A stretch of 64,000 bases of DNA. Source: Pseudomonadota bacterium (lineage in GTDB: Bacteria; Pseudomonadota; Alphaproteobacteria; Rhodobacterales; Rhodobacteraceae). The stretch is from positions 1 to 64,000 of the forward strand of contig JAJZVD010000012.1 of NCBI GenBank assembly GCA_021845805.1, given 5' to 3'. Of the stretch, positions 1-64,000 are shown piece after piece. The notes beneath the pieces are model-generated. The model did not search any database. It was not told where the DNA came from and was given only the letters and a program-made list of their open reading frames with translations. The number at the start of each line of letters is the position of its first letter. The stretch's first letter is position 1. Made by a program: the position numbers and the translations under genes.

Positions 1-182
1 CAGACAGAAAATGGGGGCCCGAAGGGGTGCCGACCGTCTCGCACGAGGATGGCCGCAGGATGCGGGCGGGGGCGCTCATGACCGTGACCGCAAATCGCAC
101 CCTGACCCCCCACGGGGGCCGGGGGGGCCATTTTCTGTCTGCAAATATCCTCGGGGGGTGTGGGGGGCAGACAGCCCCCCAC
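1..182. repeat. Two inward-facing copies of an intergenic repeat (CAGACAGAAAATGG at 1-14, truncated by the window edge; full reverse copy at ~128-182)
   Basis: CCATTTTCTGTCTGCAAATATCCTCGGGGGG... at 128-182; its end is the reverse complement of 1-14; shared with copies at 33416 and 47749. Confidence 0.7.
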
Positions 183-207
183 CCACTGCCGCCGCGCGGG
201 TGCGACC

Positions 208-1116
208 CTAGCGGTTGAAGACCCGCGTCGGGTGCAGCTCGCCCGCCTGATAGTGCCCCACGGCCAGCGCCCGGCCCTGAAAGCTCGCCCAGGCCTCCTC
301 GCCGAAGGCCAGGTCATGCGCGATGACCATGCCGGGGGTGCCATTGCGCAGCCGGGCGGCGCCGTCCGGGGTGGCCTTCACCTCGGGCAGGTCGTCCAGC
401 CCCAGTTCCAGCGGCAGCAGATGCGCGTCGAGCGCCTCGGTCTTCGCGAGCCGGTCGAGCAGGTCGAGGCCGATGCCCTGTTCCGCCGCAAAGGGGCCGG
501 ACCAGAGGCGGCGCAGTTCCTGCACATGGCCGAGGCATCCCAGCGCGCGGCCAAGATCGCGGGCGATCGAGCGGACATAGCCGCCCTTGCCGCAGACCAT
601 CTCGAACACCGCGTGGTCGGCGTCGGGGCGGGCGATCAGCGCGAGGCGGTCGACCCAGAGCGGGCGGGCGGCCAGATCCAGCCGTTCGCCCTCGCGCGCA
701 AGGTCATAGGCGCGCTCGCCGGCCACCTTCACGGCCGAGAACTGCGGCGGCACTTGCAGGATGTCGCCGCGGAAGGCGGGCAGGGCGGCTTCGATTTCGG
801 CGTCACCGGGGCGGGCGGCGGCGGTTTCGATCACCTCGCCCTCGGCATCGTCGGTGGTGGTGGCGGCGCCGAAGGTCACGGTGAAACGGTAGCATTTCAG
901 CGCGTCGGTGATGTAGGGCACCGTCTTCGTCGCCTCGCCCAGCGCCACGGCCAGAACGCCCGTTGCCGCGGGGTCGAGCGTGCCCGCGTGGCCCGCCTTC
1001 TGCGCGTCGAACGCCCAGCGGACCTTGTTGACCACGGCGGTCGAGGTGATGCCCGCGGGTTTGTCCACCACCAGCCAGCCCGAAACCTCGCGCCCTTTCC
1101 GCTTCCTGCCCATCAT
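208..1116 (-). CDS. truB: tRNA pseudouridine(55) synthase TruB
   Basis: [25 protein letters not shown]...[16 protein letters not shown]. Confidence 0.97.
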
Positions 1117-1140
1117 GCCCTCGCTTGCGAAGCCCGCGGG

Positions 1141-1908
1141 TTACCCGCCGGGCGGCGGGCCGTCAACCACGGTGCCGAGGATCGGCCCCATCGGGAAGCC
1201 TGGATCGAGCCGGTTCAGCCCGGGCGCCGCCAGCCGCGAGGTATGGCCGTCGAGGAAGAGCGCGTCGGGCAGGCCCAGCCCGTCGCGGAAGAAGCGGGCG
1301 AAGGCGTGAAAGCTGACCGGCGCGTCCGAAATCGCGAAGACTGCGCGTTGGCCGTCCTGCGACACGCCCACCCCGTTGCGGATGTAGGTGGAGCCGGAGG
1401 CCGCCGTGAACCGCGGGTGCAGGGCGCCCGCGATCACCAGCATCGGCCCCGACTGGGTGGCATAGCGGCAGGCCGGGGGGGCGGCGGCATAGGCCGCGGT
1501 TTCCAGCACGGCAAAGCGGTCGGCGGCCACGCAGAAGACACCGTTCGGCAGCATCCCGAAGTTTCCCGCCGAGGCGCGGGTCACCAGCGGGCGCAGCGTC
1601 TTGCCGTCGATGATGGTCAGGCCCAGCGGGCGCAGGTCGGGGGCGAACATGCCCGCGTTCATCGCGAATCCCAGGTGCTGGCCCTGCCGGGCCAGCATGT
1701 CCGTGAGGCGGCCGAAGGTCGCCACCGGCAGCCCGTCGTCCCCCCGCCACCAGAGCCGCAGGTCGGCGCCGAAGGGCACGCTGCAGACGGTGAAGGGGGT
1801 CAGCTCGAAGCGGGTATCGTGGCAGTCCGCCGCGGGGGCGGCCTGTGCGGCAAGCGGGGCCGTGACCGTCAGGCCAAGCGCCAGCAGCGCCGCCCGCACC
1901 TCAGGCAT
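1141..1908 (-). CDS. Phosphodiester glycosidase-like (DUF2233) secreted protein
   Basis: Signal peptide [31 protein letters not shown]...LFLDGHTSRL motifs; overlaps the rbfA end. Confidence 0.8.
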   Translation of the reverse strand: MPEVRAALLALGLTVTAPLAAQAAPAADCHDTRFELTPFTVCSVPFGADLRLWWRGDDGLPVATFGRLTDMLARQGQHLGFAMNAGMFAPDLRPLGLTIIDGKTLRPLVTRASAGNFGMLPNGVFCVAADRFAVLETAAYAAAPPACRYATQSGPMLVIAGALHPRFTAASGSTYIRNGVGVSQDGQRAVFAISDAPVSFHAFARFFRDGLGLPDALFLDGHTSRLAAPGLNRLDPGFPMGPILGTVVDGPPPGG

Positions 1909-2320
1909 CCGCCTCGTCATCCTCGCCCCTGGCGATGTCGCCCTGCACCGTCGGGTCGGCGAACATGCGGCGCGTCTCGTCCATGCGGTCGAAGGTTTCA
2001 TCCAGCGCAAAGCGCAATTCGGGTGCGAATTTCAGCCCGGTCGCGCGACCGATGTGGTGACGCAGTTCGCCCCGGTGCTTGCGCAACAGGGCCAGCGTCT
2101 CGTCGCGCTTGTCGCCGCCCAGCGGCATCACGAAGGCGGTGGCCACCCGCAGGTCGGGCGAGGTGCGCACCTCGCCCACGGTGATCGGGATCCGGTTCAG
2201 GTCGGGGTCGTGGATCTCGCCGCGGTTCAGCACCTCGGACAGGGTGCGGCGGATGAGTTCGCCGACGCGCAACTGGCGCTGCGAGGGGCCGGAGGCGGTT
2301 GGGAAACGGGAGCTTGCCAT
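1901..2320 (-). CDS. rbfA: 30S ribosome-binding factor RbfA
   Basis: [24 protein letters not shown]...; upstream of truB on the same strand. Confidence 0.95.
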
Positions 2321-2418
2321 TGGCTGTAGATATGCCACCGCCGCCCGCCCCGCAACCGGGGCTTTGCGCCGCCCGGCCGAAGCGGCTAAGGGTGGCCGAG
2401 GTGGCAAGGGAGGCGCAG

Positions 2419-3231
2419 ATGGCGGAACGACCGGGGATCGTGGTGACAGGGGCATCGGGGCGGATGGGGCAGATGCTGATCCGCACGGTCACCGCCAGCG
2501 ACCGCGCGCATCTGGCAGGCTGTGTCGAGCGGCCGGGGCATGACTGGATCGGCCGCGACGTGGGCGAGGCGATGGGCGGCGCGCCCCTGGGCGTGCGGGT
2601 GACCGATGACCCGCTGGAGGCCTTTGCCCGGGCGCAGGCGGTGATCGACTTCACCGCCCCCGAGGCGAGCCTCGGCTTTGCCGCGCTGGCGGCGCAGGCG
2701 CGGGCGGTGCATGTGATCGGCACCACGGGCTTTACCGCCGCGCAGATCGCGGCGCTGGAGCCCGCCGCGCGCCATGCGGTGATCGTGCGCGCGGGCAACA
2801 TGAGCCTTGGCGTCAACCTGCTGGTGCAACTGACCCGCAAGGTCGCCGAGGCGCTGGACGAGGATTTCGACATCGAGATCGTCGAGGCCCATCACAACCG
2901 CAAGGTCGACGCGCCATCGGGCACCGCGCTGATGCTGGGCGAGGCTGCGGCGGCGGGCCGCGGGGTGGATCTTGCCGCGGTGTCGGATCGCGGCCGCGAC
3001 GGGATGACGGGCGCGCGCAGCCGCGGCCACATCGGGTTCAGCGCGATCCGCGGCGGCGACATCGTGGGCGAGCATGACGTGATCTTTGCCGCCGCGGGCG
3101 AGCGGGTGGTGCTGCGCCATGTCGCGACCGACCGGGCGATCTTTGCCCGCGGGGCATTGAAGGCCGCGCTTTGGGGCCAGGACAAGCGGCCGGGGCAGTA
3201 TTCGATGCTGGACGTGCTGGGGCTGGGGTGA
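2419..3231 (+). CDS. dapB: 4-hydroxy-tetrahydrodipicolinate reductase
   Basis: [14 protein letters not shown]...[23 protein letters not shown]. Confidence 0.97.
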
Positions 3232-3286
3232 TCCACCCGCGCGCAATCAGCGTAAACACACCCGTCATGACACGGGGACGGATGCG

Positions 3287-3640
3287 ATGCGACAGGTTGC
3301 GCTGGCCTTCGGGCTGGTCTGTGCCGCGACGGCGGCGTTTGGTGCCGATTTTCAGGTGGTGGACAGCCGCGACGGCTTTGTGCGGCTGATCGAGGGGCGG
3401 AAGCTGACGCGGTTCGGCATCCAGCTTGATCTGTCGAGCGAAGGGGCCATCGGCGGGTCGGCCTTTGGCGTGCCGGTCACCGGCGACTGGCGCTGGCAGG
3501 GGGGCTATTTCTGTCGCGACCTGAAGTTCGGGCAGAAGGATCTGGGGCCGAACTGCCAGCAGGTGCTGGTGCGCGACAACGTGGTGCGCTTTGTCTCGGA
3601 TCAGGGCAAGGGGCCCCATGCCGATCTCTGGCTGCGCTGA
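3287..3640 (+). CDS. Hypothetical secreted protein
   Basis: ORF with N-terminal signal peptide MRQVALAFGLVCAATAAFGA; no family recognised. Confidence 0.6.
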   Translation: MRQVALAFGLVCAATAAFGADFQVVDSRDGFVRLIEGRKLTRFGIQLDLSSEGAIGGSAFGVPVTGDWRWQGGYFCRDLKFGQKDLGPNCQQVLVRDNVVRFVSDQGKGPHADLWLR

Positions 3641-3645
3641 GCGGC

Positions 3646-3825
3646 TCAGAAATCGATCGCGAGGCCTTTCTTCTCCCAGTCGCCATAGCGGACGGGTTCG
3701 GGCCCGTTGCGTCCGCCCAGTTCGGTCGGCAGCGTGATGGCAGGCGCGGCCTTGCGGCGGGCCTCGGCCTCGGCCAGCGCGCGCAGGGCTTCGGGCGGCA
3801 GATCTTTCCGCGGGCTTTCGGTCAT
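3646..3825 (-). CDS. DUF1674 / SdhAF4-like small protein
   Basis: 59 aa ending in ELGGRNGPEPVRYGDWEKKGLAIDF, typical of the family C-terminus. Confidence 0.85.
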   Translation of the reverse strand: MTESPRKDLPPEALRALAEAEARRKAAPAITLPTELGGRNGPEPVRYGDWEKKGLAIDF

Positions 3826-3897
3826 GGCGCAATTCCTTGTGCGGTCCTGTCCCCTGATATACGCCCGAAGGCCACGGGAACAAGGCAACGGACAAGG

Positions 3898-5178
3898 GTG
3901 GGCGCGGTTTTGATCGATCCGGCACGAGCGGCGGCGGTGGCACTGGTGGGCGGTGTGCTGACCGAAGGGCGGATGTTGTCGGACCTGCTGGCCGCGCCCG
4001 AAGGGGTACTGGCCCGGCTGGACCCCGGCGCACGCGCGCGGGCACAGCGGCTGGCGCTGGCCGTGCTGCGCAACCTGGAGCCTGCCGACCGGCTGTTGGC
4101 CCCGCATCTGCGCAAGGCGCCGCCGGTCTTGGTGCGCAACGTTCTGCGGCTGGCGGTCGTCGAGATGAAGGCCGAGGGGGTGCCGCCTCATGGCGCGGTG
4201 AATGCGGCTGTCGAGGCGGTGCGGGCGGGCAAGCGCACGGGGGCCTTCGCGGGCCTGGCCAATGCCGTGCTGCGCAAGGTGGCCGAGGCCCCGGGCTGGG
4301 AGGCGCTGCCCTCGCAGCGCATGCCGATGTGGCTGCGTCAACCGCTGGTGCGCCGCTGGGGGCGCGAGGCGGTGACGGCGATCGAGGCGGTGCAGGCGGC
4401 CGGTGCCCCCCTGGACCTGACGCTGAAGACGCCGACCGAGGCCGCGGCCTGGGCCGAGCGGCTGGGCGCCGCGGTGCTGCCCACGGGCAGCCTGCGGCTG
4501 GCCGCGGGCGCGCAGGTCAGCGCGCTGCCCGGCTATGCCGAGGGCGCCTGGTGGGTGCAGGATGCCGCCGCGGCGCTGGCGGTGGGGCTGCTTGCCCCCC
4601 GCCCGGGCGAGCGGGTGGCCGACATCTGCGCCGCGCCAGGGGGCAAGACGTTGCAACTTGCCGCCGCGGGAGCGCGGGTGACGGCGGTGGACCTGTCGGC
4701 GCCGCGGATGGCGCGGCTGCACGAGAACCTGGCCCGCTGCGGCCTGTCGGCCGATGTCGTGGTGGCCGATGCGCTGCACTGGCAGGGCGGGCCGTTCGAC
4801 GCGGTGCTGCTGGATGCGCCCTGTTCGGCGACCGGAACGATTCGGCGCCACCCCGACCTGCCCTTCGTCAAGACCGGGTCCGAGGTGGCCGGGCTGGCCG
4901 CGCTGCAGGCGGCGCTGATCGACCGGGCGGCGGCGCTGCTGGCGCCCGGCGGGCGGCTGGTGTTCTGCACCTGCTCGCTTCTGCCTGAAGAGGGCGAAGA
5001 CCAATTGGCCGCGGCGCTGGCGCGCCACCCGGGCCTGGCCCTGGATGACGCGCAGCCCCCCGGCCTGCCCGAGGCCGCGCGGGCGCCGGGCGGCGGGCTG
5101 CGGCTGCGCCCCGACCTCTGGGCCGACCTGGGCGGGATGGACGGCTTCTTCATGGCGCGCCTTCGCCGCATCGGGTGA
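3898..5178 (+). CDS. rsmB: 16S rRNA (cytosine-C5) methyltransferase, RsmB/Sun family
   Basis: N-terminal NusB-like fold plus VADICAAPGGKTLQLA and LDAPCSATGTIRRHPD. Confidence 0.93.
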   Translation: MGAVLIDPARAAAVALVGGVLTEGRMLSDLLAAPEGVLARLDPGARARAQRLALAVLRNLEPADRLLAPHLRKAPPVLVRNVLRLAVVEMKAEGVPPHGAVNAAVEAVRAGKRTGAFAGLANAVLRKVAEAPGWEALPSQRMPMWLRQPLVRRWGREAVTAIEAVQAAGAPLDLTLKTPTEAAAWAERLGAAVLPTGSLRLAAGAQVSALPGYAEGAWWVQDAAAALAVGLLAPRPGERVADICAAPGGKTLQLAAAGARVTAVDLSAPRMARLHENLARCGLSADVVVADALHWQGGPFDAVLLDAPCSATGTIRRHPDLPFVKTGSEVAGLAALQAALIDRAAALLAPGGRLVFCTCSLLPEEGEDQLAAALARHPGLALDDAQPPGLPEAARAPGGGLRLRPDLWADLGGMDGFFMARLRRIG

Positions 5179-5274
5179 CCCGTCGGGTTTTCGGCGGTGA
5201 CAGGGTTGGGCCTCGCGGCTATGGTGCCGCGCGGGCCGGAACAGGCCACGGGCAGCAACGGCACAGACCGACGG

Positions 5275-7041
5275 ATGGCAAAGACGCGCGGCACGGAGAG
5301 CGGGCGGCACGCGGGCGATTGGGCCCGGCGGCGGCTGCGCTGGGCGAACCGCTGGCAGGCCCGGCGGAGCACGCTGGCGCGCGTCTCGACCGGGTTCGTC
5401 AGCCAGCCAGAGCCGCGCACCATCGGCAGTTTCGCCCGCGGGCGGCAGCTGGTGGCCGGAAATTTCCTGTTCGCGGGTTTCCTGATCCAGGGCCCCGACG
5501 TGGCGATCTGGGACCTGCCGATGCCCGATCCGGGGTTCGAGGAGGCGCTGCACGGCTTTGCCTGGCTCGATGACCTGGCCGCGGTGGGCGATGGCCCGGC
5601 GCGCACCCGGGCGCAGGTCTGGACCTTTGGCTGGATTTCCCGCTATGGCCGCGGGCGCGGTCCGGGCTGGACGCCCGACCTGGCCGGGCGGCGGCTGATC
5701 CGCTGGATCAACCACGCGCTGTTCCTGCTCGCGGGCCAGCAGCGCCCGGCGGCGGCGGGCTATTTCCGCAGCCTCGCGCAGCAGACCGACTTCCTCGCCC
5801 ACCGCTGGGAGGCCGCGCCCCCCGGCCTGCCGCGGATCGAGGCGCTGACCGGGCTGATCTATGCGGGCCTGTCGCTGACCGGGATGGAGGCGCATGTGGC
5901 CCCCGCCGTGGCCGCGCTGGCGCAGGAATGCGAAAGCCAGATCGGCATGGAAGGCGGCATCGCCTCGCGCAACCCCGAGGAACTGCTCGAGGTGTTCACT
6001 CTGCTGACCTGGGCCGCGCAGGCGCTGGCCGAGGCGGGCCGGATGGCGCCCGAGGCGCACCGGGCGGCAGTCGAACGCATCGCCCCGACGCTGCGCGCGC
6101 TGCGCCATGCCGATGGGGGGCTAGCGCGGTTTCACGGGGGCGGGCGGGGGCTGGAAGGGCGGCTGGATCATGCGCTGGCGGCCTCGGGCGTGCGCGCTGC
6201 GCATCACGAGGGGCTGGCCATGGGCTTTGCCCGGCTCGCCGGCGGGCGGACCAGCGTGATCGTGGATGCCGCCGCCCCGCCGATGGGCGCGGCCTCGGTG
6301 AACGGCCACGCCTCGACGCTTGCCTTCGAGCTGACCTCGGGGCGGCGGCCGCTGATCGTCAGCTGCGGCTCGGGCGCGCCCTTCGGGCCGGAGTGGCGGC
6401 GGGCCGGGCGGGCCACGCCGTCACATTCGACGCTGGCGATCGAAGGCTATTCCTCGTCCCGGCTGGGCCCGGTGTCGCGCCGCGCGGGGCGGGACGAGCC
6501 CCTGGTGGAACGCGCGCAGGTGATCCATCTTCGCCTGACCGACACGCCGGATGCGCACGGGCTTCTGGCCGGGCATGACGGCTACGCGGTCTCGCACGGG
6601 TTGACCCACATGCGGGCGCTGACCCTGTCGGCCGACGGGCGCATCCTTCTGGGCGAGGACACGCTGGGCGCGCTGACGGCGGCCGAGGAACGACGGCTGG
6701 CGGTGATCGGGCGCGCGGGCCCGGTGCGCTATGCGCTGCGGTTCCACCTGCACCCCGACGTGGATGCCGAGATCGACCTTGGTGGCAGCGCAGTGTCGCT
6801 TGCACTGAAAAGCGGGGAAATCTGGGTGTTCCGGCACGAGGGCGGGGCGGTGCTGACGCTGGACCCCTCGGTCTATCTGGAAAAGGGCCGCCTGAAGCCA
6901 CGCGCCGCGCGGCAGATCGTCCTGTCCGCGCGGGTCGAGGGCACGGCGAGCCAGATTCGCTGGACCTTGTCGAAGGCGCAGGATACCCCGCTGGCCATCC
7001 GCGACCTGGAGCGCGACGAGTCTGCCCCCGCCGAGACCTGA
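5275..7041 (+). CDS. Heparinase II/III family protein
   Basis: C-terminal heparinase II/III features ([50 protein letters not shown]); sits between rsmB and purH. Confidence 0.85.
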
Positions 7042-7057
7042 GCCAAAGGAGCCCCGC

Positions 7058-8647
7058 ATGACCGACCTTCTGCCGATCCGCCGTGCGCTGATTTCCGTAT
7101 CCGACAAGACCGGGATGATGGACCTGGCGCGGGCGCTGTCGGCCCGGGGGGTCGAGATCCTGTCCACCGGCGGCAGCGCGGGCGAGATGCGGGCCGCGGG
7201 CCTGCCGGTGCGCGACGTGGCCGACCTGACCGGCTTTCCCGAGATGATGGACGGCCGGGTCAAGACGCTGCACCCCCGCGTGCATGGCGGGCTTCTGGCG
7301 CTGCGCGACAACCCGGGCCATCAGGCGGCGATGGCCGAACACGGGATCGAGCCGATCGACCTTCTGATCGTGAACCTTTACCCGTTCGAGGCGACGGTGG
7401 CGAAGGGCGCCGACTACGACACCTGCATCGAGAACATCGACATCGGCGGCCCGGCGATGATTCGGGCCGCGGCCAAGAACCACGCCTTTGTCACGGTGCT
7501 GGTGGATGTGGGCGACTATGCCGCCCTGCTGGCCGAACTGGACGCGAATGACGACCGCGTGTCCTTCGCCTTCCGGCGGAAGATGGCGCAGGCGGCCTAT
7601 GCCCGCACCGCGGCCTATGACGCGGCGGTCTCGACCTGGATGGCGGGTGCCATCGGCGAGCCCGCGCCGCGCCGTCGGGCCTTCGCGGGCACTCTGGCCC
7701 AGACCCTGCGCTATGGCGAGAACCCGCATCAGGCGGCGGCCTTCTATCTGGACGGCTCGAACCGCCCCGGCGTGGCCACCGCCCGCCAGTGGCAAGGCAA
7801 GGAGCTGAGCTACAACAACATCAACGACACCGATGCCGCCTTCGAACTGGTGGCCGAATTCGCCCCCGATGCGGGCCCGGCCTGCGCCATCATCAAGCAC
7901 GCGAACCCCTGCGGCGTGGCGCGGGGCGGCAGCCTGCTGGACGCCTACCGGCGCGCCTATGACTGCGACCGCACCTCGGCCTTCGGCGGGATCGTGGCGC
8001 TGAACGGGGTGCTTGACGCCGAGACGGCGGAAGAGATCGTGAAGATCTTTACAGAGGTGGTGATCGCCCCCGACGCGACCGAGGACGCGAAAGCGGTCTT
8101 CGCCGCCCGGAAGAACCTGCGCCTGCTGACCACCGGCGCCCTGCCGGACCCGGCGGCGGCGGGGCTGGCCTTTCGGCAGGTGGCGGGCGGTTTCCTGGTG
8201 CAGGACCGCGACAACGGCCGGATCGGCGCCGCTGACCTGACGGTTGTGACCAAACGCGCCCCGACCCCGGCCGAGATCGAAGACCTGCTCTTTGCCTGGA
8301 AGGTGGCCAAGCATGTGAAGTCGAATGCCATCGTCTATGTGAAGGGCGGTGCCACCGTCGGCGTGGGCGCAGGCCAGATGAGCCGCGTCGATTCGACCCG
8401 CATCGCCGCACGCAAGGCGCAGGACATGGCCGAGGCGCTGGGGCTGCCCGTCGCGCCGACCCAGGGGTCTGTCGTGGCCTCGGATGCCTTCTTCCCCTTC
8501 CCCGATGGCCTGCTGACCGCGGCCGAGGCGGGGGCGACGGCGGTCATCCAGCCGGGCGGCAGCATGAATGACGACAAGGTGATCGCGGCGGCCGATGCCG
8601 CGGGGCTGGCGATGGTGTTCACCGGTCAGCGGCACTTCCGGCACTGA
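7058..8647 (+). CDS. purH: Bifunctional AICAR transformylase/IMP cyclohydrolase
   Basis: [21 protein letters not shown]...STGGSA...[13 protein letters not shown]...[29 protein letters not shown]. Confidence 0.98.
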
Positions 8648-8653
8648 GGCCCC

Positions 8654-9124
8654 ATGAACATCGTTGCCAAGACCGCCCTGGCCGCGCTGGCCCTGGACCA
8701 GATCAGCAAGATCGCCGTGGTGTTCGGGCTGGGCCTGCGGCACCGGCTGGCGATCGACGTGATGCCGCCCTACCTGAATTTCCGCATGGCCTGGAACCAG
8801 GGGGTCAATTTCGGCCTGCTGGCCAATGATGCCGCCATGACGCGCTGGGTTCTGGTGGCCGTGGCGCTGGCGATTGTGGTCTGGGTCTGGGTCTGGATCC
8901 GCAAGGATGGGCACAGCACCGCGGCGCGGATCGCGGGCGGGCTGCTGATCGGGGGCGCGCTTGGCAATGTCATCGACCGCGTCGCCTATGGCGCTGTCGC
9001 GGATTTTCTGAACATGTCCTGCTGCGGCCTGCGCAACCCGTTCTCGTTCAATGTCGCCGATGTCGCGGTCTTCCTGGGCGCGGTCGGGCTTGTGCTGCTG
9101 ACCGGGCGCCAGAAGACCCCGTGA
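8654..9124 (+). CDS. lspA: Lipoprotein signal peptidase (signal peptidase II)
   Basis: ALDQISKI...FRMAWNQGVNFGLL...GGALGNVIDRVAYGAVADFL...FNVADVAV. Confidence 0.96.
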   Translation: MNIVAKTALAALALDQISKIAVVFGLGLRHRLAIDVMPPYLNFRMAWNQGVNFGLLANDAAMTRWVLVAVALAIVVWVWVWIRKDGHSTAARIAGGLLIGGALGNVIDRVAYGAVADFLNMSCCGLRNPFSFNVADVAVFLGAVGLVLLTGRQKTP

Positions 9125-9163
9125 CGGGCCGGGATCAATGCGATAAGACGTAACGCGGACGGG

Positions 9164-9706
9164 GTGTTGGAGGCTTACATGCGGGCAGCGCACGGCAAGA
9201 TTGGGGTCGCCATGGCGGCGGCGCTTGCGCTTGCGGGCTGTGGCGGGAATGACGCGCCGCGCCTGATGAACCTGCATGCCAACAGCCGCAGCCCCGACGA
9301 ATTCGCGATTCTGCCGACCAAGCCGCTGCAGATGCCCACCGATCTGTCGGCGCTGCCGACCCCCACGCCGGGGGGCACCAACCTGGCCGATCCGACGCCG
9401 GACGCCGACGCGATCGCAGCCCTTGGCGGCAAGCCGGGTGCCAAGGCGGGCGGCATTCCGGCGGTCGATGGGGCGCTGGTGACGGCGGCCAGCCGGTACG
9501 GCGTGCAGGCGGGCATCCGCGCCGATCTGGCCGCGGCCGACCTGAAATTCCGCAAGAACCACAACGGCCGCCTGCTGGACAGGCTCTTTGGTCACACGGT
9601 CTATTTCCAGGCTTATCGCAGCATGTCGCTGGACCAGTATGCCGAACTGGCGCGCTGGCGCTCGATGGGCGTGCCCACACCCTCGGCCCCGCCTCCGGGG
9701 CAGTGA
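9164..9706 (+). CDS. DUF3035-type (BamF-like) lipoprotein
   Basis: Lipobox [24 protein letters not shown] motif; directly downstream of lspA. Confidence 0.75.
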
Positions 9707-9758
9707 CCCCCGCTGGGGGGAGTGGCCGACTCGGTCCTGTTGTGCTACCGATTGTGGC

Positions 9759-11612
9759 ATGAACGCCGAAAGCCCCAAGATAAGCCCTGCTCGCCCGGTC
9801 ATCCGCCAACTGGATGAAGGCGCCATCAACCGCATCGCCGCGGGCGAGGTGGTCGAACGGCCCGCATCCGCGGTGAAGGAACTGGTCGAGAACGCGCTTG
9901 ATGCCGGGGCGCGGCGGATCACGGTGGACTATGCCGATGGCGGCAAGACGCTGATCCGCGTCACCGATGACGGTTGCGGAATGACGGCGGCGGATCTTCC
10001 GCTGGCGCTGGCCCGGCATGCGACCTCGAAGATCGACGGGTCGGACCTGCTCAACATCCGCAGCTTCGGGTTCCGCGGCGAGGCGCTGCCCTCGCTGGGC
10101 GCGGTGGGGCGGCTTGCCATCACCTCGCGCGCGGAGGGCGAAGAGGCGGCCACCATCACCGTGGACGGCGGCCGGATGGGCGCCGTGCGCCCCGCCGCGC
10201 TGAGCCGCGGCACGGTGGTGGAACTGCGCGACCTGTTCTACGCCACGCCCGCCCGGTTGAAGTTCCTGCGCAGCGACCGCGCAGAGGCGCAGGCCGTGGC
10301 CGAGGTGATCCGGCGGCTGGCGATGGCGGAACCCTTCGTCGGCTTCCGGCTGAACGATGTCAGCGAAGGTGGCGAGGGGCGGGTGATCTTCCGCGCCGAT
10401 GCGGGCACCGGCGACCTGTTCGACGCGCTGCACGGGCGGCTGGCCGGGGTGCTGGGCGCCGATTTCGCGGAAAACGCCCTGCGGCTTGATGTCGAGCGCG
10501 ACGGGCTGCGGCTGACCGGCTATGCCGCGCTGCCCACCTATTCTCGTGGCAGTTCGGTGGCGCAGTATCTGTTCGTGAACGGCCGCCCGGTGCAGGACCG
10601 GATGCTCTATGGCGCGCTGCGTGCCGCCTATGCCGACGTGCTCAGCCGCGACCGCCACCCGGCGGCGGCGCTGTTCCTGACCTGCGAACCCGAACTGGTC
10701 GATGTGAACGTTCATCCGGCAAAGTCCGAGGTCCGCTTTCGCGACCCAGCGCTGGCGCGCGGGCTGATCGTCTCAGGGCTGCGGCATGCGCTGGCCGGTG
10801 CGGGGCACCGGGCGTCGACGACCGTCGGCGCGGCCACGTTCGAGGCGCTGCGCCCCGAGGGGGCGGCCCCTGTGGCACCGGTGCCGGGCGCCCCGCTGCC
10901 GCCGCGCATCTACCAGATGGACCGCCCGGCGCCCGGCGCGCTGCGCAGCGCGATGGCCTGGCAGTCCCCCGCCCCGGGCTTTGCCGAGGCGCCCTCTGCC
11001 CGGGTGGAGCCGGTGGTGACGGGCGATGAACACCGCCCGCTGGGCGCTGCGCGCGCGCAGGTGCATGAAACCTACATCATCGCGCAAACCGAAACCGGAA
11101 TTGTCATCGTGGACCAGCATGCCGCGCATGAGCGCCTGGTCTACGAGACGCTGAAACGCCAGATGGCGGAACACGGGATCGCCGCGCAGGCGCTGTTGAT
11201 CCCTGAAATCGTGGAGCTTTCCGCCTCTGACGCTGCGCGCCTGCTGGATATGGCCCAGGATCTCCGGCGGCTGGGGCTGGCGGTGGAGCCCTTCGGGCAG
11301 GGTGCCATCGCGGTCCGCGAAACGCCCGCCATCCTGGGCCAGCCCGACGTGCAGCGGCTGGTGCGCGACATCGTGGACGAACTGGCGGATCAGGGCGACA
11401 GCCGCGGCACCCAGGCCCGGATCGACGCCGTGCTCAGCCGGATGTCCTGCCACGGCTCGATCCGCGCAGGGCGGCAGATGCGGGCGGAAGAGATGAACGC
11501 GCTTCTGCGCGAGATGGAGGCCACGCCGCATTCCGGCCAGTGCAACCACGGCCGGCCGACCTGGGTGGAACTGCGCCTGACCGATATCGAACGCCTCTTC
11601 GGGCGAAGCTGA
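9759..11612 (+). CDS. mutL: DNA mismatch repair protein MutL
   Basis: [30 protein letters not shown]-terminal [10 protein letters not shown]...[12 protein letters not shown]-like motif. Confidence 0.97.
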
Positions 11613-11614
11613 CG

Positions 11615-12763
11615 ATGCCTGCCGCGATCCCCGTCGATCTGTCCGATCCGGTGGTGTTCGGGGCCACGGCGGTGGTGGCGCTGCTGGTCTTGCTGATGCT
11701 GCTGGTCTTGCGCAGCACCGCCCGGTCAGCCCGCATGGCCGAGCCGCTGCTGGACAACCTTGACCTGCTGGGGCGGCGGGTACAGCAGCTTTCGGACGGC
11801 CAGCAGCAGCTTGCCGGCGGGCTTCACCATGTGTCCGAGGCGCAGGCCCATGCCCAGAGCGCGATGCTGACGATGATGGAAAGCCGCCTGGCAGAAGTAT
11901 CTGCGCGGATGGCGGAAAACCTCGCCGGGTCTGCCACCCGCACCGCCCGCAGCCTGGGCGAATTGCAGCAGCGGCTGGAAACCATCGACAAGGCCCAGGC
12001 CAACATCGAGAAGCTGTCGGGCAACGTCCTGAGCCTGCAGGACATCCTGTCGAACAAGCAGACCCGCGGCGCGTTCGGGGAAATCCAGTTGCATGACATC
12101 GTGCAGAAGGCGCTGCCCTCGGATGCCTATACGATGCAGGCGACGCTTGCGAACGGGCGGCGGGCGGATTGCCTGATCCACCTGCCGAATCCGCCGGGGC
12201 CCATCGTCATCGATTCCAAGTTCCCGCTCGAGGCCTACGAGGCACTGCGCCGCGCCACGACGCCGACCGAGATGGCCGAGGCGGCGCGGCTGTTCCGCAC
12301 GGCGGTGCGGACCCATATCCGCGCCATCGGCGAGCGCTATATCCTGGAGGGCGAGACGGCCGACGGCGCGCTGATGTTCCTGCCGTCCGAGGCGGTCTAT
12401 GCCGAACTGCACGCGAATTTCCCCGATGTCGTGCGCGAAGGCTTTGCCGCGCGGGTCTGGATCGTGTCGCCCACCACCTGCATGGCGACGCTGAACACCA
12501 TGCGCGCCGTGCTGAAGGACGCACGCATGCGGGAACAGGCCGGCGCGATCCGGCGCGAGCTGCACCTGTTGTTCGAGGATGTGCGCCGTCTGGGCGAACG
12601 GGTGGAACGGCTGGATACCCACTTCACCCAGGCTCAGAACGACGTGCGCGAAATCCGCATCTCGTCCGACAAGGCCACGCGCCGTGCCGCGCGGCTGGAC
12701 AATTTCGATTTCGAGGAACTGGCCCCGGACCCCGCGCCGCGTGTGGCGAAGGATCGTTCGTGA
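11615..12763 (+). CDS. rmuC: DNA recombination protein RmuC homolog
   Basis: N-terminal TM segment, coiled coil, NKQTRGAFGEIQLHDIV...VIDSKFPLEAYEAL...ATLNTMRAVLKD. Confidence 0.92.
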   Translation: MPAAIPVDLSDPVVFGATAVVALLVLLMLLVLRSTARSARMAEPLLDNLDLLGRRVQQLSDGQQQLAGGLHHVSEAQAHAQSAMLTMMESRLAEVSARMAENLAGSATRTARSLGELQQRLETIDKAQANIEKLSGNVLSLQDILSNKQTRGAFGEIQLHDIVQKALPSDAYTMQATLANGRRADCLIHLPNPPGPIVIDSKFPLEAYEALRRATTPTEMAEAARLFRTAVRTHIRAIGERYILEGETADGALMFLPSEAVYAELHANFPDVVREGFAARVWIVSPTTCMATLNTMRAVLKDARMREQAGAIRRELHLLFEDVRRLGERVERLDTHFTQAQNDVREIRISSDKATRRAARLDNFDFEELAPDPAPRVAKDRS

Positions 12764-13287
12764 TGCGCCACCTGACCTCTGCCGACTATCGCCGGATGCC
12801 CTGGGCCAATGGCCGCGGCACGACGGTGGAACTTTGGCGCGAAGACACGGGCGGCGGTCTGTCGTTCCGTCTGTCGATGGCGACAGTGGCCGAAGGCGGG
12901 CCGTTTTCGGCCTTTCCCGGCATCGACCGGGTCCTGACCGTCATCTCGGGTCCGGGCTTCCGGCTATGTGGCCCCGGTCACGACCTGCGCGCCGACCCGC
13001 TGCGGCCGGTCGCGTTTCCGGGTGACGTGCCGATCGCGGCCGAGGGCGTCAGTGCGCCTAGCGAGGATTTCAACGTGATGGTCGCGCGCGGGCGCCCGGT
13101 GCGGGTCGAGGTGGGGCGACCGGGGCAGGGGATGGTTGCCGAGCGGTTGTTCTGCTTTGCGCTGGCGCCCGCAACGCTGCGGCTGGGCGGGCGAGACATT
13201 GCCCTGAACGCGCAGGATCTTCTGGCCGCCGAAGGCGCGGTGCATGTGGTCGCGGGCGGGCCCGTGCTGCTGACCGGGCTTGGCTGA
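12763..13287 (+). CDS. HutD family protein
   Basis: YRRMPWANGRGTTVELWRED...RLSMATVAEGGPFSAFPGIDRVLTVISG; ATGA overlap with rmuC. Confidence 0.88.
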   Translation: MRHLTSADYRRMPWANGRGTTVELWREDTGGGLSFRLSMATVAEGGPFSAFPGIDRVLTVISGPGFRLCGPGHDLRADPLRPVAFPGDVPIAAEGVSAPSEDFNVMVARGRPVRVEVGRPGQGMVAERLFCFALAPATLRLGGRDIALNAQDLLAAEGAVHVVAGGPVLLTGLG

Positions 13288-13935
13288 TCAGATCCGGAAC
13301 AGCGGCTGCATCAGGCGCGGGATCAGCCCGGCGAAGCGCAGCGGCGCCTCGGTCGCGGCCAGACAGATGCAGGCCGGGCCCGGTTCGGCCACGGGCTTGT
13401 GTTCCAGATCGTCCGACGCCACCTCGATGTCGCCGGGGCCAAAACGCCCGGTCTCGTCGCGGAAGGCACCCTGCAGCACCAGCGTCAGTTCGACCCCGCG
13501 ATGGCTGTGGTCTGGCACCGCCACCCCGCCGGGAATGTAGAGCAGCCGCGCCGTGGCGCCGCGGTCGGTCGGCAGCACCGCCTGCCTGACCCCGCCTGCC
13601 AGCGTGCGCCACTTCACCTGCGACAGGCTGCCGCCGACATAATCGGCCAGCGGACCGGGCAGGCTGCCATCGCGCTTGGGCGGCGGCGCCTCGGTCGGCG
13701 TGGCGGCAATCCGGGCCAGCGTCTTTTCCAGCGAGTCGGGCGCCAGTTCGGCTTCGCCGCAGGTGCCCAGGACCGCGCCGCCCACCGCATCATGTGCGGC
13801 AAGGGCTGCACGGCAGTCGGGGCACATCGACACATGGGTGGCCACCACCAGGCTCAGCGCCTCGGGCAGGGCCCCGGCCGAGTAGGCCATCAGAAGGTCA
13901 TCGGAAAGGTGGTGTGTGATCGTCATGTGCTTCAT
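13288..13935 (-). CDS. chrR: ChrR-type anti-sigma factor (zinc-binding ASD + cupin domain)
   Basis: ATHVSMCPDC ZAS motif and cupin HSHRGVELTLVLQGAF; start overlaps the rpoE stop (ATGA). Confidence 0.9.
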   Translation of the reverse strand: MKHMTITHHLSDDLLMAYSAGALPEALSLVVATHVSMCPDCRAALAAHDAVGGAVLGTCGEAELAPDSLEKTLARIAATPTEAPPPKRDGSLPGPLADYVGGSLSQVKWRTLAGGVRQAVLPTDRGATARLLYIPGGVAVPDHSHRGVELTLVLQGAFRDETGRFGPGDIEVASDDLEHKPVAEPGPACICLAATEAPLRFAGLIPRLMQPLFRI

Positions 13936-14477
13936 GTCATCTGGTGGCGCAGTCGGTCCAGCGCCAGCCGGATGCGCGACTTGATCGTGCCAAGCGGCAG
14001 GCCCGTTTCGGCGGCGATCTCGCTGTGCGAGAGGTCGCCGAAATAGGCCCGTTCGATCAGGGCGCGCTGGTTGGGGGGAAGCTGGGCAATGGCGCGGCCC
14101 AGCCGGTCGGTTTCTTGCTGCCGCTCCAAGATCTCGGCAGGTTCGGGTTCGGCCTCGGGGCCCCAGGCTAGGTCTTCGGGCTCGGGGCGACGCGCGCGGC
14201 GGATCGTGTCGATCCGCCGGTTGCGGGCGATCGTGAACACCCAGGTCGTCACGCTGGCGCGGGTCGGATCGAAGAGGCCCGCCTTCTGCCAGAGCGTTGC
14301 CATCACATCCTGGGTGCATTCTTCGGCGACGGTGGCGGTCGAGCCTGACCGCATCAGGAAGGCTTTGACGCGCGGCGCGAATTCGCGGAACAGCGCGGCG
14401 AACGCGTCGGCATCACGGTCGTCGCGGATACGCAACATCAGCCGCGCCCATTCCGCCTCTTCCGTCTCTGCCGTCAT
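13932..14477 (-). CDS. rpoE: RNA polymerase sigma factor RpoE (singlet-oxygen ECF group)
   Basis: FLMRSGSTATVAEECTQDVMATLWQKAGLFDPTRASVTTWVFTIARNRRIDTIRRARRPEPEDL; start chosen at MTAETEE (14477) because a -10-like element abuts the longer start at 14585. Confidence 0.92.
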   Translation of the reverse strand: MTAETEEAEWARLMLRIRDDRDADAFAALFREFAPRVKAFLMRSGSTATVAEECTQDVMATLWQKAGLFDPTRASVTTWVFTIARNRRIDTIRRARRPEPEDLAWGPEAEPEPAEILERQQETDRLGRAIAQLPPNQRALIERAYFGDLSHSEIAAETGLPLGTIKSRIRLALDRLRHQMT

Positions 14478-14589
14478 CCGCCTTGCCACCCCTGCGGGCC
14501 GCAGCCGTGCCCCCGCCGGACCAGCATAGACGTGCTGGGCAGGAGGTGCATCCGGTTTTGCAGGGGCAAGCTGTGCGACATTCATGAAC

Positions 14590-14619
14590 CCTTTACGCCG
14601 TTCGCTGCCGGTCGGATCA
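14590..14619 (-). promoter_or_regulatory. Candidate RpoE-dependent promoter: TGATCC-N18-TAAAGG
   Basis: Minus strand TGATCC (14614-14619), 18-nt spacer, TAAAGG (14590-14595), upstream of rpoE. Confidence 0.6.
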
Positions 14620-14807
14620 CCAAGGCCTGCTGGTTTTCCTGCGCCTCGGCCGAATGTCGGCCGCCCGCCGCGCGGCAGGATGTCGCAGGTTTTGCTTTGA
14701 TACATGGCGAAAATGGCTACTATCGGCCGGGAATATGGGGGCGGCGAACCGGGCGCAGCCGAATCGCCCGGACGCCCCGCGCAGGATCCCGCTGGAGGAG
14801 GATGTCG

Positions 14808-15017
14808 ATGAAGCTGTGTTCGGTGCTGTGTGTGGTGGGGTTCGGGGCACTGGCGTGCTTCGGCTTTCTGGCGCTGACCGGACTGGGCAGCGAATCGAGC
14901 CTTTATGTGGCGATCAATGCCGCGCTGGCCTTCGCGGGCGGGGCGGTCGGCGTCTTTGCCTGGCTGCGGCTGCGCGCCTGCCCTTGGCAGGTCAAGGGCC
15001 CGGGCGCCATCCACTGA
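14808..15017 (+). CDS. Small hypothetical membrane protein
   Basis: RBS GGAGGAGG followed by MKLCSVLCVVGFGALACFGFLAL...; two TM segments. Confidence 0.65.
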   Translation: MKLCSVLCVVGFGALACFGFLALTGLGSESSLYVAINAALAFAGGAVGVFAWLRLRACPWQVKGPGAIH

Positions 15018-15045
15018 TCCGCCGCGGCCCTGCCCCTGAATGACG

Positions 15046-15078
15046 AAGGCCGCGAAGCGTTCCCGCATCGCGGCCTTT
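15046..15078. terminator. Hairpin AAGGCCGCGA...TCGCGGCCTTT between convergent genes
   Basis: 10-bp perfect inverted repeat with T-tract, possibly bidirectional. Confidence 0.65.
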
Positions 15079-15098
15079 CGGCATCCGGTTTCCCGAAT

Positions 15099-15224
15099 TC
15101 AGCCCTGGCGGGCCTTGTAGCGTTTCTGGGTCTTGTTAATCACATAGACCCGACCTTTGCGGCGCACGATCTGACAGTCGCGGTGGCGCAACTTCAGCGA
15201 GCGGAGCGAGTTCCTGACCTTCAT
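15099..15224 (-). CDS. rpmJ: 50S ribosomal protein L36
   Basis: [41 protein letters not shown]. Confidence 0.97.
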
Positions 15225-15304
15225 CGGTCGTCTCCTGGTCCCGGCGCGCGTGCGCCTTGAAAACTGACATGCCGCCGAACCGTTGCCGGGCCGGAGGCGG
15301 TGGA

Positions 15305-15379
15305 TGGTGGGCGCGACAGGGATCGAACCTGTGACCACTACGATGTCAACGTAGTGCTCTACCGCTGAGCTACGCGCCC
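15305..15379 (-). tRNA. tRNA-Val (GAC), CCA encoded
   Basis: GGGCGCGTAGCTCAGCGGTAGAGCACTACGTTGACATCGTAGTGGTCACAGGTTCGATCCCTGTCGCGCCCACCA; cloverleaf folds, loop TTGACAT. Confidence 0.95.
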
Positions 15380-15524
15380 GAAACCGTCACTTGCCGCCCG
15401 TCCGAAAGAAAAGGACGCGGGCGGTCCGCGTCGGTCTGGGGGTCTATAGAAGGAGTCGCGGGGCGGTTCAAGAGGTTTTGGCACGGCGCATTTTCGGGCT
15501 ATAACCAGACCCGAAGGAGCCCCG

Positions 15525-16388
15525 ATGCACGACCCGGCCTATGACCTCTTCCTGCCCGATGGCGTTCCTGCGCGCCATGTCTTTGCCTCGCCGCACAGCG
15601 GGCGCGATTATCCGCCGGGGTTCCTGGGGGCAAGCGTGCTGGACGAACGTGCCATCCGGTCGTCCGAGGATGCCTTTGTCGACCTGCTCTTCGCCTCGGC
15701 TCCCGCGACGGGGGCGGCGCTTCTGGCGGCCCGAGCCCCGCGCGCCTATGTCGATCTGAACCGCGCGGCCGACGAGCTTGACCCCGCCGTGGTCGAACAG
15801 GCGCCGCGCGGCCTGCTCAATCCGCGGGTCGGGGCCGGGCTCGGGGTCATTCCCCGCGTCGTCTCGAACGGGCGTGCCATCTACCGGGGCAAGATCCCGC
15901 TGGAAGAGGCGCAGGCCCGCATCGCCAAGGTCTGGGTGCCCTACCACGCCTGCCTGCAGGGGCTTTTGCGGCAGGTGCAGGCCGAGCATGGCGAAGTGAT
16001 CCTGATCGACTGCCACTCGATGCCGCACGAGGCGATCGAATCCTTCTCGCAGGGCAACCGCCCGCGCCCAGAGGTGGTGCTGGGCGACCGCTTCGGCGCC
16101 GCCGCCTCGCCTGAGGTGGTCGAGCGGATCGAGGCCGCCTTCGTGGCCGAAGGATTCCGCGTCGCCCGCAACGCCCCCTTTGCCGGGGCCTATATCGCGC
16201 AGGCCTATGGCCGCCCCAGCCGCGGCCAGCACGTCGTGCAGGTGGAAATCGACCGCGCGCTTTACATGGACGAAGCCGCGATCTGCCCCGGCCCCGGCTT
16301 CGACGGAATCCGGCGGGCGCTGGAACGGGTGATTGCCCGCATCCTCGGCTCCGCGGCGGACGGCCGCGTTGCGCTGGCCGCAGAATGA
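15525..16388 (+). CDS. N-formylglutamate amidohydrolase family protein
   Basis: VFASPHSGRDYPPGF...YVDLNRAADELDP...ILIDCHSMP. Confidence 0.9.
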   Translation: MHDPAYDLFLPDGVPARHVFASPHSGRDYPPGFLGASVLDERAIRSSEDAFVDLLFASAPATGAALLAARAPRAYVDLNRAADELDPAVVEQAPRGLLNPRVGAGLGVIPRVVSNGRAIYRGKIPLEEAQARIAKVWVPYHACLQGLLRQVQAEHGEVILIDCHSMPHEAIESFSQGNRPRPEVVLGDRFGAAASPEVVERIEAAFVAEGFRVARNAPFAGAYIAQAYGRPSRGQHVVQVEIDRALYMDEAAICPGPGFDGIRRALERVIARILGSAADGRVALAAE

Positions 16389-17158
16389 TCCTCGGGCTCT
16401 ATCAGGGGCCCTCGCCTGATGGCGACGATGCCCGCGCGCTGGCGACCGTCGGCCGCATGCTGGCGGCCGCGGCGGCGGCTGGGGCGGATCTGGTGGTGTT
16501 CCCCGAACTGTACCTGCCCGGCTACAACCACGCCGCCATCCCCGACCGGGCGCAGGCGGCCGGAGGCGCGTGGGAGCAGGCACTGGCCGCCGCCTGCCGC
16601 AGGGCGGGCTGCGGCCTGGTGATCGGTCTGGCCGAGCGCGACGGCGCGCGGGTCTTCAATACCGCCGTAGCCTATGACGCGGCGGGGCAGGGGCTTGCGC
16701 GCCATCGCAAGGTGCAGCTTTACGGGCCGCGGGAAAGCGCGCTGTTCGTGCCGGGCGACGGGTTCCCCACCTTTGACCTCAAGGGCCACCGCTGCGGGCT
16801 GATGATCTGCTATGACGTGGAATTTGCCCCCCATGTCCGCAGGCTTGCCGCCGCGGGGGCCGAGGTGCTGCTGGTGCCCACCGCGAACCCCGAACCCTTC
16901 CGCCATGTCCCGACCCTGACGGTCCCTGCGCAGGCGGTGAACCACGGCGTCGTCATCGCCTATGCGAACCTCTGCGGGCCGGATGGCAGCCTGAGCTACA
17001 CGGGCCTGTCCAGCATCGTGGGCCCCGATGGCGCCATGCTTGCCGCCGCGGGCCGGGGCGAGGCGCTGCTGATCGCCGATCTGGCCCCCGCCTTCGCGGT
17101 GCCGACCTCCTGCCGTTCGACTCAACTGGCCGACTTGCGCGACCTGCCCGCGCCCTGA
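16385..17158 (+). CDS. Carbon-nitrogen hydrolase (nitrilase superfamily)
   Basis: LVVFPELYLPGY...HRKVQLYGPRE...GLMICYDVEFAPHVRRLA (E-K-C triad). Confidence 0.92.
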   Translation: MILGLYQGPSPDGDDARALATVGRMLAAAAAAGADLVVFPELYLPGYNHAAIPDRAQAAGGAWEQALAAACRRAGCGLVIGLAERDGARVFNTAVAYDAAGQGLARHRKVQLYGPRESALFVPGDGFPTFDLKGHRCGLMICYDVEFAPHVRRLAAAGAEVLLVPTANPEPFRHVPTLTVPAQAVNHGVVIAYANLCGPDGSLSYTGLSSIVGPDGAMLAAAGRGEALLIADLAPAFAVPTSCRSTQLADLRDLPAP

Positions 17159-17167
17159 GCGGGGGCT

Positions 17168-17986
17168 TCAGTCGCCCAGCTTGGCATGCACCTCGGCCAG
17201 GTCCACCTCGCCCTTCGGCATCTTGTTGGCGGGGTTTTCGAAGTCATAGCGGAACAGCTGGAAATCCTTCCTGTAGATTTCCCACATCAGATGCATCGAC
17301 AGGTCGTCGAAGTAATCCTCGACGGGATGGGCGCGCCTGGGCCCGTGCCCCTCGCTTTCGTTGAAGCGCGGGATGGCGGCCAGATCCACCGGGACGGGGG
17401 TCTGCACATGGTCCAGCACCACCTGCATCCCCGCGTTGAACGTCTCGGTGAAGAAGATGTGGTCGTAGCGGCCGCCGTTCACGATGAAGGTCGAGATATG
17501 CCCCGACATCGACGACCAGTGGATGTCGGGTTCCATCGGCTTGCGAAAGCGGATGGTGTCGCGGGCGAACAGCAGAAAGCGGCGGAAGCTGGCGATCTGG
17601 TCAAACTCCTGCCGACCATCCTCGCCGCCCACCTCGATCCCGTATTTCTGCACCAGCAGCGGCACCATGTTGCCGCGATAGCGCTTCCCGTTCCGCTGGA
17701 TGCCGCAGATCTTGTCGAAGAAGCTGGACAGGATGCGGGTGTAGGGATTGCGGACGCAGGTGAAGGCGTAGCTCTTGTGCGCCTTCACGTTGCGCTCGAT
17801 CGGGCTCTGGCTCGCCTCCTGCGCCCATTTGTGCAGGCCCGCGGTGGAATCGTGGATGTCGCCGTCGAAGAACCGGCCGTGATCCGAATAGAACATGATC
17901 TGCCCGATGGTCGAGCAGGCACATTTCGGCACCACGCGATACACCATGCTTTCGCTCTCGGTCATCCAGGTGCCGGGAAACCCCAT
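17168..17986 (-). CDS. Sulfotransferase family protein
   Basis: YRVVPKCACSTIGQIMFYSDHG and FTCVRNPYTRILSSFFDKI (PAPS-binding-like). Confidence 0.85.
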   Translation of the reverse strand: MGFPGTWMTESESMVYRVVPKCACSTIGQIMFYSDHGRFFDGDIHDSTAGLHKWAQEASQSPIERNVKAHKSYAFTCVRNPYTRILSSFFDKICGIQRNGKRYRGNMVPLLVQKYGIEVGGEDGRQEFDQIASFRRFLLFARDTIRFRKPMEPDIHWSSMSGHISTFIVNGGRYDHIFFTETFNAGMQVVLDHVQTPVPVDLAAIPRFNESEGHGPRRAHPVEDYFDDLSMHLMWEIYRKDFQLFRYDFENPANKMPKGEVDLAEVHAKLGD

Positions 17987-18116
17987 CGGCTGTCATCCTC
18001 CGTGCCGGGCGCGCCTGCCCGCTGGTCTGCCACAAAAGAACAAACAAACTCTGTCTTTTCAATGACCGTTCACGCTATCTAGGCACCATCGACCCGAACC
18101 TCCGGCCCGCAGACGC

Positions 18117-19694
18117 ATGGCGCGAATCGCCTACATCCTGTTGACGCACAAGGACCCCGAAGGGGTGATCGCGCAGGCGCACCGCCTGACTGCGGCGGGC
18201 GATTTCGTGGCCATCCATTTCGACGCGAACGCCGGTCGCGCCCCCTATGACCAGATCCGCGCCGCGCTGAAGGACAACCCCGCCGTCACCTTCGCCCATC
18301 GCCGGATCGCCTGCGGCTGGGGGGAATGGTCGCTGGTGCGGGCCACGCTGGAGGCATTGCGCGCCGCGGTGGCCGCCTTTCCGCGCGCCACCCATTTCTA
18401 CATGCTGTCGGGTGACTGCATGCCGATCAAGTCGGCGGCCTATGCCCATGACCTTCTTGACCGCGAGTCGGTCGACTACATCGAGGCGTTCGACTTCTTC
18501 GCCTCGGACTGGATCAAGACGGGCATCAAGGAAGAACGGCTGATCTACCGCCATTTCCTGAACGAACGAAAGCACAAGGCGCTGTTCTACCGCGCGATGG
18601 CCTTGCAGCGCAAACTGGGGCTGGCCCGCCGGGTGCCGCAGGACCTTCAGATCATGATCGGCAGCCAGTGGTGGTGCCTGCGCAGGCGCACGGTCGAGGC
18701 CGTACTGGAATTCTGCCGCCGCCGCAGGGACATCCTGCGCTTCTTCCGCACCACCTGGATCCCGGACGAGACGTTCTTCCAGACCATCGTCCATCACCTC
18801 GTTCCCGAGGTCGAGATCCGCTTGCGCACCCTGACCTTCCTGATGTTCACCGACTACGGGATGCCGGTGACCTTCTACAACGATCATTACGACCTGCTGC
18901 TCAGCCAGGATTACCTGTTCGCCCGCAAGATTTCCCCCGACGCGACGCAGCTCAAGACCCGGCTGGGCGAGCTTTATGCCGATGACGCCGCCCGGTTCGA
19001 CATCTCGAACGAGGGGCGCGCGCTGTTCCAGTTCCTCACCGGCCGCGGCCGCATCGGCCGCCGCTTCGCGCCGCGGTTCTGGGAAACGGAATCCACGCTG
19101 GGCCGCGACCGCGAACTGATGATCGTCACCTGCAAGAAATGGCACGTTGCCAAGCGGCTGGCCGAGCGGGTGCGCCAGGTCACCAACCTGCCGACGCTGG
19201 ATTACATCTTCAACGAGAACGCGGCGCATCTGCCCGATCTTGGCGGCATCCAGAGCACCTTGGAAAAGCGCACCCGCCACCGGCGCGCGCTGATGCGGAT
19301 GCTGTTCGACTATTACGACACCCGCCGCCTGCTGATCTGCATCGACCCCGCCAATGTCGACCTGATGCAGGATTTCTATGCCGACCGGTGCACCACCCGC
19401 CTGCTCGAGGTGGAATGCGCCTTTTCCGATGACTACCTGATCGGCCATGCCCGCCGGGTGGGTCTGGCGGGCGACCATACCCCGGCCGACACCCTGGCCC
19501 GCTTGCTGCCCACCATCCGCTTCGACGTGAAATTCGAAAGCGACCGGATCGGCGATGCCGATTTCCCCGGCTTCTACCGGATGCGCCAATCCGGCAGCGC
19601 CGACGAGAATACGCCCGCGCTCGCCGCCTTCCTCGACGTGCCGCTGGACCAGGCGCGCGAGATCGCCGCCACCCCCCATCTTTACGCCGATTGA
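18117..19694 (+). CDS. Core-2/I-branching-type beta-1,6-N-acetylglucosaminyltransferase family protein with C-terminal extension (DUF5928-like)
   Basis: AYILLTHKDPEGVIAQAHRL...FYMLSGDCMPIKSAAYAHDLL...IGSQWWCLRRRTVE. Confidence 0.85.
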   Translation: MARIAYILLTHKDPEGVIAQAHRLTAAGDFVAIHFDANAGRAPYDQIRAALKDNPAVTFAHRRIACGWGEWSLVRATLEALRAAVAAFPRATHFYMLSGDCMPIKSAAYAHDLLDRESVDYIEAFDFFASDWIKTGIKEERLIYRHFLNERKHKALFYRAMALQRKLGLARRVPQDLQIMIGSQWWCLRRRTVEAVLEFCRRRRDILRFFRTTWIPDETFFQTIVHHLVPEVEIRLRTLTFLMFTDYGMPVTFYNDHYDLLLSQDYLFARKISPDATQLKTRLGELYADDAARFDISNEGRALFQFLTGRGRIGRRFAPRFWETESTLGRDRELMIVTCKKWHVAKRLAERVRQVTNLPTLDYIFNENAAHLPDLGGIQSTLEKRTRHRRALMRMLFDYYDTRRLLICIDPANVDLMQDFYADRCTTRLLEVECAFSDDYLIGHARRVGLAGDHTPADTLARLLPTIRFDVKFESDRIGDADFPGFYRMRQSGSADENTPALAAFLDVPLDQAREIAATPHLYAD

Positions 19695-19705
19695 CCGAGG
19701 ACCAG

Positions 19706-20089
19706 ATGCCCTACGCCTACGATCCCCAGAATGTCTTCGCCCGCATCCTGCGCGGCGAGATTCCCTGCAAGACCGTGCTGGAAACCGAACACAGCCTGGC
19801 CTTCCACGACATCGCGGCGCAGGCGCCGGTGCATGTGCTGGTGATCCCCAGGGGGCCCTATGTGAACCACGACCACTTCGCGCTGGACGCCTCTGCCGAC
19901 GAGATCGTCGATTTCACCCGTGCCGTGGCCAAGGTCTGCGCCGCGCTGGGTGTCAGCCCGGGCGAGGGGGGCGCGGGGTACCGGCTGATCGCAAATTCCG
20001 GCCCCGACAGCCACCAGGAGGTGCCGCACCTGCATGTGCATGTTCTTGCCGGCCGTGCGCTGGGGCGGATGCTGACCCCCGTCGGCTGA
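19706..20089 (+). CDS. HIT family (histidine triad nucleotide-binding) protein
   Basis: NVFARILRGEIPCKTVLE...HQEVPHLHVHVLAGR. Confidence 0.95.
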   Translation: MPYAYDPQNVFARILRGEIPCKTVLETEHSLAFHDIAAQAPVHVLVIPRGPYVNHDHFALDASADEIVDFTRAVAKVCAALGVSPGEGGAGYRLIANSGPDSHQEVPHLHVHVLAGRALGRMLTPVG

Positions 20090-20171
20090 ACGGACACCTG
20101 ATTTGCGCAGCTTCCGGGCCGGCCCACGGCCGCCCGGCTGCCATCATGGCGGCATCCAGACGGAGACCGCC

Positions 20172-20636
20172 ATGACCATTCGCTTTACCCCGATCCCCAC
20201 CGAAACCGCCCGGGCCCTGCGGTCGGGCGCGCCCGACGCCTACGGGATGCGCGCCGAACGGGCCATCTCGACGGGCGCGGGCGTGCCCTGCCGCCACTGT
20301 CTGGGCCAGGTGCCCGAGGGGCAGGGCTACCTGATCCTCGCCCATCGCCCCTTCCCGGCCCTGCAACCCTATGCCGAAACCGGGCCGATCTTCCTTTGCG
20401 CCGAACCCTGCGCGCCGGGCGGCGGCGCCGGGCTGCCCGCCATGCTGGCCTCGGCGCAGTACATCCTTCGCGGCTACAGCCCGGATGACCGCATCGTCTA
20501 CGGCACCGGCGGCGTCGTTCCCACCCCGGACATTCCCGCCCGGGCCGCGGACCTGCTGTCCCGCCCCGAGGTGGCCTATGTCCACGTCCGTTCGGCCGCC
20601 AACAACTGCTTCCAGTGCCGGATCGACCGGGCCTAG
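20172..20636 (+). CDS. DUF1203-like protein
   Basis: PCRHCLGQVPEGQGYLILAHRPF...GPIFLCAEPC...VAYVHVRSAANNCFQCRI. Confidence 0.8.
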   Translation: MTIRFTPIPTETARALRSGAPDAYGMRAERAISTGAGVPCRHCLGQVPEGQGYLILAHRPFPALQPYAETGPIFLCAEPCAPGGGAGLPAMLASAQYILRGYSPDDRIVYGTGGVVPTPDIPARAADLLSRPEVAYVHVRSAANNCFQCRIDRA

Positions 20637-20773
20637 GGGGCGTCCGGTCACGAAGGCCGCCGCCGGGCGCGGCTGTTCCCCGTGCAGGCCGCCCTTGACG
20701 CCTCGGGGCTGCCGACCTATCCCGCAAGCGACGCCTGCCAGCTAGGGAGCCACCGATGCCCGCCGAACCCGCC

Positions 20774-20962
20774 ATGAACGTTCCCGAAACCGAGGTCGTG
20801 AACCAGTGGAAGGTCGCCTGCGATGGCGGCGTGGGGGCCCTTGGCCACCCGCGCGTCTGGCTGACCATCCCGCATGACACCGGCTGGGTCGAATGCGGCT
20901 ACTGCGACAAGCGGTTCGTCCACGAGGATTGCGTGGAAAAGGTGCTGGGCGGCAAGGGCTGA
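20774..20962 (+). CDS. Zinc-finger domain protein (NDUFS6-like C-terminus)
   Basis: [36 protein letters not shown]. Confidence 0.88.
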
Positions 20963-21141
20963 GCCCGCTCCGGCGCGCGCCCGAAGACCGGCAAGGCCCG
21001 CCGCGCGGGCCGCGCCCCGACCGCCGGGCTGGCCCCCCACTCTCCCGGGCCTTCCCCGCCGGGCCGCATCGGCACAGGACGGGTGGCAGCCCGCGCCGCT
21101 TCGTGGCATCACGGGACAGGACCGACCGTGGAGGGAACGCG

Positions 21142-23967
21142 ATGACATTCGGCAAGGGCTGCCACCTGCACCTGATCGACGGTTCGGCCTACATCTTCCG
21201 CGCCTATCACGCCCTGCCGCCGCTGACCCGGAAATCCGATGGTCTGCCCGTCGGCGCCGTCGCGGGCTTCTGCAACATCCTGTGGAACGAGATCAACCGG
21301 GCCACGGGCGATGATGTGGCCACCCATCTGGCCGTGGTCTTCGACCATTCCTCGAAGACCTTCCGCAGCGAGATCTATCCCGCCTACAAGGCCAACCGCC
21401 CCGAGCCGCCCGAGGATCTGCGCCCCCAGTTCCCGCTGACGCGCAAGGCGACGCAGGCCTTCAACGTGGCCTGCCTCGAACAGCCGAACTACGAGGCCGA
21501 TGACATCATCGCCACGCTGGCGCGGCAGGCGGTCGAGGCGGGCGGGCGCGTCACCATCATCTCGTCGGACAAGGATCTGATGCAGCTGGTGGGCGACGGC
21601 GTCGAAATGCGCGACCCGATGAAGGAACGCCGCATCGGCCGCGACGAGGTGATCGAGAAATTCGGCGTGGGCCCGGAAAGGGTCGTCGATGTTCAGGCGC
21701 TGGCGGGGGATTCCGTCGACAACGTGCCCGGCGCCCCCGGCATCGGAATGAAGACGGCCGCGCAGCTGATCCAGGAATACGGCGATCTGGAAACCCTTCT
21801 GGCCCGGACGGCCGAGATCAAGCAGCCCAAGCGCCGCGAGAGCCTGGAGCAGAACGCCGACCTGATCCGCATCTCGAAGGCGCTCGTCACGCTGGACCGC
21901 AACACCCCCGTCGAGGTTTCGCTCGACGCGCTGGAGGTGAAGCGGCCCGAGCCGGAGGCCGTGCTGGCGTTCCTGACCGAGATGGAATTCCGCACCCTGA
22001 CAAAGCGGGTGGCCGACAAGCTTGGCGTTTCCGCCCCGGCCATCGCCGACACCCCAACGGCCCCCTCCGACACACGGGCCGACGCGCCCGCCCCGGCCTC
22101 GGTGCCCTTCGACCCGGCCGGATACCCGTGCGTTCGCGATGCGGCCACGCTGGCCACCTGGGTCGACGCGATCCGCGCCGCGGGCTTTGTCGCCGTCGAC
22201 ACCGAAACCACCAGCCTGGACGAGATGGTGGCCGATCTTGTCGGTATCTCGCTGTCGGTCGAGCCGGGGCGCGCCTGCTACATCCCCGTCGGCCATCGCC
22301 AGGGCGGCGGCGACCTCTTCACCACCGAGGCGCGGGTCGAGCCGCAGCTTTCCGTCGATCAGGCGCTGGCGATCCTGAAGCCGGTGCTGGAGGACGCATC
22401 GATCCTCAAGATCGGCCAGAACATGAAATACGACTGGAAGATCCTTGCCCGCCACGGCGTGCGCGTGGCGCCCTATGATGACACCATGCTGATGAGCTAC
22501 GCGATGCACGCGGGGTTGCACAACCACGGCATGGATTTCCTGTCCGAAACCTACCTGGGCCATGTGCCGATCCCGATCAAGCCCCTGCTGGGGTCGGGCA
22601 AGGCCGCGATCACCTTCGACCGCGTGCCGCTGGAGCAGGCCACTGCCTATGCGGCCGAGGATGCCGACGTGACGCTGCGCCTCTGGCAGCGGTTCAAGCC
22701 CGACCTGCACCGGGCGCGGGTGACGACCGTCTACGAGACGCTGGAACGCCCGCTGGTCGCCGTGCTGGCCGAGATGGAGATGGCGGGCGTGCTGGTCGAC
22801 CGCGATACGCTGTCGCGCATGTCGAACAGCTTCGCGCAGAAGATGGCGGGGCTCGAGGCCGAGATCCAGGCGCTTGCAGGCGAGCCGTTCAACGTGGGCA
22901 GCCCCAAGCAACTGGGCGAGATCCTGTTCGACCGGATGGCCGTTCCGGGCGGCGAAAAGGGCAAGACCGGCGCCTATGCGACCGGCGCCGACGTGCTGGA
23001 AGACATCTCGACCTACAAGGATATCCATCCGCAGGCGGCCGAACTGGCGGCGCGCGTGCTGGACTGGCGGATGATCCAGAAGCTGAAATCCACCTATACC
23101 GACGCGCTTCAGGGCCACATCAACGCCGAAACCGGGCGGGTGCACACGTCTTATTCCATCGCGGGGGCCAACACCGGCCGCCTGGCGTCGACCGACCCGA
23201 ACCTGCAGAACATCCCCGTACGCAGCGACGAGGGGCGCCGGATCCGCGAGGCCTTCGTGGCGCCACCGGGCAAGGTGATGCTCAGCCTCGACTACAGCCA
23301 GATCGAGCTGCGTATCCTGGCCCATGTGGCCGACATCCCCGCGCTGAAGACGGCTTTCCGCGACGGGCTCGACATCCATGCGATGACGGCATCCGAAATG
23401 TTCGGCGTTCCGATCGAGGGGATGGACCCGATGATCCGCCGCCAGGCCAAGGCGATCAACTTCGGCGTCATCTACGGGATTTCCGGCTTTGGCCTTGCGC
23501 GCAACCTGCGCATCCCGCGGGCCGAGGCGCAGGCCTTCATCGACCGCTACTTCGAACGCTTCCCCGGCATCCGCGCCTATATGGACGACACCGTGGCCTT
23601 CGCGAAACAGCATGGCTTCGTGCAGACCCTCTTCGGGCGCAAGATCCACACGCCCGAGATCAACGCCAAGGGCCCGACCGCAGGCTTTGCCCGCCGCGCC
23701 GCGATCAACGCGCCCATTCAGGGGGCGGCGGCCGACATCATCCGCCGGGCGATGATCCGCATGCCGAAGGCCATCGCCGACCTGCCCGCCACCATGCTGC
23801 TGCAGGTGCATGACGAATTGCTGTTCGAGGTGGCCGAGGACGCGGTCGAGGCGACCATCGCCCGGGTGAAAGAGGTGATGGAAGGCGCGGCCGAGCCCGC
23901 GGTGAAGCTTTCGGTGCCGCTGGTGGTCGACGCGGGCCGCGGCGCGAACTGGGCCGCGGCGCACTGA
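21142..23967 (+). CDS. polA: DNA polymerase I
   Basis: 5'-nuclease LIDGSAYIFRAYHALP; 3'-5' exo VDTETTSLDEM; polymerase SLDYSQIELRILAH...LQVHDELLFEV. Confidence 0.98.
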   Translation: MTFGKGCHLHLIDGSAYIFRAYHALPPLTRKSDGLPVGAVAGFCNILWNEINRATGDDVATHLAVVFDHSSKTFRSEIYPAYKANRPEPPEDLRPQFPLTRKATQAFNVACLEQPNYEADDIIATLARQAVEAGGRVTIISSDKDLMQLVGDGVEMRDPMKERRIGRDEVIEKFGVGPERVVDVQALAGDSVDNVPGAPGIGMKTAAQLIQEYGDLETLLARTAEIKQPKRRESLEQNADLIRISKALVTLDRNTPVEVSLDALEVKRPEPEAVLAFLTEMEFRTLTKRVADKLGVSAPAIADTPTAPSDTRADAPAPASVPFDPAGYPCVRDAATLATWVDAIRAAGFVAVDTETTSLDEMVADLVGISLSVEPGRACYIPVGHRQGGGDLFTTEARVEPQLSVDQALAILKPVLEDASILKIGQNMKYDWKILARHGVRVAPYDDTMLMSYAMHAGLHNHGMDFLSETYLGHVPIPIKPLLGSGKAAITFDRVPLEQATAYAAEDADVTLRLWQRFKPDLHRARVTTVYETLERPLVAVLAEMEMAGVLVDRDTLSRMSNSFAQKMAGLEAEIQALAGEPFNVGSPKQLGEILFDRMAVPGGEKGKTGAYATGADVLEDISTYKDIHPQAAELAARVLDWRMIQKLKSTYTDALQGHINAETGRVHTSYSIAGANTGRLASTDPNLQNIPVRSDEGRRIREAFVAPPGKVMLSLDYSQIELRILAHVADIPALKTAFRDGLDIHAMTASEMFGVPIEGMDPMIRRQAKAINFGVIYGISGFGLARNLRIPRAEAQAFIDRYFERFPGIRAYMDDTVAFAKQHGFVQTLFGRKIHTPEINAKGPTAGFARRAAINAPIQGAAADIIRRAMIRMPKAIADLPATMLLQVHDELLFEVAEDAVEATIARVKEVMEGAAEPAVKLSVPLVVDAGRGANWAAAH

Positions 23968-24101
23968 CGGGCGGGAAACCCCGTATTCTCGCCGAAACTC
24001 CGGTCTGATCTTTCGGACGAAGGATCGGACGGCGTGCCCCCTGCGACGGCTTGACGCTTCACACGGTTTCGTGATTCCTCCGCGGCGAAAGGAGAGCCCG
24101 G

Positions 24102-24527
24102 ATGACCTTTGCCCCGCTGCTTGCAGCCCCGTTCGCCGTGCAAGTCCATGCCTTCGTGGCCATCGCCGCCTTCGCGCTGGGTGTCGTGCAACTGGTGGCG
24201 CCGAAGGGAACCCTGCCACACCGTACGCTGGGCTGGATCTGGTCTGCGCTGATGGCGGTGGTGGCGCTGACGTCCTTTGCCATACACACCATCTGCACCT
24301 TCGGCGATTTCAGCCTGATCCACGGGCTGTCGATCCTGACGCTGGCGACGCTGCCCTATGCGCTCTGGAATGCCCGCCATCACCACGTCGCAAACCACGC
24401 GCGGGCGATGCGTCTGCTGTTCGTGTCGGCGCTGGTGATCGCCGGGGCCTTCACCCTGCTTCCCGGCCGGATCATGCACGATGTGATGTTCGGCACCGTC
24501 AGCCATCACGGCAGTTGCGACGGTTGA
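24102..24527 (+). CDS. DUF2306-like membrane protein
   Basis: Multiple TM segments; LGVVQLVAPKGTLPHRTLGWIW. Confidence 0.78.
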   Translation: MTFAPLLAAPFAVQVHAFVAIAAFALGVVQLVAPKGTLPHRTLGWIWSALMAVVALTSFAIHTICTFGDFSLIHGLSILTLATLPYALWNARHHHVANHARAMRLLFVSALVIAGAFTLLPGRIMHDVMFGTVSHHGSCDG

Positions 24528-24539
24528 GAGGCTGCGCGT

Positions 24540-25142
24540 TCAGCCCAGGTCCTCGGACCGGATCACCGGAAAGAACACGCCGCCCGACCAAAGTCCGAAC
24601 CAGCTTTCCCCCGCATGCGGCGCGTGGACGCACAACTCGATCAGCCGGTAAAAACTTTTCCGGTCGATCCGCGCGTCCAGGTTGGCACGGATGCGCACAT
24701 AGGGCGCGGGCTCGCCGGTTTCGGGTGCCCGGGTCACCCGGATCGGGTGGGCGGGGCCGGCCTCGGCCTCGTCGCCCACGTTGGTGACAAAGGTCAGCCG
24801 CTGGTCGCGGCCTTCGCCCTCGGCGCGGAAGTCGACCGCGACAAAGGGCACGTCGTCGACCCGGATGCCTACCTTTTCCACAGGCGTGACAAGCACATAG
24901 GCGTCGCCATCCTTGCGCAGGATGTTGGCGAACAGCTTCACCAGCGCGGGCCGCCCGATCGGTGTGCCCAGATAGAACCAGGTTCCGTCGCGGGCGATGC
25001 GCATGTCGATGTCGCCGCAATGGGGCGGGTTCCACAGATGCACCGGCGCCGGGCCCCGCCCTTTCGCTGCCGCCCCTGCCGAGGCCGCAAGCCCTTCGGC
25101 CGAGGGCGTCACGATCATTTGCGCCGTCTTGCTTTTTGCCAT
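24540..25142 (-). CDS. DUF1285 family protein
   Basis: WNPPHCGDIDMRIARDGTWFYLGTPIGRPALVKLFANILRKDGD...VTPVEKVGI. Confidence 0.9.
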   Translation of the reverse strand: MAKSKTAQMIVTPSAEGLAASAGAAAKGRGPAPVHLWNPPHCGDIDMRIARDGTWFYLGTPIGRPALVKLFANILRKDGDAYVLVTPVEKVGIRVDDVPFVAVDFRAEGEGRDQRLTFVTNVGDEAEAGPAHPIRVTRAPETGEPAPYVRIRANLDARIDRKSFYRLIELCVHAPHAGESWFGLWSGGVFFPVIRSEDLG

Positions 25143-25204
25143 TTGTGCCAGATGCGATACTTCGGTCTAATGACCATCAGTATAGTCGCCCGAGGAGCAA
25201 TGTC

Positions 25205-26212
25205 ATGGCCGAGAACAGCAGGCTCATCGCCGAGATCGAGGCCCTGGGCGAAAGGCTTTCCCGCGCCCGCGCCTCGATCAACCGCCGCTTCATCGGGCAG
25301 GATCGGGTGGTCGACCTTGTGCTCTCGGCGCTGCTCTGCGGTGGCCACGGGCTGCTGATCGGCCTGCCGGGGCTTGGCAAGACCCGGCTGGTGGATACGC
25401 TCGGCACCGTCATGGGGCTGCGCGCCAACCGGGTGCAGTTCACGCCCGACCTGATGCCCGCCGACATCCTCGGTTCCGAGGTGCTGGAAACCGCGGCCGA
25501 TGGCACCCGCGCCTTCCGGTTTCTGGAAGGGCCGGTGTTCTGCCAGCTTCTGATGGCCGACGAGATCAACCGCGCCAGCCCGCGCACCCAGTCCGCGCTG
25601 CTTCAGGCCATGCAGGAACGCGAGGTGACGATCGCGGGCCGCCGTCGGCCGCTGGGGCCGCCCTTCCATGTGCTGGCCACCCAGAACCCGCTGGAACAGG
25701 AAGGCACCTACCCCCTGCCCGAGGCGCAGCTTGACCGGTTTCTGGTGCAGATCGACGTGGCCTATCCCGACCGGGCGACGGAAAAGGCGATCCTTCTGGC
25801 CACGACCGGCGTGGACGAGGCCGAGGTCGAGCCGGTCTTTGCCGATGCCGAACTGATGGCGGCGCAGACGGTGCTGCGCCGGATGCCGGTGGGCGACGGG
25901 GTGGTGGAGCTGATCCTTGACCTCGTGCGCGCCTGCCGCCCGGGCGAACCCGGTGCCTCGCCCCGGGTGGCCGATGCGGTCAGCTGGGGCCCGGGCCCGC
26001 GCGCCGCGCAGGCCCTGATGCTGACGGTGCGGGCGCGCGCGCTGCTGGACGGCCGCCTTGCCCCCTCGGCCGAGGATGTGCGGGCGCTGGCGCGGCCGGT
26101 CCTGACGCACCGGATGGCGCTGTCCTTCGCCGCCCGGGCGCGCGGTGAAAGCCTGGCCGGGCTGATCGACGCGGTGGCGACCGACGTGACCCGGATCGAG
26201 GCCGCCGCGTGA
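25205..26212 (+). CDS. MoxR family AAA ATPase
   Basis: GHGLLIGLPGLGKTRLVDTL...RVQFTPDLMPADILGSEV...LLMADEINRASPRTQSALLQAMQEREVTI. Confidence 0.96.
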   Translation: MAENSRLIAEIEALGERLSRARASINRRFIGQDRVVDLVLSALLCGGHGLLIGLPGLGKTRLVDTLGTVMGLRANRVQFTPDLMPADILGSEVLETAADGTRAFRFLEGPVFCQLLMADEINRASPRTQSALLQAMQEREVTIAGRRRPLGPPFHVLATQNPLEQEGTYPLPEAQLDRFLVQIDVAYPDRATEKAILLATTGVDEAEVEPVFADAELMAAQTVLRRMPVGDGVVELILDLVRACRPGEPGASPRVADAVSWGPGPRAAQALMLTVRARALLDGRLAPSAEDVRALARPVLTHRMALSFAARARGESLAGLIDAVATDVTRIEAAA

Positions 26213-27087
26213 ACGAACCCGCCCCCACCCTGCTGCGGGCACGGGCCGAGGATCTGGCCGGTCGGCTGCCGCCGCTGCTGGCAGAAGCCGACCGGCTGGC
26301 CACGGCGGTGATGCTGGGCGAACACGGCCGCCGCCGGTCGGGCATGGGCGACGAATTCTGGCAGTACCGCCCGGCCCACCCCGGCGACGATGCACGCGCC
26401 ATCGACTGGCGCCGCAGCGCGCGGTCGGATGCGCATTATGTGCGCGAAAAGGAATGGCAGGCGGCGCAATCCGTGGCGCTCTGGGTCGATGACGCGCGCT
26501 CGATGGGGTTTTCGGGCGATGCAAGGCGCCCGTCCAAGGCGCAGCGGGCGCAGGTGCTGGCGCTGGCGGCGGGGCTTCTGCTGCTGCGCGCGGGCGAGCG
26601 GGTCGGGCTGGCCGATGGTCGCCTGGCCGTGCGGGCGGGGCAGGCGCAGGCGGCCCGTCTGGCCGCCGCGCTGATCGAAGAGGGGGGGCAGGATTACGGC
26701 GCCCCCGCCACTGCCGGGCTGGTGCCGCAGGGGCGCGCGCTCTTCCTGTCGGATTTCTTCGGCGATCCCGCACGGGTCGAAACCGCGCTGGCCCGCGCCG
26801 CGGAGCAGGGGGTGCGCGGCGTCCTGCTGATGGTGCTCGACCCGGCGGAAGAAAGTTTTCCCTATGACGGGCGCACCATCTTCGAAAGCATGGGCGGTGG
26901 CTTGCGGCACGAGACGCAGCGGGCGGGCGACCTGCGCGCGCGCTACGCCGCGCGGCTGGCCGAGCGGAAGGACCGCCTGACCGCACTGGCGCGCGCAACC
27001 GGCTGGCAGTTCGCCTGCCATCACACCGACACGCCCGCGGCGCCCGCGCTGCTGTGGCTTTATCGCGCGCTGGAGCGGCGCCGCTGA
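26209..27087 (+). CDS. DUF58 domain protein
   Basis: HGRRRSGMGDEFWQYRPAHPGDDARAIDWRRSARSDAHYVREKEWQ; overlaps the moxR stop. Confidence 0.93.
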   Translation: MNEPAPTLLRARAEDLAGRLPPLLAEADRLATAVMLGEHGRRRSGMGDEFWQYRPAHPGDDARAIDWRRSARSDAHYVREKEWQAAQSVALWVDDARSMGFSGDARRPSKAQRAQVLALAAGLLLLRAGERVGLADGRLAVRAGQAQAARLAAALIEEGGQDYGAPATAGLVPQGRALFLSDFFGDPARVETALARAAEQGVRGVLLMVLDPAEESFPYDGRTIFESMGGGLRHETQRAGDLRARYAARLAERKDRLTALARATGWQFACHHTDTPAAPALLWLYRALERRR

Positions 27088-29837
27088 TGTGGACCCTGGG
27101 CCCCATCGGCTTCACCGCGCCCTGGCTTCTTCTGGGGCTGGTGGCGTTGCCGGTGCTGTGGGTGCTGCTGCGGGCCATCCCGCCCGCCCCGATCCGCCGC
27201 CGCTTTCCGGGGGTGGCGCTGCTGTTGGGTCTGGCCGATGAACGCAACGTCAGCGACCGCACGCCCTGGTGGCTCCTGCTGCTCAGGACGGTGGCGATTG
27301 CCGGGGTGATTGCGGCCTTCGCCGGCCCGGTTCTTCACCCCGACCAGCGCCGGGCGGGCGGCGGGCCGCTTCTGGTGGTGATCGACGGAACCTGGGCCGA
27401 CGCGCGCGACTGGCCGCGGCGGCTGGACCGTGTGGCGACGCTGGTGACCGAGGCGGGCCGCGCCGGACGCACCGTGGCCGTGGTCAGCCTGACCGACCTG
27501 CCCGCGGGCCCGCCCGAGTTCCAGACCGCCGATGTCTGGCAGGCGCGGGTGCCGGGGCTGCAACCCCAGCCCTGGGCGCCCGACCCCAAGGCGGTTGCCA
27601 CCTGGGCCGAGGGGTTGTCCGGGCGGTTTCAGACCTACTGGCTGTCCGACGGGCTGGCCCGCCCCGAGCGCGCGCCGCTGCTGGCGGCGCTGTCGCAACA
27701 CGGCCAGGTGACGGTGTTCGAAACACCGCGCCCGGTTCTGGCCTTGCGCCCGGCGGTGTTCAAGGACGGCAAGGTGACAATCGAGGTGCTGCGCCCCGCG
27801 GGTGGGCCCGCGGCAACCGTCACCGTCACCGCCCGCGGCCCCGATCCCTCGGGCCAGGAGACCGACCTTGGCACCGCCGCCGCCGCCTTCGCCGCCGGGG
27901 CGACCATGGCCGTCGCCACCTTCGAGCTGCCCGCCGAGCTTCGCAACCGGATGACGGGGTTCCAGATCGCGGGCGAACGCTCGGCCGCCGCCGTCAGCCT
28001 GACGGATGACACGCTGAAGCGCCGCAAGGTCGCCCTGATCGCCGGGGTGCGCGACCGCGAGGGGCTGGAGCTTCTGTCGCCGCTTCATTACCTGCGCGAG
28101 GCGCTGAAGCCCGAGGCCGACGTGATCGAGGGCAACTTCACCGACCTGATGATGGCCAACCCGGATGTGGTGATCCTGGCCGACGTGGCGCGGCTGGCCC
28201 CGGAAGAGGCGGACAGCCTGCAGACATGGGTCGAGAAGGGCGGCACGCTCCTGCGCTTTGCCGGGCCGCGGCTGGCGCAAAGCGATGTCAGCCGCGACGC
28301 GGAAGACCCGCTGATGCCGGTGCGCCTGCGGGCGGGCGGGCGCGAGGTGGGCGGCGCCATGAGCTGGGGCCAGCCGAAGGACCTGCGGCCGTTCCCCGAA
28401 GGCTCGCCCTTCTACGGCCTGGCGATCCCCAAGGACGTGACGGTGAACGAACAGGTGATGGCCCAGCCTGATCCGACGCTGGCCGACCGCACCATCGCAA
28501 GCCTTGCCGACGGCACGCCGCTGGTCACGCGAAAGGCGCTGGGGCAGGGGCAGGTGATCCTGTTCCATGTCACCGCAAATGCCGAATGGTCGACCCTGCC
28601 GCTGTCGGGCCTCTTCGTGGAAATGCTCGACCGGCTGGCGGTGGCCACCACGCCCGAACAGCCGACCGCGGCCGACCTGAAGGGCACCACCTGGGTCCCG
28701 CAGGTGCAACTGGATGCCTTCGGCGCCCGCCACCGCGCCGACCAGACCGCGGGCATCGCGGGCGAGGCCCTGGCCGCGGCGCAGCCGGGCCCGAAGACGC
28801 CGCCGGGGCTTTATGCGGCGCAGGTGCGGCGGGTGGCGCTGAACGTCATCGGGCCCGGGACCGCGCTGGCCCCGACACGCTGGCCCGCCGGTGTTCCGGT
28901 CGAAGGGGTGCAGCAAAGCCGCGAACGTCCGCTGAAGGGGGCGCTGCTGTCGGCGGCCTTCCTGCTGCTCTTGCTGGATATCGCGGCCTCGCTTCTGGTG
29001 TCGGGGCGGCTGCGGGGAGCGCGGGCCGGGGCGGCCCTGCTGGCGCTGGCGCTGCTGATGCCGGGCCATGCGCGCGCCGACGATGCCTTTGCGCTGCGCG
29101 CCACGCATGCGGTGGTGCTGGCCCATGTGCTGACCGGCGACGCGCAGGTGGACAGGGTGGCGCAGGCCGGGCTGACGGGCCTGTCGCAGGTGCTGGCGGC
29201 GCGCACCTCGGTCGAGCCCGATCCGCCGATGGGCGTCAACATCGAGACCGACGACATCTCGCTGTTCCCCTTCCTCTACTGGCCGATTGCCGAACGCGAG
29301 CCGCTGCCTTCGGCGAAGGCCTATGCCAAGCTGAACGACTATCTGCGCACCGGGGGCATGATCCTGTTCGATACGCGCGATGGCGACATCGCGGGCTATG
29401 GCGCGGCCACGCCCGCCGGGCAGCGATTGCAGGACATTGCCGCGGGCCTTGACGTGCCGTCGCTGGAACCTGTGCCCGCCGATCATGTGCTGACCCGCAG
29501 CTTCTACCTGCTGCAGGATTTTCCCGGCCGCTACGACGGCCAGAGCGTCTGGGTCGAGGCCGCCCCGCCCGATGCCTCGAAGGCCGAAGGCATGCCCTTC
29601 CGCGACCTCAACGACGGGGTGTCGCCGGTGGTGATCGGTGGCAACGACTGGGCCGCGGCCTGGGCGGTGGATGACACCGGCGCCGCGATGTTCCCGGTCG
29701 GCCGCGGCAGCGCGGGCGAGCGCCAGCGCGAGATCGCCTACCGTTTCGGGGTGAACCTCATCATGTACGTCCTGACCGGCAACTACAAATCCGATCAGGT
29801 CCATGTGCCCGCCCTGCTTCAGAGGCTGGGCCAATGA
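27087..29837 (+). CDS. BatA-like N-terminal / DUF4159 membrane protein
   Basis: N-terminal FTAPWLLLGLVALPVLWVLLRAIPP; C-terminal DDISLFPFLYWPIAEREPLPS...YLRTGGMILFDTRDGD; overlaps the DUF58 stop. Confidence 0.88.
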   Translation: MWTLGPIGFTAPWLLLGLVALPVLWVLLRAIPPAPIRRRFPGVALLLGLADERNVSDRTPWWLLLLRTVAIAGVIAAFAGPVLHPDQRRAGGGPLLVVIDGTWADARDWPRRLDRVATLVTEAGRAGRTVAVVSLTDLPAGPPEFQTADVWQARVPGLQPQPWAPDPKAVATWAEGLSGRFQTYWLSDGLARPERAPLLAALSQHGQVTVFETPRPVLALRPAVFKDGKVTIEVLRPAGGPAATVTVTARGPDPSGQETDLGTAAAAFAAGATMAVATFELPAELRNRMTGFQIAGERSAAAVSLTDDTLKRRKVALIAGVRDREGLELLSPLHYLREALKPEADVIEGNFTDLMMANPDVVILADVARLAPEEADSLQTWVEKGGTLLRFAGPRLAQSDVSRDAEDPLMPVRLRAGGREVGGAMSWGQPKDLRPFPEGSPFYGLAIPKDVTVNEQVMAQPDPTLADRTIASLADGTPLVTRKALGQGQVILFHVTANAEWSTLPLSGLFVEMLDRLAVATTPEQPTAADLKGTTWVPQVQLDAFGARHRADQTAGIAGEALAAAQPGPKTPPGLYAAQVRRVALNVIGPGTALAPTRWPAGVPVEGVQQSRERPLKGALLSAAFLLLLLDIAASLLVSGRLRGARAGAALLALALLMPGHARADDAFALRATHAVVLAHVLTGDAQVDRVAQAGLTGLSQVLAARTSVEPDPPMGVNIETDDISLFPFLYWPIAEREPLPSAKAYAKLNDYLRTGGMILFDTRDGDIAGYGAATPAGQRLQDIAAGLDVPSLEPVPADHVLTRSFYLLQDFPGRYDGQSVWVEAAPPDASKAEGMPFRDLNDGVSPVVIGGNDWAAAWAVDDTGAAMFPVGRGSAGERQREIAYRFGVNLIMYVLTGNYKSDQVHVPALLQRLGQ

Positions 29838-31912
29838 CCGCGTCCGATGTGATCTTCGACCCCCTGCTGCCCTGGCCCGTTCTGGCGCTGGGGGCTGCGG
29901 TCGCGCTGCTGGCGGTCGGCTTTGCGGCCTGGCGGGGGCTGGCGGGCTGGTGGCTCAGGGCACTGACGGCGGCGGCGGTGCTGGTGGCGCTGGCCAACCC
30001 CTCGCTGCAGCACGAGAACCGCACACCCCTGTCCGACATCGTGCTTCTGGTCACCGACCGCAGCGCAAGCCAGCATCTGTCGGACCGCGATGCGCAGACG
30101 ACGAAGGCGGTCGCGGGATTGACCGCGCAATTGAAGGCCATGCCGAACGTGGAACTGCGGACCGTCACCGTCGGCGATGCGCCGGGCGATGGCGGCAGCC
30201 TGGTGATGGGCGCGCTGTCCGATGCGCTGGCCGAAGAGCCCCGCGCGCGCGTGGCCGGGGCGATCGTGGTCACCGACGGGCAGGTCCATGACATGGCCCG
30301 AGCCCCCGGTCTGCCCGCGCCGCTGAACGTGGTGCTGACCGGGCATTCCACCGACTGGGACCGCCGATTGATCGTGAAAAGCGCCCCGGCCTTCGCCATC
30401 CTGGGCGAGCCGGTGACGCTGCGCCTGCGGGTCGAGGATCAGGGCAAGGTGCCCGCCGGCATCGGCGATACCGCGCAACTGACCGTCTCGCTGGATGGCG
30501 AGCCGGTGCGGACCTACACGGTCCCGGTCGGCCATGACCTGAACCTGCCGGTGACCCTGCCGCACGGCGGGTTGAACGTGCTGCAGTTCCAGACCGCGGC
30601 GCTGCCGGGCGAACTGACCGACCGCAACAACGCCGCGGTGGTGCAGATCAACGGGGTCCGCGACCGGCTTCGGGTGCTTCTGGTCTCGGGCGAGCCCTAT
30701 CAGGGCGAACGGGTCTGGCGGAACCTGCTGAAATCCGACGCCTCGGTCGATCTGGTGCATTTCACCATTCTGCGCCCGCCCGAGAAGGAAGACGGGGTGC
30801 CGGTCAACGAATTGGCGCTGATCGCGTTTCCCACGCACGAACTGTTCGTGGAAAAGGTGAAGTCCTTCGATCTCATCATCTTCGACCGCTACCGCCGGCG
30901 CGGCATCCTGCCGACCGAATACCTGGACAACGTGCGCAACTATGTGCTGAACGGCGGCGCCGTGCTGGTCGAGGCGGGCCCCGAGTTCGGCTCGGCCGAC
31001 AGCCTCTACCGCTCGCCCCTGGCCGAGGTGATGCCGATCACGCCCACAAGCCGCATCATCGAGCAGGGCTTCCAGCCGCAGATCACCGACCTGGGCCAGC
31101 GCCATCCGGTGACCGAGGGGCTGCAGGACTTCGCCCCCAAGGGCAAGGATGGCGCGCCCGGCTGGGGCCGATGGTTCCGCCAGGTCGAGATGACGGCCGC
31201 CCCCGGGGCACAGACGGTGATGTCCGGCGTCGACGGCAAGCCGCTTCTGGTTCTGGCGCATGAGGGCAAGGGGCGGGTGGCCGTGCTCGGTTCGGATCAG
31301 GCCTGGCTCTGGTCGCGCGGGGTCGAGGGGGGCGGGCCCCAGCTTGAACTGCTGCGGCGGCTGGCGCACTGGATGATGAAGGAACCCGCGCTGGAGGAAG
31401 AGGCACTGACCGCAAGCGCGGTGGGCCAGGACGTGACCATCACCCGCCGCTCGCTGACCGAGGGCGACCGCCAGGTGACGGTGACAGGCCCCGACGGCAA
31501 GACCGTGGTGCTGCCGATGAAGGAAGTCAGCCCCGGTCGCTGGACGGTGCTGTGGCACGCGCCCGACATGGGGCTTTACAAGCTGGCACAGGGCGACCTG
31601 AAGGCGGTGGTGGGCGTGGGCCCCGCCGCGCCGAAGGAATTCGAGGAAACCATCGCCACCCCCGACAAGCTGGCCCCCGCCGTCGCCGTGCATCGCGGCG
31701 GCATCCTGCGGGCGGAAGACGGCGTGCCCGAGGTGCGGCTGGTGCGGCCCGGCGCGGCAGCCGCGGGGCGTGGCTGGATCGGGATCACCCCGCGCAACGC
31801 CTATGTGACCACCGACGTGCGGGTCCAGCCGCTGCTGCCCGCCTGGGCGCTGCTGCTGCTGGCCTCGCTTCTGGCGGTCTCGGCCTGGCTGGTCGAGGGG
31901 CGGCGGCGCTGA
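29834..31912 (+). CDS. Membrane protein with vWA-like and GATase1-like regions, fourth gene of the MoxR operon
   Basis: TM at both ends, DIVLLVTDRSASQ, and LLVSGEPYQGERVWRNLL...RNYVLNGGAVLVEAGPEF; ATGA overlap with previous CDS. Confidence 0.75.
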   Translation: MTASDVIFDPLLPWPVLALGAAVALLAVGFAAWRGLAGWWLRALTAAAVLVALANPSLQHENRTPLSDIVLLVTDRSASQHLSDRDAQTTKAVAGLTAQLKAMPNVELRTVTVGDAPGDGGSLVMGALSDALAEEPRARVAGAIVVTDGQVHDMARAPGLPAPLNVVLTGHSTDWDRRLIVKSAPAFAILGEPVTLRLRVEDQGKVPAGIGDTAQLTVSLDGEPVRTYTVPVGHDLNLPVTLPHGGLNVLQFQTAALPGELTDRNNAAVVQINGVRDRLRVLLVSGEPYQGERVWRNLLKSDASVDLVHFTILRPPEKEDGVPVNELALIAFPTHELFVEKVKSFDLIIFDRYRRRGILPTEYLDNVRNYVLNGGAVLVEAGPEFGSADSLYRSPLAEVMPITPTSRIIEQGFQPQITDLGQRHPVTEGLQDFAPKGKDGAPGWGRWFRQVEMTAAPGAQTVMSGVDGKPLLVLAHEGKGRVAVLGSDQAWLWSRGVEGGGPQLELLRRLAHWMMKEPALEEEALTASAVGQDVTITRRSLTEGDRQVTVTGPDGKTVVLPMKEVSPGRWTVLWHAPDMGLYKLAQGDLKAVVGVGPAAPKEFEETIATPDKLAPAVAVHRGGILRAEDGVPEVRLVRPGAAAAGRGWIGITPRNAYVTTDVRVQPLLPAWALLLLASLLAVSAWLVEGRRR

Positions 31913-31931
31913 GCGCTGGACTTTGGGCATG

Positions 31932-31954
31932 ATTGGTTATATTAGTTGACCAAT
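31932..31954. promoter_or_regulatory. Inverted repeat ATTGGT-N11-ACCAAT upstream of glcD (GntR-type operator candidate)
   Basis: ATTGGTTATATTAGTTGACCAAT in an AT-rich island before the glc operon. Confidence 0.45.
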
Positions 31955-31973
31955 ATTGCCCGGGAGACAGCCG

Positions 31974-33407
31974 ATGGACATGCCCGCCCCCAATCCTGCC
32001 ATCCTCGCCCGGAAGCCGCGGATCGTCGAGCGGCTGCGTGCGGTGCTGCCGCAGGATGCGGTCATAGACGATCCGGCTGAAACCCGCGCCTACGAATGCG
32101 ACGCGTTGTCGGCCTATCGCTGCGCGCCGCTGGCCGCGGTGCTGCCGCGGTCGACCGCCGAGGTGGCGGCGGCCTTGCGGATCTGCCACGAGGAAGGTGT
32201 GCCGGTGGTCCCTCGCGGCTCGGGCACCTCGCTTGCCGGGGGGGCGCTGCCCACCGCGGATGCGGTGATCCTGGGCACCTCGCGGCTGAACCGGGTGCTG
32301 GAGGTCGACTACCCCAACCGCTTCATCCGGGTCGAGGCGGGGCGCACCAACCTGTCGGTGACCGGCGCGGTCGAGGCGGACGGGTTCTTCTATGCCCCCG
32401 ATCCGTCCAGCCAGCTTGCCTGTGCCATCGCGGGCAACATCGCCATGAACTCGGGCGGGGCGCATTGCCTGAAATACGGGGTGACGACCAACAACCTGCT
32501 GGGTGTCACCATGGTGCTGATGGATGGCACGGTGGTCGAGGTGGGCGGCGCGCATCTCGACGCGCCGGGGCTTGACTTTCTGGGCGTCATCTGCGGCTCG
32601 GAAGGGCAGTTGGGCGTGGTCACCGAGGCCACGCTGCGCATCCTGCCCAAGCCCGAGGGCGCGCGGCCGGTGCTGATGGGCTTTGCCTCGAACGAGGTGG
32701 CGGGCGCCTGCGTCAGCGACATCATCAAGGCGGGTGTCCTGCCGGTGGCGATCGAGTTCATGGACCGCCCCTGCATCCGCGCGACCGAGGATTTCGCCCA
32801 TGCGGGCTACCCCGATTGCGAGGCGCTGCTGATCGTCGAGGTCGAGGGCAGCCCGGCCGAGATCGACGAGCAACTGGGCGTGATCCTGCAGATCGCCCGC
32901 CGCCACGACCCGGTGGAACTGCGCGAGAGCCGGTCGGAGGACGAGGCGAAGAAGATCTGGCTGGGCCGCAAGTCGGCCTTCGGCGCGATGGGGCAGATCA
33001 ACGACTACATGTGCCTTGACGGCACGATCCCCGTCTCGTCGCTGCCGTTCGTGCTGCGCCGGATCGGCGAGATGAGCCGCGCGTTCGGTTTGGACGTGGG
33101 CAATGTGTTCCACGCGGGCGACGGCAACATGCATCCGCTGATCCTCTACAATGCCAACAAGCCCGGCGATCTGGAGAAATGCGAGGCCTTCGGGGCCGAG
33201 ATCCTGAAGCTCTGTGTCGAGGTTGGCGGCTGCCTGACCGGCGAGCACGGAGTGGGCATCGAGAAGCGCGACCTGATGGGCGTGCAGTTCGCCCCGGCCG
33301 ATCTGGAAGCGCAGATGCGGGTGAAGGACGTGTTCGACCCGAAGTGGCTGCTGAATCCCGCGAAGGTGTTTCCGCTGGACGCGACCGCCGCGCGGCGCGC
33401 GGGCTGA
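31974..33407 (+). CDS. glcD: Glycolate oxidase subunit GlcD (FAD-linked oxidase)
   Basis: VVPRGSGTSLAGGALP...SSQLACAIAGNIAMNSGGAHCLKYGVT...GCLTGEHGVGIEKRDLM. Confidence 0.95.
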   Translation: MDMPAPNPAILARKPRIVERLRAVLPQDAVIDDPAETRAYECDALSAYRCAPLAAVLPRSTAEVAAALRICHEEGVPVVPRGSGTSLAGGALPTADAVILGTSRLNRVLEVDYPNRFIRVEAGRTNLSVTGAVEADGFFYAPDPSSQLACAIAGNIAMNSGGAHCLKYGVTTNNLLGVTMVLMDGTVVEVGGAHLDAPGLDFLGVICGSEGQLGVVTEATLRILPKPEGARPVLMGFASNEVAGACVSDIIKAGVLPVAIEFMDRPCIRATEDFAHAGYPDCEALLIVEVEGSPAEIDEQLGVILQIARRHDPVELRESRSEDEAKKIWLGRKSAFGAMGQINDYMCLDGTIPVSSLPFVLRRIGEMSRAFGLDVGNVFHAGDGNMHPLILYNANKPGDLEKCEAFGAEILKLCVEVGGCLTGEHGVGIEKRDLMGVQFAPADLEAQMRVKDVFDPKWLLNPAKVFPLDATAARRAG

Positions 33408-33415
33408 GCCGTGGC

Positions 33416-33468
33416 GGGGGGCTGTCTGCCCCCCACACCCCCCGAGGATATTTGTGGACCGAAAATGA
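33416..33468 (+). repeat. Intergenic repeat copy B (hairpin + GAGGATATTTG) between glcD and glcE
   Basis: GGGGGGCTGTCTGCCCCCCACACCCCCCGAGGATATTTG, identical over ~39 nt to the reverse complement of the 128-182 copy. Confidence 0.8.
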
Positions 33469-33475
33469 GGGCGGG

Positions 33476-34582
33476 ATGAAGCCGCAAGACGAGGCGGAAC
33501 TGGCCGAGGCGATCCGCGGGGCCGCGGGGCCGCTGCAGGTGCAGGGCGGCGGCACGCGCGCCGTGGGGCGGCCCGTGACGGGCGACCGGCTGGACACCAC
33601 CGGGCTTGCGGGCATCACGCTCTACGAGCCTGGCGCGCTGACGCTTGTGGCGCGCGCGGGCACGCCCCTGGCCGAGGTCGAGGCGGCGCTGGCGGCGGAA
33701 GGACAGCGGCTGGCCTTCGAGCCGCCCGATTGGCGCGGGCTTCTGGGCACGGCAGGCGAAAGCACGATCGGCGGCGTGGTGGCGGCCAATGCCTCGGGCC
33801 CGCGGCGGCTGGTGGCAGGGGCCTGCCGCGACGCCCTGATCGGGGTGCGGTTTGTCGATGGCACCGGCGCGGTGGTGAAGAACGGCGGGCGGGTGATGAA
33901 GAACGTCACCGGCTATGACCTGGTGAAGCTGATGGCCGGGTCCTGGGGGACACTGGGGGTCTTGAGCGAGCTGAGCTTCAAGGTGCTTCCGGTGCCGGAG
34001 ACCGCGGCCAGCGTGCTGTTGCCCGGGATCGGGGTGGCCGACGGCGTGGCGGCGATGGCCGCGGCGATGGGGTCGCCGTTCGAGGTGTCGGGCGCGGCCT
34101 GGGGGCCGGAGGGCGTGGCGCTGCGGCTGGAGGGCTTTGCCGCCTCGGTCGCCTATCGGGTGGGTCGGCTCTGCGCGCTGCTACAGGGCTTTGGCCCGGT
34201 GGCGGTGGAGGAGGGGGCAGGGGCCACCGCCCGCCGCTGGGCCGCTGTGCGCGATGTTGCCGACCTTGCCGGGAGGGCGGGCGATCTGTGGCGGGTGGCG
34301 GTGAAGCCATCCGATGCGCCCGGCGTGGTTGCGCGGATCGCGGGCGAGGTGCGGCTGGACTGGGCGGGTGGCCTGATCTGGGCGCTGGTGCCCGAGGGCA
34401 CCGACCTGCGCGCGGCGCTGGCGCCGCTGGCGGGGCATGCAACGCTGATGCGCGCGGCCCCCGCGACCCGCGGCCGGATCGCCCCGTTCCCCCCCGAACC
34501 CACGCCGCTGGCCGCGATCGCTGCGGGCCTGCGGGCAAGGTTCGATCCGCGCGGCATCCTCAATCCGGGGCTGATGGGCTAG
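33476..34582 (+). CDS. glcE: Glycolate oxidase subunit GlcE
   Basis: FAD-binding subunit; TIGGVVAANASGPRRLVAGACRDALIGVRFVDGTG...VMKNVTGYDLVKLMAGSWGTLG. Confidence 0.93.
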   Translation: MKPQDEAELAEAIRGAAGPLQVQGGGTRAVGRPVTGDRLDTTGLAGITLYEPGALTLVARAGTPLAEVEAALAAEGQRLAFEPPDWRGLLGTAGESTIGGVVAANASGPRRLVAGACRDALIGVRFVDGTGAVVKNGGRVMKNVTGYDLVKLMAGSWGTLGVLSELSFKVLPVPETAASVLLPGIGVADGVAAMAAAMGSPFEVSGAAWGPEGVALRLEGFAASVAYRVGRLCALLQGFGPVAVEEGAGATARRWAAVRDVADLAGRAGDLWRVAVKPSDAPGVVARIAGEVRLDWAGGLIWALVPEGTDLRAALAPLAGHATLMRAAPATRGRIAPFPPEPTPLAAIAAGLRARFDPRGILNPGLMG

Positions 34583-34585
34583 GCG

Positions 34586-35878
34586 ATGCAGACGACGTTC
34601 ACCGAAGAGCAACTGACGGATGCCGCCACCGCGCGGTCCAACAAGATCCTGCGGACCTGCGTGCATTGCGGGTTCTGCACGGCCACATGCCCGACCTATC
34701 AGGTGCTGGGCGATGAACTGGACAGCCCGCGCGGCCGCATCTACCTGATCAAGGACATGCTGGAGAACGACCGGGTGCCGGATGCCCGCACGGTCACGCA
34801 TATCGACCGCTGCCTGTCGTGCCTGGCCTGCATGACGACCTGCCCGTCGGGCGTCGATTACATGCACCTGATCGACCACGCCCGCGCCTATGTGGAACGC
34901 CGCTACCGCCGCCCCTTCATGGACCGGGCGCTGCGCTGGGTGCTGGCGCGGGTGCTGCCCCATCCGGGGCGGTTCCGGCTGGCGCTGCTGGGTGCCAGGA
35001 TCGCGCGGCCCTTCGCCGGGCTGATGCCGGATCCGCGGCTGCGCGCCATGCTGGCGATGGCGCCGAAGACGATCCCGCCGGTCAGCCGCAACGACGACCC
35101 GCAAAGCTTCCCCGCGCAAGGCGCGCGGCGGATGCGGGTCGCGCTGATGACGGGCTGCGCGCAGAAGGCGCTGAACACCGACATCAACGATGCCACTATC
35201 CGCCTGCTGACCCGGCTGGGCTGCGAGGTGGTGGTCGCGCGCGGTGCGGGCTGCTGCGGGGCGCTGACCCACCACATGGGCCGCGAGGCTGAAAGCCACG
35301 CGAGCGCGGCCGCCAACATCCGCGCCTGGATGGCCGAGAAGCGGGGCGCGGGCCTTGATGCGATCGTCATCAACACCTCGGGCTGCGGGACGACGGTGAA
35401 GGATTACAAGGTGATGTTCGCGGGCGATCCGCTGGCTGCCGAGGCTGCCGAGGTCTCGGCGCTTGCGCTCGACATCTCGGAACTGCTGGTGAAGATCGGG
35501 CTGCCCGAGGGGGCGCCCAAGGGCCTGCGGGTGGCCTATCACGCGGCCTGTTCGCTGCAGCACGGCCAGCAGGTCAAGACGGCGCCGAAGGATCTGCTGA
35601 AACGTGCGGGTTTCACGGTGGTGGAACCCGCCGACAGCCACCTGTGCTGCGGATCGGCCGGCACCTACAACCTGATGCAGCCCGAGATCTCGGGCCAGTT
35701 GAAGGCGCGCAAGGTCGCCACGCTGGAGGCCACCGCCCCCGATCTGATCGCGGCGGGCAACATCGGCTGCATGATGCAGATCGGCTCGGGCACCGGGGTG
35801 CCGGTGGTGCATACGGTGGAACTGATCGACTGGGCCACAGGCGGGCCGAAGCCGCGCGCGCTGGCGGGGCTGCCATAA
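34586..35878 (+). CDS. glcF: Glycolate oxidase iron-sulfur subunit GlcF
   Basis: CVHCGFCTATCPTY...CLSCLACMTTCPSGVDYMHLIDHAR; two CCG domains. Confidence 0.95.
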   Translation: MQTTFTEEQLTDAATARSNKILRTCVHCGFCTATCPTYQVLGDELDSPRGRIYLIKDMLENDRVPDARTVTHIDRCLSCLACMTTCPSGVDYMHLIDHARAYVERRYRRPFMDRALRWVLARVLPHPGRFRLALLGARIARPFAGLMPDPRLRAMLAMAPKTIPPVSRNDDPQSFPAQGARRMRVALMTGCAQKALNTDINDATIRLLTRLGCEVVVARGAGCCGALTHHMGREAESHASAAANIRAWMAEKRGAGLDAIVINTSGCGTTVKDYKVMFAGDPLAAEAAEVSALALDISELLVKIGLPEGAPKGLRVAYHAACSLQHGQQVKTAPKDLLKRAGFTVVEPADSHLCCGSAGTYNLMQPEISGQLKARKVATLEATAPDLIAAGNIGCMMQIGSGTGVPVVHTVELIDWATGGPKPRALAGLP

Positions 35879-35931
35879 TCCTGCCGCAGACCCTGCGCAT
35901 CCTGCCGCGGGTTTGCAGGCGGGAGAGCGGG

Positions 35932-36753
35932 ATGCGGCGATGGGGGGCGGCACTGGCGGCGGCGGCGCTTCTGCTGGCGCAGGGCGTGCGGGCGGACACC
36001 TCGCTGATGTCCATGGCCACGGGTGACGAAAGCCGCGGCTGGGAGGCCGTGGGGCGGCTGAACCTGGGCAATCGCGGCTTCTGCACCGCGGCGCTGATCG
36101 CGCCCGATGTGGTGCTGACGGCGGCGCACTGCCTTTATGACAAGACCACCGGCCAGCGGTTTCCCATCGCGCAGATGCAGTTCCTGGCCGACTGGCGGCT
36201 GGGCCGGGCCGCCGCCTATCGCGGCATCCGTCGTGCGGTGCAGGCCGATGGCTACAGCTATGCAGAGGCCAACCGGGTGACCCAGATGGGCCATGACCTG
36301 GCGCTGCTGCAACTGGATCAGCCGATCCGGCTGCCCTCGATCCAGCCCTTTGCGGTCGCCGACGGCAACCTGCACGCGGGCGATACGGTTGCGGTCGTCT
36401 CTTACGCGCAGGACCGGGCCGAGGCGCCTTCGCTTCAGCAGACCTGCGGGGTCGAGGGGAACCGGCCCGGGGTGCTCATCATGAGTTGCAGCATCGACTT
36501 CGGCGCCTCGGGGGCGCCGGTCTTCGTGCGGCGCAACGGGGTGCCGGTGATCGTCTCGGTCATTTCGGCGATGGCCGAGGCGGATGGCCGGCGTGTCTCG
36601 CTGGGGGTCGACCTGGCCGACGCGCTGCCCCCGCTGGAGGCGCGACTGAGCGCCACGATCAACGGCACGCTGGTGGAAACGGCGCCGGTGCAGGCGACGG
36701 GGGGCCTGTCGGGCGCGGCCGCGCCGGGCGGGGCGAAGTTCCTCCGCCCCTGA
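35932..36753 (+). CDS. Secreted trypsin-like serine protease
   Basis: Signal peptide; LTAAHCL, GHDLALLQLD, SIDFGASGAPVF (S1 triad). Confidence 0.87.
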   Translation: MRRWGAALAAAALLLAQGVRADTSLMSMATGDESRGWEAVGRLNLGNRGFCTAALIAPDVVLTAAHCLYDKTTGQRFPIAQMQFLADWRLGRAAAYRGIRRAVQADGYSYAEANRVTQMGHDLALLQLDQPIRLPSIQPFAVADGNLHAGDTVAVVSYAQDRAEAPSLQQTCGVEGNRPGVLIMSCSIDFGASGAPVFVRRNGVPVIVSVISAMAEADGRRVSLGVDLADALPPLEARLSATINGTLVETAPVQATGGLSGAAAPGGAKFLRP

Positions 36754-36774
36754 TCGCTGCGGCGCCCGCGGGGT

Positions 36775-36803
36775 CTTGAACGCCTGCGCGGGGCTTCCTA
36801 CCT
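36775..36803 (+). promoter_or_regulatory. Candidate RpoH (sigma-32) promoter CTTG-N18-CCTACCT
   Basis: CTTGAACGCCTGCGCGGGGCTTCCTACCT upstream of hsp20. Confidence 0.4.
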
Positions 36804-36895
36804 CGAAAGGGCCGGATGCCATGATGGGTCCGGCACCCACCGCCCGGCCCCCGAGGGGGAGGGCGCCCTTGGTATCGCTCACTGGAGGATGACCC

Positions 36896-37369
36896 ATGCG
36901 CAGTTTCGATTTCGCCCCGCTCTACCGTGCCACTGTCGGCTTCGACCGGCTTGCCGACCTGATGGATCGCGCGCTGAGCGTTGATGCGTCGCAACCGACC
37001 TACCCGCCCTACAACATCGAGAAGACTGCCGAGAACGCCTATCGCATCTCGGTCGCCGTGGCCGGCTTCACGGCCGACGAACTTGCGGTCGAGGTGAAGG
37101 AGGGCACGCTGATCGTTTCGGCACGCAAGGCCGAGGATGATGCCAGCCGCACCTTCCTGCATCGCGGCATCGCAACCCGCGCCTTCGAGCGGCGCTTCGC
37201 GCTGGCCGACCATGTGCGCGTGACCGGCGCGCAGAACCTGGACGGGATGCTGCACATCGACCTCGTGCGCGAGACGCCCGAGGCGCTGAAGCCCCGCCGG
37301 ATCGAGATCGCCCGCGCCGCCGACATCGAGGCGACGGCGGTCCCCGCGCCGGAGACCGCGGCGGCCTGA
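36896..37369 (+). CDS. Hsp20/alpha-crystallin family small heat-shock protein
   Basis: FDRLADLMDRAL...YPPYNIEKTAENAYRISVAVAGFTADEL...FERRFALADHVRV. Confidence 0.95.
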   Translation: MRSFDFAPLYRATVGFDRLADLMDRALSVDASQPTYPPYNIEKTAENAYRISVAVAGFTADELAVEVKEGTLIVSARKAEDDASRTFLHRGIATRAFERRFALADHVRVTGAQNLDGMLHIDLVRETPEALKPRRIEIARAADIEATAVPAPETAAA

Positions 37370-37394
37370 CGCCCATGGCGAAAACCTGACCGGA

Positions 37395-37421
37395 GGGCGC
37401 GCCAAGGGGCGCGCCCTTTTT
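37395..37421 (+). terminator. Rho-independent terminator downstream of hsp20
   Basis: GGGCGCGCC-AAGG-GGCGCGCCC-TTTTT. Confidence 0.9.
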
Positions 37422-37487
37422 ACGTCGGTCGGGGCGGCACCCCACATCCCCCTTGTCCGCCCTCGCGCCCGGCGGCAGGATCGGCCC

Positions 37488-37865
37488 ATGTCAGACCTCG
37501 TGCCCCCGCCCGACCCCCGCCTGCGTCTGCGCGTCGTCTTCGGCGATGGCGCGATGGTGGGTCCGGGCAAGGCCGACCTGCTGGACCTGATCCGCACCAC
37601 CGGCTCGATCTCGGCCGCGGGGCGGGCGATGGGCATGAGCTACAAGCGCGCCTGGGGGCTGGTCGAGGAGCTGAACGCGGCCTTCCGCGCGCCGCTTGTC
37701 GCCTCGGTCCGGGGCGGCGCGCAGGGCGGGGGGGCCCGGCTGACGCCCGAGGGCGAGGCCGTGCTTGCCCATTACCGCGCGATCGAGGCGAAGGCCGCCG
37801 AGGCGGGCGCCGCCGACATCGCGGCGATCCGCGCGATGCTGAGGGATATTCCCGGCGGGAAATAG
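37488..37865 (+). CDS. ModE-type (N-terminal domain only) molybdenum-responsive HTH regulator
   Basis: LLDLIRTTGSISAAGRAMGMSYKRAWGLVEELNAAF; directly upstream of modABC; lacks a molbindin domain. Confidence 0.85.
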   Translation: MSDLVPPPDPRLRLRVVFGDGAMVGPGKADLLDLIRTTGSISAAGRAMGMSYKRAWGLVEELNAAFRAPLVASVRGGAQGGGARLTPEGEAVLAHYRAIEAKAAEAGAADIAAIRAMLRDIPGGK

Positions 37866-37893
37866 CGCTTGCCTTCGGCCTGTCTCGCTGTCC

Positions 37894-37913
37894 ATATGTT
37901 TTTCGGAACATAT
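37894..37913. promoter_or_regulatory. Palindrome ATATGTT-N6-AACATAT upstream of modA (Mo-box candidate)
   Basis: Perfect 7-bp inverted repeat in the modA 5' region. Confidence 0.55.
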
Positions 37914-37926
37914 CGACGGAGGCGCC

Positions 37927-38715
37927 ATGTCCCTGCCCGCCATCACCCGCCGCGCCGTGCTGGCCGCCTGTGCCGCGCTGGTGTCCGGCCTTTCGGCCGT
38001 ACCGGCATTCGCCGACGCGGGCCGGATCACCGTCTTTGCCGCGGCCAGCCTGAAGACCGCGCTGGACGAGATCGCCGCCGACTGGAAGGCCGACACCGGC
38101 AACACCGCCGTGGTCAGCTACGCGGGCACCCCGCAACTGGCGCGGCAGATCCAGCAGGGCGCCCCGGCCGATCTGTTCATCTCGGCCGACGAGGCCTGGA
38201 TGGACGCGCTGGGCAAGGCCGGGCTGATCCGGCCCGCCACCCGCGTCGACCTGCTGGGCAACGCGCTGGTGCTGGTGGCGCCGAAGGACAGGGCCGCGCC
38301 GGTGACCATCGGCAAGGGCTTCGATCTGGCCGGGATGCTGGGCGACAACAGGCTGGCGATGGCCCTGGTCGATTCCGTGCCTGCGGGCAAGTATGGCAAG
38401 GCCGCGCTGAGCGCGCTGGGCGTCTGGTCGGCGGTGGCACCCAAGGTGGCGCAGGCCGAGAACGTGCGCGCCGCGCTGGCGCTGGTGGCCACCGGCGAGG
38501 CGCCTTACGGCATCGTCTACGCGACCGACGCCGCGGCCGAGCCGAAGGTGGCGGTGGTCGGCCGCTTCCCCGAAGACAGCCATCCGCCGATCGTCTATCC
38601 TGCCGCCCTGACCACGGCGGCGCAGGGCCCGGCGGGCGATTTCCTCGCCTATCTCTCGGGCGCCAGGGCCGCGTCGGTCTTCGAGAGTCAGGGATTCACG
38701 GTGCTGAAGAAATGA
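37927..38715 (+). CDS. modA: Molybdate ABC transporter substrate-binding protein
   Basis: ITVFAAASLKTALDEIAADW...VVSYAGTPQLARQIQQGAPADLFISAD. Confidence 0.96.
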   Translation: MSLPAITRRAVLAACAALVSGLSAVPAFADAGRITVFAAASLKTALDEIAADWKADTGNTAVVSYAGTPQLARQIQQGAPADLFISADEAWMDALGKAGLIRPATRVDLLGNALVLVAPKDRAAPVTIGKGFDLAGMLGDNRLAMALVDSVPAGKYGKAALSALGVWSAVAPKVAQAENVRAALALVATGEAPYGIVYATDAAAEPKVAVVGRFPEDSHPPIVYPAALTTAAQGPAGDFLAYLSGARAASVFESQGFTVLKK

Positions 38716-38719
38716 GCCG

Positions 38720-39418
38720 ATGCCAAGCCTGCTGAGCCCCGAGGAATGGCAGGCGCTGGTCTTGTCGGTGCAGGTCGGGCTGGTCGCCACGCTGGCCAGC
38801 CTGCCCTTCGCGGTGGGCATGGCGGTGCTGCTTGCGCGGCACGCCTTTCCCGGCAAGCAGATTGTGAACGGCCTTGTCTATCTGCCGCTGGTGCTGCCGC
38901 CGGTGGTGACGGGGTATCTGTTGCTCTTGACCTTCGGCCGCCACGGCCCGGTCGGCGCGCTGCTAGAACGGACGTTTGGCATCGTCTTCATCTTCCGCTG
39001 GACGGGGGCGGCGCTGGCCTCGGCGGTGATGGGCTTTCCGCTGATGGTGCGGGCGATCCGGCTGGCGGTCGAGGCGGTCGACCCGCGGCTTGAACAGGCG
39101 GCGGGCACTCTGGGCGCCTCGCGCGGCTGGGTCTTCCTGACGGTCACGCTGCCCTTGATCCTGCCGGGCATCCTGGCCGGTGTGATCCTGGGCTTTGCGC
39201 GCGCGCTCAGCGAGTTCGGCGCCACCATCACCTTCGTGTCGAACATCCCCGGCCAGACCCAGACCCTGCCGCTGGCGATCTATTCCTTCCTTCAGGTGCC
39301 GGGCGGTGATGCGGCCGCGCTGCGGCTGGTGGTGATCTCGATCCTGCTGGCGATGGCGGCGCTGGTCGCGTCAGAGGTGCTGGGCGCCCGGGTCGCGCGG
39401 CGGATCGCGGGCCGATGA
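38720..39418 (+). CDS. modB: Molybdate ABC transporter permease
   Basis: LPLVLPPVVTGYLLLL...FARALSEFGATITFVSNIPGQTQTLPLAIYS. Confidence 0.96.
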   Translation: MPSLLSPEEWQALVLSVQVGLVATLASLPFAVGMAVLLARHAFPGKQIVNGLVYLPLVLPPVVTGYLLLLTFGRHGPVGALLERTFGIVFIFRWTGAALASAVMGFPLMVRAIRLAVEAVDPRLEQAAGTLGASRGWVFLTVTLPLILPGILAGVILGFARALSEFGATITFVSNIPGQTQTLPLAIYSFLQVPGGDAAALRLVVISILLAMAALVASEVLGARVARRIAGR

Positions 39419-40503
39419 CGCTGTCGGTCGCGCTGCGCCATGCCTTTCCGGGCTTCACGCTGGATGTGGCCTTCGATGCGCCGCCCGGGCTTACGGTGCT
39501 GTTCGGCCGGTCGGGGTCGGGCAAGACAACCGTGGTCAATGCGGTGGCGGGATTGCTGCGGCCGCAGGCCGGGCGCATTACGGTCGGGCCGCGGCTGCTC
39601 TGCGATACCGCCGCCGGCGTCTGGCTGCCGCCGCATCGCCGGAGGCTGGGCTATGTGTTTCAGGAGGCGCGGCTTTTCCCGCATCTGACGGTGCGCCAGA
39701 ACCTGACCTATGGCCGCCGCTTCGCCCCCCGCGGGGGCGCGGGGGCGTCTTTTGATGCAGTGGTCGACATGCTGGGCATCGCCGCCCTGCTGGCGCGGCG
39801 CCCCGCGGCCCTGTCGGGCGGGGAAAAGAGCCGGGTCGCCATCGGCCGCGCGCTGCTGTCGGCGCCCGAACTGTTGCTGATGGACGAGCCGCTGGCCGCG
39901 CTGGACGAGGCGCGCAAGGACGAGATCCTGCCCTACCTCGAACGGCTGCGGGATGAAACGCGGGTGCCGATCCTTTACGTCAGCCATTCGGTGGCCGAGG
40001 TGGCGCGGCTGGCCACCACGGTGGTGCTGTTGCAGGCGGGCCGGGTCGCGCGGATCGGCCCGGCGGCCGAGGTGCTGGCCGACCCGGCCGCCGCCCATGC
40101 CATCGGCCTGCGCGAGGCGGGCGCGGTCATCACCGCCCGGCTGGTGGCGCAGGAGGACGACGGGCTTTCGGTTCTGGAAACCTCGGCCGGGCGGCTTTAC
40201 CTGCCGCGGGTCGACGCCGCCATCGGCACCCCGCTGCGGGTGCGCATCCACGCGCAGGACGTGATCCTGTCGCGCGCGGCGCCGGTGGGGCTGTCGGCGC
40301 TGAACGTGCTGCCGGGTGTTGTCGAGGCGGTGCGTCTGGGCGAGGGGCCCGGCGCGCTGGTGCAGATGCGCTCGGGCGCCGACCTGATCCTTGCCCGCCT
40401 CACCCGGCGTTCGGTGCAGGCACTGGGGCTGGTACCCGGGGTGGCGTGCCACGCCATCGTCAAGACCGTCTCGGTCGGACGGGGCGACATCGGCGGGGTC
40501 TGA
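39415..40503 (+). CDS. modC: Molybdate ABC transporter ATP-binding protein
   Basis: VLFGRSGSGKTTVVNAVAGLLRP...LSGGEKSRVAIGRALLSAPELLLMDEPLAALD plus C-terminal molbindin. Confidence 0.96.
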   Translation: MTLSVALRHAFPGFTLDVAFDAPPGLTVLFGRSGSGKTTVVNAVAGLLRPQAGRITVGPRLLCDTAAGVWLPPHRRRLGYVFQEARLFPHLTVRQNLTYGRRFAPRGGAGASFDAVVDMLGIAALLARRPAALSGGEKSRVAIGRALLSAPELLLMDEPLAALDEARKDEILPYLERLRDETRVPILYVSHSVAEVARLATTVVLLQAGRVARIGPAAEVLADPAAAHAIGLREAGAVITARLVAQEDDGLSVLETSAGRLYLPRVDAAIGTPLRVRIHAQDVILSRAAPVGLSALNVLPGVVEAVRLGEGPGALVQMRSGADLILARLTRRSVQALGLVPGVACHAIVKTVSVGRGDIGGV

Positions 40504-40647
40504 GGGTCACGCGCCATCAAGCGCGCGTGGCGCCCCTTGCCGCCCGTGCGCTTTCGCAACACAACGTGAGCATCGTGCAACAGAGGTGTCGCCCGGCCGG
40601 AAAACCCGGCTATCTCAAGGCGTCCCACCGTCCGGAGGTCCGCGCCC

Positions 40648-41883
40648 GTGTTCCAGTCGTTCTTTCCCCGCCCGCGGCTGTTCTTTCTGTCTGCGCTGGT
40701 CTGGACCATCGTCGCCGTGGCGGTCTGGTACACGGTGGGCGAAAGCCTTGGCGCGGCGCTGGGCTTTCCGCCGGGGCCGGGCGAGGCGCGGCCGATCATC
40801 GGGCTGGGCTACTTCGTGACGCCCGACTTCATCTGGTTCTACCTGTACTGCTTCGCCTTCTTCGCGGTCTTCTTCGCCGCCTGGGCGATCTTCGCCCCGC
40901 ACCCCTATCAATGGTGGTCGGTCGCGGGTTCGGCGCTGATCATCTTCGTCGATTACTATCAGGTGCAGGTCTCCGTCGCGATCAACAACTGGCGGGGGCC
41001 GTTCTTCAACGCGGTGCAGCAGGCGCTGTCGCCCAATTCGAAGGTGACCGCGGCCGAGCTTTACGGCTTCATGGTCACCTTCGCCGAAATCGCCTTTGTC
41101 GCGGTCGCGGTCTATGTGCTGACCCGGTTCTTCACCAGCCATTTCGTGTTCCGCTGGCGGACCGCGATGAACGACTACTACATGGCCCGCTGGCCCGAGG
41201 TGCGCGGGATCGAGGGCGCCTCGCAGCGGGTGCAGGAAGACACGATGCGCTTTGCCTCGATCGTCGAGGGGCTTGGCCTGTCGATGATCGACTCGATCAT
41301 GACGCTGTTCGCCTTCCTGCCGGTGCTGGCCGCGCTGTCGCCAAATGTCACCGCATTGCCGATCATCGGCGAGGTGCCGGAACCGCTGGTGGTGGCGGCG
41401 ATCTTCTGGTCGGTCTTCGGCACCTTCCTGCTGGCCTTCGCGGGTATCCGCCTGCCGGGGCTGGAATTCCTGAACCAGCGCGTCGAGGCGGCCTATCGCA
41501 AGGAACTGGTCTACGGCGAGGATCACGGCCACCGCGCCGATCCGATGACGGTGCGCGAACTGTTCGGGCAGGTGCGGCGCAGCTACTTCCGCCTTTATGC
41601 CCACTTCGTCTACTTCAACTTCTTCCGCAGCATGTACGGGCAGGCCGACAACATCTTCGCCACCCTGATCCTGATTCCGACCATCGCGGCGGGCAAGATT
41701 ACCTTCGGGATCTTCCAGCAGATCCTCGGCGCCTTTGGGCAGGTCTCAAGCTCGTTCCAGTATCTCGTCTATTCGTGGTCGACGATCGTCGAGCTGCTGT
41801 CGATCCACAAGCGTCTGCGGGCGTTCGAGGCGCAGTTCGCGGGCCGCGCGCAGGACCGGATCGAAGCCGCGCCCGAGGTCTGA
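40648..41883 (+). CDS. SbmA/BacA-like family transporter
   Basis: [18 protein letters not shown]-type N-terminus; [28 protein letters not shown]...[36 protein letters not shown] start. Confidence 0.93.
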
Positions 41884-43527
41884 TCACTCGGCCGCCTTCA
41901 GCCGACTTTCCACCAGAAGCCCCTCCTCGTCGAGGATGGGATAGGCGACCGAGGCGACATGCGCGTTGATCCGTTTCAGGTCGCGCAGCATGTCGAGGTG
42001 CAGCGACGAGGTCTGCAGGCTGTCGGTCTGCCCGCCGCGCAGCCGCTGGAAGTGGCGCTCGGCCGACTCGCGCTCCATCCGGCGGATGTCGACCTTGGCT
42101 TCCACCAGCTTGCGGGCCAGCGTCTTGTCGCGGCTCATGAAGATCGTCTGGGCGATGCGCATGTTTTCCTGCGTGGTCAGGAACAGCGCCGTCAGTTCGC
42201 GGTAGCCTTCGTCGGAAAAGCGCAGGCCCAGGCCCACCTTCTTTTCCACCTGCCCCGACAGCCCCTTGTCCAGAATGTCGCCGATGTGTTCAAGGTTGAT
42301 CACATAGTCCAGCACCGCGATGGCGCGGCGCTTCTCGGTCTCGCCCCCGGCGGGGCCCAGGCGGGCCAGGTAGACCTTCACCGCCTGTTGCAGCGTGTCC
42401 ACGCGGTCATCCAGTTGCGCCACCTCGCGCAGGGGCAGCGGGTCGTTGGTGCGGAAGGCGGTCATCACCAGCACCATCATCCGTTCCACAAGGTCGCCGA
42501 TCGCCAGCGCCTCGCGGCTGGCGCCGGTCAGCGCCAGCACGGGCTGTTGCAGCGCCGCGTCATCCAGCCAGCGCGGGGTTTCCGCGTCGGTCGCCGCCTC
42601 GTCCGGCACGGCCCGCGCCATGGCGCTGCCCAGAAGGCCCGCAAACGGCGCTGTCACCGCGGCCAGCACGATGTTGAACGCCAGATGCGCGGCCACCGGC
42701 AGGCCCGCCCCGGCAGCCCCCTCTGCGGCCAGCGCGGCGCCCAGAACCCCGGCCAGCGGCATCGCGATCAGGCAGCCCGCGCCCCGCACGGCCAGGTTGC
42801 CCAGCGTCACGCGCCGCGCCGCCGCCCCGGCCTTCAGCGTCGCCAGCACCGGCGGGATCGCCCCGCCGAAGTTCGCGCCCAGCACCATCGCCACCGCCAG
42901 CGCGGGCGTCAGGCTGCCATGCGCGGCCAGCGGCAGCAGCAGCACGATCACCGCCAGCGACGAGGCGCAGAGCACCGCAAGCCCCGCGGCCACCGCGAAG
43001 GCCACCGGCCAGGCCCCGTCCAGCAGCCCCAGGAAGGCCGCCAGCGCCGGGGAATCGCGCATCGGCGCCGAGGCTGTCTCCAGCAGCGTCACCGACAGCA
43101 ACAGCAGGCCCGCCCCGATCAGCGCCAGCCCCAGCCCGGTGGCCCGGGGCGTCTTGCGTCGCCGCAGCAGGTAGCCGACCGCGATCAGCACCGGCGAGAT
43201 CGCGGTGATCCCGGCCGAGACGAACCAGGCTGTCAGCGCCGTGCCAAGGTTGGCCCCCAGCAGCACGATCTGCGCCTTGCGGCCGGCGATCATCCCCTGT
43301 GCCGCAAAATCCGCCGTCATCAGCGCCGTGGCGGTCGAGGACTGCATCCCGATGGTGGCCACCAGCCCCGACAGGAAGGCGCGCACCCCGTTCCGGGTGC
43401 CCAGCCCCAGCACCATGCGAAGGCGCAGGCCAAAGCCTTCGGTCGCGCCGTCACGCACAAGGCGGAGACCGAACAGAAGCAGGCACACGGCACCCGCCAG
43501 GTTGAGCAGGACGGTGAAGGATTCCAA
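41884..43527 (-). CDS. Na/Pi cotransporter family protein with C-terminal PhoU-like domain
   Basis: LLFGLRLVRDGATEGFG...GMQSSTATALMTADFAAQGMI...LGANLGTALTAW. Confidence 0.94.
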   Translation of the reverse strand: MESFTVLLNLAGAVCLLLFGLRLVRDGATEGFGLRLRMVLGLGTRNGVRAFLSGLVATIGMQSSTATALMTADFAAQGMIAGRKAQIVLLGANLGTALTAWFVSAGITAISPVLIAVGYLLRRRKTPRATGLGLALIGAGLLLLSVTLLETASAPMRDSPALAAFLGLLDGAWPVAFAVAAGLAVLCASSLAVIVLLLPLAAHGSLTPALAVAMVLGANFGGAIPPVLATLKAGAAARRVTLGNLAVRGAGCLIAMPLAGVLGAALAAEGAAGAGLPVAAHLAFNIVLAAVTAPFAGLLGSAMARAVPDEAATDAETPRWLDDAALQQPVLALTGASREALAIGDLVERMMVLVMTAFRTNDPLPLREVAQLDDRVDTLQQAVKVYLARLGPAGGETEKRRAIAVLDYVINLEHIGDILDKGLSGQVEKKVGLGLRFSDEGYRELTALFLTTQENMRIAQTIFMSRDKTLARKLVEAKVDIRRMERESAERHFQRLRGGQTDSLQTSSLHLDMLRDLKRINAHVASVAYPILDEEGLLVESRLKAAE

Positions 43528-43566
43528 GGCGTGCCTTTGCAGAAGGGCCGGAGGGAACCGGACTTG

Positions 43567-43585
43567 TTGTCATAATTCTGTTACA
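43567..43585 (+). promoter_or_regulatory. Pho-box-like direct repeat TTGTCAT-AATT-CTGTTAC
   Basis: 7-4-7 spacing (11-bp period), about 40 bp upstream of the Na/Pi cotransporter start. Confidence 0.55.
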
Positions 43586-43683
43586 AATCGGCCGGTGTCG
43601 CGCCCGTGTCAATGCCCGCTTGCGTGATCGGGCGGAATGGGCGCGCCCCGGTCGGTCGGGCCTCGTGACCGGGCACACCCATG

Positions 43684-43712
43684 AAAAAGGGCGCGGCAAG
43701 GATGCCGCGCCC
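43684..43712 (-). terminator. Rho-independent terminator downstream of gabD
   Basis: Minus strand GGGCGCGGC-ATCCTT-GCCGCGCCC-TTTTT. Confidence 0.88.
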
Positions 43713-43736
43713 GCAGCCGTGGTGCCTGCGCCGCCC

Positions 43737-45215
43737 CTAGACCGACAGGCAGATGTATTTCATTTCCAGATAGTCCTCGATCCCGTGGTGGCTGCCTTCG
43801 CGGCCAAGCCCGGATTGCTTGACCCCGCCGAAGGGGGCGACCTCGGTCGAGATCAGGCCGGTGTTCACCCCCACCATGCCATATTCCAGCGCCTCTTGCA
43901 CCCGGGTGATGCGCCCGATGTCGCGGGCATAGAAGTAGCTTGCCAGACCGAAGATCGTGTCATTGGCCAGCCGGATCGCTTCTTCCTCGGTCTCGAACTT
44001 GTAGAGCGGCGCGAGGGGGCCGAAGGTTTCCTCGTTCGACACCTTCATGCCGGGCGTCACGCCGGTGACGACCGTGGGCTGGAAGAAGGTGCCGCCCAGC
44101 GCGTGCCGTCCGCCGCCGACCACGATCTTGCCGCCGCCCGCCAGCACGTCGGCGATGTGCTCTTCCACCTTCGCCACCGCGGCTTCGTTGATCAGCGGCC
44201 CCAGGTCGGTGCCCGCCACCAGCCCGTCGCCCACGTTCAGTTTTTCCACCGCCGCCGACAGCTTCGCGGCGAAGGCGTCATAGACGCCGGCCTGAACGTA
44301 GATGCGGTTGGCGCAGACGCAGGTCTGCCCGTTGTTGCGGTATTTGGAAATCATCGCCCCCTCGACCGCCTTGTCCAGGTCGGCATCGTCGAAGACGATG
44401 AAGGGCGCGTTGCCGCCAAGCTCCATGCTGCACTTCATCACCTGATCCGCCGCCTGCCGCAGCAGGATGCGGCCCACCTCGGTCGAGCCGGTGAAGGTCA
44501 GCTTGCGCACCACCGGGTTTTCGCAGAACTCCTTGCCGATCTCGGGCGAACGGTTCGACGGAATGACCGAGAAGATGCCCGCGGGCACCCCGGCGCGTTC
44601 GGCCAGCACCGCGATCGCCAGCGCCGACAGGGGCGTATCCTCGGCGGGTTTGGCGATGAAGGCGCAGCCCACCGCCAGCGCGGGGCCGCACTTGCGGGTA
44701 ATCATCGCATTGGGGAAGTTCCACGGCGTGATCGAGCCCACCACGCCGATCGGCTGCTTGATGACGGTGATGCGCTTGTCGCGCTGGTGGCCGGGGATGG
44801 TTTCGCCATAGACGCGCTTGGCCTCCTCGGCGAACCATTCGATGAAGCTTGCGCCATAGGCGATCTCGCCCTTGGCCTCGTTGAAGGGCTTGCCCATCTC
44901 GGCGGTCAGGATGCGGGCCAGATCGTCCTGATTGGCCATCATCAGGTCGAACCACTTGCGCAGGATGGCGGCGCGCTCCTTGCCGGTGCGGGTGGCCCAC
45001 TCCTTCTGCGCGCCTTCCGCCGCCGCGATGGCGCGGGCGGTTTCGGCGCGGCCGAGGTTCGCGACATGGCAGATCACGTCGCCGCGTGCCGGGTTCAGCA
45101 CCGGGAAGGTGCTGCCGTCATCGGCATCGACCCAGGCGCCGCCCAGATAGGCCTTGGTGACCAGAAGCGAGGGGTCTTTCAGCAACGCGCGCAGATCGGT
45201 AACGGAATCGAGCAT
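43737..45215 (-). CDS. gabD: NAD(P)-dependent succinate-semialdehyde dehydrogenase
   Basis: ALDH fold with ITPWNFPNAMITRKCGPALAVGC...LTFTGSTEVGRILL...SMELGGNAPFIVFDDADLDKAVEGAM...NNGQTCVCANRI. Confidence 0.92.
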   Translation of the reverse strand: MLDSVTDLRALLKDPSLLVTKAYLGGAWVDADDGSTFPVLNPARGDVICHVANLGRAETARAIAAAEGAQKEWATRTGKERAAILRKWFDLMMANQDDLARILTAEMGKPFNEAKGEIAYGASFIEWFAEEAKRVYGETIPGHQRDKRITVIKQPIGVVGSITPWNFPNAMITRKCGPALAVGCAFIAKPAEDTPLSALAIAVLAERAGVPAGIFSVIPSNRSPEIGKEFCENPVVRKLTFTGSTEVGRILLRQAADQVMKCSMELGGNAPFIVFDDADLDKAVEGAMISKYRNNGQTCVCANRIYVQAGVYDAFAAKLSAAVEKLNVGDGLVAGTDLGPLINEAAVAKVEEHIADVLAGGGKIVVGGGRHALGGTFFQPTVVTGVTPGMKVSNEETFGPLAPLYKFETEEEAIRLANDTIFGLASYFYARDIGRITRVQEALEYGMVGVNTGLISTEVAPFGGVKQSGLGREGSHHGIEDYLEMKYICLSV

Positions 45216-45340
45216 GGGGGCCTCCATGAAACGGGATGCGTCATGGAAACCACCCGGCGGCGGCATTGTCCAGCCGGGCAGGGGCTGGCCCTTGCCCGCC
45301 CGACCGGTCTAGGATCGCCCCGCAAGAGGAGAGCCGCGCG

Positions 45341-46135
45341 ATGGACGACCCCGATACCGCCTATTCCAACGGCCGCTTCATTCCGGGGGCCGAGACCTAC
45401 GCCCCCCGCTGGGCGGCCGAGGCCGAGGCGTTCCGCGCGGCCCTTGGCCCCCGCGCGCGGCTGGGGCTGGCCTATGGCCCCGGCGCGCGGCAGTGGCTGG
45501 ACCTGTTCCTGCCGGAGGGCACGCCGACGGGGCTGATGGTCTTCATCCACGGCGGCTACTGGATGAGCTTCGGCCCGCGCGACTGGTCGGGCTTTGCCCA
45601 GGGGGCGCTGGACCGTGGCTGGGCCTGCGCCATGCCGGGCTATACCATCGCGCCCGAAGGCCGCATCGCCGCGATGACGGCCGAGGTCGGCCGCGCCATC
45701 GCCCATGCCGCGGCCGAGGTCGCGGGGCCGATTGCCCTCACAGGCCATTCCGCGGGCGGCCACCTGACCGCACGGATGTTCTGCGAAGACGCCCCCCTGC
45801 CGCCCGAGGTGGCCGCGCGGCTTGTCACCGGGGTTCCGATCTCGCCCCTGTCGGATCTGCGCCCGCTCTGCGCGACCGCAATGAACGCGACGCTGAAGAT
45901 CGACGCGGCCGAGGCGCTGGCCGAAAGCCCCGCGCTCCTGCCGCGCCGGGCGGGGGGGCGGGTCACCGTCTGGGTGGGCGGGGCCGAGCGGCCCGCCTTC
46001 CTCGATCAGGCGCGCTGGCTGTCCGACGCCTGGGCCTGCCCGGCCCACATCGCGCCGCGGCTTCACCACTTCAACGTGATCGACGATCTGGCCCGGCCGG
46101 ATTCGCGGCTGATCGAGACGCTGCTCGACTTATAG
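45341..46135 (+). CDS. Alpha/beta hydrolase (arylformamidase/esterase-like)
   Basis: VFIHGGYW motif, GHSAGGHL nucleophile elbow. Confidence 0.87.
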   Translation: MDDPDTAYSNGRFIPGAETYAPRWAAEAEAFRAALGPRARLGLAYGPGARQWLDLFLPEGTPTGLMVFIHGGYWMSFGPRDWSGFAQGALDRGWACAMPGYTIAPEGRIAAMTAEVGRAIAHAAAEVAGPIALTGHSAGGHLTARMFCEDAPLPPEVAARLVTGVPISPLSDLRPLCATAMNATLKIDAAEALAESPALLPRRAGGRVTVWVGGAERPAFLDQARWLSDAWACPAHIAPRLHHFNVIDDLARPDSRLIETLLDL

Positions 46136-46690
46136 GCCGAACTTTTCCAGCCCGGAAAAGTCGATCTTCTGCAGCAGGGGCAGCATCTTTTCCGGATCGG
46201 CCCCCTGCGCCTGCACCAGCACCTGCGTGCCCACCAGCGCCGAAAGCGTGCCATCCTGGTTGAGGAACTTGCGGTCGCCCACCTTCACGATCTTGCCCAT
46301 CTGGGCCATCATGACCGTGTTGCCCAGGATGGTCGCCATGGATGCCACCATGCTGTTGTTGGCCATCAGGGTGATCTTGAATTCGGTGTCACCCTCGGCA
46401 TAACTCGCCTCGGCGCCCACGCCGCCGCCCAGCACGTTCAGGCCCTGGTTGATGTCCGCGGTGTCGGTGCGGGTCCAGCCATCGGGTGCGGCGGGCAGAA
46501 AGGCCGCAAGCGCGCCGCCGCGCTTGGTCTGCATCAGTTGCTGGGCATAGGCGGCCGCGTCCATCGCGTCCTTCACCTTGCCCGCCTGATAGGCGGCAAG
46601 CGCCCCCTTCAGGCTGTCCTCGATCTCGTCGGCCAGGGCGACACCGGCGATCAGGGTCAGAACGGTCGTCATCAGGAAAATGCGCTGCAT
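46130..46690 (-). CDS. Hypothetical periplasmic protein
   Basis: Signal peptide MQRIFLMTTVLTLIAGVALA. Confidence 0.65.
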   Translation of the reverse strand: MQRIFLMTTVLTLIAGVALADEIEDSLKGALAAYQAGKVKDAMDAAAYAQQLMQTKRGGALAAFLPAAPDGWTRTDTADINQGLNVLGGGVGAEASYAEGDTEFKITLMANNSMVASMATILGNTVMMAQMGKIVKVGDRKFLNQDGTLSALVGTQVLVQAQGADPEKMLPLLQKIDFSGLEKFGL

Positions 46691-46750
46691 GGGGACCTCC
46701 CGCGGAAATGCGGCGATGCTACGCCCGCCGCACGCGGTGGGGCAAGCCGC

Positions 46751-47716
46751 TCAGCCGAAGCGCGTGACCCAGGCCGGTTGCAGATCGCCCGGCTTCGGCG
46801 TGGCCAGCCATACGGCCCGGGCGATGGCGCGGGCCAGGCAGCAGGCGGCGGCATGGCCCAGCAGGTAGGCGTCGGTCGCCGGATCGGGCAGGGGTTTCGC
46901 CCCCGTGGCGGCGGCAAAGACCAGATCGCCGTCGAATGGGGTATGCGACGGCACCAGCGCCCGCGCCATCCCGTCCTGCGCGGCGGTGGCCATGCGCAGC
47001 GCCTGCGCCTGGGTCAGCACGGCATCGGTGGCCACGATCGCGATGGTCGTGGCCTCGCCCATCCGCTTGCCCGGTGCGGGCTCGGCCGCCGGGGCGAAGG
47101 CCCGCGCCACCCCGCGCCCGCCGAACTCGGCCGCGAGTTCCCAGGGCGCGGCCCAGAACGCCGGCCCGTCGTCGACCGTGGCCTGCCCCAGCGCATTCAC
47201 CGCCACCAGCGCCCCCACCGTGATCCCGTTGTCCAGCACCGCCGAGGCCGAACCCAGGCCCCCCTTCAGGTTGCCCGTCGTGGCCCCGGTGCCCGCGCCG
47301 ACGCTGCCCAGCGCGAAATCGGCCGCCGCTGCCCGCAACGCGGTCAGCCCCAGCGCCTTGTAGGGGTTCACCGTCCAGTCCTTGCGCCCGCCGTTCAACA
47401 GGTCGAACAGGATCGCACCGGGCACGATGGGCACCCGCTGGTCGCCCACCGCATACCCGCGCCCCATCGCGCGCAGCCCGTCGGCCACCCCCGAGGCGGC
47501 ATCAAGCCCAAAGGCCGATCCGCCCGACAGCACCAGCGCATCCACCTCTTGCACCAGCCGGTCGGGCGCCAGCAGGTCGGTTTCGCGCGTGCCGGGCGCG
47601 CCGCCCATCACATGGACCGCGGCGACAAAGGGCCGCTCGCCCACCAGCACCGTCGCGCCCGACCGCAGCCGTTCGTCCTGCGCGTTGCCCACGCGCAGCC
47701 CCGCCACATCCGTCAT
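46751..47716 (-). CDS. P1 family peptidase (DmpA/BapA-like aminopeptidase fold)
   Basis: MTDVAGLRVGNAQDERLRSGATVLV...VLSGGSAFGLDAASGV...GSVGAGTGATTGNLKGGLGSAS. Confidence 0.92.
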   Translation of the reverse strand: MTDVAGLRVGNAQDERLRSGATVLVGERPFVAAVHVMGGAPGTRETDLLAPDRLVQEVDALVLSGGSAFGLDAASGVADGLRAMGRGYAVGDQRVPIVPGAILFDLLNGGRKDWTVNPYKALGLTALRAAAADFALGSVGAGTGATTGNLKGGLGSASAVLDNGITVGALVAVNALGQATVDDGPAFWAAPWELAAEFGGRGVARAFAPAAEPAPGKRMGEATTIAIVATDAVLTQAQALRMATAAQDGMARALVPSHTPFDGDLVFAAATGAKPLPDPATDAYLLGHAAACCLARAIARAVWLATPKPGDLQPAWVTRFG

Positions 47717-47748
47717 CAGGTTCCTTGGCCCCGGCCTCACGAGCCTCT

Positions 47749-47806
47749 CCCCATTTTCTGTCTGCAAATATCCCGCGGGGGTCCGGGGGCGCGAAGCCCC
47801 CGGTCC
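47749..47806 (-). repeat. Intergenic repeat copy C (hairpin + ATATTTGCAGACAGAAAATGGGG)
   Basis: Reverse complement GGACCGGGGGCTTCGCGCCCCCGGACCCCCGCGGGATATTTGCAGACAGAAAATGGGG; same architecture as the other copies. Confidence 0.78.
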
Positions 47807-47812
47807 GTCCCG

Positions 47813-48553
47813 TCAGATGCAGCGCCCGCCATCCACTTCCAGCGCCGCGCCGGTAATCATCGACGCCTCGGGCGAACACAGGAACACCGCCGCGGCCCCC
47901 ATGTCGGCCGGGGTGGAAAACCGCCCCAGCGGGATCGTGGCCAGGAACTTCGCCCGCATCTCGGGCGTGTCCTCGCCCATGAAGCTTTTCAGCAGGGGCG
48001 TTTCCCCGGCCACCGGGCAGATCGCGTTCACGCGCACGCCCGCGGGGGCCAATTCCACCGCCATCGACTTCGTGGCGGTAATCATCCACCCTTTCGAGGC
48101 GTTGTACCACGAAAGCCGCGGCCGCGGGCTGAGCCCGGCGGTCGAGGCGACGTTGAGGATCGCGCCCGCCTGCGCCGCCTTCATCCGCGGCACGATGTGG
48201 CGCGCGGTCAGAAAGACCGATTTCGCGTTGACGGCCAGCACCCGGTCGAACTCGGCCTCGGCCACGTCCTCCATCGGCTGCGGCAGGTGGGTGATGCCTG
48301 CGTTGTTCACCAGGATGTCGAGCGTGCCGAAGGCGCCGAAGGCGGCCGCGGCCATGGCTGCGACGCTTGCGTTGTCACTGACGTCCACCACCTGCGCCAG
48401 CCCGCCCACCTCGGCCGCGACCGCCTCGGCGGCAGCGCGATTCAGGTCGGCCACCATCACCCGCGCCCCCTCTGCCGCAAAGGCGCGCACGATGCCCGCC
48501 CCAAAGCCCGAGCCGCCGCCCGTCACGATCGCCGTCCTGCCCGCCAGCCGCAT
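47813..48553 (-). CDS. SDR family oxidoreductase
   Basis: RTAIVTGGGSGFGAGIVRAFAAEGARVMVADLN...NNAG...YNASKGW. Confidence 0.94.
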   Translation of the reverse strand: MRLAGRTAIVTGGGSGFGAGIVRAFAAEGARVMVADLNRAAAEAVAAEVGGLAQVVDVSDNASVAAMAAAAFGAFGTLDILVNNAGITHLPQPMEDVAEAEFDRVLAVNAKSVFLTARHIVPRMKAAQAGAILNVASTAGLSPRPRLSWYNASKGWMITATKSMAVELAPAGVRVNAICPVAGETPLLKSFMGEDTPEMRAKFLATIPLGRFSTPADMGAAAVFLCSPEASMITGAALEVDGGRCI

Positions 48554-48595
48554 CCCGTCCTCCCGCTGCCTGCGATCTTTCGCAGAAAAATCGCC

Positions 48596-50033
48596 CTATC
48601 CGTGGTGCGCCGCAACCGTCTTCAGCACCGAAAAGCCGTAGAGCGCCTCGAACCCTTTCTCGCGTCCGTGGCCCGACAGGCCCACGCCGCCGAAGGGCAG
48701 TTCCACCCCGCCCCCCGCGCCATAGTTGTTCAGGAACACCTGCCCGGCCCGCAGCCGCTTCGCCATGCGCAGCGCGCGGCTGCCGTTTTCCGTCCAGCAG
48801 CCGGCAACAAGGCCGTAGCCCGTGCCATTGGCGATGGCGGTCGCGTGATCCTCGTCGTCGAAGGGGATCACCACCTGCGCGGGGCCGAAGATCTCCTCTT
48901 GCGCCAGCCGGTGATCGGGGCCCACGTCGGCCAGCAGCGCGGGGGCCACATAATGCCCGCCCGCGGGCGCCCCCTCCACCACCTGCCCGCGCGCGGCCAG
49001 GGTCAGATCCCCGGCCAGCGCCAGAAAGCCTTCCACCAGCGCCTTCTGCCGGGCCGAGATCAACGGCCCCACATCAAGGTCAGACAGCGCCGGGCCCACC
49101 TTCAGCGCGCCGTAGCGGGCGGCCATGCGGTCCACCACCTCGGCGTAGCGGCTGCGTTCCACCAGGATGCGGGATGCGGCGGAACAGGTCTGCCCGGCGT
49201 TCTGGATGCCCGCGTTCACCAGGAAGGGCAGCGCGCGGTCCAGATCGGCATCGGCAAAGACCACCTGCGGGCTCTTGCCGCCCAGTTCCAGCGTGACCGG
49301 TACCACATTGCGCGCCGCCGCCGCCTGCACCAGTTGCCCGACCCCGACCGAGCCGGTGAAGCTCAGGTGCCGCACCCCCGGATGCGCGGTCAGCGCGGCG
49401 CCCGCCTCCTCGCCCAGACCCGGCACCACGTTCAGCGCGCCCGCGGGCAGCCCCGCCTCTTCCGCCAGCCGCGCGAAGGCCAGCGCGGTCAGACAGGCTT
49501 CCTCGGCCGGTTTCAGCACGCAGGCGTTGCCCATCGCCAGCGCCGCCCCGACCGACCGGCCGATGATCTGCATGGGATAGTTCCAGGGCACGATATGGCC
49601 CGTCACCCCATGCGGCTCGCGCAGGGTGTAGACGGTGTAGCCGTCCAGATAGGGGATCGTCTCGCCCATCAGCTTGTCGGCGGCGCCTGCGTAGAATTCC
49701 ATGTAGCGGGCCAGCGCCAGCGCATCGGCGCGCGCCTGCTTCAGCGGCTTGCCCACGTCGGTGGCCTCGATCACCGCCAGGTCATCGGCCCGCGCCAGAA
49801 CCAGCGCGCCGATCCGGGCCAGCACCCGGCCGCGTTCCGCCGCGGTCATCCGCCCCCAGGGGCCCGCCAGCGCCGCCTCGGCCGCAGCGACCGCCGCGTC
49901 GATCTCGGCCGCGCCGCCGCGGGCGATGGCGCCGATCGCGGCCCCGGTCGAGGGGTCTTCCAGCGGCAGGGTCTCGGGCAGGGTCAGCCAGCGCCCCCCG
50001 ATGAAAACCTGCGCCGGGTCGAACCACAGGCGG

Positions 50034-50044
<11 letters not shown>
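48596..50044 (-). CDS. Aldehyde dehydrogenase family protein
   Basis: HIVPWNYPMQIIGRSVGAALAMGNACVLKPAEEACLTAL...LSFTGSVGVGQ...TLELGGKSPQVVFADADLDRAL...NAGQTCSAASRI. Confidence 0.94.
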
Positions 50045-51625
<1,581 letters not shown>

Positions 51626-51629
<4 letters not shown>

Positions 51630-52456
51630 GCCTGCCGCCTCAGCCGCGGGTCCATCAGGTCGCGCAGCCCGTCGCCCAGCAGGTTCAGCCCCAGCACCGT
51701 CAGCACGATGGCCAGCCCCGGAAACAGCGCAAGCTGCGGCGCCAGACCCATCAGCGTCTGGCTGTCGGCCAGCATCCGGCCCCAGCTTGGCGTGGGCGGC
51801 TGCGCGCCAAGGCCGACATAGCTCAGCCCCGCCTCGGCCAGGATGCCAAGGCTGAACTGGATGGTGCCCTGCACGATCAGCAGGTTCGCCACGTTCGGCA
51901 GGATGTGTTCCACCGAGATGCGCGCCCCCCGCTTGCCTGCCAGCCGTGCCGCGCGGATGTAATCCAGCGTCCAGAGGCTGAGCGCGCCGCCGCGGGTCAC
52001 CCGCGCGAAGACCGGGATGTTGAAGATCCCGATCGCCAGGATCGCGTTCACCGCCGAGGGCCCGAAGACCGAGGTGATCAGGATCGCGATGACAAGCGAG
52101 GGGAAGGCAAAGACCAGATCGCCGCCGCGCTGGATCACCTCGTCGATCCACGAGCCGCGGGTGGCGGCCGCCCAGAGGCCCAGCGGCACGCCCGCCCCCA
52201 TCCCGATGCCCACCGCCACGATCGCCACCGCGATCGAGGTTCGCGCGCCGACCATCAGTTGCGCCGCCACGTCGCGGCCGAACTGGTCGGTGCCCAGCCA
52301 ATGCGCGGCCGAGGGCGGGCGCAGTTTCTGCGCGATGTCCATTGCGGCATAGGGCCAGGGTGTCCAGACGAAGGACAGCAGCGCCATCGTCACGAAGGTG
52401 CCCGCGAGCACCGCCCCCAGCCACAGGCCGACGCGCCGTCTGGTGCCCCGCCTCAT
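51626..52456 (-). CDS. ABC transporter permease (DppC-type)
   Basis: HWLGTDQFGRDVAAQLMVGARTSI...EAGLSYVGLGAQPPTPSWGRML. Confidence 0.94.
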
Positions 52457-53394
52457 CGCCGCAGCCTCGGGTCGACAAGCACATAGGCCAGTTCCACCGC
52501 GAAGTTCACCACGATGACCGCGGCGACCAGCAGCATGACCACCGATTGCACCACGATCAGGTCGCGCTGGGTGATGCCCTGAAAGATCAGCCGCCCCAGA
52601 CCGGGCAGGTAGAACACGTTTTCGATGATGATCGCCCCGGCCAGCAGGAACGAGAATTGCAGCCCCAGGATGGTCAGCACCGGAATGAGCGCATTGCGCA
52701 GGCCGTGCCGCCGAACCGCCTGGCCCTGCGACAGGCCCTTGGCCCGCGCGGTGCGGATGAAATCCTGCGACAGCGTCTCGATCAGGGCCGAACGCATGAC
52801 GCGGGTCAGGATGGCCGCCTGCGGCAGCGCCAGCGCGACCGCGGGCAGGGTCAGCCCGCGCAACCCGGGCCAGAGCCCGCCGCCCCAGCCCGGGAAACCG
52901 CCTGCGGGCAGCCAGTGCAGCCGCAGGGCAAAGACGATGACCAGCAGCATGGCGAACCAGAAGTTCGGTACCGCGATGCCAAGTTGGGTTGCCCCCATCA
53001 CCGCCAGATCGGCCCCCCGCCCGCGGCGCGCGGCGGCAAGCATGCCCGCAGGGAAGGCCAGCAGGCTCGACAGCGCCATCGCATAGACCGTCAGCGGCAG
53101 CGAGACCTGCAACCGTTGCAGGACCAGCCCCGCCACCGGCACCCGGTAGGTGTAGCTTGTGCCCAGATCCCCGGTCAGCATGCCCCCCACCCAGTGCAGG
53201 TAGCGCAGCGGCAGCGGCCCGGTCAGGCCCAGGCTGTGACGCAGCGCCTCGACCGTGTCGGGGGTGGCGTTCAGGCCCATCATGAAGGTCGCCGGATCGC
53301 CCGGAATCACCTGCACCACGACGAAGATCACCACGCTCGCCACCACCAGGCTGAGCACGAGCGACCCCAGACGCGAGAGCAGGTAACGCGGCAT
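52453..53394 (-). CDS. ABC transporter permease (DppB-type)
   Basis: MPRYLLSRLGSLVLSLVVASVVIFVVVQVIPGDPA...TRVMRSALIETLSQDFIRTARAKGLS. Confidence 0.94.
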   Translation of the reverse strand: MPRYLLSRLGSLVLSLVVASVVIFVVVQVIPGDPATFMMGLNATPDTVEALRHSLGLTGPLPLRYLHWVGGMLTGDLGTSYTYRVPVAGLVLQRLQVSLPLTVYAMALSSLLAFPAGMLAAARRGRGADLAVMGATQLGIAVPNFWFAMLLVIVFALRLHWLPAGGFPGWGGGLWPGLRGLTLPAVALALPQAAILTRVMRSALIETLSQDFIRTARAKGLSQGQAVRRHGLRNALIPVLTILGLQFSFLLAGAIIIENVFYLPGLGRLIFQGITQRDLIVVQSVVMLLVAAVIVVNFAVELAYVLVDPRLRR

Positions 53395-53550
53395 CGGTTC
53401 TCCTTCCGTCGCGGCGAAGCCTAAGCGGGGCGCAGGGGAATGGTCCAGCCCCGCGATGCAACACGGGTTTGTGCAATCGGGCGGGGCGCGCCCACTGGAC
53501 CTTGCCCCCGGTCGGCGTATGTTCCCGCCAAACGGGACAGGACGCACGGA

Positions 53551-54936
53551 ATGGATCAGGCAGGCTGGCAGGAACGGCCCATGGCAGCACGGGTCGCGGC
53601 AGACGGGCTGGCCATGCCGCGCCGGGCCTTTGCCTGGGCCACGATCATCCTTGGGCTGACGCTGGCGGTGCTGGACGGCTCGATCGCCAACGTGGCGCTA
53701 CCCACCATCGCCGAAGAGTTCAAGGCGGACCCTGCGGTCTCGATCTGGATCGTCAACGGCTACCAGCTTGCCATCGTGATGGCGCTTCTGCCGCTGTCGA
53801 CGCTGGGGGAACGCTACGGCTACCGCTGGGTCTACCTGTACGGGATCCTGCTGTTCACCGTCGCCTCGCTGGGCTGCGTGCTGGCGCCATCGCTTCAGGC
53901 GCTGACCGTGGCGCGGGTGGTGCAGGGGCTGGGGGCCGCCGGCCTGATGAGCGTGAATGCCGCGGTGCTGCGCTATACGGTGCCGCAGGTGAAGTTCGGC
54001 GCGGCGATCGGGATGAACGCGCTGGTGGTGGCCGCGGCCTCGACCGCGGGGCCCGCGATTTCCGGGGTTCTGCTGGCGCTGGCAAGCTGGCGCTGGCTCT
54101 TTGCCATCAACCTGCCGCTGGGCGTTCTGGTGCTGGTGCTGGGCTGGCGCAGCCTGCCCGACAGCGACCGCACCCATGACCGCTTCGATGTGCCAAGCGC
54201 GGTGCTGAGCGCGCTGGCCTTCGGGCTGGTCGTGACCATCATCGACAGCTTCGGCCATGCGATCGCCTGGGGCATCGTGCTGCCGCAGGTGGTGGCCTGC
54301 GTGCTGGCGTTCATCTGGCTGTTTGCCCGGGCCCGCCGGACGGCCCGGCCGATGCTGCCGCTGGACCTGCTGCGGTTGCCGATCTTCTCTCTGTCGATCA
54401 GCACCTCGGTTGCGTCCTTCGCGGCGCAGATGCTGGCCTTCGTCTCGCTGCCCTTCACCTTCCAGATGCTCTACCAGATGAGCCCGACGGGCGTGGGGAT
54501 CCTGATGATGCCCTGGCCGCTGGCGGTGGCCGTGGTGGCGCCGCTGGCCGGGCGGCTGGCCGACCGGTATTCCTCGGCCGTGCTGGGCGGGACAGGGCTG
54601 ATCCTGCTGGCGGTCGGGCTTGTGCTGCTGGGCCTCTTGCCCGCGCATCCCGCGGATTGGGACATCGCCTGGCGCATGGCGCTGTGCGGCGCGGGGTTCG
54701 GGCTGTTCCAGTCGCCCAACAACCGCACGATGATCGCCGCAGCCCCGCGCGAGCGCAGCGGTGCCGCCAGCGGGATGCTGAGCGTCGCGCGGCTGATGGG
54801 GCAGTCCATCGGCACCGCGCTGGTGGCGCTTTTGCTGGCGCAGTTCGGCATCGCCGGGGCGGTGACGGCGCTGTTCACCGGCGCGGCCTTCGCGGCGGTG
54901 GCGGCCGTCTTCAGCCTGACGCGGCTGGCCGTCTAG
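53551..54936 (+). CDS. MFS transporter, DHA2 (14-TMS drug:H+ antiporter) family
   Basis: AVLDGSIANVALPTIAEEF...WIVNGYQLA...LGERYGYRWVYLYG. Confidence 0.92.
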   Translation: MDQAGWQERPMAARVAADGLAMPRRAFAWATIILGLTLAVLDGSIANVALPTIAEEFKADPAVSIWIVNGYQLAIVMALLPLSTLGERYGYRWVYLYGILLFTVASLGCVLAPSLQALTVARVVQGLGAAGLMSVNAAVLRYTVPQVKFGAAIGMNALVVAAASTAGPAISGVLLALASWRWLFAINLPLGVLVLVLGWRSLPDSDRTHDRFDVPSAVLSALAFGLVVTIIDSFGHAIAWGIVLPQVVACVLAFIWLFARARRTARPMLPLDLLRLPIFSLSISTSVASFAAQMLAFVSLPFTFQMLYQMSPTGVGILMMPWPLAVAVVAPLAGRLADRYSSAVLGGTGLILLAVGLVLLGLLPAHPADWDIAWRMALCGAGFGLFQSPNNRTMIAAAPRERSGAASGMLSVARLMGQSIGTALVALLLAQFGIAGAVTALFTGAAFAAVAAVFSLTRLAV

Positions 54937-54970
54937 GTGGCCGGGCGCGGGCGCGCGTGGCTCTCTTTGC

Positions 54971-54985
54971 CGCCGCAATGCGGCG
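54971..54985. promoter_or_regulatory. 15-bp perfect 7-1-7 palindrome CGCCGCA-A-TGCGGCG upstream of arsR-type gene
   Basis: Direct reading; 40 bp before the ATG at 55026. Confidence 0.4.
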
Positions 54986-55025
54986 TGCTACATCTTGTGC
55001 CGACGAACCAGAGGATTGCACGGCG

Positions 55026-55367
55026 ATGAGCCTGATCGACTACGCCCAGAATTGCGCGCCCGAGCCTCGCGCACCCAGCGCGATCGACATGCTGGACAAT
55101 GCCGAGAAGACGACCGAGTTCCTCAAGGCCCTGTCGCATCCCGCGCGGCTGGTGATCCTGTGCCGCCTGGCCGAAGGGCCGCTGACGGTGGGGGAACTGG
55201 AAGCCTTCCTCGAGTTGCCGCAATCTGCCGTGTCGAAGCAGCTGGCCCGCCTGCGCGAGGATGAACTGGTCGATTGCCGCCGCGACGGGCGGACCATCAC
55301 CTATTCCCTGAGCGACGAGAGGACGCGGCGCATCATCCGCGCCCTCTATGACGAGTTCTGCGCCTGA
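55026..55367 (+). CDS. ArsR/SmtB-family regulator, candidate sulfane-sulfur sensor (sHdrR/SqrR-like)
   Basis: ALSHPARLVILCRLAEGPLTVGELEAFLELPQSAVSKQLARLREDELV; Cys46 and Cys112 (66-residue spacing); convergent with tusA. Confidence 0.85.
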   Translation: MSLIDYAQNCAPEPRAPSAIDMLDNAEKTTEFLKALSHPARLVILCRLAEGPLTVGELEAFLELPQSAVSKQLARLREDELVDCRRDGRTITYSLSDERTRRIIRALYDEFCA

Positions 55368-55370
55368 CGC

Positions 55371-55598
55371 TCAGGCGACGTGGCGGATGACGAAGGAATA
55401 GACCCCGCCTGCCTGGTTCGACGAGACCAGCTCGTTGCCCGTGGTGCGGCAGAAGGCCTCGAAATCCTTCACGGCGCCGGGGTCGGTTGCCAGCACTTCC
55501 AGCGTAGCGCCCGTGGGCATGTCCTTCAGGGCCTTCTTGGTGCGCAGGATCGGCAGCGGGCAGTTCAGCCCCTTGGCGTCCAGAGTCTGATCGGCCAT
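55371..55598 (-). CDS. tusA: TusA family sulfurtransferase
   Basis: LDAKGLNCPLPILRTKKALKDMPTGATLEVLATDPGAVKDFEAFCRTTGNEL. Confidence 0.95.
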   Translation of the reverse strand: MADQTLDAKGLNCPLPILRTKKALKDMPTGATLEVLATDPGAVKDFEAFCRTTGNELVSSNQAGGVYSFVIRHVA

Positions 55599-55610
55599 GT
55601 CGTCGTCTCC

Positions 55611-56102
55611 TCAGATGTACAGGTTGATGTCGCTGCGGGTCGCCACGTCGACCCACGAGGCCGCGCCGCCGAGCACCGGCCCGTCGATCATGTCCTCTTT
55701 CTTGTATTCGAAGAGATCCATGGTCATCTGGCAGGCGATCATCTTCACGTCCGCCTCCAGCGCCAGGTCGCGCAACTCCTCGATCGAGGCCACGCCCTTC
55801 TTCTTGATCATGTTCTTCATCATGTTCGTGGTCAGCGCGGTGGCGCCGGGCATGGCGGCAAGGATGTTCGGCATCCCCATGTGCATGCCCATCATCGGCA
55901 TTTCCATCGCCGCGTTGCCCAGGGGGTTGATCTTGAGGTTCAGGTCCTTCTTCAGCAGGGCGAGCCCGTAGAAGGTGAAGAACATGGTGGTGTCGATGCC
56001 CATCGCGGCCGCCGTGGTGGCCAGGATGAAGGGCGGGTAGGCCCAGTCGAGCGTCCCCTTGGTGACGATGATCGTCATCGACTTGGCGTTGTCTTCGCTC
56101 AT
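55611..56102 (-). CDS. DsrE2-type DsrE/DsrF-like family protein
   Basis: MTIIVTKGTLDWAYPPFILATTAAAMGIDTTMFFTFYGL...VKMIACQMTMDLFEYKKEDMIDGP. Confidence 0.9.
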   Translation of the reverse strand: MSEDNAKSMTIIVTKGTLDWAYPPFILATTAAAMGIDTTMFFTFYGLALLKKDLNLKINPLGNAAMEMPMMGMHMGMPNILAAMPGATALTTNMMKNMIKKKGVASIEELRDLALEADVKMIACQMTMDLFEYKKEDMIDGPVLGGAASWVDVATRSDINLYI

Positions 56103-56207
56103 GGCGGTCTCCCTGCCGGTCGTGCCGGCGCTCGTCGTTTCCGTGCTGCAACCGTCCGCACTCGGGGCGCCCGGCTGCGAATGAGGCCCCCCGGACCGGC
56201 GCCGGTG

Positions 56208-56648
56208 TCAGGCGGCGCAGCCCGCGAAATTGTCGGCCGCCATCTTCGCTTCGTAGGGGCCCGCCACCTCGGCGCCGCTGGTCAGTGCGGCGGCGGCGGC
56301 GGCATCGGCGGGCTTCACCTTCACCATCCAGCCCGCGCCATAGGGTTCCGAGTTCGCGAGCTTGGGGTTCGAGGTCAGGTCGTCGTTCACCGCCACGATC
56401 TCGGCGTCGAACAGGATCTTGGCGGGGCCGACCCATTTGCCGCTTTCGACCGTGGCCACCGACTTGCCCGCGCCGATCGTCTTGCCCGCCTTCTTGGCCG
56501 TGAAGGCGACCAGTTGGCCGGCCATGCCGGTCGCGATCATCGTCATGCCGACGGTGTAGGTGCCATCGCCCTCGGGGCGGTACCACAGGTTGTTGTCGAC
56601 ATCGTAAAGCAGGTCGTCGGGAAGGTTGCAGCCACGGACCACGGGCAT
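56208..56648 (-). CDS. lbpA: Lipoate-binding protein LbpA (GcvH-like) of the sHdr system
   Basis: MPVVRGCNLPDDLLYDVDNNLWYRPEGDGTYTVGMTMIATGMAGQLVAFTAKKAGKTIGAGKSVATVESGKWVGP; lipoyl-Lys context ESGKW; genomic context. Confidence 0.9.
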   Translation of the reverse strand: MPVVRGCNLPDDLLYDVDNNLWYRPEGDGTYTVGMTMIATGMAGQLVAFTAKKAGKTIGAGKSVATVESGKWVGPAKILFDAEIVAVNDDLTSNPKLANSEPYGAGWMVKVKPADAAAAAALTSGAEVAGPYEAKMAADNFAGCAA

Positions 56649-56663
56649 TTGATGGCTTCCTCT

Positions 56664-57134
56664 TCAGGCTTGGGGGGTGGAAGGGGTCGGTTCGGCGGTA
56701 CGGATGGGGCGGGAGGAACAGCAGAACTCTCCCAGCCCGTCGGATTCGAGCTTGCCGCCGACAAACAGCGCCAGATGCCGCACGACCATCGCGCCCAGGC
56801 GGATGTTGCGTGCGGTGTCCGGCCCTGCCGGGTCAAGGCGGATCAGATTGTGGTGCCACACCGCCTCGCGGCAGGTCTCGCGGCAGGCGTTGAAGCTGGG
56901 GTTGCCGCGCGCGGCCTGCCGGTGCAGGGCCAGCAGGCGGAAGCCTTCCGCGGTGGCGGTGGTCGGGGTCTGCCCCTTGGCGGCAAGCCAGGCCAGAAGC
57001 ACATCCTCGCCCATCGCCAGCAACTCGTCGGCCAGCGCGGGGGCGCGGGCGGCAAGGTCGGCGTCCGCGGCGGCGGCGATCTGGTCGGTCCGGTCCTCGA
57101 TGTCCTCGATCGACCGGCGGTATCCTTCGGTCAT
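56664..57134 (-). CDS. Uncharacterised Cys-containing protein, translationally coupled to shdrB2
   Basis: 156-aa ORF; ATGA overlap with the shdrB2 stop; FNACRETCREAVWHHN and C-terminal EFCCSSRP. Confidence 0.8.
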   Translation of the reverse strand: MTEGYRRSIEDIEDRTDQIAAAADADLAARAPALADELLAMGEDVLLAWLAAKGQTPTTATAEGFRLLALHRQAARGNPSFNACRETCREAVWHHNLIRLDPAGPDTARNIRLGAMVVRHLALFVGGKLESDGLGEFCCSSRPIRTAEPTPSTPQA

Positions 57135-58057
57135 GCCAGGCCCTTCTCTTTCAACAGCGGGCGGGCGTCCGAAAAGTTTTCCTGAACGGCCACCCGGTTC
57201 GGCGACAGGCCAAGCGCCATGCCCAGAAGCTGCGTGAAGTAGAGAATCTTCACGTTCGTCTTTCTACCAAGAACCTTCTCGGCACGGATTTGATGCATCT
57301 CAAGTCCGGTGTGGCAAGTCGGGCATTCCGTCGCGATCACGTCGGCGCCGCAGGCCTCGGCCGTGGTCAGGATGTTCAGCACAAGCTTGGTGGACGTGTC
57401 GCTGTCCGACAGCGAATGCGCCCCGCCGCAGCAGGCGGTCTTCAGCGGAAAGTCCACGTTCTGCGCCCCCGCCGCCGCCAGGATGTCATCCATGAAATGC
57501 GGCTTGGCGGTCGACTCGCTGCCCGGCCCCTTGTCCTTCTCGGGGAAGATGTGGCGCGGGCGGGTGTACATGCAGCCGTAGTAGTTGGCGACCCTGATCC
57601 CGTTCAGCGAGTTCTTCACCCGGCGGCGGATTTCATCTTCGCCCACCGCCTTCTTGATCCAGTCGAGCGCGTGGATGGTTTCCACCTTGCCCGGCTCATA
57701 GGTCTTGTGGCCCGCCTTCTTCGACAGCCGGTCGTTCACCTCGACCGACGCATCGTCGTGGCTCAGGTCGTATTCGGCCTTCTTGAGGTTGTGATAGCAG
57801 CCGTTGCAGGGCGCCATCACGGTGTCGAAGCCCATCTCCTCGGTGATCGAGAGGTTGCGGGCCGACAGATAGGTCTGGATCTTCGGATCGATGTTCTTCA
57901 CCTCCATCGCGCCGCAGCAGTTCCAGTTCTCGATCTCGACCAGGTCCAGCCCCAGTTCCTTGCCGACCGCCTTGGTCGAGGCGTTGTAGGCGTGGCCCGA
58001 CCCTTCCAGGGCGCAGCCCGGATAGTAGGCGACCTTCTTGTAATCCCCGTCAGCCAT
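57131..58057 (-). CDS. shdrB2: sHdrB2, heterodisulfide reductase subunit B-like (CCG domains)
   Basis: VAYYPGCALEGSGHAYNASTKAV...NWNCCGAMEV...CNGCYHNLKKAE...TACCGGAHSLSD...ATECPTCHTGLEMHQ. Confidence 0.93.
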   Translation of the reverse strand: MADGDYKKVAYYPGCALEGSGHAYNASTKAVGKELGLDLVEIENWNCCGAMEVKNIDPKIQTYLSARNLSITEEMGFDTVMAPCNGCYHNLKKAEYDLSHDDASVEVNDRLSKKAGHKTYEPGKVETIHALDWIKKAVGEDEIRRRVKNSLNGIRVANYYGCMYTRPRHIFPEKDKGPGSESTAKPHFMDDILAAAGAQNVDFPLKTACCGGAHSLSDSDTSTKLVLNILTTAEACGADVIATECPTCHTGLEMHQIRAEKVLGRKTNVKILYFTQLLGMALGLSPNRVAVQENFSDARPLLKEKGLA

Positions 58058-58803
58058 CACTCTGCCCCCTTCGCGTCGAGCCCCAGCGCCTTGCGGTTGG
58101 TGGCTTCCACCTCGTGCACGTATTCGTTGATCGCGGCGCGGGCGCGGCCCCAGCCCCGCGTCTTCGGGCGGAACACCGTGCTCAGCCCCAACCGGATCAG
58201 GTAGAAGACCGGGAAGCGCCGGATCAGCCCCAGGATCATGGTTTCAAGCCAGGGCTGGCGCAGCGGCTGGCCGGTGTCCTGCAGGAAGTTGCGCAGCACC
58301 AGCCCGTCTTCGATCTTGCCGCGCTGGAACACCTGCGCCGAGAACCCTTCGTCGAAGATCGTCGAAGGCGACTTCGGCGTATGGCCCTTCAGCTCCAGCC
58401 AGTGCGCGGTCGCCTTCATCACGCCTTCGGGCGCCACGTCGCGCGGGCAGGCGTAGGTGCATTTGTTGCACGACACGCATTGCCAGATGATGTCCTTGTC
58501 GCGCAGCAGCTCGTCCTCCATCCCCAGCCGGATCAGGTAGATCCAGTAGCGGGGATTGAATTCGGGATTGATCGCGTTGACCGTGCAGGCGTTCGTGCAA
58601 CTGCCGCATTGCCAGCAGCGGTGGATGTTCTCGCCCCCCGGTAGGGCCGCGATCTCTTCCTGAAGGTTCTCGTTGTAATCGGTGATCGACCGGCCCTCGA
58701 TGAAGGTGGACCAGTGGCCCGACACATCCATCCCGTCGATCACAAGGTGATCGTGCGTCACCAGATTTTCCGGACGGATCAGGGATTTTTCGTGGATGGG
58801 CAT
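58057..58803 (-). CDS. shdrC2: sHdrC2, heterodisulfide reductase subunit C-like (2x[4Fe-4S])
   Basis: CWQCGSCTNACTVNAINPEFNPRYWIYLIRLGM...WQCVSCNKCTYACPRDVAPEGVMKA. Confidence 0.93.
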   Translation of the reverse strand: MPIHEKSLIRPENLVTHDHLVIDGMDVSGHWSTFIEGRSITDYNENLQEEIAALPGGENIHRCWQCGSCTNACTVNAINPEFNPRYWIYLIRLGMEDELLRDKDIIWQCVSCNKCTYACPRDVAPEGVMKATAHWLELKGHTPKSPSTIFDEGFSAQVFQRGKIEDGLVLRNFLQDTGQPLRQPWLETMILGLIRRFPVFYLIRLGLSTVFRPKTRGWGRARAAINEYVHEVEATNRKALGLDAKGAE

Positions 58804-59687
58804 TACGATGCCTCCTGCTGCGTGATCGCCGGGAGCGTTCCCAGCACATGCGCCGATCCGTCGATCAGCTTCAGCCGCGTGCGGCCGGTTTCGGTATCCA
58901 CCGCATCCAGCCCCAGCATCCGCCGGGTATGGGCCATCGGGTCGCCCGCGCTGGAGAATTCCGAGCGCAGGTATTGCCCGCCCCGGTCGTTGATGTAGCC
59001 CGCGTAGATGTGCGCCAGCAGCAGGTCGGCGTAGAACGGCAGGTCGCGGAACACGCCTTCGCCCTTCAGGAACCCTTCCAGTTCGTCGCGCAGCGTCGTG
59101 AAGGCGGTGAAATCATCGGCCACGGTGATCTTCACCGCGTCCACGTCATCGGCGAACCAGATCTCGCGCAGCACGCCGGTTCCGACGCGGGCATCCCAGA
59201 TCCAGCGGGTCATCAGCGGGTAGCGGGCGGGGGCGGTGAAATGCAGCGCCTCGGCGGCAAGGTCGCGGACCCAGCGATGCGCCTTGTCGCGCGGGAAGGA
59301 CGCGCAGAAGGCGGCCATCCGGGCATCGGCCGTGGCCGCATCGTCGGCCCCGTCCAGCAGACCGGCCAGCCGCCCCTGCATTTCCCAAAACGCGTTATCG
59401 GCCAGCCAGCCCCCGATGCGGCGGCGCACCGGCGTGATGAAGGCGGCCAGGTCAAGAAACTCGGGCTCGGTCAACTGTTCCAGCCTGCCCTTGCCCAGCA
59501 ATTCCTCGAACAGCGAGGCCTTCAGCGCCAGCGCGGTGACATAGCGTTCCACCCCGCCGGTGGGTTCGGCCGCTTCGACCAGATGCGCGAAGGCGCGCCG
59601 CAGCCGCGGCCCCGACAGATCCAGCACCGGCCGTTGCGGGGCCGGGGCAGGCGCGGGGACAGGCTTTGGCGCGCGGCCGAACAGCAT
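58803..59687 (-). CDS. sHdr cluster conserved protein (position of shdr-hyp)
   Basis: 294 aa, MLFGRAPKPVPAPAPAPQRPVLDLSGPRLRRAF...; between shdrA and shdrC2 with stop/start overlaps at both ends. Confidence 0.82.
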   Translation of the reverse strand: MLFGRAPKPVPAPAPAPQRPVLDLSGPRLRRAFAHLVEAAEPTGGVERYVTALALKASLFEELLGKGRLEQLTEPEFLDLAAFITPVRRRIGGWLADNAFWEMQGRLAGLLDGADDAATADARMAAFCASFPRDKAHRWVRDLAAEALHFTAPARYPLMTRWIWDARVGTGVLREIWFADDVDAVKITVADDFTAFTTLRDELEGFLKGEGVFRDLPFYADLLLAHIYAGYINDRGGQYLRSEFSSAGDPMAHTRRMLGLDAVDTETGRTRLKLIDGSAHVLGTLPAITQQEAS

Positions 59688-60739
59688 CACTCGGCCGCCG
59701 CCCGCACGGCCATGCCGGCAAAGTTCATCGCGGCCATGGCGGCGGCGTGACCCTGCGCGATGGAATCGTCGATCGTCTCGGGCCCCGAGGCGGCGCCGCA
59801 GGTGAACACGCCGGGCCGCGAGGTTTCGGCCAGATGCGCGTAGGTCGTCTGCTTGCCGATGTAGCCCCAGCGGTTCAGATCGACCCCGAAGACGGCGCTG
59901 ATCGTCATGTTGTCGACGTTCGGGTCCATGCCGACGGCGTGCACCACCATGTCGAACGGGATCGAGATCGGGCGCTTGACCAGCGTGTCTTCGCCCTTCA
60001 CCAGCAGGCGGCTGCCGTTCGAGGTGACCTCGGCGATCCGCGCCTTGACGTACTTGACCTTGAAGTTTTCCTGGCTGCCCCAGTAGTACTCGCCCTCGTA
60101 AAGGCCGAAGGTGCGGATATCCATGTAGTAGATGTAGACATTGGTCTTCGGCGACATCTCGCGGATTTCCATCGCCAGATTGGCCGACACCGTGCAGCAG
60201 ATCTTGGAACACCACTCGCGGCCGATCTGGCGGTCGCGCGAGCCGGCACAGAGCAGGATCGCCACGCGGTCGGGAACCCGGCCATCGGACGGGCAGCGCA
60301 CCCCCTTGCCCGACGAGATCATCTGTTCGACCATCGTCGTCGTCACCACGTCGGGATAGGTGCCAAAACCCCATTCCGGCTTGTTGATCGGGTCGAAGTG
60401 GGTAAAGCCCGTGGCCAGGATCGCCGTTTCCGCCTCGACCGTGCTGCCGTCCTTCAGCGTCGCCACGAAGTTGCCCGGCGTACCCGTGAAGGCTTGCACG
60501 GTACTGTTCACCTTCACGTCGACCGACGGGTTCGACACCACACGGTTGACCATGCCGCCGATGGCGTCCTTGGCCCATTCGTGGCTTGGCACCAGCTTTG
60601 CATAGCCCGACAGGATCGGCGCGCCGCCAAGGATCGCTTCCTTCTCGACCAGCACGGCCTTGCGGCCGGCCGAGGCGAGGGCGTGGGCTGCGGACAGGCC
60701 GGCCGGCCCCCCGCCGATGATGAGGACAGGCTTTGTCAC
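59687..60739 (-). CDS. shdrA: sHdrA, heterodisulfide reductase subunit A-like FAD/Fe-S protein
   Basis: VLIIGGGPAGLSAAHALASAGRKAVLVEKEAILGGAP...LLCAGSRDRQIGREWCSKICCTVSANLAMEI...VHAVGMDPNVDN; GTG start overlapping the shdrB1 stop. Confidence 0.93.
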   Translation of the reverse strand: MTKPVLIIGGGPAGLSAAHALASAGRKAVLVEKEAILGGAPILSGYAKLVPSHEWAKDAIGGMVNRVVSNPSVDVKVNSTVQAFTGTPGNFVATLKDGSTVEAETAILATGFTHFDPINKPEWGFGTYPDVVTTTMVEQMISSGKGVRCPSDGRVPDRVAILLCAGSRDRQIGREWCSKICCTVSANLAMEIREMSPKTNVYIYYMDIRTFGLYEGEYYWGSQENFKVKYVKARIAEVTSNGSRLLVKGEDTLVKRPISIPFDMVVHAVGMDPNVDNMTISAVFGVDLNRWGYIGKQTTYAHLAETSRPGVFTCGAASGPETIDDSIAQGHAAAMAAMNFAGMAVRAAAE

Positions 60740-62109
60740 TTATCCGCTCCTGCAAGGGCTTTCGGTTTCACATAGCCGGGGCCAGAGGTGATGGCGCGCT
60801 TCGGATCGTACAGGGTCTCGATCCGGCCGGCCTTCACCTCGTCGAGGTAGGTCTCGAACTCGGCCTTCTTGGCCTCCCAGTCGATCCCCATCTTCTCCAG
60901 CAGTTTTTCGAAGGGCGACGCATGCCAGTGCAGTTGCGCCAGCTTGTAGGGATGCGCGCCGCAGACCAGGGCTGCGAACTGGCAATCGGCCATCACCGGC
61001 AGCTCGTAGACCTTGTCCACCGCGCGGCCGATCCACTGGTTCTTGTCCAGCGTGGTGATGCAGCCGGTATCGTGGCCGACCATCACGTCGGATCGCGCCT
61101 CTTCCACCGCCACCTTGATCTTGCGGTCGATGGCGAAGGAGCGAGTGAATTCCCGCTCGCCGATGATGTGGCGGAAGCCGAAGCCGCAGCAGTCGTACCA
61201 GGTGGAATAGTCGATCACCTGCGTGCCCAGCGTCTGCAGAAGGCCGGTGGTGACGGCGACGCGGTTGCCGTCCATCACCGTGTCGTCATAGATCACGTCG
61301 TCCGGCACCATCTTGTAGACGTGGCAGGCCGGATGGACCGTGGTGCGGATGTGGGAGACGTCGATCTCCTGGTAGTTCCGGATCCGGTGGCGCATGACGT
61401 GCAGCCATTCCGAATAGTGCACGATCTCTTCGGGGATCAGCAGCTTGCCGTCGATCAGCCGCCCCAGCTTGCCGAGGATCTTCTTCACCTCGTCGCGCAG
61501 TTCGGCCGAATGCATCAGGAAATGCCGCATTTCCTTGTAGTTGCCGAACGACGTGCCGCAGTGGACCAGCGGATAGTAGGTGCCCTCCGGCAGGCCCTGC
61601 GCCTTGGCGCTGACATAGGCCTGATGGAAGTTGCGCAAGAACACGGCGGCAAGGCTGACCACATTGCCGATGCCCGATCCGTGGTAGTTCCAGGCGGTGC
61701 ACGAGGTCTGGTCCGTCTCGTCCAGATAGGTCAGCTCCATCTTGTTCATGAGCCAGAGGATCGAGGACGGATAGCCCGGGATGTTGCCGCACTGGCCGCA
61801 GGACTTGTGGTGCCAGAGGTTCGTGGTGGGGATCTTCTTGTCCCAGCCGTAAAGCGTCTTGGCCATGATCGGCTCGTTGTGCTCGCCGACCCGGTGGACA
61901 AGGATCTCTCCGTCCTTCTCCAGTTGCCACATGGCGTCGCGGATGTCCTCGCGCCGCTCCTTGCCCATCAGCAGCGCCCGCTTGTCGATCTTGGCTTCCA
62001 CCCAGTCGGTCGCCCGCCGGGCGTCCGCCGCGCTGAGGTTCGACGGCTGCCAGTCAGCCCCGAAGCCGGAAAAAGCCCCGGCCTTGCCTTCGTTCGTTCC
62101 GTTCGCCAT
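60736..62109 (-). CDS. shdrB1: sHdrB1, heterodisulfide reductase subunit B-like
   Basis: HHKSCGQCGNIPGYPSSILWLMNKMELTYLDETDQTSCTAWNYHGSGI...HPACHVYK...YDCCGFGFRHI...GCITTLDKNQW. Confidence 0.92.
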   Translation of the reverse strand: MANGTNEGKAGAFSGFGADWQPSNLSAADARRATDWVEAKIDKRALLMGKERREDIRDAMWQLEKDGEILVHRVGEHNEPIMAKTLYGWDKKIPTTNLWHHKSCGQCGNIPGYPSSILWLMNKMELTYLDETDQTSCTAWNYHGSGIGNVVSLAAVFLRNFHQAYVSAKAQGLPEGTYYPLVHCGTSFGNYKEMRHFLMHSAELRDEVKKILGKLGRLIDGKLLIPEEIVHYSEWLHVMRHRIRNYQEIDVSHIRTTVHPACHVYKMVPDDVIYDDTVMDGNRVAVTTGLLQTLGTQVIDYSTWYDCCGFGFRHIIGEREFTRSFAIDRKIKVAVEEARSDVMVGHDTGCITTLDKNQWIGRAVDKVYELPVMADCQFAALVCGAHPYKLAQLHWHASPFEKLLEKMGIDWEAKKAEFETYLDEVKAGRIETLYDPKRAITSGPGYVKPKALAGADK

Positions 62110-62149
62110 CGCGTTTCCTCCTGATGCGGTGCCGACGACAGGCTGTGCC

Positions 62150-62908
62150 CTATTCGTCGTCGTCCTCGTCGTCGTCCTGCTCTTCGAGGAACTCGTCCCA
62201 CTCCTCGCGCTTCTCATCCATCACGTCGGACACCACGTCGAAGAGGTTCTCATCGACCGTTTCCAGCTGGTCGAGCACGCCTGTCGCCTCCCAGATCGTG
62301 TAAAGCTCGACCGAGGTCTTCAGGTTCACGATCCAGGCCGTATCCAGCGTGTGCATGGTGGGCATGGGGATCGCCTTGCGCAGGATCATCAGCGGCGCGT
62401 CCACCTTGGCGACGTTCGGGCCCCAATCGGGGAAGGCCTCCTTGGTGATCATGTTCGGCGCAAGCTGGTTGCCGGTGGACACCAGCTTCAGCAGGACGCG
62501 GCTGAAGGGGCGCAACACGTCCTTGGCCGATTCCAGCCCGTGCTTGATCGCGACTTCGCGCATGATCATCACCAGGCCGCCGGGCGAGTTTTCGAACGGG
62601 CAGCGCGCGGCGCAGGTGTAGCACTGGGCGCAGGCCCAGATCTTTTCCTGCATCGCGTCGTAGATGCCTTCCAGATTCTCGGTCCACAGCAGCTGCACGA
62701 TCTCGCGCGGGCTGTAATCGTAGTAGTGGGCCGAGGGGCAGGTGGCGGTGCAGATCCCGCAGTTCAGGCAGCCGTGGATCTCGCTCGAGTAGACCGAGTG
62801 GCTGCGGATGTCCTCGAAGATTTCCTCGAGCTTCTCGTAGGCCACCACCGGCTTTTCCGACACCGGGTCGGAAATCGGCGGGTTCGGCATCTGGACGTGA
62901 GCGTTCAT
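62150..62908 (-). CDS. shdrC1: sHdrC1, heterodisulfide reductase subunit C-like with acidic C-terminal tail
   Basis: CLNCGICTATCPSAHYYDYSPREIVQLL...WACAQCYTCAARCPFENSPGGLVMIMREVA...EEQDDDEDDDE. Confidence 0.93.
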   Translation of the reverse strand: MNAHVQMPNPPISDPVSEKPVVAYEKLEEIFEDIRSHSVYSSEIHGCLNCGICTATCPSAHYYDYSPREIVQLLWTENLEGIYDAMQEKIWACAQCYTCAARCPFENSPGGLVMIMREVAIKHGLESAKDVLRPFSRVLLKLVSTGNQLAPNMITKEAFPDWGPNVAKVDAPLMILRKAIPMPTMHTLDTAWIVNLKTSVELYTIWEATGVLDQLETVDENLFDVVSDVMDEKREEWDEFLEEQDDDEDDDE

Positions 62909-62942
62909 CTTCGCCTCCCCTGCGAAAACAACGGGCCACCGG

Positions 62943-63323
62943 TCAGTAGGTCAGCACCTTCGCGTCGTCGTTTTCCATGATGTCCTCGATGACCTTGGCG
63001 CCGCCCACGATGCCCTCGCATTCGGGGATCAGGTCGTCGGCGGTCATGTCGAAAAGATCGAGGTTGGGCGAGCAGCAGTAGAACTTGGCGCCCGCCTCAT
63101 GCGCGTCCTTGATGAAGTCGTAGACCGTCTTGGGGCTGCCCGGCTTGACCACCAGCTTTTCGGCCACGCCCTTCTTCATCAACTGGCCCGCGGTGGCGGT
63201 GCAGATCACGTCGACCTCGTAGTCCATCGCGGCCGCGACCGTGGCCTGGAAGAACGGGGCGCCCAGTTCCTCGCCGTTACGGGGGTCGGTATTGACCATC
63301 ACGATGATGAGTTTGCTCGCCAC
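62943..63323 (-). CDS. DsrE3-type (DsrE3C-like) sulfurtransferase
   Basis: RBS AAGGAG then GTG start, VASKLIIVMVNTDPRNGEELGAPFFQATVAAAMDYEVDVICTATAGQLMKKGVAEKL...AKFYCCSPNLDLFDM; vicinal Cys at 83/84. Confidence 0.88.
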   Translation of the reverse strand: MASKLIIVMVNTDPRNGEELGAPFFQATVAAAMDYEVDVICTATAGQLMKKGVAEKLVVKPGSPKTVYDFIKDAHEAGAKFYCCSPNLDLFDMTADDLIPECEGIVGGAKVIEDIMENDDAKVLTY

Positions 63324-63436
63324 GTCGTTCTCCTTCAGCGCGACGACCTGCGCGGCTGTCGCATGACTGTTTTCGAATATTTGCATAGACCGGAACATAT
63401 GTCGAGAATGGAATATGCGTTCCCGACAGTGTTCGT

Positions 63437-64000
63437 TCACATCCAGCCGACGCGCCGCGACAGGCCGACCATCAGCCCCGTCAGGGCCTCGGCGATCTCG
63501 GCCTGTGCCTGACCGAGCAGGTGCAGCGACGCCGCGCAATCCTCCGGCGTCTCGGCGAATTCCATCACAAGGTCTTCCATCATCCCCCGTTTCGCCCCGG
63601 GGTGGCCCACGAAGCCCAGGCTCTGCGGGCCGATCCCGAAGATGGCGGGGTGGCCGCTTTCTGCGGTTGCAAATACCTCGGCCCCGGGCGGCAGCACGGG
63701 GGCATCGCGCAGATAGGCCGCCATCGGCAGGCTTTCGGGCAAAAGTCCGCTGGCCCGCCCGGCCGGAGTGGCCGTGGCGCGCGCCACCTCGAATCGCAGC
63801 GGCGCCGCATCCGCGCCGCCCCCCGCGGCGGTGGCGAGAATCACCGCGCCAAGCTCCAGCCCCACCACCGGCAGACCTGCCGCCAGAAAGGCGCGGGTCA
63901 GCCGCAACTCGTGCCCCAGCGAGGGCAGGATATGCCCGCTGACCAGCCCATAGGGCCCGCCCCCCAGCAGCATCAGCCCGGCATAGCCATCGGGGCTGTC
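63437..64000 (-). CDS. Class I glutamine amidotransferase-like protein (5' end outside window)
   Basis: Frame continues to the window edge: DSPDGYAGLMLLGGGPYGLV...LPVVGLELGAVILATAAGG...SLGFVGHPGAKRGMMEDLV. Confidence 0.7.
   Translation of the reverse strand, partial: DSPDGYAGLMLLGGGPYGLVSGHILPSLGHELRLTRAFLAAGLPVVGLELGAVILATAAGGGADAAPLRFEVARATATPAGRASGLLPESLPMAAYLRDAPVLPPGAEVFATAESGHPAIFGIGPQSLGFVGHPGAKRGMMEDLVMEFAETPEDCAASLHLLGQAQAEIAEALTGLMVGLSRRVGWM

Follow-up and report, generated by a model that had tools for sequence, protein, structure and literature searches.

The two-cysteine group of ArsR-type regulators includes SqrR, BigR, SoxR, YgaV and HlyU. For RcSqrR and YgaV, the site ATTC-N8-GAAT has been reported (PMC9774250). 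Two-cysteine ArsR regulators are stated to be rarely encoded near shdr genes, and those that are linked to shdr form no single clade (PMC12423496). Among sHdr sulfur oxidisers, sensing of the substrate is known from one organism, Hyphomicrobium denitrificans, where it involves sHdrR and SoxR together with the Sox system. In Hyphomicrobium, TusA has been proposed as the sulfur donor to sHdrR and SoxR (PMC11582611).

A two-cysteine ArsR regulator at the end of an shdr cluster

The window analysed here, a stretch of 64,000 nucleotides from a Rhodobacteraceae genome, carries a gene for a further two-cysteine ArsR regulator, located at the 3′ end of an shdr cluster. The following features are referred to:

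53440..54936 (+): MFS (DHA2-type) efflux gene, upstream of arsR and linked to it in the loci of genus g1 and in L037
54967..54994 (+): putative arsR promoter, TTGCCG-N16 (ending TGC)-TACATC
55026..55367 (+): arsR, two-cysteine ArsR regulator of 113 amino acids, with the C46/C112 pair and K71 in the recognition helix
55371..55598 (-): tusA, convergent with arsR; its stop codon is 3 bp from that of arsR
55611..56102 (-): dsrE2 (NF047629, 228 bits, above the cut-off)
56208..56648 (-): lbpA, lipoate-binding GcvH-like protein
56664..57134 (-): conserved hypothetical cluster gene without a Pfam match
57131..58060 (-): shdrB2
58057..58803 (-): shdrC2
58800..59690 (-), approximate limits: hypothetical shdr-cluster gene, conserved in the syntenic loci
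59687..60739 (-): shdrA
60736..62103 (-): shdrB1
62150..62908 (-): shdrC1
62943..63323 (-): dsrE3C-type sulfurtransferase gene; its GTG start codon (63323) is preceded by AAGGAG
63396..63419 (-): candidate operator of the shdr operon, CGCATATTCCATTCTCGACATATG (CAYATTC-N8-RCATRTR), 24 bp, 72 nt before the dsrE3C start

On the minus strand the cluster reads dsrE3C-shdrC1-B1-A-hyp-C2-B2-hyp-lbpA-dsrE2-tusA, and upstream of dsrE3C there is a glutamine-amidotransferase-like gene followed, beyond the window, by a lipoate-protein ligase gene. An earlier note on this DNA had placed arsR 3 bp from tusA; the distance is correct, but co-transcription does not follow, as tusA is encoded on the minus strand and runs towards arsR. 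For the same reason, arsR is located outside the shdr operon and not beside its promoter, which is about 8 kb away. Both stop codons are spanned by the inverted repeat CGCCTGA-CGC-TCAGGCG (55361-55377), which is not followed by a T run. A further inverted pair, GGTCCAG/CTGGACC, lies between the MFS gene and a divergent ABC-permease gene (53398-53616 in the window); it is conserved in six loci and is possibly the operator of another regulator.

The layout of the putative arsR promoter (TTGnnn-N16-TAnAnT, extended TG) is the same in 11 loci, and it was not called by a generic promoter scan, which uses a stricter consensus. A scan of the region before arsR (54937-55025) revealed no copy of the element found upstream of dsrE3C. 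Autoregulation via this region was rejected because it contains, instead of the element, an ordinary promoter with a conserved layout of its own.

The ArsR protein contains cysteines at positions 10, 46, 84 and 112, of which C46 and C112 are 66 residues apart. Its best solved relative, detected by phmmer, is SqrR of Rhodobacter capsulatus (PDB 13ct/6o8l, E = 5e-24). The two proteins are about 50% identical. Their alignment is free of gaps over residues 16-113 and pairs C46 and C112 with both SqrR cysteines, which we take to be C41 and C107. C46, C112, Q66 and S70 are invariant across 27 two-cysteine homologues from several lineages, so the 66-residue spacing is not due to chance. Within the same alignment, all 16 members of the window clade have Lys at position 71, and all 11 others have Gln there. 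Functional roles for C10 and C84 were rejected, since neither is conserved in the clade.

The protein matches Pfam HTH_5 and has the winged-helix fold. In the AlphaFold model (pLDDT 88.7, pTM 0.76; 25 sequences), C46 is predicted to lie in helix 39-49 (helix 2) and C112 at the end of the last helix (98-112). A Foldseek search with the model ranked SqrR chains in their reduced, disulfide and tetrasulfide states first, followed by HlyU and BigR and then by metal sensors. The SqrR-like spacing of Cys46 and Cys112 claimed in the earlier note is thus confirmed by the ungapped alignment, the invariance in 27 sequences and the modelled helix positions. Non-equivalence to the SqrR pair, which the note had named as a point against it, was checked in the alignment and the modelled helices and did not occur.

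For the placement within the family, a maximum-likelihood tree of 45 proteins was used, with SmtB, ArsR (6j05) and the window genome's own ArsR-type protein L003 as outgroup. The window ArsR sits in its own clade of 18 rows (support 99/99), separate from the SqrR/SoxR clade (96/86), the BigR branch (99/91) and an HlyU-related clade (99/94); the deep branching order among these four groups is not settled by the tree. SqrR itself is found with L002, L021, L049, L051 and L052, and a second two-cysteine ArsR of the window genome, encoded on contig C45, likewise groups with SqrR and SoxR. The split between the two-cysteine group and the metal-sensor outgroup is supported by 97/87, the metal sensors in the tree being few and long-branched. 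The BigR model NF040642 of NCBIfam scores 91.4 bits on the window ArsR, compared to a curated cut-off of 155. A linkage to sox, as expected for SoxR, is absent from the gene context, and no SoxY was detected in the window genome by a search that found SoxY in 12 of 19 genomes. Sox genes are therefore not the target, and Sox is an unlikely route for the signal. SoxY was likewise not detected in the shdr-bearing genomes G001, G005, G074, G208 and G313, and further shdr genomes of the same genus do contain it.

Judged from its sequence, the window ArsR belongs to the two-cysteine group (SqrR/BigR/SoxR/YgaV/HlyU), but it is not SqrR, SoxR or BigR proper. Its family membership gives good support to the inference that it responds to persulfide.

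Linkage of two-cysteine ArsR genes to shdr

The junction between arsR and tusA-shdr is kept in L004-L008, L013, L016-L018 (Rhodobacteraceae, Oricola, Nitratireductor) and L054, in which arsR is truncated by the contig end. In total, the clade is convergent behind tusA-shdr in ten genomes from several alphaproteobacterial families. In a family sample of 298 genomes, shdrB1 was found in seven and the window clade in three, all of which are among these seven. After exclusion of the window genome (297 sampled), both clade-bearing genomes are among the six with shdr (Fisher p = 3e-4, the genomes not being independent of each other). The window arsR is thus genetically tied to shdr, and this tie is supported across genomes. 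Exceptions are G001, in which arsR and shdr are located on different contigs, and the genomes of L009, L012, L014 and L019, in which the clade is present and no shdrB1 was detected.

In L009 (Oricola indica, 6772-7298), arsR lies beside a tusA-like stretch and no shdr genes were detected; this may be the remnant of a lost cluster. The MAG BP8.bin108 contains several copies of the arsR clade (L010, L011, L015, L054), one of which ends at a contig edge behind shdr-tusA.

Furthermore, shdr loci were gathered by shdrB1 alone, ignoring ArsR, and 21 uncut loci were kept after leaving out the window's own genome and duplicates. A two-cysteine ArsR is encoded within about 10 kb in 10 of these 21 loci, compared to about 1% expected under random placement, an expectation that rests on an estimated two to three two-cysteine ArsR genes per genome; the sample is small and phylogenetically clumped. 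Three arrangements could be distinguished: genes of the window clade behind tusA and convergent with it, HlyU-related genes co-directional with the cluster and directly after lbpA (L059-L063, L065, L074), and genes upstream in divergent orientation (L067, L068). The three arrangements suggest that two-cysteine ArsR genes were recruited to shdr more than once, which agrees with the published absence of a single clade (PMC12423496). The counts also suggest that such a linkage is commoner than the published "rarely near shdr" (PMC12423496).

The ArsR genes adjacent to lbpA are located at L059:15273, L060:15375, L061:1075, L062:15188, L063:2221, L065:15297 and L074:15336. Their products are HlyU/YgaV-related and their hosts belong to the Rhizobiales and other Alphaproteobacteria; in L074, two two-cysteine ArsRs stand back to back. 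An ArsR-rhodanese fusion without the 66-residue cysteine pair is encoded at L039:1292-2155, about 2 kb from the shdr cluster. A search of plasmids for shdr returned only Acidithiobacillus.

Candidate shdr operator and its probable regulator

The sequence CAYATTC-N8-RCATRTR or a close variant precedes dsrE3C in all 14 aligned loci, at a distance of 40-81 nt from the start codon; its halves are always 10 nt apart. It resembles the SqrR/YgaV site ATTC-N8-GAAT, with RCAT in the right half instead of GAAT, and L057 carries ATTC-N8-GAAT exactly. As the element was derived from the same 14 loci, their motif scores are not independent evidence; independent tests were a control with the pattern reversed and the genes next to the other sites. 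In the window genome, 12 sites were found with the pattern (at most one mismatch) and none with the reversed control. The intergenic GAAT-type sites (CAYATTC-N8-GAATRT) of this genome (G000; loci L105-L108) are:

C20:79221: before a rhodanese gene
C40:15862: before a YgaP-like membrane protein gene
C58:15754: before an HlyD/AcrB-type RND-efflux pair
C78:53638: before a carboxymuconolactone-decarboxylase-family gene near an SQR-like gene

These sites fit an ordinary SqrR-type regulon with typical reactive-sulfur targets, the regulator of which is probably the SqrR-like paralogue on C45.

An interpretation of the dsrE3C element as a plain sigma-70 promoter was rejected, because no more than about 14 nt separate its TTGACA-like piece from its TATA-like piece and the gap between the halves is constant at 10 nt. 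In the window, the operator possibly overlaps a -35 hexamer, TCGACA (TCGACA-N18-TATAAT in L005). The element is just as well conserved in L038, L039 and L040, shdr genomes in which the window clade was not found, and its assignment to the Lys71 clade alone was rejected on this ground.

We read the window ArsR as a two-cysteine, sulfane-sulfur-responsive repressor with the shdr operon as its main target and with an operator that it probably shares with the paralogue, and assign a probability of about 0.62 to this reading as a whole. By analogy with SqrR and SoxR (PMC10451225, PMC12423496), the reduced homodimeric winged-helix protein would bind an AT-rich operator and block transcription. A rise of persulfide or polysulfide in the cytoplasm would lead to a sulfur bridge between Cys46 and Cys112 within one subunit, and the bridged ArsR would leave the DNA, allowing expression of the target genes. 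The likeliest main target would be the dsrE3C-shdr-lbpA-dsrE2-tusA operon via the element at 63396-63419, which the SqrR-like paralogue would probably use as well. The identity of the protein, the equivalence of its cysteine pair, its clade, the conserved linkage and the conserved element are direct results, from which we infer binding, repression, the persulfide signal and the sharing with the paralogue. Of the "cluster-specific persulfide-responsive repressor" proposed in the earlier note, the response to persulfide finds strong support in family membership and an action on shdr, by repression, is likely. The cluster specificity must be taken as tentative in view of the second two-cysteine ArsR, the element in genomes without the clade, the unlinked genes in G001 and the four clade-bearing genomes without detected shdrB1. 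The last three points also count against the main reading, as do the lack of a copy of the element before arsR and the fact that a gene is not necessarily the target of the regulator gene it converges with.

The shdr operon might instead be controlled mainly by the SqrR-like paralogue on C45; the window ArsR, though a sensor of reactive sulfur, would then have a different main target and be a mere neighbour of shdr. The C45 protein falls with SqrR and SoxR in the tree, its recognition helix is that of SqrR with Gln71, the shdr element is a variant of the SqrR/YgaV-type sites CAYATTC-N8-GAATRT before the rhodanese, YgaP-like and RND genes, and it persists where the window clade is missing. However, its right half is RCAT and not GAAT in the motif-forming loci, and the cross-family linkage to shdr belongs to the window clade and not to the paralogue, so that we regard this reading as rather unlikely. 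Quite improbable is a regulation of the adjacent MFS efflux gene, with arsR and MFS forming a pair and shdr located next door by chance or by co-transfer. The MFS gene lies immediately upstream of arsR in genus g1, within which alone it is shared, the pair stays together where shdr is located elsewhere (L037, G001), and efflux pumps can be under the control of two-cysteine ArsRs (PMC12423496). L008, L013, L016, L017 and L018, however, keep the arsR/tusA-shdr junction without the MFS gene. The upstream region of MFS contains no ATTC-type site, for which reason the gene was rejected as a target.

A metal(loid)-sensing function would fit the ArsR fold, the score of a general NCBIfam "metalloregulator" subfamily model above its cut-off and the P-type ATPase gene adjoining the relative L014. 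But the sox-linked L052 protein likewise scores above the cut-off of this model, which hence does not discriminate. Classical metal sites of ArsR/SmtB proteins consist of alpha3N (CxC) or alpha5 (Asp/His/His/Glu-type) ligands. Both are absent from the window ArsR, as its third helix is devoid of CxC/CVC and its only His, H38, lies outside the last helix. The SqrR pair is retained in the whole clade, and the clustering with metal-sensing ArsR proteins that would have spoken against a sulfur sensor was checked and did not occur, the tree separating the window ArsR from SmtB and ArsR. We therefore consider metal sensing very improbable. More tentatively, the Lys71 clade could be devoted to the control of shdr, with a recruitment separate from that of Hyphomicrobium sHdrR and of the HlyU-like proteins adjacent to lbpA; it would read the operator with RCAT for GAAT and perhaps receive its sulfur signal from the neighbouring TusA.

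With shdr, no detectable SoxY, two two-cysteine ArsRs and a conserved candidate operator, the window genome offers a simpler case for the control of shdr by cytoplasmic sulfane sulfur alone.

Comparison with described regulators

The kind of sensor is already known; this branch and its link to shdr are not previously described in the literature examined. SqrR of Rhodobacter capsulatus (PDB 6o8k-6o8o) is like the window ArsR in fold, length, the cysteine pair 66 residues apart in the same helices and the sulfur context. It belongs to a separate clade, is linked to sqr whereas the window arsR is linked to shdr, and has Gln where the window protein has K71 in the recognition helix; moreover, the window genome encodes a separate SqrR-like paralogue.

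sHdrR of Hyphomicrobium denitrificans (Hden_0682; PMC12423496) is also a two-cysteine ArsR encoded beside the shdr cluster and the proposed shdr repressor. Its gene is the first of the shdr operon and divergent from soxT1A (PMC10451225), whereas the window arsR is convergent at the 3′ end and has its own promoter. The third cysteine of sHdrR (Cys63) corresponds to E59 in the window ArsR.

SoxR of Paracoccus, Ruegeria and Hyphomicrobium belongs to the same two-cysteine group, but the sox-linked proteins L049 and L052 fall into the SqrR clade, unlike the window ArsR, the genome of which is without detectable SoxY. BigR of Xylella and Agrobacterium is a member of this group as well; the window ArsR is well under the BigR cut-off, on a separate branch and without linkage to blh (rhodanese-dioxygenase). 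The HlyU/YgaV-like ArsRs directly after lbpA in shdr clusters of Rhizobiales share with the window ArsR the two cysteines and the linkage to shdr, but they form a different clade, are co-directional with shdr and have Q71, whereas the window ArsR has K71 and its gene is convergent.
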